Assembly: GCA_025350305.1 (NCBI GenBank)
Contig: JANXYC010000169.1
Coordinates: forward strand, 1-33,789
Length of the DNA: 33,789 bases
Direction of reading: 5' to 3'
Source of the DNA: Cyclobacteriaceae bacterium
GTDB taxonomy: Bacteria; Bacteroidota; Bacteroidia; Cytophagales; Cyclobacteriaceae
Of the stretch, positions 1 through 33,789 are shown one piece after another (position 1 is the first letter of the stretch; each line of letters begins with the position of its first letter). The position numbers were made by a program, and so were the translations under genes. The notes below the pieces were generated by a model. It was not told where the DNA came from. It was given only the letters and a program-made list of their open reading frames with translations, and made no database searches.

Positions 1-43
1 AACTAGCGGCTAAGTACACCCAGTATACATAGTCACCATATCA

Positions 44-1159
44 TCACCCCAAAAATTCCTTCACCTCCGTAAACGGCAAACCAAACGCATCCGCCACCGC
101 CTTGTACACCACCTTGCCCTGTATCACATTCAAACCTTTGCGCAACTCGGTGCTTTCCTGACAAGCTTTCTTCCAGCCGTGGCTGGCGAGTTTGATCGCG
201 TACGGAAGCGTGGCATTGGTGAGCGCAAGGGTAGAGGTGTACGGTACCGCCCCCGGCATGTTGGCTACGCAATAGTGAACAACATCGTCAATGATGTAGG
301 TAGGATTTTCGTGCGTGGTGGGTTTACAGGTTTCAATACATCCGCCCTGGTCTACGGCCACGTCCACCAGCACGGTGCCGGGTCGCATGGTGGAGAGCAT
401 GTCGCGCGTGATGAGCTTGGGAGCTTTGGCTCCGGGAACAAGCACTGCACCGATGATCAGGTCGTGGGTTTTTACTAACTCGCGCAGCACGTAGTCGTTG
501 GAGACGATCGTGTGAACGTTCTTTGGCATCACATCGTCGAGGTAGCGCAAGCGATTGATGTTCACATCGGTGATCGTCACATCTGCACCCATGCCTGCCG
601 CAATCTTTGCTGCGTTAGTCCCAACCACACCACCACCAAGGATAAGTACTTTTGCCGGCATCACACCGGGCACTCCTCCAAGTAAAATTCCGCGTCCTTT
701 TAAAGGCTTCTCCAAATACTTGGCGCCTTCCTGTATGGACATCCGCCCCGCCACTTCGCTCATCGGTATCAGCAGCGGAAGGCTTCCATCTACACGCTCT
801 ACTGTTTCATAGGCAAGGCAAACGGCACCGGTCTTGATCATGGCGTGGGCCAGTGGCTCGTACGAAGCAAAATGAAAATACGTGAAGACCAATTGATCTT
901 TGCGAATCAAATTATACTCTTGTTCAACGGGTTCTTTTACTTTAATAATCATCTCCGCCGTACCGAAGACTTGTTCAGCCGTCGGAAGAATCTTGCCGCC
1001 CGCCTTCGTGTACTCCTGGTCGCTAAAACCGCTGCCATCTCCGGCGGTCGCTTGTATATACACGGTGTGACCTCTGCGCGTAAGTTCCTGAGTTCCGGCT
1101 GGGGTCAACGCCACGCGGTTTTCATTGTTCTTGATTTCTTTGGGTACACCGATTGTCAT
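44..1159 (-). CDS. ald: Alanine dehydrogenase
   Basis: 371 aa; MTIGVPKEIKNNENRVALTPAG N-terminus, Rossmann motif VLILGGGVVGTNAAKIAAGMGA, and NMPGAVPYTSTLALTNATLPY are typical of Ald. Confidence 0.95.
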   Translation of the reverse strand: MTIGVPKEIKNNENRVALTPAGTQELTRRGHTVYIQATAGDGSGFSDQEYTKAGGKILPTAEQVFGTAEMIIKVKEPVEQEYNLIRKDQLVFTYFHFASYEPLAHAMIKTGAVCLAYETVERVDGSLPLLIPMSEVAGRMSIQEGAKYLEKPLKGRGILLGGVPGVMPAKVLILGGGVVGTNAAKIAAGMGADVTITDVNINRLRYLDDVMPKNVHTIVSNDYVLRELVKTHDLIIGAVLVPGAKAPKLITRDMLSTMRPGTVLVDVAVDQGGCIETCKPTTHENPTYIIDDVVHYCVANMPGAVPYTSTLALTNATLPYAIKLASHGWKKACQESTELRKGLNVIQGKVVYKAVADAFGLPFTEVKEFLG

Positions 1160-1169
1160 AGTTTAATTT

Positions 1170-1290
1170 AGTTAAAAGTTCAAGGTTCAATGTTCAAAGT
1201 AAAGTTCAAGGTTCAAAGTTGACAGTTAACCCTCAGCTTTTAGCTTTCAGCTTTCAGCTTTCAACTTTTAGCCTTCGGCTTTCAACTTCG
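1170..1290. repeat. 7-bp periodic intergenic array (AGTTCAA/GGTTCAA units followed by AGCTTTC/AGCTTTT units)
   Basis: Reads agttaaa-agttcaa-ggttcaa-tgttcaa ... agctttt-agctttc-agctttc-agctttc-aactttt-agccttc-ggctttc-aacttcg. Confidence 0.8.
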
Positions 1291-1349
1291 TCCCTAAAGA
1301 TAAATATTTCATTTACGTTTGAAACGTCTAATTCTCTAACTTTTCATCC

Positions 1350-1715
1350 ATGAACGCTCACGCAACCTATGCTTTTTACGGCTCACTTCGCCGGGGAATG
1401 AGCAATTACCAAGATTTTGAAAGCTCTCTTGAGTTTTTGTTTCAGGAAATCATCAGCGGCTATCAGTTATACGCACTCGAAAAATATCCCTATGCCGTCA
1501 AAACGGATAGCGCCTCTGACCTGATCGTGGTAGAGGTATTTAAGATCATTAACCCGGAAATAGAAAAGAGCATCCATGCCCTGGAGTTGCGTGTGGGTTA
1601 TTATTATGATGAGATAAAGATCCGAGACGGGAATGTGGGTATCTATCTTTTTAAAAAGGCGGGCACCGAAACTTTGGTCAAAAGTGGGGATTGGGTCCAA
1701 TTCTTTGGCTCCTGA
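1350..1715 (+). CDS. Gamma-glutamylcyclotransferase-like (AIG2/GGCT) protein
   Basis: 121 aa; YAFYGSLRRGMSNY resembles the GGCT substrate-binding motif; overall size fits the family. Confidence 0.65.
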   Translation: MNAHATYAFYGSLRRGMSNYQDFESSLEFLFQEIISGYQLYALEKYPYAVKTDSASDLIVVEVFKIINPEIEKSIHALELRVGYYYDEIKIRDGNVGIYLFKKAGTETLVKSGDWVQFFGS

Positions 1716-1810
1716 TCCCCGGACCGCTATATTATTTGGGAAAATTTTCAGTTTTGAACGCTTCTTTATATTTCCCTAATTTTGATTTAATCATGTGATG
1801 AGGTTTATTT

Positions 1811-1831
1811 CCTTCTCCTTGTAGGAGAAGG
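1811..1831. repeat. Short hairpin CCTTCTCCT-TGT-AGGAGAAGG in a dispersed-repeat-like sequence upstream of the E1 gene
   Basis: Perfect 9-bp inverted arms, followed by accaaggatgaggtt directly before the ATG at 1847. Confidence 0.6.
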
Positions 1832-1846
1832 ACCAAGGATGAGGTT

Positions 1847-4249
1847 ATGAACCAGATAAAAACCATCAAGTCAAAATTTTCTGAAAAGAAAGCTGCCTCC
1901 ATTCTGGATGACTACCGCCTTGCCTGCGCGAGTCGTGAGGCGAGTATTCTTGGCCGTAAGGAAGTGTTTATGGGCAAAGCCAAGTTTGGCATTTTTGGTG
2001 ATGGCAAGGAAGTGGCGCAGCTGGCAATGGCCAAAGTATTCCGCCCCGGTGACTTTCGTTCAGGCTATTACCGCGACCAGACGTTGATGCTCGCCATCGG
2101 TGAGCTTACGTTACAACAGTATTTCGCGCAGCTGTATGCGCATCCGGATATAGAAGCCGATCCTGCTTCTGCCGGTCGGTTGATGAATGGCCACTACGCC
2201 ACGCGCATGCTCGATGATCAAGGTGCTTTCAAGCAGCTTTCAAAATTAAAAAACAGCAGCGCCGACGTGTCCCCCACAGCCTCGCAAATGCCGCGCCTCG
2301 TGGGTCTTGCGTATGCATCGAAACTTTTTAGAAATAATCCGGGATTAAGTTCATATAAAGATCTCTCCAACAACGGAAATGAGATAGCCTTCGGCACGAT
2401 CGGCAACGCCTCAACATCGGAAGGAATGTTTTTTGAAGCGATCAATGCCGCCGGTGTACTACAAATACCCATGCTGACAACAGTGTGGGACGATGGATAT
2501 GGAATTTCTGTTCCGCAGGAGTTTCAGACTACGAAAGGAAGTATTTCGAAAATACTGTCCGGCTTCCAGCGGGAACATAACGAAAAAGGATTTGAAATTT
2601 TTAAGGTTCATGGCTGGGACTACGAAGCGCTCTGTAAGACTTTTGAAGCTGCCGAAAAAGTTTGTCGCGTGGAGCATGTACCGGTCCTGATCCATGTTAC
2701 TGAGATGACGCAGCCGCAAGGCCACTCTACCTCCGGATCGCATGAGCGTTATAAATCAAAAGAGCGGTTGCAGTGGGAAGTCGATCATGATTGTAACCGC
2801 AAAATGCGCGAGTGGATACTGGAGAATGAACTCAGCTCGCCAGATGAGTTAGATCAAATTGAAAAGGAAGCCAAGGTTTTCGCGAAAGTGCAAAAGGATT
2901 CGGCATGGAAAGCTTTCAACAAAGGTATTCAGCACGACCAGGAGGAATTGATGGGATACCTGGAAGAGGGAAAGGACCTGGAGCCGGCGATTGAAGGGAT
3001 CAAACGTGAATTGGAGAAGACCATTAATCCCACTCGGTTGGAAGCAGTAAAGGCCGCTAAAAAGTCATTGCGTCAATTGCGCGGCCAGACGTCTGAGGTG
3101 CGAAACAAAATCATCCAGTGGGTGGAGCGCACATCAGCAGAAAATCTGGAGCGTTTCAGTTCGCATCTCCATAGCGAGTCGGAGTGGTCCGCTTTGAAAG
3201 TGGAAGCGATAAAGCCGGTATATTCGGAGAATTCGCCATTGGTCGACGGCCGGGAGATATTGCAGGCATGCTTTCGTGCAGCACTCGAGCGAGATCCCCG
3301 CGTGCTGGCTTTTGGCGAGGATGTTGGAAGAATAGGAGATGTCAACCAGGGTTTTGCGGGATTACAAGAGAAGTATAGCGACCTCCGAGTAACGGATACG
3401 GGCATTCGCGAGTGTACAATACTCGGTCAGGGAATAGGTCTTGCGTTGCGCGGCCTTCGCCCTATAGCAGAGATTCAATACCTGGACTATTTATTATATG
3501 CGATTCAAATCATGTCGGATGACCTGGCATGTTTACAATACCGGACCAAAGGCGGACAGAAGGCGCCATTGATCATCCGGACACGCGGCCACCGGCTGGA
3601 AGGTGTATGGCATGCAGGTTCACCGATAAGTTTGGTGCTGGGCAGCATTCGGGGGATTTATGTTCTTACGCCCCGCGACATGACTCAAGCTGCCGGATTT
3701 TATAATACAATGCTGAAGTCAGATGATCCGGCTTTGTTGATTGAATGTCTGAACGGCTACCGGATGAAGGAAAAGTTACCGGATAATATTGGAGAGTTTA
3801 CGCTGCCATTGGGGGTGCCGGAATTAATCCGGCAGGGTGAAGACGTAACGATAGTGACGTACGGTTCGATGTGCCGGATTGTAATGGAAGCGGCCCATGA
3901 TCTGGAAAAATTGGGCATTTCGTGTGAAGTTATTGATGTGCAGACGCTCCTGCCGTTTGACATTCATCATTTGATCGTGGAGTCAATAAAAAAAACAAAC
4001 CGGGTTGTGTTTGCGGATGAAGATGTGCCCGGCGGCGCTACATCGTTTATGATGCAAAAGGTAGTGGAGGAGCAGACAGCCTATCAGTATCTCGATTCAA
4101 AGCCCCTGACCATCACCGGAAAGGAGCACCGGCCAGCGTATGGCAGTGATGGCGATTATTTCTCAAAACCCAATCCCGAAGAGATCGTCGATACGATTTA
4201 TGTGATGATGCAGGAGGTGGATCCGGACAAATTCAAGTCTATCTACTAA
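1847..4249 (+). CDS. 2-oxoacid (branched-chain-type) dehydrogenase E1, alpha and beta subunits fused
   Basis: 800 aa; N-terminal E1-alpha TPP region (GTIGNASTSEGMFFEAINAAGVLQIPMLTTVWDDGYGIS) and C-terminal E1-beta (VLAFGEDVGRIGDVNQGFAGLQEKY, VIDVQTLLPFD). Confidence 0.9.
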   Translation: MNQIKTIKSKFSEKKAASILDDYRLACASREASILGRKEVFMGKAKFGIFGDGKEVAQLAMAKVFRPGDFRSGYYRDQTLMLAIGELTLQQYFAQLYAHPDIEADPASAGRLMNGHYATRMLDDQGAFKQLSKLKNSSADVSPTASQMPRLVGLAYASKLFRNNPGLSSYKDLSNNGNEIAFGTIGNASTSEGMFFEAINAAGVLQIPMLTTVWDDGYGISVPQEFQTTKGSISKILSGFQREHNEKGFEIFKVHGWDYEALCKTFEAAEKVCRVEHVPVLIHVTEMTQPQGHSTSGSHERYKSKERLQWEVDHDCNRKMREWILENELSSPDELDQIEKEAKVFAKVQKDSAWKAFNKGIQHDQEELMGYLEEGKDLEPAIEGIKRELEKTINPTRLEAVKAAKKSLRQLRGQTSEVRNKIIQWVERTSAENLERFSSHLHSESEWSALKVEAIKPVYSENSPLVDGREILQACFRAALERDPRVLAFGEDVGRIGDVNQGFAGLQEKYSDLRVTDTGIRECTILGQGIGLALRGLRPIAEIQYLDYLLYAIQIMSDDLACLQYRTKGGQKAPLIIRTRGHRLEGVWHAGSPISLVLGSIRGIYVLTPRDMTQAAGFYNTMLKSDDPALLIECLNGYRMKEKLPDNIGEFTLPLGVPELIRQGEDVTIVTYGSMCRIVMEAAHDLEKLGISCEVIDVQTLLPFDIHHLIVESIKKTNRVVFADEDVPGGATSFMMQKVVEEQTAYQYLDSKPLTITGKEHRPAYGSDGDYFSKPNPEEIVDTIYVMMQEVDPDKFKSIY

Positions 4250-4252
4250 GCG

Positions 4253-4978
4253 CTATCCGCTTTTACGAATATCGAGCAGCTTAAAATCCCCTGTTGTAAT
4301 GGTATTGCTCTTAATCAAGGCCCTGTCCTGGATGGTGATCTTTAGCATTAACGTCTTGATGCTGAATAAAGGAAGAAAACCAGCGCTCTCCATACTATTT
4401 CGAATACTCCCGTCAAGAGGAGTTTTCCGGCTGAGATCTTTCGAGAGAATAGGGAAACGTTGATTAAACGAGGTAACTCCACAATTCGGGTAAGCAAATT
4501 GTGCTAACCAATCGAACTTAGTGTATGAGCCGTCATTGTTTTTTATAAAGAAGTCAACAAAAAAATTATAATGATTTGGATTGAGCTGAAAGTAAAAGGT
4601 ATCCAGCTTTGCGTTCACTGTTTTAATCTCCCAATTGATGCAGTTATACGGTTTAGAAAAAGGTGGGAGCGTGTCATACTGGGCAATGGTACGCTTGGTT
4701 TTATAGGTAACGTAGGTGCCATCGGCAAACCTGAAATAGGTCTTATCGTTGTAAGGTGCCGATAATTCCGAGGCATCAAGGCCAAGATTTCCGTCGCCGT
4801 CTTTAAACCGGACTGTTACAATCAAGGAGTCAACTGCCGAAGGGTCGGCAATATCCCTGAAAATGATGTTGTCAAAAATAATTTCCGGGACATTGGAATA
4901 CTGGGGGGGGTCGGCGCAGGAAGCCAGGAAGGTGGCCACCATCACACACCCAGCAACCCAATTTACTACCAATTTCAT
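4253..4978 (-). CDS. Hypothetical lipoprotein
   Basis: 241 aa; signal peptide with lipobox FLASC; no family recognised. Confidence 0.75.
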   Translation of the reverse strand: MKLVVNWVAGCVMVATFLASCADPPQYSNVPEIIFDNIIFRDIADPSAVDSLIVTVRFKDGDGNLGLDASELSAPYNDKTYFRFADGTYVTYKTKRTIAQYDTLPPFSKPYNCINWEIKTVNAKLDTFYFQLNPNHYNFFVDFFIKNNDGSYTKFDWLAQFAYPNCGVTSFNQRFPILSKDLSRKTPLDGSIRNSMESAGFLPLFSIKTLMLKITIQDRALIKSNTITTGDFKLLDIRKSG

Positions 4979-5015
4979 TTATTATACATTTACCAACCTG
5001 TAAAATTGTAAACGC

Positions 5016-5999
5016 TTGCAGACTTTTAAAAGTTTTACCAAGGATATATATCCGTTAAACGATGATTCATTTCAGGAAATTGCGTTGGAATTGTTCCGTT
5101 TTCAGGCTACTAACAGTCAAGTATATCAAAATTACCTCACTTATCTCGGGGTAGCGGCGGCGGAGATTACCAAGATTTATGAGATTCCATTCCTTCCCAT
5201 CTCTTTTTTCAAGTCCCACACTATCGTTTCCGGGATTTGGACACCTGAATTGATTTTCAACAGCAGCGGCACAACCGGGCAAGAAGTAAGCCGGCATTCG
5301 GTACCATCATTGTCATTTTACCTCCATCACAGCCAGCGAATCTTTGAAACGTTGTTTGGTCCACTGGAGCAATTTCATGTCGTGGGCTTGCTTCCTTCTT
5401 ACCTTGAGCGCACGGGATCATCCTTGGTGGCCATGGTAAATCATTTCATTAACATCAGTAAGTCACCGGTTTCTGGCTTTTACCTCAACGATCTGGAGGG
5501 GCTAGTCACCCAACTGGAGCGCCTGAAAGATGATCGAAAAGTTTTATTGCTGGGGGTTTCGTTTGCCTTGCTTGATCTGGCGGAACAATATGAAGTTGAC
5601 CTTCGGCACTGTATGGTAATGGAAACAGGGGGAATGAAAGGAAGACGTCAGGAGATTACAAGGCAGGAACTGCAGGAAATACTCTGCAAGAACCTGAATA
5701 TTGAGAAAGTCTATTCGGAGTATGGAATGACAGAACTTCTTTCTCAAGCCTATTCCCAGGGGGATGGATTATTCCGCTCTCCTCCATCCATGCGTGTGAT
5801 TTTAAGGGAAATAAATGACCCCTTTGGTCACGAAATCCCGTCTGCCGGTATTATTAACGTGATTGACCTCGCAAACGCGCATTCCTGTGCATTTATTGAA
5901 ACCCAGGATTTAGGAAGGTTGCACCAGGATGGTCATTTCGAGGTGCTTGGACGGATGGACAACAGTAGTGTTCGTGGTTGCAATCTGATGGTCGAGTGA
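5016..5999 (+). CDS. LuxE-like acyl-protein synthetase / acyltransferase
   Basis: 327 aa; adenylate-forming motif IFNSSGTTGQ, VYSEYGMTELLSQAYS; TTG start is the only upstream option because the frame is closed just before it. Confidence 0.8.
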   Translation: MQTFKSFTKDIYPLNDDSFQEIALELFRFQATNSQVYQNYLTYLGVAAAEITKIYEIPFLPISFFKSHTIVSGIWTPELIFNSSGTTGQEVSRHSVPSLSFYLHHSQRIFETLFGPLEQFHVVGLLPSYLERTGSSLVAMVNHFINISKSPVSGFYLNDLEGLVTQLERLKDDRKVLLLGVSFALLDLAEQYEVDLRHCMVMETGGMKGRRQEITRQELQEILCKNLNIEKVYSEYGMTELLSQAYSQGDGLFRSPPSMRVILREINDPFGHEIPSAGIINVIDLANAHSCAFIETQDLGRLHQDGHFEVLGRMDNSSVRGCNLMVE

Positions 6000-6009
6000 C
6001 CATTTTTTT
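5988..6009 (+). terminator. Putative intrinsic terminator overlapping the stop codon of the LuxE-like gene
   Basis: ATGGTC-gagt-GACCAT followed by a T7 run; TGA stop (5997-5999) lies within the hairpin. Confidence 0.55.
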
Positions 6010-6090
6010 CGCTAAAGTGACAAAAACATACGTCGAATTTGTAAAAGAAGGCAGTATTCTTAATTTTGTTGCTGTTAAACACAATACTTT

Positions 6091-6219
6091 ATGAAAAGAG
6101 TTTTAGCTGTTATCGCCCTCATTGGTTTTCTCGCATCTTGTAGCTCCTACACTTGCCCAACGTACAGCAAGAAGGAAGTGAAGAAAAATGAGAATAAAAT
6201 CCAGAGATTAATCATCTAG
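6091..6219 (+). CDS. Small (42 aa) lipoprotein
   Basis: MKRVLAVIALIGFLASCSSYTCPTYSKKEVKKNENKIQRLII*; signal peptide with lipobox FLASC; below the size cutoff of the ORF track. Confidence 0.7.
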   Translation: MKRVLAVIALIGFLASCSSYTCPTYSKKEVKKNENKIQRLII

Positions 6220-7376
6220 CGGTATTTCTTAATGTCTTCCGGACCTATTGTATCTCCGGCCATTATTACTAACCGCTCTATGACATTCCGCAGCTCACGG
6301 ATATTACCCGTCCAGGGATGAGTTTCCAGCAGTTTGATTGCTTTTGGCTCTATCTCCTTTTTCTTGGAGCCGTATTCTTCCGAAATATCTTTCAGGAATT
6401 TCTCCACCAATAATGGTATGTCTTCTTTTCGGTCGCTGAGTGCAGGCACCGCGATAAGTATTACGCCGAGCCGATGATATAAATCTTCACGAAAGCGTCC
6501 CGCTGCTATTTCTTGTTTTAAGTTCTTGTTCGTGGCCGCGACTACACGTACGCTCACGACAATGTCTTTGTCGCCCCCCACGCGTGTAATCTTATTTTCT
6601 TGTAAGGCACGAAGTACCTTGGCCTGTGCAGCGAGACTCATATCGCCGATTTCATCAAGAAACAACGTGCCACTTTCTGCTTGCTCAAATTTTCCAATAC
6701 GTTGCTTAATCGCGGATGTAAACGAACCTTTTTCATGACCGAATAACTCACTTTCAATGAGCTCGCTCGGAATGGCCGCACAGTTTACTTCTATAAATGG
6801 ACCTTCACTGTTGTTACTTTTTTCATGGATCGAACGGGCTACCAATTCTTTTCCGCTACCGCTGGGTCCGGTGATCAAAACACGTGCTTCTGTAGGCGCC
6901 ACTTTATCGATCACTTCCCGTACCTGATCCAACGCAGGAGATTGACCAATCATTTCAAACTTGCGTGAGACTTTCTTCCGTAAAAATTTTGTCTCCTTAA
7001 CCAGGGATTGACGATCCAGGGCATTTCGCACGGTAATCAATAACCGGTTGAGATCGGGTGGCTTTTGCAGAAAGTCGTAGGCTCCCATTTTGACAGCGTC
7101 CACCGCCATCTCGGTAGTACCGTGTGCAGAGATCATGATAAAGGGAGTGTGAATATTTTTTTCCCGGACGTTCTGAAGCACGTCCATGCCATCCATTTTT
7201 GGCATCTTTATATCACACAGCGCAAGGTCATATGAATAACTTTCGAGAAGAAGAAGTCCTTCTGCCCCGTCTTTGGCTTCATCGACGGTAAGCTTCATTT
7301 CCTTTTGGTCAAGCAATATTTCTTTAAGCACTGCCCGAATGCTGGCTTCGTCTTCAATGATCAGGATTTTTGGCAT
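6216..7376 (-). CDS. Sigma-54-dependent response regulator (REC + AAA+), no C-terminal HTH
   Basis: 386 aa; REC domain (ILIIEDEASIRAVL, CDIKMPKMDGMDVL), AAA+ (GPSGSGKELVARSIH, GTLFLDEIGDM), ends ...RLVIMAGDTIGPEDIKKYR. Confidence 0.92.
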   Translation of the reverse strand: MPKILIIEDEASIRAVLKEILLDQKEMKLTVDEAKDGAEGLLLLESYSYDLALCDIKMPKMDGMDVLQNVREKNIHTPFIMISAHGTTEMAVDAVKMGAYDFLQKPPDLNRLLITVRNALDRQSLVKETKFLRKKVSRKFEMIGQSPALDQVREVIDKVAPTEARVLITGPSGSGKELVARSIHEKSNNSEGPFIEVNCAAIPSELIESELFGHEKGSFTSAIKQRIGKFEQAESGTLFLDEIGDMSLAAQAKVLRALQENKITRVGGDKDIVVSVRVVAATNKNLKQEIAAGRFREDLYHRLGVILIAVPALSDRKEDIPLLVEKFLKDISEEYGSKKKEIEPKAIKLLETHPWTGNIRELRNVIERLVIMAGDTIGPEDIKKYR

Positions 7377-7390
7377 GGGGCAAAAATAGC

Positions 7391-7422
7391 GAAACCCATT
7401 GCGCTTTCACGCAATAGGTTTC
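7391..7422 (-). terminator. Hairpin between RNase P RNA and response regulator gene; candidate rnpB terminator
   Basis: GAAACCCATTGCG-ctttca-CGCAATAGGTTTC, 13-bp arms with one mismatch; on the minus strand followed by gctattttt. Confidence 0.45.
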
Positions 7423-7436
7423 ATGTTAAAAAAAAT

Positions 7437-7880
7437 GCAAGCCTGTAAGCCGGGTTCTGTTCTCCCTCCCGATTCTGTTTGTCGTTAGACAGGCAGTTTA
7501 TCGGGACCTGAGCTCCTATCATTTATCTGGCCGTGTCATCACTGACGGGCTCAAGCAGTCTACCCGTGGCGCTGATGCTTGCGCGTCATAAGCGAGCCGC
7601 TATTCCCTCAAAGGGGCGCCACTTATTTGACCTTTCAACTCGTAAGGTTTGCCATGCGTCCGAAATCACTTTCGAGACCGGTGAGCTCTTACTTCACCTT
7701 TTCACCTTTTCCCTATAACGACAAAGTCGTGCGGGGTAGTTTGTTTTCTGTGGCACTGTCTGTCCCCGACAAGTCGGGTCCTTCCTGTTAGGAAGTACGA
7801 TGCTCTGTGTTGCCCGGACTTTCCTCCCCGTGTCTTCTATTTAACTATCAGACATGGAGTGATAGGACGTCTTGCTTTGC
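7437..7880 (-). ncRNA. rnpB: RNase P RNA, bacterial class A
   Basis: Minus strand contains GAGGAAAGTCCGGGCAACA near the 5' end and ACAGAACCCGGCTTACAGGC at the 3' end, in the right order and spacing; 5' end approximate. Confidence 0.93.
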
Positions 7881-7948
7881 AAAGGTAAGATTAATTGATG
7901 AAAGGACCCGTTGTTTCTTTGAGAACTGTCTTAATGACCTTTCTGGTA

Positions 7949-8347
7949 CTAATGTATATCCGCCCCGGTAAGTTTCATTTCATACTGATCGGCGATATTG
8001 GCGACCTCCTGGAGCATTTCTTTTATATCATCCTCTGCCGCGCCATCCAATGAGGAGACGGCTTCTATTTGAAGATAATTTTCACTGATCACAAAGCGGC
8101 AATAGTTGAAAAAGGCCGTTTGCTCCAGCAGCATCTTAAAGTCAATCAAGTCATTGATCGGGCAAACTTTAGAAGTAAAGGTGATCACCTTTCGGTTGTA
8201 TAAACTGCTTTGCTTAATATTTCCCATCACCGTTTGGAATCGGTTTCCGGCAACGGGAATAATAATGACTGAAAGTGTTTTGTTGTACTCAATATATTGT
8301 CCACTGATCTGATCAGCATATTTCTTCATGAACGATGTTAAATCCAT
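7949..8347 (-). CDS. Conserved hypothetical protein, possibly YbjN / secretion-chaperone-like fold
   Basis: 132 aa, uninterrupted; alpha/beta pattern only suggests the fold. Confidence 0.65.
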   Translation of the reverse strand: MDLTSFMKKYADQISGQYIEYNKTLSVIIIPVAGNRFQTVMGNIKQSSLYNRKVITFTSKVCPINDLIDFKMLLEQTAFFNYCRFVISENYLQIEAVSSLDGAAEDDIKEMLQEVANIADQYEMKLTGADIH

Positions 8348-8415
8348 ACTTTTTTAGGTTAAAGGTCTGTGAAAAACACTTGCTGAAAGTAGGTATTTCC
8401 TGGCAATAAAAGTAG

Positions 8416-9261
8416 TTAAAAGTAAATAGGATGAAATTTTATACCCTGACTGGAAAACTCCAGGGTAGGGGCCGGAATTTTGATGATATTCAATATATAG
8501 AGTGCCGAATTTAAAAGTTTTGACGATGTCTTTACGTGTGAAAGATTGAGATCGAACGACAGGAAATATTTTCGGTGCGGCGAAAAATTCATCAATCCAT
8601 TTTCTTCATCTCTACCGTACACCATTCCCTCGGCACCTACGCCCACCGCCAGCGTCAGCCAGTGTGGTAAGGGCAGTTTTTTGATTTGAAAGCAATACCA
8701 AAAGGTTTGTCCGTTGTAGTCTTTTAGTAGTTCCTCCAAAAAACCATCACCCAGCATGGCTGGACGAAGGGGGGCAAAGGATGTTGCATGAAACGAAAAC
8801 TTGGGCCATATATTGATTCTCTTCCACAAGATGCGCTGGAGGAGGAAGGCAACACAACCCAGGGTGTTGGCGAGCACATCAAAAAGGGAAGCACCGTAGC
8901 GCTCTGAAAAGCCATCCGGTATTTCAATGGAAGAAACAAATAAAAAACCAAGTATCGTACCGACATGAGCCGCTGCCTTTTCATCAAGGTGTGCCCATGA
9001 CATTAGTCGGGTTGCAAGGGCGCTGACCTGGAAGGCCCAGAAGAAGTGGGCGAACTTGTCCATTTGCTTCCATTCAGCTGCATCATTAAAAAAATGAAAT
9101 CCGGAAACCCATTGTCTTGAGTACCAGGCGTACCCCAGCGACACAATGATCAATGTGTATATACCTGCTGAAAACAGTAGCACACCTTTTACACGGGGAG
9201 AGTTTAAGCGGGCCCGGGAGAAGCTTTGGACGAACGTGCTAATGAGCTCCTTTATTCCCAT
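8416..9261 (-). CDS. DUF2279 (YfiM-like) family protein
   Basis: 281 aa; MDKFAHFFWAFQVSALATRLMSW, EIPDGFSERYGASLFDVLANTLG pattern typical of DUF2279. Confidence 0.7.
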   Translation of the reverse strand: MGIKELISTFVQSFSRARLNSPRVKGVLLFSAGIYTLIIVSLGYAWYSRQWVSGFHFFNDAAEWKQMDKFAHFFWAFQVSALATRLMSWAHLDEKAAAHVGTILGFLFVSSIEIPDGFSERYGASLFDVLANTLGCVAFLLQRILWKRINIWPKFSFHATSFAPLRPAMLGDGFLEELLKDYNGQTFWYCFQIKKLPLPHWLTLAVGVGAEGMVYGRDEENGLMNFSPHRKYFLSFDLNLSHVKTSSKLLNSALYILNIIKIPAPTLEFSSQGIKFHPIYF

Positions 9262-12200
9262 CCGTTTCCTCTTGAGGTGGATTTTTCTCGAGTTCTTTCC
9301 TTCGCCTTTCCCGTGCAGACCTTAGTAAATCTTTAAATTCATTAAAATTCTGTGTGTATAAAAGACTGACTCCAGTAGTAACTGCGGCAGTCTGCGTATT
9401 CAGTGAGCTTTGCAACTGATTGACACTTGAGCGACTGAACATTTTTACTTTAAACTTCCCATCGGGCGTCAGAAGATAATCGACAGTCCAGTCACCGGCA
9501 ATGGTAGAAAGCTCAGAACGGTTATATTGATTTCCAAAACTGCCATCGCGCGTTACCCGTAAACGGCCGTTCAGAAATGAATAGGAGAGACGGAGCTGGA
9601 ACGTGTTGAATGCCTCCTGGTCCAGTGTGCCTAAGTCGAGGTCAATTTCAAGATTTTGATCAACCTGACTGAGCCAATAGCTCAATTGATTTGAAAGAAG
9701 TTCACTCACACTGTTATAGAGTGAACCACCAGTAGCAAAAGCATCCGGAGGAGAAAATTTTCGAAGGATAATCAGACTAAATACCTGGCGCTTCGTTTCT
9801 TGTTCGTCAAGTTTTGCTTTGAAAGCATTGAAGTCAAACTTCAAGGGCTCCAATCTAGTCTTGCCATCGACCGTCACATTTATATTGTCGGGAAGGTTGA
9901 TGGCCGCGATGTCAAAATTGATTTGTGGTGACAACATCGGGCCATCCAGTTTCAACAATACTTCTACCGGATATTTTCTGCGTATGTTAGGGTCATTGAT
10001 CAAGGTCTGGTCAGGGAGGATCGGTCCCATCGAGGCGAGTTGCCGGTAGCTTGCCGTAATGTTTAAGTTGCCTTCATACGGATCGCCAAACCAGGTAATA
10101 CGACTTCCGGGTTTAATGGTGAATTCCTTGTTGATGACATCATACAGGGTAAAGTTGTATGCTCCTTCCGTGAATTCGATCAAACCAAACATATTGAAGT
10201 CACCTTTCGTATCGATTTGCAGGTTAATATCACCGCGGCCTCTCCCACGAATAATATCTCCCGATTTGATGTCGAATATTATTTCTGTGTAGGCGTCAGG
10301 TGTCACGTCGATATCCAGGTTGAGGGTTAGTCCGGAAAGTTCGCGTTTGTTGAGCTGCTTCTTAACTATTTTCTTCTTCAAACTATCGGTGAAATTTGAA
10401 AATTGAATAAAGTCCTTTTTCTCCAGGGAAGCAGTGCCACCCACGGGTATGGAGAGGCGGGTATTTTTATTTGTTCGAACACTTGATGAAATCCTAAGAT
10501 TGGAGGCTGGGCCTAGAATATTCAACGTTCCAGTGCCATAGGCCAAACCGTAAAACAAACTATTGTCCTTGGGTGTAGTATTGAGAAGCTGAAAATTTGT
10601 AAAAGAGGCATCAAGGTTTAATCGCATCCTTGAAAAACTTCTGTGGGCGATGTAGCCTTCAAGTTTTCCTTTATTCTTAAAGGCATCGATTAATTCAAAA
10701 TTGGTGAATTGAATTTGGTCAGGTGTGATACCCAGCGTTCCAGTGACTTTGTAAATGGTTTTTAGATAGTTGATCATGAGCTTACCATCCCTGATTTTTG
10801 CTTCCCCTGTGATATTCGGTTTTGTGAAGGTTCCCTGAATGTCATAGACGCCTGTCAGCGTACCATCCAATTGGGAGAACAGGTCTTTAACCACGGGTTC
10901 TATTAATTTAAGATTGGCTTTTTCAAGGATAGCCTTTGTGTGAAGCGGATTGTTTTTATCTTTTGGGTCATAATAACCTTTGATATCGACAATCCTGCTC
11001 TTGAGCCGGTCAATGGTTATGTCAATGTTAAATTGGTCACTTACCGGGTCGCGCGTATTGTTCCCTTGTACTTCGCCTACTAGAAAATTATTGATTGTAA
11101 GAGAATCAATAGTGAGAATATTTTCGATGAACACACTGGTGTACAAATCACGTTGCCTGAACTCGGCATTCAAACGGCCTTTGAATTTCTCAGAACTGAA
11201 GAAGTTTATGAAGGAGAGATCGAAGTTACTGATGTTAATATGAAGAATCTTGGCGGGGTCATGTGAGATAAGGCCATCAATCCGTATGGATTGGTTTTCG
11301 TGTGCGATACCCAGGTGATGGATACTCCATTCAGGCCCCTTCAGGAGTGTGTAGTTGTTTTTGTTGATCGACCAGTTGTCTCCCAGTATTTTGATCACGG
11401 ATGGGAGAATTTTGATTTTTGTACTGTCTTTCAAAAAATCAATTTCAGATCGTAGGCGAACGGAGTTGTCATAGCCTTCCTGATCAACATCCACGCCAAA
11501 GTCAATATGGTCCTTGTTCCAGATGCCTTCTACAAAAAGATTTTTGGTATTCACGGTTTTGTTTAGTTGCTGACTTGCTGATTTGATGGTGAGTTGTGCC
11601 AGCACTTGGGTGCTATCCCGCATTTTAGAACCACTAAATTCAATTTCATTTCCCGTGAACGTCTGACCGTTGATAAGCAGTGAATCGATGTTCGTAAACA
11701 CATGCAGATTGGAGGTGGTGTTGTTTGAGAATTCTCCCTGAACGAGTGTTTCTCTGGACGTATGCGCAGCCATATCAAACACCCGGAAAATCGGATCAAT
11801 ATTGTGAAGGTCAGCTTTTATAACGGCCTTGTATGCCTGGTCAGTCTTTCGTTTGGATTCATAGTACTGTTGAATAGCACGGGGATCATTTTGTATATTC
11901 AAAGCAAATTCGTGAATAAGTTTTTGTATATCATTGAAAAGAGACGAATAGTAAAAGTCTCCAGTAAGAGAAAGATCAGCAATCGAACTTCGAAGGGTCA
12001 GCGACCGGCTCCCTTTTTCATTTTCTGAGATTAGCCGAATTGAATCAACATGAATGGAATCGTCCCGGTACTTGACAAATGTCTTTTTGAATAAGGCCGT
12101 ACCGACGATCGAATCAAGGGTTAATCCCCGGCTATCAATATCTACATAGGACTGGAGAAATATTTCCTCTTCTGATAATTTCAGTTTATGCAGAAAGGCC

Positions 12201-13807
12201 GTATCAAGATTGGCATGTAGTTTAATTAGGTCTTTGCCATGACGCAGGTCAATGGAGCCCGTCATCGTAAACTGCAAATTGGGATCGTTAATGTCCAACT
12301 CGCCATTAAAAAATTGTTTGGCAAACCGCGCGTTGGAATGAATGTTGGAATAATTGTACCCCCGAAGGCCAATCGATGCAATATCGCCCACCAGCTTAAA
12401 GTCGGCTGCTTCTCTCGTAAACCCCTGTCCTTTTATTTGACCGCTCAGGTTAACCTTTTGAAAATTTACGGTGTCCTTAAGAAATCGCCCAAGCTCTACA
12501 TCAATTAATTTTAGTTTGCCACTGTACGAACTTTGACCAATGTTATTCTCCGCAATTTTGTAATTGATATCAGATTGCATGTGCCCAAAAGTTGTAACGA
12601 AATCTCCGTCGGCAACAAAATCATTGACGAAGCCGATGAAATTTCCTTTGAGCTGAATATTCTTCAACATATCAAGACTGCTTGCAACATTTTCAGGAAT
12701 TATGAAATCGAGGTCACGGGCAAAAACGGTGGATGGACGCAGTTTTGCATGAATAAATGTTTCTTTAACAGAAGGAAGCCCATCCATTTCAAGACTTCCG
12801 CGAATCGTGGAGGTGCCGATGGTTATTTCCATTGGATTAAAAATGAAGTGGTTGACTTTTCCATTGAAGTGTCCACTCAGGAGCACCGGTTCTTTCCATT
12901 TTTCCAGGCCTGATGAGAAGAGTGAGATATCCTTTGGGTACAGCTTGGTATCCTTCAGGCTGGCGTGGATGGTTACTTTGCTATTGAAATCATTTAAATC
13001 GGCTTGATTTTTATACATGAAAATAACAGTGTCCGTAACGTGACTTTTGTTAAAGCTCAGGTTCAGGCCCTGGAATTCCATTGACGATTGACTGATACGA
13101 AAGAATGTGCTGAGTTCTTTAACCGTTAGCTGCGTCTTTTGATCTTTTATCAGCAACGACTCCACTTGAAACTCGATGGTATCACCAATGACTTTGAAGT
13201 TATTCAAATTGCCTTCATCCAGGGCAACCCGGAAGTGGTTGAAGTCAAAACCGTTCCCGATAGAATCCTGGTCGGTTTGGTTCATGGAAAACATGGATTG
13301 CGCCACCAGCACCTCACCAATCTTTATCTTCGGGCTGCGGCCGCCTCGTTTGCCAGAGGAGAGCTGTTTATTGATCTCCGCAATAAAGATGTTGATGTTT
13401 AGATCTTTGGTAGTATCCGAATCAGGAATTGTCACCAAGTTTACAACTCCACCTTTCAGAGACACAGCATCCAGGTTGATATCCTTGTTTTTATAAATGC
13501 TGGCAAGACTGAAATTTACGAACAGTTCCCCCGCCTCAATCATGGAGTTGTGTTGAGGATCCGAGATTTTCAGTCCGGTAATCTCCAGACGGTCATACCA
13601 GAGTATGTAAAACCGCTCGAACTTAATATCAAAGCCGGAGACTGCGGAAAAGCCACCGGTGATTCGGTTAATTAAACTCTTTTGGACGGCCGGAATTTGA
13701 AGGATGCTGAAGCCGATTATTGTAAAGGCAACCGTCGCAAAAAAACCGTAGATGACAATTCGCTTCAGCCATTTCAGAACCCGAAATTTAATAACTTGCC
13801 ATTTCAT
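9239..13807 (-). CDS. tamB: Translocation and assembly module protein TamB (DUF490)
   Basis: 1522 aa; N-terminal TM anchor, long beta-rich AsmA/TamB-type body, C-terminal DUF490-like region (GRGRGDINLQIDTKGDFNMFGLIEFTEGAYNFTLYDVINKEFTIKPGSRITWFGDPYEGNLNITASY). Confidence 0.9.
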   Translation of the reverse strand: MKWQVIKFRVLKWLKRIVIYGFFATVAFTIIGFSILQIPAVQKSLINRITGGFSAVSGFDIKFERFYILWYDRLEITGLKISDPQHNSMIEAGELFVNFSLASIYKNKDINLDAVSLKGGVVNLVTIPDSDTTKDLNINIFIAEINKQLSSGKRGGRSPKIKIGEVLVAQSMFSMNQTDQDSIGNGFDFNHFRVALDEGNLNNFKVIGDTIEFQVESLLIKDQKTQLTVKELSTFFRISQSSMEFQGLNLSFNKSHVTDTVIFMYKNQADLNDFNSKVTIHASLKDTKLYPKDISLFSSGLEKWKEPVLLSGHFNGKVNHFIFNPMEITIGTSTIRGSLEMDGLPSVKETFIHAKLRPSTVFARDLDFIIPENVASSLDMLKNIQLKGNFIGFVNDFVADGDFVTTFGHMQSDINYKIAENNIGQSSYSGKLKLIDVELGRFLKDTVNFQKVNLSGQIKGQGFTREAADFKLVGDIASIGLRGYNYSNIHSNARFAKQFFNGELDINDPNLQFTMTGSIDLRHGKDLIKLHANLDTAFLHKLKLSEEEIFLQSYVDIDSRGLTLDSIVGTALFKKTFVKYRDDSIHVDSIRLISENEKGSRSLTLRSSIADLSLTGDFYYSSLFNDIQKLIHEFALNIQNDPRAIQQYYESKRKTDQAYKAVIKADLHNIDPIFRVFDMAAHTSRETLVQGEFSNNTTSNLHVFTNIDSLLINGQTFTGNEIEFSGSKMRDSTQVLAQLTIKSASQQLNKTVNTKNLFVEGIWNKDHIDFGVDVDQEGYDNSVRLRSEIDFLKDSTKIKILPSVIKILGDNWSINKNNYTLLKGPEWSIHHLGIAHENQSIRIDGLISHDPAKILHINISNFDLSFINFFSSEKFKGRLNAEFRQRDLYTSVFIENILTIDSLTINNFLVGEVQGNNTRDPVSDQFNIDITIDRLKSRIVDIKGYYDPKDKNNPLHTKAILEKANLKLIEPVVKDLFSQLDGTLTGVYDIQGTFTKPNITGEAKIRDGKLMINYLKTIYKVTGTLGITPDQIQFTNFELIDAFKNKGKLEGYIAHRSFSRMRLNLDASFTNFQLLNTTPKDNSLFYGLAYGTGTLNILGPASNLRISSSVRTNKNTRLSIPVGGTASLEKKDFIQFSNFTDSLKKKIVKKQLNKRELSGLTLNLDIDVTPDAYTEIIFDIKSGDIIRGRGRGDINLQIDTKGDFNMFGLIEFTEGAYNFTLYDVINKEFTIKPGSRITWFGDPYEGNLNITASYRQLASMGPILPDQTLINDPNIRRKYPVEVLLKLDGPMLSPQINFDIAAINLPDNINVTVDGKTRLEPLKFDFNAFKAKLDEQETKRQVFSLIILRKFSPPDAFATGGSLYNSVSELLSNQLSYWLSQVDQNLEIDLDLGTLDQEAFNTFQLRLSYSFLNGRLRVTRDGSFGNQYNRSELSTIAGDWTVDYLLTPDGKFKVKMFSRSSVNQLQSSLNTQTAAVTTGVSLLYTQNFNEFKDLLRSARERRRKELEKNPPQEETDGNKGAH

Positions 13808-13817
13808 TTAGCTGAAT

Positions 13818-14849
13818 ATGCGGCCAACCATCCTTGCCATAGAGTCCTCGTGTGACGAGACATCCGCTGCTGTAATATGCAACGGCAAGGTACTCAATAA
13901 TATTGTTGCTTCGCAAAATGAACACCATAAATACGGCGGTGTTGTGCCGGAATTGGCATCCCGCGCACACCAGCGGCAGATCGTCGGTGTAGTGGAAGAG
14001 GCCATGCAGCTTGCAAACATTACGAATGAAAATCTGGATGCCATTGCCTTTACCCGCGGCCCCGGACTTATGGGTTCCTTGTTGGTGGGTGTGTCGTTTG
14101 CGAAGGGCATGGCTTTGTCACTCGGTATACCTTTAATTGAAGTGAATCATATGCAGGCGCATATTTTGGCGCATTTCATTCCTACCCCACAGGGTATTTT
14201 AAAACCTTCATTTCCATTCTTGTGCCTGACGGTGAGCGGAGGGCACACGCAATTGGTAGTAGTCCGTGACTATCTTGAAATGGACATCATCGGTCAAACA
14301 CAAGATGATGCGGCGGGTGAGGCATTTGACAAGGCTGCCAAAATCCTTGGCTTGCCCTATCCGGGTGGTCCGCTGATTGATCGCTATGCCCAGGAAGGTA
14401 ATCCTGATAAATTCAAGTTTCCAGACACCGACATGCCGGCCCTTGATTTTTCTTTCAGTGGAATCAAGACGGCCTTTTTGTATTTCATCCGCGATAACAA
14501 GGAGAAGGATCCCAGGTTTATAGAAAACAATCTCAAAGACATTTGTGCCAGCCTGCAGCATAAACTTGTGGAAATGTTGATGAATCGTTTGGAGAAGGCC
14601 AGCGTTCAAACCGGCATAAAACAGATTGCTATTGCCGGTGGAGTATCGGCCAACACGGAGTTACGAAGGGAATTGGCGCGAAGGGGAAAGACGCTGGGGT
14701 GGCAAACATTTATACCGGAGTTTCAATATTGCACGGACAATGCGGCGATGGTTGCGATGGCAGCGCACTTCAAATACTTGAAAGGAGATTTTGCGGGGAT
14801 GGACTGTGCACCGGTGCCCAATTTGAATTTTGATCATGAAGGCCGATGA
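13818..14849 (+). CDS. tsaD: tRNA N6-adenosine threonylcarbamoyltransferase TsaD
   Basis: 343 aa; ILAIESSCDETSAAVI, HMQAHILAHF, VSGGHTQLV, IAGGVSANTELR. Confidence 0.98.
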   Translation: MRPTILAIESSCDETSAAVICNGKVLNNIVASQNEHHKYGGVVPELASRAHQRQIVGVVEEAMQLANITNENLDAIAFTRGPGLMGSLLVGVSFAKGMALSLGIPLIEVNHMQAHILAHFIPTPQGILKPSFPFLCLTVSGGHTQLVVVRDYLEMDIIGQTQDDAAGEAFDKAAKILGLPYPGGPLIDRYAQEGNPDKFKFPDTDMPALDFSFSGIKTAFLYFIRDNKEKDPRFIENNLKDICASLQHKLVEMLMNRLEKASVQTGIKQIAIAGGVSANTELRRELARRGKTLGWQTFIPEFQYCTDNAAMVAMAAHFKYLKGDFAGMDCAPVPNLNFDHEGR

Positions 14850-15235
14850 AAAATATTTTTGCCCGGGGAGATACCAAAATTTATTGTAGGAAGGTGACAG
14901 CATCGGATCAGGCCATTTTTCATGGTGAACTTTTGCATCCTGTTTGTTCTACCTTTGCGCTGGCACGAGACTTTGAATGGTCCTCGCGTTTGTTTTTTCT
15001 GGAGATGAAAGAAGCGGACGAAGAAGGTGTGGGCACGTTTCTTCACATTGATCACAAAGGTCCGGCGTTCGTAGATGAAGAGATTGTTTTTACCGCGACT
15101 GTTGAAGACAATACCGGCCGGGAATTTGTGTGTGGAATTGAAGCTCGAGTTAATAATCGTTTGATTGCATCGGGCAGGACCGGGCAGAAAATGCTGAAAA
15201 AAGAAAAACTTGCCACGATCTTTTCAAAACCGTAG
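14846..15235 (+). CDS. Thioesterase-like hotdog-fold protein
   Basis: 129 aa; short acyl-CoA thioesterase pattern (GVGTFLHIDHKGPAFVDEEIVFTATVED); ATGA overlap with tsaD. Confidence 0.65.
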   Translation: MKNIFARGDTKIYCRKVTASDQAIFHGELLHPVCSTFALARDFEWSSRLFFLEMKEADEEGVGTFLHIDHKGPAFVDEEIVFTATVEDNTGREFVCGIEARVNNRLIASGRTGQKMLKKEKLATIFSKP

Positions 15236-15267
15236 CGTGAATTTTATGCGGTGACGATTTGATTATG

Positions 15268-15293
15268 TAACCCAAGCCTTAAGGCTGGGGTTA
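15268..15293. repeat. Extragenic palindrome TAACCCAAGCCTTAAGGCTGGGGTTA
   Basis: Near-perfect 26-bp inverted repeat; a second small palindrome GGCTTTAGCC follows at about 15313. Confidence 0.7.
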
Positions 15294-15395
15294 CAGGTGA
15301 CAAAATTAAAAGGGCTTTAGCCAAAATGAGGTAGTTTGTATGAATCATTTTTAATGGGACACTACTGATCAAGTATTACAACTTAGAATTTATAC

Positions 15396-15857
15396 ATGTC
15401 ATCGAACCGATTTTCAAATACCGTCAACATTAAAAACCGGCAAGCCTCTTTTCAGTATGAACTGCTGGATACGTACGTGGCGGGTATTGCGCTAAGAGGA
15501 ACAGAGATTAAATCTATTCGTGAAGGAAAAGTAAACTTACAGGATGGCTATGTTTATTTTTCAAGTGAAGAAGCATTCGTAAAAGGTGTTAACATTTCTC
15601 CTTTTGCTCAGGGGACTCATTATAATCATGAGGCAGCCCGTGAACGCAAACTCCTGATGAAAAAAAGCGAGATTAATAAATTGAGAGCGAGGACAGAGGA
15701 GAAGGGTTTAACAATTGTCCCCCTTCGGTTGTTTATCAACGACAGGGGTTATGCGAAACTGGAGATTGCTGTTGCCCGAGGCAAGAAGACCCACGATAAG
15801 CGGGAGAGCATCAAGGAAAGGGAAGCAAAAAGAGAACTAGCGCGCACTAAATTTTAA
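15396..15857 (+). CDS. smpB: SsrA-binding protein
   Basis: 153 aa; NRQASFQYELLDTYVAGIALRGTEIKSIREGKVNLQDGYV and GKKTHDKRESIKEREAKRELAR. Confidence 0.97.
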   Translation: MSSNRFSNTVNIKNRQASFQYELLDTYVAGIALRGTEIKSIREGKVNLQDGYVYFSSEEAFVKGVNISPFAQGTHYNHEAARERKLLMKKSEINKLRARTEEKGLTIVPLRLFINDRGYAKLEIAVARGKKTHDKRESIKEREAKRELARTKF

Positions 15858-15873
15858 GAAGCCACAATTATTC

Positions 15874-16662
15874 ATGGAACCAGCAGCGTTTGGAGTTTGC
15901 CGCCTGGCCGTTGTGCCGGTCCGCAATGAGCATCGAGATACCGTTGAGCAATTGACGCAGCTTCTGTTCGGCGACCACTATGAGGTGCTATCCGTCACGT
16001 CTGACAGAAAATGGGTACAAATCAAAATTTATGCTGACCAGTGCGAAGGCTGGTTGGATGTAAAGCAGCATCATGCGATTTCGAAAGAATATTTTGATCA
16101 GATCAATCAAACCGACTACAAGATTACTACAGAGATCGCATCACCTGTTCTTTATAAAAAAAGTCCGCTTACTATCGTGATGGGGAGCATTGTACCAATT
16201 TCAAACTCCGAATTATTTAAGGTAGAAGAACAGTTTGCCTTTAATGGGGAATCGAAGGGCTTGGGCCAAAGGAGGGATGTTGATTTTTTGAAAAGCATAG
16301 CAAAGAAATATCTGTCGTCACCGTATCAGTGGGGAGGCAAGAGCCCGTTTGGCATTGATGATTCCGCCTTTGTACAAATGGTTTATAAAATTGCAGGGTA
16401 CTCACTTCAACGGGAGGCTCGCCACCAGGCGATTCAGGGAAGGAAGATCAAATCTATTGAAGAAGCCAAACCAGGCGACCTCGCATTCTTTTCGGAAAAG
16501 GATGGCGCCGTGGCTCACGTGGGGATGATTATGGATGACGAAAAGATTATTCACTCCTTCGGCCAGGTTCGTGTCGATGCGATCACCGAAGAAGGAATCC
16601 TGAATCCAGAAACTAAAATTTACACCCACCTCCTTCATTCTATAAGAAGAATTATTTCCTGA
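15874..16662 (+). CDS. NlpC/P60 (C40) family protein, probable pseudoenzyme
   Basis: 262 aa; N-terminal SH3-like region, then SPYQWGGKSPFGIDDSAFVQMVYKIAGY ... AHVGMIMDDEKIIHSFGQVRVD; catalytic Cys replaced by Asp. Confidence 0.85.
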   Translation: MEPAAFGVCRLAVVPVRNEHRDTVEQLTQLLFGDHYEVLSVTSDRKWVQIKIYADQCEGWLDVKQHHAISKEYFDQINQTDYKITTEIASPVLYKKSPLTIVMGSIVPISNSELFKVEEQFAFNGESKGLGQRRDVDFLKSIAKKYLSSPYQWGGKSPFGIDDSAFVQMVYKIAGYSLQREARHQAIQGRKIKSIEEAKPGDLAFFSEKDGAVAHVGMIMDDEKIIHSFGQVRVDAITEEGILNPETKIYTHLLHSIRRIIS

Positions 16663-16819
16663 GTTGATATCCTGAACTAGCGCCACTCCAACTATTAAAC
16701 GATAAAAAAGTTGAGGTACAGTATCAGTACCAATGAACAGATTCTGGCATTAAGAGGTTTTATTAGTTGGAACGGCACTAGTCGCACAATCCATTTTCAT
16801 AGTTTCAATTGTACTTTGA

Positions 16820-16875
16820 CCTACGCTGAGACAAGCTTCGGTGGGCTTGCCCGCCGAAGCTTGTCTCAGCGTAGG
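16820..16875. repeat. Long perfect extragenic hairpin, 22 bp arms extending to 27 with one mismatch
   Basis: CCTACGCTGAGACAAGCTTCGGTGGGC-TT-GCCCGCCGAAGCTTGTCTCAGCGTAGG. Confidence 0.9.
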
Positions 16876-16918
16876 CGGGGGGGTTGCAGAACTAAAACTT
16901 TGGTTCTATCTTTTCAGC

Positions 16919-17413
16919 ATGGATAGTAGGGTATTGGTGCTGAATCAAGACTTTAGCCCACTGATGGTGTGTTCGGTGGAGCGCGCTTTCATTCTTGTCT
17001 ATCTCAATAAGAGTGAAATGGTGCGTTCTCTCAACGGCCACAAAATACACAGCATCACGCGCAGCTTCCCTATGCCATCGGTTATCCGGCTGAATCGCTA
17101 CGTGAATGCCCCGTATAAAGGGGTAAATCTGACCAGGCAGAATATACTCAAGCGCGATAATTTTGAATGTCAGTATTGTGGGACCAAAAGAGAACTCACG
17201 CTGGACCATGTGATACCAAGTTCGAGGGGCGGCCCTCACTCCTGGTTGAATTTGGTGACAGCGTGTAAAAGGTGTAATGCCCGGAAGGGCGACTTTACGC
17301 CGGAGGAGGCTGATATGACTATCCGCAGCCGGCCATTCAAGCCTTCGTACACGATATTCCTTCGTGATATCAGCGGCATGAAGCAAGAAGAATGGGATGA
17401 GTTTTTGGGATAA
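16919..17413 (+). CDS. HNH endonuclease domain protein
   Basis: CQYCGTKRELTLDHVIPSSRGGPHSWLNLVTACKRCNARKGDFTPEEA; start moved from 16841 to ATG 16919 because 16841 lies in the hairpin. Confidence 0.9.
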   Translation: MDSRVLVLNQDFSPLMVCSVERAFILVYLNKSEMVRSLNGHKIHSITRSFPMPSVIRLNRYVNAPYKGVNLTRQNILKRDNFECQYCGTKRELTLDHVIPSSRGGPHSWLNLVTACKRCNARKGDFTPEEADMTIRSRPFKPSYTIFLRDISGMKQEEWDEFLG

Positions 17414-17421
17414 CCAGCCTG

Positions 17422-18771
17422 CTAGAATTTCAACCGGAAGATTGTTTTTACGCCAGGCTCGGATTCAACGGAGAGCGAACCGTCATGCATTTGCATAATT
17501 TGTCGTGAGAGACTCAGGCCAATGCCAGAACCCGTTTTTTTAGTTGTGAAGAATGGAACAAACACGCGGCTCAACGCTTCTTTTATAATTCCGGAGCCAT
17601 TGTCGACAACTTCTATCAAAACAACACTCCCCGAATATTTTCCGATCAGATCAATTTTTCCATCCTGAACATCACCCAGGGCTTCAATTGAATTTTTGAT
17701 GAGGTTGATGAGTACCTGTTCTATCATTTCTTCATCCGCCTGAATGGTCAGGTAGTCTGAATCACACGTATACCTAAATTCAATCGTAGTTTTTCTGATT
17801 TCTGGTTTCATCAGTTGCGCCACCTTTTCGATCAGTTCTTTTACCAGCACCGTTTTAATTTTTGGCTGTGGCAGAGAAGTATACTCCCGGTAGGCGTCAA
17901 TGAATTTGATAAGTCCTTTGCTGCGGTTCTCAATGGTACTTAACCCTTCACGCAAATCTTCAGCACCTTCGGTTTTCAATTCGTAGTGACTGTTCTTCTG
18001 CACCATATCATGATCCAGTATTTCCCGCAAGGTGGACGTGAGCGAGGAAATAGGGGTGATGGAGTTCATGATTTCGTGACGAAGCACGCGTGTAAGATTT
18101 TGCCAGGCTTCAATTTCCTGCTGTTGCAATTCTGTCTGGATATTTTGCAGGGTAAGCAGCTTCATCGTGTTTCCACGGATTCGCAATTCCGTTGCCTGGA
18201 TCGTAAGTAAAAAATCCTGGTCGGCTTTGTACAAGGTGCTTTTCCCAGGCTCCACTTCTTTAATCGCCTGAAGTAATTTTGGTTTTTTTTCTTTTAACTG
18301 TTCGATGTTCTTAATCGATTGAGTGCCCATAAAGCGTTTCGCATTGGCATTTATCAGTTGAATATTTCCTTCTGTATCGAATGAAAGGATCCCGGTTCGC
18401 ACCTGCTGCACCACTGTGTTGAGGTACTGCCAGTGTTCTTCTTTTTCTGAGCGTGCTTTGCGAAAGGCCTCCAGTACCTCATTGAATTTTGCATTGAGGT
18501 CGCGAAAGCTCGAACCTAATTTATTATCCGCAGTGAAACCGGAAATGAAATCGGAATATTTGACAGATTCCAGGAAGCGAGTGAGTTTGCGGTTGGTCTG
18601 CGAGGTGAACCGGAAAAGTTCCACCAGTTGTCCAATGATGATCATGCCCGTGAGCATCGCAGCGAAAACCATATTGGCATGGTTGACCATGTACACAAAT
18701 AAGGCCATTGTCAACCCGATCAGGATGACACGGAATGCAATACGAAAAGTAAAATCATGGAATAGCTTCAT
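17422..18771 (-). CDS. Sensor histidine kinase (PAS + HisKA + HATPase, NtrY-like)
   Basis: 449 aa; VLRHEIMNSITPISSLTSTL, LINLIKNSIEAL, VVDNGSGI, FFTTKKTGSGIGLSLSRQIM; two N-terminal TM segments. Confidence 0.93.
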   Translation of the reverse strand: MKLFHDFTFRIAFRVILIGLTMALFVYMVNHANMVFAAMLTGMIIIGQLVELFRFTSQTNRKLTRFLESVKYSDFISGFTADNKLGSSFRDLNAKFNEVLEAFRKARSEKEEHWQYLNTVVQQVRTGILSFDTEGNIQLINANAKRFMGTQSIKNIEQLKEKKPKLLQAIKEVEPGKSTLYKADQDFLLTIQATELRIRGNTMKLLTLQNIQTELQQQEIEAWQNLTRVLRHEIMNSITPISSLTSTLREILDHDMVQKNSHYELKTEGAEDLREGLSTIENRSKGLIKFIDAYREYTSLPQPKIKTVLVKELIEKVAQLMKPEIRKTTIEFRYTCDSDYLTIQADEEMIEQVLINLIKNSIEALGDVQDGKIDLIGKYSGSVVLIEVVDNGSGIIKEALSRVFVPFFTTKKTGSGIGLSLSRQIMQMHDGSLSVESEPGVKTIFRLKF

Positions 18772-18844
18772 TGTGTAAAGCTCATCTTTTATAAGAATGC
18801 GGATTAAATAATTTTATCGGATCAACCCTAATTGGTTCTGGTAT

Positions 18845-18872
18845 AGCTTTTAGCTTTTGGCCTTTAGCTCTA
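18845..18872. repeat. 7-bp periodic intergenic array (AGCTTTT units)
   Basis: agctttt-agctttt-ggccttt-agctcta, ending in the response regulator stop codon. Confidence 0.6.
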
Positions 18873-20255
18873 CAGTCCATGCTTTTCGAGTCTCCGGTAC
18901 AGTGAGGAGCGTGTGAGACCCAGTTCAGCGGCAGCCTGTGTGATGTTTCCATTATATTTTTTAAGCACCTTACGAATCAATAGCTTTTCCACTTCGTCCA
19001 GATTGAACTGATCCAGATTTAAGGGTTGTTCATTCTCTTTTCCCAACGTGGAATTAAAATTAAAATCCTCTGGCTGTAGTACCGAGCTGTTGGAAAGAAT
19101 GATGGCACGCTCAATAGCATGCTGCAGTTCACGGATGTTGCCCGGCCACGGATGCTTATTCATCCGGGTCATCGCTCCATCACTGATTTTCGTTACGTTC
19201 TTGGTGTACTTCTCTGCGTAATGCTTCAGGAAATAGTGTGAGAGCAGGGGGATGTCTTCCATCCGGTCGCGGAGGGAAGGTATTTCAATTTCAATTGTGT
19301 TCACACGGTACAACAAGTCCTGGCGAAAGCGATTTTCTTTCACCATATCATAGAGTGGTAGATTGGTTGCGCAGATCAGCCGAATGTCAATGGCTATATC
19401 CTTGTTCGCACCTACCCGGCTTACTTTGCGGTTCTGCAGAACGGTGAGCAGCTTTGCTTGTAAAGGGATGGATAAGTTTCCAATCTCATCCAGGAATAAG
19501 GTTCCGTTGTTGGCAATTTCAAATCGCCCAGGCCGGTCTTCCTTGGCGTCGGTGAATGATCCTTTTTTGTGTCCAAAGAGCTCGCTTTCAAAAAGTGTTT
19601 CAGTGATGGAGCCAAGGTCTACCGATACAAAGGTCTCCTTGCATCTTGCTGAGTGGCGGTGAATCGCCTGTGCTATCAATTCTTTTCCGGTACCGTTTTC
19701 ACCAAGGATGAGTACGTTAGCGTCGGTGTGCGCCACGCGGTCAATGGTTTGGAAAATACGCTGCATCACGGCACTCTGGCCGATAATTTCCTGATAGCGG
19801 TCATTGATGGCCTGGTTGATTTCCTGGTTTTTGATTTTTAATGTATTCACCTCATCACGCGTTTCGCGCAGGCGCATGGAGGAATAAAGCGTGGCAAGCA
19901 GTTTTTCATTCTCCCACGGCTTCAAAACAAAATCTGTTGCGCCGGCTTTAATAGCTTTGACAGCCATCTGGATGTCGCCATACGCAGTGATGAGCACTAC
20001 CACCGCGGAGGGATCGATCTGGAGGATTTTCTCCAGCCAGTAATATCCCTCGCTGCCGCTGCTCAAATCTTTTGTGAAGTTCATGTCGAGCAGGATGACA
20101 TCATAGTCATCGTTATTCATCAACGCCGGGATGGCTTCAGGATTTTTTTCGATATCGACCTGGACGAAGTGACGCTTCAGGTGCATCTTGGCTGCTTTCA
20201 GAAGGTCTTCGTTGTCATCAACGATCAGGATTTTTCCTTGCTTTTGATCAGTCAT
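18870..20255 (-). CDS. Sigma-54-dependent response regulator, NtrC family (REC + AAA+ + Fis HTH)
   Basis: 461 aa; REC (ILIVDDNEDLLKAAK), AAA+ (GENGTGKELIAQAIH), HTH (NGNITQAAAELGLTRSSLYRRLEKHGL). Confidence 0.95.
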   Translation of the reverse strand: MTDQKQGKILIVDDNEDLLKAAKMHLKRHFVQVDIEKNPEAIPALMNNDDYDVILLDMNFTKDLSSGSEGYYWLEKILQIDPSAVVVLITAYGDIQMAVKAIKAGATDFVLKPWENEKLLATLYSSMRLRETRDEVNTLKIKNQEINQAINDRYQEIIGQSAVMQRIFQTIDRVAHTDANVLILGENGTGKELIAQAIHRHSARCKETFVSVDLGSITETLFESELFGHKKGSFTDAKEDRPGRFEIANNGTLFLDEIGNLSIPLQAKLLTVLQNRKVSRVGANKDIAIDIRLICATNLPLYDMVKENRFRQDLLYRVNTIEIEIPSLRDRMEDIPLLSHYFLKHYAEKYTKNVTKISDGAMTRMNKHPWPGNIRELQHAIERAIILSNSSVLQPEDFNFNSTLGKENEQPLNLDQFNLDEVEKLLIRKVLKKYNGNITQAAAELGLTRSSLYRRLEKHGL

Positions 20256-20370
20256 TTATAGTTGTTTTATCGAACGTTTTAGTCCAATTGGGCAAAGTTG
20301 ATACCGCACTCATGAAACCCTTACAGGGCGTTAATTTTCAATTATTTAGTTTTCAAGTTACCAAAATCAC

Positions 20371-20384
20371 GTCCGTAATCGGAC
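20371..20384. promoter_or_regulatory. Candidate response-regulator binding palindrome (UAS) GTCCGTAATCGGAC
   Basis: Perfect 5-bp arms with 4-bp spacer, about 75 bp upstream of the sigma-54-like -24 element, between the divergent regulator and adaptor genes. Confidence 0.5.
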
Positions 20385-20447
20385 ACATACGTTCACCTTT
20401 GAACGAGATATTTAAAGAAAAGATGGCTTTTTATTGTTTTTGGCCGT

Positions 20448-20464
20448 TGGCACGGTAGTTGGCA
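20448..20464 (+). promoter_or_regulatory. Candidate sigma-54 (-24/-12) promoter TGGCACGGTAGTTGGCA
   Basis: Matches TGGCACG-N4-TTGCW except for one extra or substituted G in the -12 element. Confidence 0.65.
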
Positions 20465-20499
20465 ATGGGGAGTTGTCATTTCAGATCAAAAACATTGGG

Positions 20500-21774
20500 A
20501 TGATGGATAACATTACATCGCGAATGGATAAGAAACTTGTAAAAAAGACGTGGACGCTAAAGCGCATTGCAACCTTCGGAGGCATTGGATTATTTGTCAT
20601 TTTCGTTTCCTACCAATTTATTTTTGCTGACCGGCGCTCGAAGCTGAAAATTGAAATGGATAAGATTACCATTTCGGAAGTTAAGCGCGGTGAATTCAAA
20701 GAGTATATACCTCAGACGGGTATTGTAGAACCCAGCCGCCAGGTTTTCCTGGACGCCATTGAAGGAGGAAATATTAAGCGCATTGCTCGCGAAAGCGGAG
20801 CGATGTTGAAGAAGGGTGATGTCATATTGGAGTTGACCAATCTTAACCGGGAGCTTGCGGTTTTACAGCAGGAAGCTCAGTTGGTGGAAAGTATAAACCG
20901 TTCCAGGGATACCCGCTTGCTTATCACCAGAAATGAACTCGATCAACACTCCGCATTGGCACAAATAGATAATCAATTAGCTATTTTCGAGCCTCAGTAC
21001 CGACGCCAAAAGCAACTGTTGGAAAAGAAACTTATTGCAAGACAAGATTTTGAGCGGACAGAAGCGGATTACAAATACAACCTTTCTCGCAGGAAATTCA
21101 CATACGATGTTTATAGGAAAGATTCCATTAACCGTCTTCAACAGCTCCATGACGTGGATGTTTCTGAAAGACGGATGGCCATTAACCTGGAGGGAATCGG
21201 CAAGATTCTGGATAACCTTATACTTCGTGCACCCATCGATGGACAACTTTCAACGCCACACTGGGAAGTTGGCCAGGCCGTTGCCACTGGTCAACGCTTA
21301 GGTCAGGTGGACATCGTGGGTAGTTATAAAGTGCGGGTACCCATCGATGAGTTGTACTTGCCCCGGATCTCTCAGGGGTTGCATGCTACTACCGATTTTG
21401 CGGGAAAAACATATAGTCTCAAAATCACGTATGTATATCCAAACATCACGGCCGGTAGATTTGAAGTAGATATGGATTTTGATGGCGAAACACCACAAGG
21501 TATTCGCCGTGGCCAGTCGCTTCGCTTACGCATCGAATTGGGCCAATCTTCCGAGGAGTTACTGTTGCCCATGGGTGGGTTCTATAAGGATACAGGTGGC
21601 AACTGGGTCTTTATTCTGGATGGTGAAAAACGCGCCGTGCGCCGGGATATTAAGCTGGGCCGCAAGATGGGAAGCGAGTACTTTGAAGTGCTGGAAGGCC
21701 TGAAGCCAGGTGATAAAGTAATTACTTCCTCGTACGAGAATTTTGGGAACAATGAAGTTTTAATCCTGAATTAA
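20500..21774 (+). CDS. HlyD/MacA-type periplasmic adaptor of ABC exporter
   Basis: One TM, barrel-sandwich/coiled-coil pattern (GIVEPSRQVFLDAIEGGNIKRIARESGAMLKKGDVILELTN; ILRAPIDGQLS); ORF track start 20434 overlaps the promoter, so ATG 20500 or 20503 is preferred. Confidence 0.9.
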   Translation: MMDNITSRMDKKLVKKTWTLKRIATFGGIGLFVIFVSYQFIFADRRSKLKIEMDKITISEVKRGEFKEYIPQTGIVEPSRQVFLDAIEGGNIKRIARESGAMLKKGDVILELTNLNRELAVLQQEAQLVESINRSRDTRLLITRNELDQHSALAQIDNQLAIFEPQYRRQKQLLEKKLIARQDFERTEADYKYNLSRRKFTYDVYRKDSINRLQQLHDVDVSERRMAINLEGIGKILDNLILRAPIDGQLSTPHWEVGQAVATGQRLGQVDIVGSYKVRVPIDELYLPRISQGLHATTDFAGKTYSLKITYVYPNITAGRFEVDMDFDGETPQGIRRGQSLRLRIELGQSSEELLLPMGGFYKDTGGNWVFILDGEKRAVRRDIKLGRKMGSEYFEVLEGLKPGDKVITSSYENFGNNEVLILN

Positions 21775-21834
21775 TGCAACTATTTGATATTGAAAGCGTC
21801 TAATGCTCTGTAACTATTTGAAATTAAGTAAGTA

Positions 21835-22012
21835 TTAATCCTACTTCTATGTCAAGGCCATTATTATATAATCATTCTAATTACGCTTCACGAGGCTACA
21901 AGCTGCAGTCGTCAAGCCTCATGCTATTTTCACATACAAACAGCTTGAAGCCTGTAGTCTTACTGAATTGGGGTGGAATTTGAACCATATTCTCATACTG
22001 AAGTAGGATTAA
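21835..22012. repeat. 178-bp element bounded by 13-bp inverted repeats (MITE-like or structured)
   Basis: TTAATCCTACTTC at 21835-21847 and GAAGTAGGATTAA at 22000-22012; nested inverted pairs inside (GAGGCT/AGCCTC; CTACAAGCTG/CAGCTT..GTAG). Confidence 0.6.
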
Positions 22013-22023
22013 ATAAAACTTTA

Positions 22024-22062
22024 TAACCCTCTACCCTCTAACCTCTAACCTCTAACCTTAAC
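22024..22062. repeat. 7-bp periodic array (TAACCTC units) upstream of ABC ATPase
   Basis: taaccctc-taccctc-taacctc-taacctc-taacctt, ending 10 bp before the ATG at 22073. Confidence 0.75.
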
Positions 22063-22072
22063 GCTATTACAT

Positions 22073-22762
22073 ATGATTCTCCTAAAAAACCTTGAAAAAA
22101 TTTACACGACAGAAGAAGTAGAGACCACCGCCCTCAATAGCATCAACCTTGAGATCAAGGATGGCGAATTTGTGGCGATCATGGGCCCTTCAGGATGCGG
22201 TAAATCCACATTGCTCAACATCCTCGGTTTGCTCGACAATCCCTCGAATGGGGAATACCATTTTGGCGATCATGAAGTTGCAAAATACAGCGAACGTCAG
22301 CGTGCACAGTTGCGCAAAGGCTCTATCGGTTTTGTATTTCAGAGCTTTAATTTGATCGATGAGCTTACAGTGTTTGAAAATGTTGAACTTCCGTTGTTGT
22401 ACATGAAAGTACCTGCCGGCGAACGAAAACAGCGCGTGGAAGCAGTGCTGGAGCGCATGAACATCATGCATCGCAGAAACCACTTCCCACAGCAACTTTC
22501 CGGTGGTCAGCAGCAACGTGTTGCGATCTCACGGGCCATTGTTGCGAAACCAAAAGTAATCCTTGCCGATGAACCTACTGGTAACCTGGATTCAGCCAAT
22601 GGTGAAGAAGTAATGAAGCTGCTTTCGCAATTAAACGAGGAAGGGACAACCATTGTGATGGTAACACACTCACCATACGATGCCAACTACGCCCACCGCA
22701 TCATCAACCTTTTTGACGGTAAAGTGGTCACTGAAAATATTAAGGAGCATTTCCACGTATAA
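22073..22762 (+). CDS. ABC transporter ATP-binding protein (MacB/LolD type)
   Basis: 229 aa; Walker [10 protein letters not shown], signature [14 protein letters not shown], Walker [14 protein letters not shown]. Confidence 0.96.
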
Positions 22763-22774
22763 GTGGAATGTCAG

Positions 22775-22821
22775 CCTTCGACAGGATCAGTCGGACAAGC
22801 TTAGGCTGAGCCTGTCGAAGG
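22775..22821. repeat. Inverted repeat CCTTCGACAGG...CCTGTCGAAGG after the ATPase gene
   Basis: Perfect 11-bp arms; resembles dispersed CCTTCGACAGGCTCAG-type repeats. Confidence 0.75.
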
Positions 22822-23110
22822 TAGGTTAGGATGAGACCCACGCTGATGCAGTATCGGTGTGGGTTTTGTTTTGGGCCTCACGCCTCACTCTAATCCCTCT
22901 ATCAAGAGGAGCTGGAAAAGTTATCTCCCCCCATTTAAAATCTCCCTCGCCGGAAGAGAGGGCTGGGGCCGTACACTCACTGTTCATCTTTGAACACAAT
23001 TTTTTCATAATCAGCTTAATTTCTCACCATCCTCATTGGCATTATTCTTGACAATATCGTTGCCGCATGCAACCCATGTAACATTCTTCAGGTCTAATCG
23101 TCATCACCCA

Positions 23111-23154
23111 AATCCTATAATCCTATCCTCTAATCCTCTACTCCTTTAATCCTA
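23111..23154. repeat. ~8-bp periodic array (AATCCTAT / TCTAATCC units) upstream of ABC permease
   Basis: TCC words spaced mostly 8 bp apart, ending a few bases before the ATG at 23159. Confidence 0.6.
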
Positions 23155-23158
23155 GTCC

Positions 23159-25564
23159 ATGATCAAGAATTACCTGCTCATCACCTTTCGGAGTCTGATG
23201 AAGAACAAACTTTTCATTTTCATCAATGTATTTGGGATGGGCATTGCTGTCGCCTGCTGTATTGTTGCCTATTTGAATTGGCAATTCAGCAATCAGTGGG
23301 ACTATAGCCAGACGAAAGCAGATAAGGTCTACCGGGTTCAGTTTGTAAGAGATTTCCAGAGTAAGCGCGAACGCAACGGGATGGCTCCAATGCCGCTGGC
23401 CAGTTATATCAGACATAACTTTAAAGATGTAGGCGCAACTGTGCGGTACATGTCTTCATATTGCGATATACGTATCGGGGACGAAGTATTTGGCACCGGG
23501 ATGGTCTTTGCCGACTCGGCATTTTTCGATTTGTTTACTTATGAACTAAAGTACGGATCGATTGGTGACTTCCATAACAAAGGGAAAGTATTCATCAGCG
23601 ATGAAGTTGCCAGAAAATACTTTAACAGCGAGGACGTCGTGGGTCGCTTCATCACACAAATTGTTTTGGGAAAAGATGGAATCAGGAGGCCAAAAGAATT
23701 TGAAGTGGGCGGGGTGTTTAAGCAATTGCCACACAACTCAAGTTTCAGATTCGATATCATCACAATGTTTGACAATTTCTGGGACATTAACATCGATCCC
23801 GATTTGTCGGAGACCAGTTGGAAGAAATGGGCGCACGTCCTCTTTTTGAAGATAGACGACCCGACACGCGTCGCGGACGTCACCCGGCAGTTGCAGGAAT
23901 ATATAGAACCTCAAAACAAAGTAAGGGAAGACTTTAAGATCACGTCGTACTATCTGGAAAACTTTTCTGGCATGATGAAGCGCAACCGAGTCAATCCTCG
24001 GGTTGACAGCGATTATCTCAATGGTGGAATTCCAGATGAAGCGGTGACAGTGCCTTCTGTGCTGGCTGCCATGCTTTTGTTGCTGGCGTGTTTCAACTTT
24101 ACCAATACCTCCATTGCCATTTCCTGCCGCAGGTTGAAAGAGATTGGCATAAGAAAAGTGATGGGTGGGATGCGGTCGCAGCTGATTGCGCAGTTTCTGG
24201 GGGAAAACCTGGTGCTATGCCTCCTTGGACTGATTGCTGGTTTATTTTTGGCGGAGTTACTGGTTCCTGCCTATGATGCCCTGTGGACGTGGCTTGATTT
24301 GAATTTGAGCTACACTGAAGACGTCGGCTTTCTACTATTTATTTTTGGATTGCTATTTGTAACGGCGATCATAGCAGGTTCGTATCCCTCATTTTACATC
24401 ACATCGTTTGAGCCCGTCAGTATTTTGAAGGGTAAGGCGAAATTCGGTGGCACCAATTGGTTTACCCGGTTTTTGCTGGGTGGTCAATTTGTTATTTCGC
24501 TAATGGTGATCATCATGGCATTTGCGTTTTATCAAAACGGCCAATACCAGAAGGACTATGACCTGGGGTTTGCCACGCATGGTGTCATTTCTACCTGGGT
24601 GAACAATGAAGGTGGGTTCAACACGTATCGTGATGCGCTTGCGTCGAATACTGACATTGAGGTGATCGCCGGAACGAAGCATCATGTTGCCAATGGATGG
24701 TACAATGATCCGATAAAATTTGAATCGCTCGAGCGTGAAGTGGACATTATGGATGTGGGCGATAATTATTTTGAAGCGATGGATATGACCTTGGTGGCGG
24801 GCAGAAAATTCCAGAAAGATTCTGAAACCGACCGGAAAGAATCGGTGATTGTAACTGAAGAATTGGTAAAGCAATTTGGTTGGACAGATAACCCCATTGG
24901 GAAGCGGTTGGTTTGGATGGACACAGTCCAATTATTCGTTGTAGGTGTGGTCAAGAATGTCTATGCCAGGGCCTTGTGGCAGCCGATCCAGCCACTCATG
25001 GTTCGATACACCTCCCCCGATAAATATCAGCAGCTCGTGGTGAAAATGGACCCTAAAAAAATCGCAGGCGTAAATGAGTTTATGGAGAAGAAGTGGAAAG
25101 AAGTTTTTCCCAATACCCAATACAACGGTCAGATGATTGATCAGGAGCTTCAGGAGACCAATGACATTAACAAGAACGTAGTCATTATGTTTGGCTTCCT
25201 TGGATTTTTTGCAGCACTGATGACCGGAATAGGCTTGTTTACACTCGTATCACTCAACATTGTTAAGAAGATGAAGGAAATCGGGGTGCGGAAAGTACTG
25301 GGTGCCTCCATCGCAAATATTGCCGGCGTCATTAATTTTGAGTTCATGATAAATCTCGGTATCGCCACAGCCGTTGGAGGGACGCTTGGATATATGGCCG
25401 CCAATTGGTTGATGAAGTCGATCTGGGCATATTATTTAAAAATGGGACTAATCAGCCTTGCCCTTTCGGTGATAGCGATGGTGATGATTGCCATTCTATC
25501 GGTTGGCTACAAGACCTTGAGTACAGCCTCGTTGAACCCGACAAAGACATTACGGGATGAGTAA
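23159..25564 (+). CDS. ABC transporter permease (MacB/FtsX family)
   Basis: 801 aa; MIKNYLLITFRSLMKNKLFIFINVFG, duplicated FtsX-like domains with KEIGIRKVMGG and KEIGVRKVLGAS. Confidence 0.95.
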   Translation: MIKNYLLITFRSLMKNKLFIFINVFGMGIAVACCIVAYLNWQFSNQWDYSQTKADKVYRVQFVRDFQSKRERNGMAPMPLASYIRHNFKDVGATVRYMSSYCDIRIGDEVFGTGMVFADSAFFDLFTYELKYGSIGDFHNKGKVFISDEVARKYFNSEDVVGRFITQIVLGKDGIRRPKEFEVGGVFKQLPHNSSFRFDIITMFDNFWDINIDPDLSETSWKKWAHVLFLKIDDPTRVADVTRQLQEYIEPQNKVREDFKITSYYLENFSGMMKRNRVNPRVDSDYLNGGIPDEAVTVPSVLAAMLLLLACFNFTNTSIAISCRRLKEIGIRKVMGGMRSQLIAQFLGENLVLCLLGLIAGLFLAELLVPAYDALWTWLDLNLSYTEDVGFLLFIFGLLFVTAIIAGSYPSFYITSFEPVSILKGKAKFGGTNWFTRFLLGGQFVISLMVIIMAFAFYQNGQYQKDYDLGFATHGVISTWVNNEGGFNTYRDALASNTDIEVIAGTKHHVANGWYNDPIKFESLEREVDIMDVGDNYFEAMDMTLVAGRKFQKDSETDRKESVIVTEELVKQFGWTDNPIGKRLVWMDTVQLFVVGVVKNVYARALWQPIQPLMVRYTSPDKYQQLVVKMDPKKIAGVNEFMEKKWKEVFPNTQYNGQMIDQELQETNDINKNVVIMFGFLGFFAALMTGIGLFTLVSLNIVKKMKEIGVRKVLGASIANIAGVINFEFMINLGIATAVGGTLGYMAANWLMKSIWAYYLKMGLISLALSVIAMVMIAILSVGYKTLSTASLNPTKTLRDE

Positions 25565-25605
25565 ATAATCTTAATACAAATTCTTCTCAGCGATTAATAA
25601 TCCCG

Positions 25606-26119
25606 ATGATTAAAAATTACTTCAAAATTGCCGTTCGGAATATTCTGAAACACAAATGGCATCACACCTCAACATTTGAAAATTATCGGGGTGGTCAAGG
25701 ATTTCAACTTCGAGACCCTGAAAGCAAAAGTGCGACCGGTGGTGATTCGCCTAACGGATAAATCACGGCAGTTGATGGTACGTTATGAAGGAGACCCGCG
25801 TAAAATTATTTTATCAGTTGAACAGCGTACCAAAGAAATCGGTGTTCGAAAAGCGCTGGGAGCGTCGGTGTATAGCCTGACCATTTTACTATCAAAAGAG
25901 TTTACGCGCTTGGTTCTTATTGCCATTATTCCTGCTGTGGCCGTGGGCTGGTATGTAGCCGATTGGTGGCTCGGCGATTTTATGTACCGAATTGAGTTGA
26001 ATCCACTTTTGTTTGTGGGGAGCGCGTTTGGTGCTATTGTAATTGCTTGGGCTACAGTTTCTTACCAATCGGAGAAGGCGGCCTCCTCAAATCCTGTTAG
26101 TTCATTGCGATACGAATAA
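25606..26119 (+). pseudogene. Remnant of a second MacB/FtsX permease, internally deleted and frameshifted
   Basis: N-terminal MIKNYFKIAVRNILKHKW joins, in another frame, the C-terminal KIIGVVKDFNFETLKAKVRPV...; GDPRKIILSV then abuts EQRTKEIGVRKALGAS. Confidence 0.85.
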
Positions 26120-26138
26120 GGAGACTGTCGAACATGAG

Positions 26139-26195
26139 TTATCCACAATCGAGCGGCGAAAGCGCTGTCAGTCAGCACTTTCTTTATGTGGATAA
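26139..26195. promoter_or_regulatory. Pair of inverted perfect DnaA boxes
   Basis: TTATCCACA at 26139-26147 and TGTGGATAA at 26187-26195, intergenic. Confidence 0.55.
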
Positions 26196-26272
26196 GATGT
26201 GCATTTCTTGCCATAATCCTCAATTAATAATTCCATAACCCATAGTAACTTTGGTGAGCAAAAATGCATTTT

Positions 26273-26500
26273 ATGGAAAACAAAAAAGTGTCTAAAAAAG
26301 CCTTGCGCAGCCTTTTGAAAGATTCCCTTCAACAGTCGATTGGTCATCTGGAGTTACCCAAGCCAAACAAAAAGGTGAAGAAAATCATTAGCCGCAGCAC
26401 CCGGAAAATGGCGATCGAATTCTCTTATCTTTTAAAGAAGGAGTTTAAGAGAAGCAAACCAAAGAAAGCAAAAAGAGAAACTGCCGCACAGGCAGCATAA
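26273..26500 (+). CDS. Small Lys/Arg-rich hypothetical protein
   Basis: 75 aa MENKKVSKKALRSLLKDSLQQSIGHLELPKPNKKVKKIISRSTRKMAIEFSYLLKKEFKRSKPKKAKRETAAQAA; ORF track start 26264 also possible. Confidence 0.65.
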   Translation: MENKKVSKKALRSLLKDSLQQSIGHLELPKPNKKVKKIISRSTRKMAIEFSYLLKKEFKRSKPKKAKRETAAQAA

Positions 26501-26553
26501 AATTATAGTGTATTGTATGTTTTGAGAATGGCTTTTGTACCATTCATCAAAAT

Positions 26554-26584
26554 ACTACGACCTTCTGTTAAGCCGTAGTTTTTT
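26554..26584 (+). terminator. Putative intrinsic terminator
   Basis: ACTACG-(14 nt)-CGTAGT followed by a T run. Confidence 0.5.
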
Positions 26585-26625
26585 AAGTAAGTTCAGGAGC
26601 ATTAACTTTCTCATAAATTAGCGTT

Positions 26626-29600
26626 ATGAGAAAACTGCTCCTGTTTTTTTTTAGTTTGATTTCCACTTCCTTACTGAATGGTCAAGCCTTCGATCCGAAG
26701 GCCTTTTCCCAATTAAATTTTCGCTTTATTGGTCCTGATGGCAATCGGGCCATTGCGGTAGTGGGTGAACCAGGCAATCCTAATGTATCCTATATCGGTG
26801 CTGCTTCGGGCGGTATCTGGAAGACGGAAGACATGGGCTTTCATTGGCGATCCATTTTCGACAAGACGGATGATTCTTCCATCGGTGCCATGGCCATCGC
26901 GCCTTCCAATCCAAAACAAGTGTGGGTGGGCACCGGCGAGACATTTTTAATACGCCCTGCCCATGCCGTTGGTAACGGTGTTTATAAATCCTCCAACGCG
27001 GGAAAAACCTGGAAGAATCTGGGGCTTGAAAGAACCTTTCGCATCAGTCGTGTGATTGTTCATCCTTCTGATACAAACGTTGTGTATGTTGCTTCCCTTG
27101 GTCATGCTTCCGGCCCACAGCAGGAACGCGGTGTGTTTAAAACTACTAACGGAGGAACCACCTGGGAACGTGTTTTCTTCTTGAATGAAAACACCGGCTG
27201 CTCGGATTTGGCAATGGACCCTAAGAACCCTGACGTGCTCTTCGCGGCAATGTGGGAAGTCGAAATCAAAACCTGGAACCTCAAGAGTGGAGGTGCTTCC
27301 AGTGGTATCTACAGAAGCAAGGATGGTGGTAAAACCTGGGCGGCGCTTCAAAATGGTTTGGAAAGCGGTTCCACTCATCCGGTTGGTAAAACGTCCGTAG
27401 ATGTTGCTTACTCCAATCCAAAAATTGTATATGCTTTGGTTGAAGATAAGGAGCCTCGACTCTATCGTTCAGAGGATGGCGGTGATAGCTGGAAGCTCAT
27501 GCAGCGTGACCACTCCATGGGCCAACGTGCCGGTTACTATACACGCCTCCGGGTGTCAACCAAAAATGAAAATGAAGTGTACACCATTTGTGTTGGGATC
27601 AAAAAGTCAGTAGATGGCGGAAAAACGTTTGCCAAAGATTTTAACCAATGGGCTGCCGGCGGTGACAATCATGACCTGTGGTTTGATCCAAAAATTCCAG
27701 ATCGAATCATGTGTGCCCACGATGGGTGTGCAAATTTGTCATTCAATGGAGGCAAAACCTGGAAAAATATCAACGTGCCCATCGCGCAGATGTATCATAT
27801 CGCCGTGGATGATCGCGTTCCATACTATGTGTATTCCAACCGGCAGGATGCATGGTCCTATCGCGGACCGAGTCGCAATCTTGAAGGAGGGTCTATTCCG
27901 CTTGGCCTCTGGCACGGAGTAGGAGGATGCGAAAGTGGCTTCGCTCAACCGGACCCTTTTGACAATAATATTGTCTGGTCAGGTTGCTACGATGGCGGCC
28001 TGGATGTGTTTGATCTTACCACGATGCACGCCCGTGATGTGCGCGTGTGGCCACAAACGCAAATTGGGAATGCGCCCTCAAATGCGAAATATCGGTGGCA
28101 TTGGAATTTTCCCATGGTGCTCTCGAAGCATGTGCCCGGTCGCGTGTGGGTAGGCAGTCAGTTTGTGCATGAAACTTCCAACCGCGGACAAAGTTGGAAA
28201 GAAATTAGTTCTGACCTGACCACCAACGACAAAAGCCATCAGCAAAATTCCGGCGGCATGGCGAGTGATAATCTTATGACCTGGGATGGATGCACGCTCT
28301 ACTCGCTTGCAGAATCACCTTTAAAAGAAGGTGTGCTTTGGGCTGGAAGCAATGATGGCATCTTGAGTGTAACGCAGGATGGTGGTAAAACCTGGACGAA
28401 TGTTTCTTCCTTCGTTCCGGAACTGCCGAAATGGGGCACGATCCGCCACATCGAAGCATCCTATTTCGATGCCGGCGCCTGTTACATTGCCGTGGATGCT
28501 CATCACAACGGTGATTTTGGGGTATATGTTTATAAGACTACAGATTTTGGGAAAACATGGACCCGACTTTCTGTTGATCTTCCTCCTTCGAATTCAAATT
28601 TCGTACACCAGATCGTTGAAGACCCCGGTAAGAAAGGTTTGTTGTGGTTAGGCACTGATAATGGATTGTATTTTTCCCCGGATGATGGCAGGCAGTGGTT
28701 ACGTTTAAAAAATAATTTACCGCCCGTACCGATTTATGGGATTACCGTTCAGAAAAATTTTCGCGATCTCGTACTTGGAACGTACGGCCGGGGAATTTAT
28801 ATACTGGATGATATCACACCCATCCGCGAGTATTCAGAACAAGTGCAAAATACCGATGCTCACCTTTTTTCATTGAGGCCTTCCTACCGGTTTCAAAAGA
28901 AGGATGCCATTAAGACGGAAGATAGTTTTGTCAATGGTCAGAATCCCCACTATGGTGCTGATATCAACTATTATTTAAAAGCGAAATCAAAGGATAGCGT
29001 TCAAGTCCTTGTGCTCAATATAAAAGGAGAGACTGTTCAGACAATCAAAGGACGCAACAAGCCGGGCATAAATCGTGTGTACTGGGATCTTCGTCTGCAA
29101 GATTATGAACTGCCCAAACTTCACACAATGCCAAGAGGTGCCGACTGGGTAAAACCGGATTCTACCGGAGCGCGTACTATGTTTATTTATGACCTTGATA
29201 TTGGCCCGGGCCTTACGGCTCCGCTGGTCCCCCCAGGTGATTACACCATCGTGTTGAAAGCGAATGGAAAGGATTTCAAACAAACGGTTCAGGTCCTTAA
29301 AGATCCAAATACAAAAGCAATGGATGCCGACATCCAAAGACAATTTGCGCACGGAATTATTTTATTCAACGCTATCAATAACACGTTGAAATTGATTGAT
29401 GAGATGGAAAAATCAAGGTCCAAACTGCTAACACTGGTGAATGATAAGAAAATCGGAAAGACGGCAGCTGCATTGGAAGAAAAGATTTATCAATTGGAAG
29501 GTAAGCTTCATGACATCCGTCAAACTGGTGCCCGTTTCGATATTTTTCGCAATCCCCCGCAGGTTTTAGAACGCTTTCTGGCAATGAGCAAAGAAGGAAT

Positions 29601-29739
29601 CGTGTCGAGTGCCGACAGTCCGCCAACCGATCAGCAAGTGGAGGTGTACAATATCACACAGCAGCAGCTAGTGGAAGTTGAAAAGGCATATAATCTTTTA
29701 AAGCAAAATGCTGAGTGGAAGAGCACGAAGATGAATTGA
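26626..29739 (+). CDS. Secreted BNR/VPS10 (sortilin-like) repeat protein
   Basis: 1037 aa; signal peptide; many Asp-box repeats such as SKDGGKTWAAL, SEDGGDSWKLM, TQDGGKTWTNV, TTDFGKTWTRL. Confidence 0.9.
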   Translation: MRKLLLFFFSLISTSLLNGQAFDPKAFSQLNFRFIGPDGNRAIAVVGEPGNPNVSYIGAASGGIWKTEDMGFHWRSIFDKTDDSSIGAMAIAPSNPKQVWVGTGETFLIRPAHAVGNGVYKSSNAGKTWKNLGLERTFRISRVIVHPSDTNVVYVASLGHASGPQQERGVFKTTNGGTTWERVFFLNENTGCSDLAMDPKNPDVLFAAMWEVEIKTWNLKSGGASSGIYRSKDGGKTWAALQNGLESGSTHPVGKTSVDVAYSNPKIVYALVEDKEPRLYRSEDGGDSWKLMQRDHSMGQRAGYYTRLRVSTKNENEVYTICVGIKKSVDGGKTFAKDFNQWAAGGDNHDLWFDPKIPDRIMCAHDGCANLSFNGGKTWKNINVPIAQMYHIAVDDRVPYYVYSNRQDAWSYRGPSRNLEGGSIPLGLWHGVGGCESGFAQPDPFDNNIVWSGCYDGGLDVFDLTTMHARDVRVWPQTQIGNAPSNAKYRWHWNFPMVLSKHVPGRVWVGSQFVHETSNRGQSWKEISSDLTTNDKSHQQNSGGMASDNLMTWDGCTLYSLAESPLKEGVLWAGSNDGILSVTQDGGKTWTNVSSFVPELPKWGTIRHIEASYFDAGACYIAVDAHHNGDFGVYVYKTTDFGKTWTRLSVDLPPSNSNFVHQIVEDPGKKGLLWLGTDNGLYFSPDDGRQWLRLKNNLPPVPIYGITVQKNFRDLVLGTYGRGIYILDDITPIREYSEQVQNTDAHLFSLRPSYRFQKKDAIKTEDSFVNGQNPHYGADINYYLKAKSKDSVQVLVLNIKGETVQTIKGRNKPGINRVYWDLRLQDYELPKLHTMPRGADWVKPDSTGARTMFIYDLDIGPGLTAPLVPPGDYTIVLKANGKDFKQTVQVLKDPNTKAMDADIQRQFAHGIILFNAINNTLKLIDEMEKSRSKLLTLVNDKKIGKTAAALEEKIYQLEGKLHDIRQTGARFDIFRNPPQVLERFLAMSKEGIVSSADSPPTDQQVEVYNITQQQLVEVEKAYNLLKQNAEWKSTKMN

Positions 29740-29744
29740 AAGGA

Positions 29745-29840
29745 GGGTGTTGGGTGTTGGGTCTTGGCTTTTAGCTTTTAGCTTTTGATTATTAGCTTTT
29801 AACTTCGAGCTCTTAGCTGCTAGCTTTAACTTTTAACTTA
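29745..29840. repeat. 7-bp periodic intergenic array (GGGTGTT then AGCTTTT units)
   Basis: gggtgtt-gggtgtt-gggtctt-ggctttt-agctttt-agctttt-gattatt-agctttt-aacttcg-agctctt-agctgct. Confidence 0.8.
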
Positions 29841-29850
29841 TCGCTTGACC

Positions 29851-31023
29851 CTACTTTATAGTGACAAAGACTCCCTCATCAATCTCTCCATCCTTCACTT
29901 GATAGACGACAACGCCTGATGGCATTTTGAAGGCACCTTCGACACCAGAACCCAGCACGGCGGCAGTTTGTTCAAAGCGTGTTTGTTGACCTTCTGTTTC
30001 AAGGAAGAACCTCTGCCTGGAGTGATGATGGCCTGCCAAGGCAAGTGGAAAAGGATGAGTCTGAAGGATCGTAATGACCTCCTGTGCATTGGATACGACG
30101 TGTCTGAATTTGAGTTGTCCTTTTTCCCGCTCCAGCGTCCGGCCGGGACCAGTTTCTGTGTATCCTGAAATGCTGAGCCCGCCAGAGAGAAAGGGTACAT
30201 GCTGGAATGTTATAACTGGTGTTGTCGGTGGAAGGGCTGCAAGATCTTTTTTAAGCCATTCGCGTTGAACCGAATCGATGGAACCATAGTACCACATGTC
30301 GTCAAACTCGAGTGAATTCAGGGCAATGAAATGAAGACCTCCATAGTTGAATGAATAATAATCGGGCCCAAGGTAGCTGCGGTACATTTTTCTTCCATAC
30401 AATGGATGTAGTGTGCTTACCTTGGATAGTTCCCGTTCGATACCAAAAATTTCGTGATTGCCTGGCACATTCCAGACGGGCACCGGAAATTTCAGCGTTT
30501 CGGTTTTATACAACTCATACAATGATGTAGCTTCTTTTTCAGGCACTCGTAAAGCATCCTTTACGAGGTCACCGGTGACCAACACAAAATCAGGGCGAAC
30601 AGAATCCACCACGGCCCTGAATTTTTGCATGCGATCAAGGCTTTTATCACTGATATGTGTATCGGAAGCGTGAATGAAAGTGAATTGCGGGTGTGTTGAA
30701 GTTTTGACAAGCGGGAAATCTACCTGAGCGTTGTTGGACCCGAGATCAATTTTATGGTAAAATGATCGTGATGATTTAAATCCATGAGGCAATGAGATGA
30801 AAACAAAGCCGAAACCTTTTGTTGCTGGGATTTGGTAAAACCCATTCGCATCGGTTTGTACAGCATCTACCTGATCGGAAATAACGACACCCTTCATACC
30901 AACTTCGTTTTTATCACGCAAGCCATTGCCGTTGGAGTCGTTGAAGACAATTCCAGAAATGGTAGTAGCAGAAAGATTACTGCCGGCGCAAAGAACGAGA
31001 ACAGTGAGGATATATAATTTCAT
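29851..31023 (-). CDS. Secreted calcineurin-like metallophosphoesterase with N-terminal SdrD-B-like domain
   Basis: 390 aa; signal peptide, ISGIVFNDSNGNGLRDKNEVGMKGVVISD, then FIHASDTHISD, VTGDLVKDA, VPGNHE, ALAGHHHS. Confidence 0.9.
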   Translation of the reverse strand: MKLYILTVLVLCAGSNLSATTISGIVFNDSNGNGLRDKNEVGMKGVVISDQVDAVQTDANGFYQIPATKGFGFVFISLPHGFKSSRSFYHKIDLGSNNAQVDFPLVKTSTHPQFTFIHASDTHISDKSLDRMQKFRAVVDSVRPDFVLVTGDLVKDALRVPEKEATSLYELYKTETLKFPVPVWNVPGNHEIFGIERELSKVSTLHPLYGRKMYRSYLGPDYYSFNYGGLHFIALNSLEFDDMWYYGSIDSVQREWLKKDLAALPPTTPVITFQHVPFLSGGLSISGYTETGPGRTLEREKGQLKFRHVVSNAQEVITILQTHPFPLALAGHHHSRQRFFLETEGQQTRFEQTAAVLGSGVEGAFKMPSGVVVYQVKDGEIDEGVFVTIK

Positions 31024-31142
31024 ACAACGGATGATGAGCGTTTTTGAAGATATTCAAAAATACTCACATTCAACAGAATCAACAGCAGGCATCGACAGAT
31101 TACTGATTACCGGTTACCGAGTACCATGCTATTTTGCTTGTT

Positions 31143-31459
31143 TCAATCTACCGTGTAACCCTGGTTGCTCTTTTGAAAATACTCCTCCAACACCTTGAAT
31201 CGATGTTCAAAAATAAGGTTTACCCTACGCTCTACAAAAAGTAAATGGACCAATTGCCCAAGACGTCCTAGCGGAAGGGCATAGTCGATTTCATCAGTCA
31301 TTTCTACGCCACCGTCCACTTCCCTGAAATCGATAGAATCCTGAAATTCATGTCTTTCGGTGTGATGTGGGCAAGGTTTTTAGGTGATGAAAAGAAGTTC
31401 CATGCCGCTTTCACGGAAATGGGCAGAAATTGTTTCCGACTAAGTTGGTAGATCTTCAT
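31143..31459 (-). pseudogene. SRPBCC-family protein remnant, internal deletion and frameshift
   Basis: Frame 1 MKIYQLSRKQFLPISVKAAWNFFSSPKNLAHITPKDMNFR; frame 2 HEFQDSIDFREVDGGVEMTDEIDYALPLGRLGQLVHLLFVERRVNLIFEHRFKVLEEYF...*; not in the ORF track. Confidence 0.85.
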
Positions 31460-31537
31460 CACCCTTAAAACAACCTCCTGTAAAAATGGTTTTAATAGTT
31501 ATCTAAAATCTGCAACTTTATAGCTTCCGGCAACGCT

Positions 31538-33655
31538 ATGCGATTTTTTGGACTTGTTTTGGTAGTTTTCTTGATTTTACTGATCCTCGCTTCAGCTTGC
31601 AGGAGAGACGGAACGCTTGCTGGTAATACCGACTCCGTTGATTTCAATCTTCACATCCGGCCAATTCTATCAGACCGGTGTTTCAAGTGTCATGGTCCGG
31701 ATGCTAATCAGCGTAAAGCAAATCTTCGGCTTGACATTCGTGAAAATGCGCTGGCGGTGTTGAAAGATAATCCAACGGCTCATGTAATCATGCCGGGGAA
31801 AGCATCTCAATCCGAAATGTACAGGAGAATTTCTTCCAGCGACACATCCCAGCGCATGCCACCCCTCAACTCCAACCTTAAACTGAACGAACAGGAGGTT
31901 GAATTGATCAAGAAATGGATTGATCAGGGCGCCGTTTATAAAAAACACTGGTCGTTTATTCCACCACAAGAGCCTGCGCTTCCAAGCATTGTCAATAAGG
32001 ACTGGCCAAGAAATGAAATCGACGCATTTGTTTTGGCGAAGTTGGAGCACGCTGGTCTTCAGCCCAATCAAGAAGCTGACAAGGAACGGTTGCTGAAACG
32101 CATGTGTCTTGACATAACAGGTTTGCCGCCTTCCCTGGCGTTACAAGAAAAATTTCGGAACGATAAATCTGCTAAGACCTACGAAAAAATGGTTGATGAA
32201 CTATTGTCTCAGCCGCACTATGGCGAGAAGATGGCAGTCTATTGGATGGACGTAGCACGCTACGCGGATTCACACGGCTATCAGGATGACGGCTTGCGTA
32301 CCATGTGGCCTTGGCGGGATTGGGTGATCCACGCATTCAATGAGAATTATCCATACGATCGGTTTGTCACCTGGCAACTGGCGGGAGACCTACTTCCGAA
32401 CCCAACAAAGGAGCAGTTGTTGGCCACAGGGTTCAATCGTAATCATAAAATTACGCAGGAGGGTGGTATTATCCAGGAAGAGTACCGCATTGAATATGTG
32501 ACGGACCGCACCAACACGTTCGGTAAATCTTTTCTTGCGCTTACATTTGAATGTGCACATTGCCATGATCATAAATACGATCCTATTTCACAAAAGACCT
32601 ACTATGGCACGTTCGCCTTCTTCAACCAGGTGCCGGAGAAAGGTTTAGTAGGAGACATTCAACTTGCGTCGCTGGCTGATCCGCCAAAAATCAAGATCAC
32701 TTCCGAAGAGGTGCGCGAAATTTTTTCGTTCATTAATAAAAAAGATACAGCGGCAGTGGAGGTCATGGTGATGAAAGATTCGAGCAAACGTCGGCCCACG
32801 TTCGTGTTGAAGAGAGGAGCTTATGACGCCCATGGAGAGCAAGTGATGTTTGATTTACCATCCTCTATTCTTCCATTTGATTCTGTAAAGTTTGGAAATA
32901 ATCGACTGGGACTTACAAAATGGTTGTTCGACAAAAAGAATCCACTTACAGCCCGGGTATTCGTTAATAAGATTTGGCAGGAGTTTTTTGGGAGAGGACT
33001 TGTAAAAACATCGGGCGACTTTGGGATGCAGGGCGACATGCCCTCTCACCCGCAGCTCCTGGATTGGTTGGCCCTTGATTTTATGAACAACGGATGGAAC
33101 ATCAAACGGCTGGTAAAACAAATTGTGATGTCATCAACCTATTGTCAGTCTTCGGCGATTAGTAAGGAGAAATTGGCGGCGGACCCTGAAAATATTTTAT
33201 TAGCCAGAGGTCCACGCATTCGTATGGCCGCCGAAACGGTCCGTGATTTGGCGTTGGCAAGCAGCGGGCTATTGGTAAAAGAAATTGGAGGACCCAGTGT
33301 AAAAGTCTATCAACCAAAAGGAATTTGGGAATCTTCAACTTCAGGAAGAGGTGTACTCGCACATTATGTTCAGGACCATGGTGATGATCTCTACCGCAGA
33401 GGACTCTACAGTTTTATCAAGCGCACGGTGCCCCCTCCGGGGATGCTGGTATTTGATGCCAGCAATCGTGATCAATGCGAAGTGAAACGGTTACGAACGA
33501 ACACACCCCTTCAAGCGCTGATGTTGCTCAACGACCCTGTTATTCTTGAAGCATCGCGCGTCTTTGCGGAGCGATTGATGAAAGAACAATCAACCCCGAA
33601 AGGAAAAATCACTCAAGCATTCCGATCGATAATTTGCCGCGAGGCCAACGATGAG
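31538..33655 (+). CDS. PSCyt1 / DUF1549 / DUF1553 domain protein, 3' end lost at putative chimeric join
   Basis: Not in the ORF track because it has no stop before the window end. FNLHIRPILSDRCFKCHGPD (CxxCH), ARYADSHGYQDDG, ECAHCHDHKYDPIS, GDFGMQGDMPSHPQLLDWLA, VKRLRTNTPLQALMLLNDPVILEASR. Confidence 0.92.
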
Positions 33656-33789
33656 GACCAAGGCGACTGCGCCGCGCATCATGGCGCGCCACCCACGACG
33701 GTCGAGACGAGCGCCCATCCGCCGATGTCGCGTACAAAGACCTGCTCGATGACTAGGCGCCGCGGCGGGCTGCCTGGCGCACGAAGTTC
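33656..33789. other. High-GC terminal segment of apparently foreign origin (assembly chimera or junction)
   Basis: About 69% GC by hand count; DUF1553 homology stops after REANDE; minus strand shows ...RRLVIEQVFVRDIGGWALVSTVVGGAP* overlapping ATGATGCGCGGCGCAGTCGCC (MMRGAVALVLI). Confidence 0.75.

Follow-up and report, generated by a model that had tools for sequence, protein, structure and literature searches.

A predicted sigma-54-type promoter without the -12 C and a putative tandem palindromic enhancer upstream of a MacB/FtsX-type exporter operon in Cyclobacteriaceae

An exporter operon on the plus strand and a two-component system on the minus strand diverge from a common intergenic region, which raises the question of whether the latter controls the former, and through which promoter. 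The window (the whole stretch of 33,789 nucleotides analysed here) corresponds to contig C31 in an assembly of 4.2 Mb whose close relatives are Cyclobacteriaceae/Cytophagales. A first-pass annotation had proposed that the operon is driven by a sigma-54 promoter on which the divergent NtrC-type regulator acts through an enhancer palindrome.

The gene neighbourhood given in that annotation, a histidine kinase (minus strand), an NtrC-type response regulator with a Fis HTH (minus) and a HlyD-type adaptor (plus), was confirmed by Pfam. The kinase (17422–18771, minus strand; Pfam HATPase_c) is an AtoS/NtrY-like sensor; AtoS is its top NCBIfam match, with a score under the cut-off, and two membrane stretches are predicted at the N-terminus from the sequence. 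In the regulator (18870–20255, minus strand) Pfam finds the complete NtrC-family activator domain set of receiver, sigma-54-activating AAA+ and Fis HTH, and the sigma-contact loop reads GSFTDA, not GAFTGA. A sigma-54 gene was found in the genome; this is uninformative as a discriminating test because rpoN is present in almost the entire phylum (295 of 297 genomes). Another NtrC-type response regulator in the window (6216–7376, minus strand; receiver, AAA+ and lid, loop GSFTSA) ends without a Fis HTH, and the minus-strand frames past its stop are likewise without an HTH.

The start of the adaptor had been placed at ATG 20500 or 20503. An ortholog alignment supports neither: residues M9-D10 of the 20500 frame, the M-D of MDKK/MDRK, are invariant, and the conserved ATG at 20524 is therefore most likely the start. 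With this correction the HlyD-type periplasmic adaptor (Pfam HlyD_3) spans 20524–21774 on the plus strand and begins MDKKLVKK. It is followed on the same strand by a MacB/DarD-like ABC transporter ATPase (22073–22762; Pfam, NCBIfam), whose orthologs are 76–96% identical and placed after the adaptor in relatives, and by a duplicated MacB_PCD/FtsX permease of the ADOP type (23159–25564; Pfam, NCBIfam), which matches the first permease of Chryseolinea serpens (L144) at 51%. A C-terminal remnant of a second permease lies at 25655–26119 (plus strand) and matches C-terminal pieces of the second C. serpens permease at 51–66%. In C. serpens, Ohtaekwangia koreensis (L135) and a further relative (L094) the ATPase is followed by two ORFs of permease size, each with about 800 codons; of the operon's second FtsX permease the window has only these C-terminal pieces, where the relatives' ORF is about 800 codons long. 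In NCBIfam the adaptor matched DarC, the ATPase DarD and the permease the ADOP duplicated-permease model, all three under the curated cut-offs (equivalog scores against cut-offs: DarC 181 vs 450, DarD 289 vs 375, DarB 79 vs 700). With a HlyD-type adaptor, an ABC ATPase and a MacB_PCD/FtsX permease, the exporter is MacAB-type in the broad sense.

Two features of the operon's spacing were observed in passing. The adaptor–ATPase gap measures about 300 nt in the window and about 85–125 in three relatives, and it contains a 178-nt stretch (21835–22012) whose ends form perfect inverted repeats of 13 nt (TTAATCCTACTTC), and which resembles a small mobile MITE-like insert. Directly 3' of the ATPase gene, at 22775–22821, lies a REP-like 16-nt inverted repeat (CCTTCGACAGGATCAG / CTGAGCCTGTCGAAGG).

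Pattern counts in the window itself, allowing up to two mismatches, gave 16 occurrences of the -24/-12 pattern against 17.9 expected and 9 of the palindrome pattern against 8.3, with 20371–20384 as the sole exact match of the latter. Since both were no better than chance, these counts were rejected as evidence and conservation had to decide. Searches for the adaptor covered 119 same-family genomes, and the intergenic regions compared came from the same family, from named genomes and from other families. The divergent regulator adjoins the adaptor in 28 of 29 relatives' loci, the remaining one lacking it within the 1.5 kb covered. The divergent regulator/adaptor pair, the enhancer and the promoter are kept together across the family, and the promoter is also found in other families.

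The palindrome GTCCG-TAAT-CGGAC is present at 20371–20384 as originally described (the window reads GTCCGTAATCGGAC), and its conservation in orthologous intergenic regions, when checked, was clear: GTYCG-N4-CGRAC occurs in 103 of 140 distinct same-family regions, against 0.2 in shuffles. It is not the single element it had been taken for. A second palindrome, GTTCA-CCTT-TGAAC (extended form CGTTCA-CCTT-TGAACG), had been overlooked at 20391–20404, exactly 20 bp downstream of the first, and a second palindrome at exactly this distance is found in 95 of the 140 regions and in none of the shuffles. Both are predicted enhancer sites. That palindrome 1 should instead be a transcription terminator or RNA hairpin can hardly be credited: a pattern scan does flag a terminator-like stem on the minus strand (20387–20368), but the palindrome lies between divergent genes and upstream of both, keeps a fixed register with palindrome 2 and the promoter, and recurs upstream of other exporter genes. 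On the regulator's side, CGGTATCAACTTTG (20293–20306, minus strand) precedes the start of the regulator by about 50 nt; its pattern, CGGTAY-N4-TTTG, occurs in 53 of 104 loci and is probably the regulator's own promoter, with a spacing unlike that of the Bacteroidota TAnnTTTG consensus.

Downstream of the predicted enhancer pair, the -24/-12-like element of the TTGGCA type lies where the first-pass annotation had put it, at 20447–20464 on the plus strand. It reads TTGGCACG-GTAG-TTGGCA, the same element being TTGGCACGGTAGTTGGCA, and can be parsed as a sigma-54-type promoter TTGGCAC-GGTAG-TTGGCA with the -24 GG at 20449–20450, the -13 G at 20461 and, at -12, G 20462 instead of C. From canonical spacing, transcription is predicted to start near 20474. 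Simple genome-wide -24/-12 patterns were too noisy to be of use (40 matches to TTGGCA-N3-9-TTGGC and 70 to TTGGCA-N3-9-TTGCW). Upstream of the adaptor in relatives, where the same check was run, TTGGCAY-N4/5-TTGG is present in 99 of 140 distinct same-family intergenic regions (shuffle mean 0.15). The more general combination of TGGCAY at -24 and G at -13 occurs in 138 of 141 distinct same-family regions, with a spacer of 5 in 125 and of 4 in 13.

Palindrome 1 and the -24 element are 84–89 bp apart in 91 loci, 76 bp in 6 and 67 bp in 1; the 76-bp class comprises the window together with four close loci and, in addition, L294. Enhancer–promoter distances thus differ by steps of about one helical turn, presumably because the activator would need to face the polymerase.

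A C at -12 is usual in sigma-54 promoters, though not strictly obligatory. The base that follows TTGGCAY-N5-TTG in the same family is G in 117 cases, T in 7, A in 1 and C in none; in other Bacteroidota families it is A in 24, G in 4, T in 2 and C in 1. The -12 element of the window had been called imperfect, and the C is indeed absent; rather than a local flaw, however, its absence is systematic in this promoter class, with a C in only 1 of 156 spacer-5 promoters. One way around a changed base would be a sigma-54 promoter with a lengthened spacer, in which the GC of TTGGCA is the real -12 element placed one base too far (GG-N11-GC). The TTGGCA word is whole in most same-family promoters, and a spacer shorter by one base, as in 13 of 138, brings the GC to the canonical distance. 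In other families, on the other hand, the TTG stands at the canonical distance but reads TTGA without a GC (24 of 31), and other targets in the genome read TTGT and TTGA. GG-N11-GC was therefore rejected as a rule, the changed -12 base is the simpler reading, and we regard the lengthened spacer as unlikely.

As controls we used groES promoters, since groES is under sigma-54 in Flavobacterium psychrophilum according to start-site mapping (PMC9723704). In the same family they have the -13 G in 29 of 29 cases and the -12 C in 20 of 29, a large gap from the exporter promoters, for which a Fisher p-value is not to be taken at face value because the sequences share descent. The groES promoter of the window's own genome reads TCGA, which again makes the -12 C usual, not obligatory. 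For grpE, which is SM4-controlled in F. psychrophilum (PMC9723704), no consistent upstream element was recognised in the same family that could serve as a second sigma-54 control. The groES promoters also bear on the idea that TTGGCAC-N5-TTGG, read as a direct repeat of TTGGCA, is bound by a different factor, with the operon on another sigma factor. The direct repeat in the same family and the missing -12 C would fit such a site, but the second TTGGCA is not kept in other families (TTGAAC, TTGACA), the groES promoters of the same genomes, of sigma-54 type in Flavobacterium by start-site mapping, share the first half, and both enhancer and activator are of a type that goes with sigma-54. We consider it quite improbable and file the exporter promoters as a putative variant of the sigma-54 class without the -12 C, not as consensus promoters. 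As such they offer a natural experiment on the role of that base.

A change is also found in the activator. The exporter regulators carry GSFTDA or GAFTDA in 101 of 101 orthologs, and the orthologs of a paralogous regulator (contig C176) GAFTDA, GSFTDA or GAYTDA in 30 of 30, while the groES-linked activator has GSFTGA or GAFTGA in 30 of 30. The GAFTGA loop makes contact with region I of sigma-54, and its position is one from which it could touch DNA at -12 (PMC7057263); GAFTDA is held to be compatible with activity in Desulfovibrio (PMC4641369). Tentatively, and with more doubt than confidence, one may imagine two sigma-54 sub-systems in Bacteroidota that use one sigma factor and are separated partly by the -12 base and the activator loop. 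GAFTGA-type activators would then possibly go with TGC promoters (groES), and GAFTDA-type activators with promoters without the -12 C, the latter side perhaps comprising the exporter regulon and the autoregulation of the paralog; the comparison of loop and -12 base covers three orthologous groups, too few for a firm correlation. Were this scheme true, loop and -12 base would have co-evolved, and -12 would be a specificity determinant and not solely a general sigma-54 contact. The class also bears on the meaning of the G-to-D change in GAFTGA, the effect of which is a stated open question (PMC10714721).

In many of the paralog loci (L180 4044–4200, L321–L350) the gene for the paralogous regulator is preceded by a TTGGCAY element whose -12 bases are degenerate (TTCC, for example) and by palindromes similar to those of the exporter. 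Together, the promoter-like element and the palindromes at its own gene suggest autoregulation of this regulator family. The likeness extends to the HTH: the recognition helices of the two regulators are nearly identical (LTRSSLYRRLEKHGL and LTRASLYRRMEKYGL) and both have the D loop. The paralogous regulator (C176 type) might accordingly be the main activator at the exporter, in which case it would have the divergent regulator for a partner or competitor; but the latter is adjacent in almost all loci, and we hold this arrangement to be slightly less likely still than a lengthened spacer. With its similar HTH the paralog could nonetheless act as activator at some sites.

To see where else the tandem site occurs, the genome was searched for the full site with up to two mismatches; among the matches, the exporter's site alone had helped to define the motif. 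It was found in 7 places, against 0 in the control. Five of these lie 76–86 bp upstream of -24/-12-like elements, in which the base after TTG is G, G, T, G and A, and their targets are the adaptor–ABC–permease exporter of the window (C31), a MacB_PCD/FtsX permease (C176), a MacB_PCD permease (C133), an ABC ATPase (C283) and a broken permease-like frame on C250 (L416; minus strand, near 1552–1800), whose site has 2 mismatches and a promoter-like element. This last frame, FtsX-permease-like, is broken after 73 codons, through decay or an assembly error. The other two sites are without an exporter-type gene, in or beside coding sequence, and are probably due to chance. Over 1.6 Mb of sequence from a sister genome the tandem site occurs in 4 places (reversed control 0): one precedes the ortholog of the exporter, two precede MacB_PCD/FtsX permeases and one precedes the paralogous regulator; one of the permease sites has a clear promoter at 86 bp and the other is without a clear one. 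From its recurrence before other exporter genes, the tandem site, together with a promoter without the -12 C, looks like the mark of a small, probably dedicated MacB/FtsX-type exporter regulon, possibly shared with the close paralogous regulator on C176.

Taken together, the joint conservation, the helical-turn spacing and the recurrence before MacB/FtsX-type genes support the original proposal of a sigma-54 promoter and enhancer used for the exporter by the divergent NtrC-type regulator, on comparative evidence. We consider the following scheme, drawn from sequence, conservation, spacing, recurrence and domain content, very probable as a whole. The histidine kinase would phosphorylate the divergent regulator, which would bind the two palindromes 20 bp apart, one dimer at each. 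The bound dimers would assemble into a hexamer, reach the promoter by bending of the DNA and open an RNA polymerase–sigma54 complex poised at TTGGCAC-N5-TTGG. Transcription of the adaptor–ABC–permease operon would then begin at about 20474, from a promoter of a class in which the -12 C appears replaced by G in Cyclobacteriaceae and mostly by A in other Bacteroidota, and which would also serve the FtsX-type regulon. Counting against the scheme are the absence of the -12 C, the GSFTDA loop, the unclear permease site of the sister genome and the broken permease on C250.

The idea that sigma-54 controls the cell exterior is older (PMC3162934), and sigma-54 networks in Bacteroidota are poorly mapped. 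Sigma-54 control of FtsX-like/antimicrobial-peptide ABC permeases in Bacteroidia was predicted in a 2025 matrix-based survey, which called its FtsX-permease prediction a first (PMC12316311) and suggested the control of FtsX exporters on statistical grounds. The survey concerns the same kind of target gene in the same phylum; by matrix-based enrichment it gives the consensus TGGCAC-N5-7-TTGCT, and its accessible text mentions neither an activator or enhancer nor a spacing rule or a change at -12. In the open-access papers found, this exporter system likewise comes without a named activator, and neither a tandem enhancer nor a spacing rule or -12 anomaly is described for it. Measured against the accessible part of the survey, what is new here is the predicted promoter/enhancer architecture, the likely activator, the putative regulon and the -12 anomaly. 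The gain is concrete: a candidate activator with a putative operator, a rule for the spacing and a short list of targets, which can be searched in many Bacteroidota genomes.

The SM4 promoters of F. psychrophilum (PMC9723704) are likewise Bacteroidota sigma-54 promoters, groES included, with an envelope-stress theme; their printed selection is without a HlyD/FtsX exporter, and their motif is called typical -24/-12. With DarBCD and MacAB-type exporters the present one shares a separate HlyD-type adaptor, an ABC ATPase and a MacB_PCD/FtsX permease. Dar models are among its top NCBIfam matches, although the Dar and MacAB equivalog models all remain below their cut-offs; unlike in the darobactin system, no toxin or peptide biosynthesis gene was found next to the exporter. 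E. coli MacB differs, since the exporter here has the ATPase as a separate gene and a permease with duplicated domains. Closest in regulatory layout are the NtrC/ZraR-type sigma-54 systems, with which it has in common a Receiver–AAA+–Fis HTH activator, palindromic sites about 75–110 bp upstream, TGGCAY at -24, G at -13 and helical phasing of the enhancer. It departs from them in the replacement of the -12 C by G or A throughout, in the GAFTDA/GSFTDA loop of its activators and in two palindromes fixed 20 bp apart.
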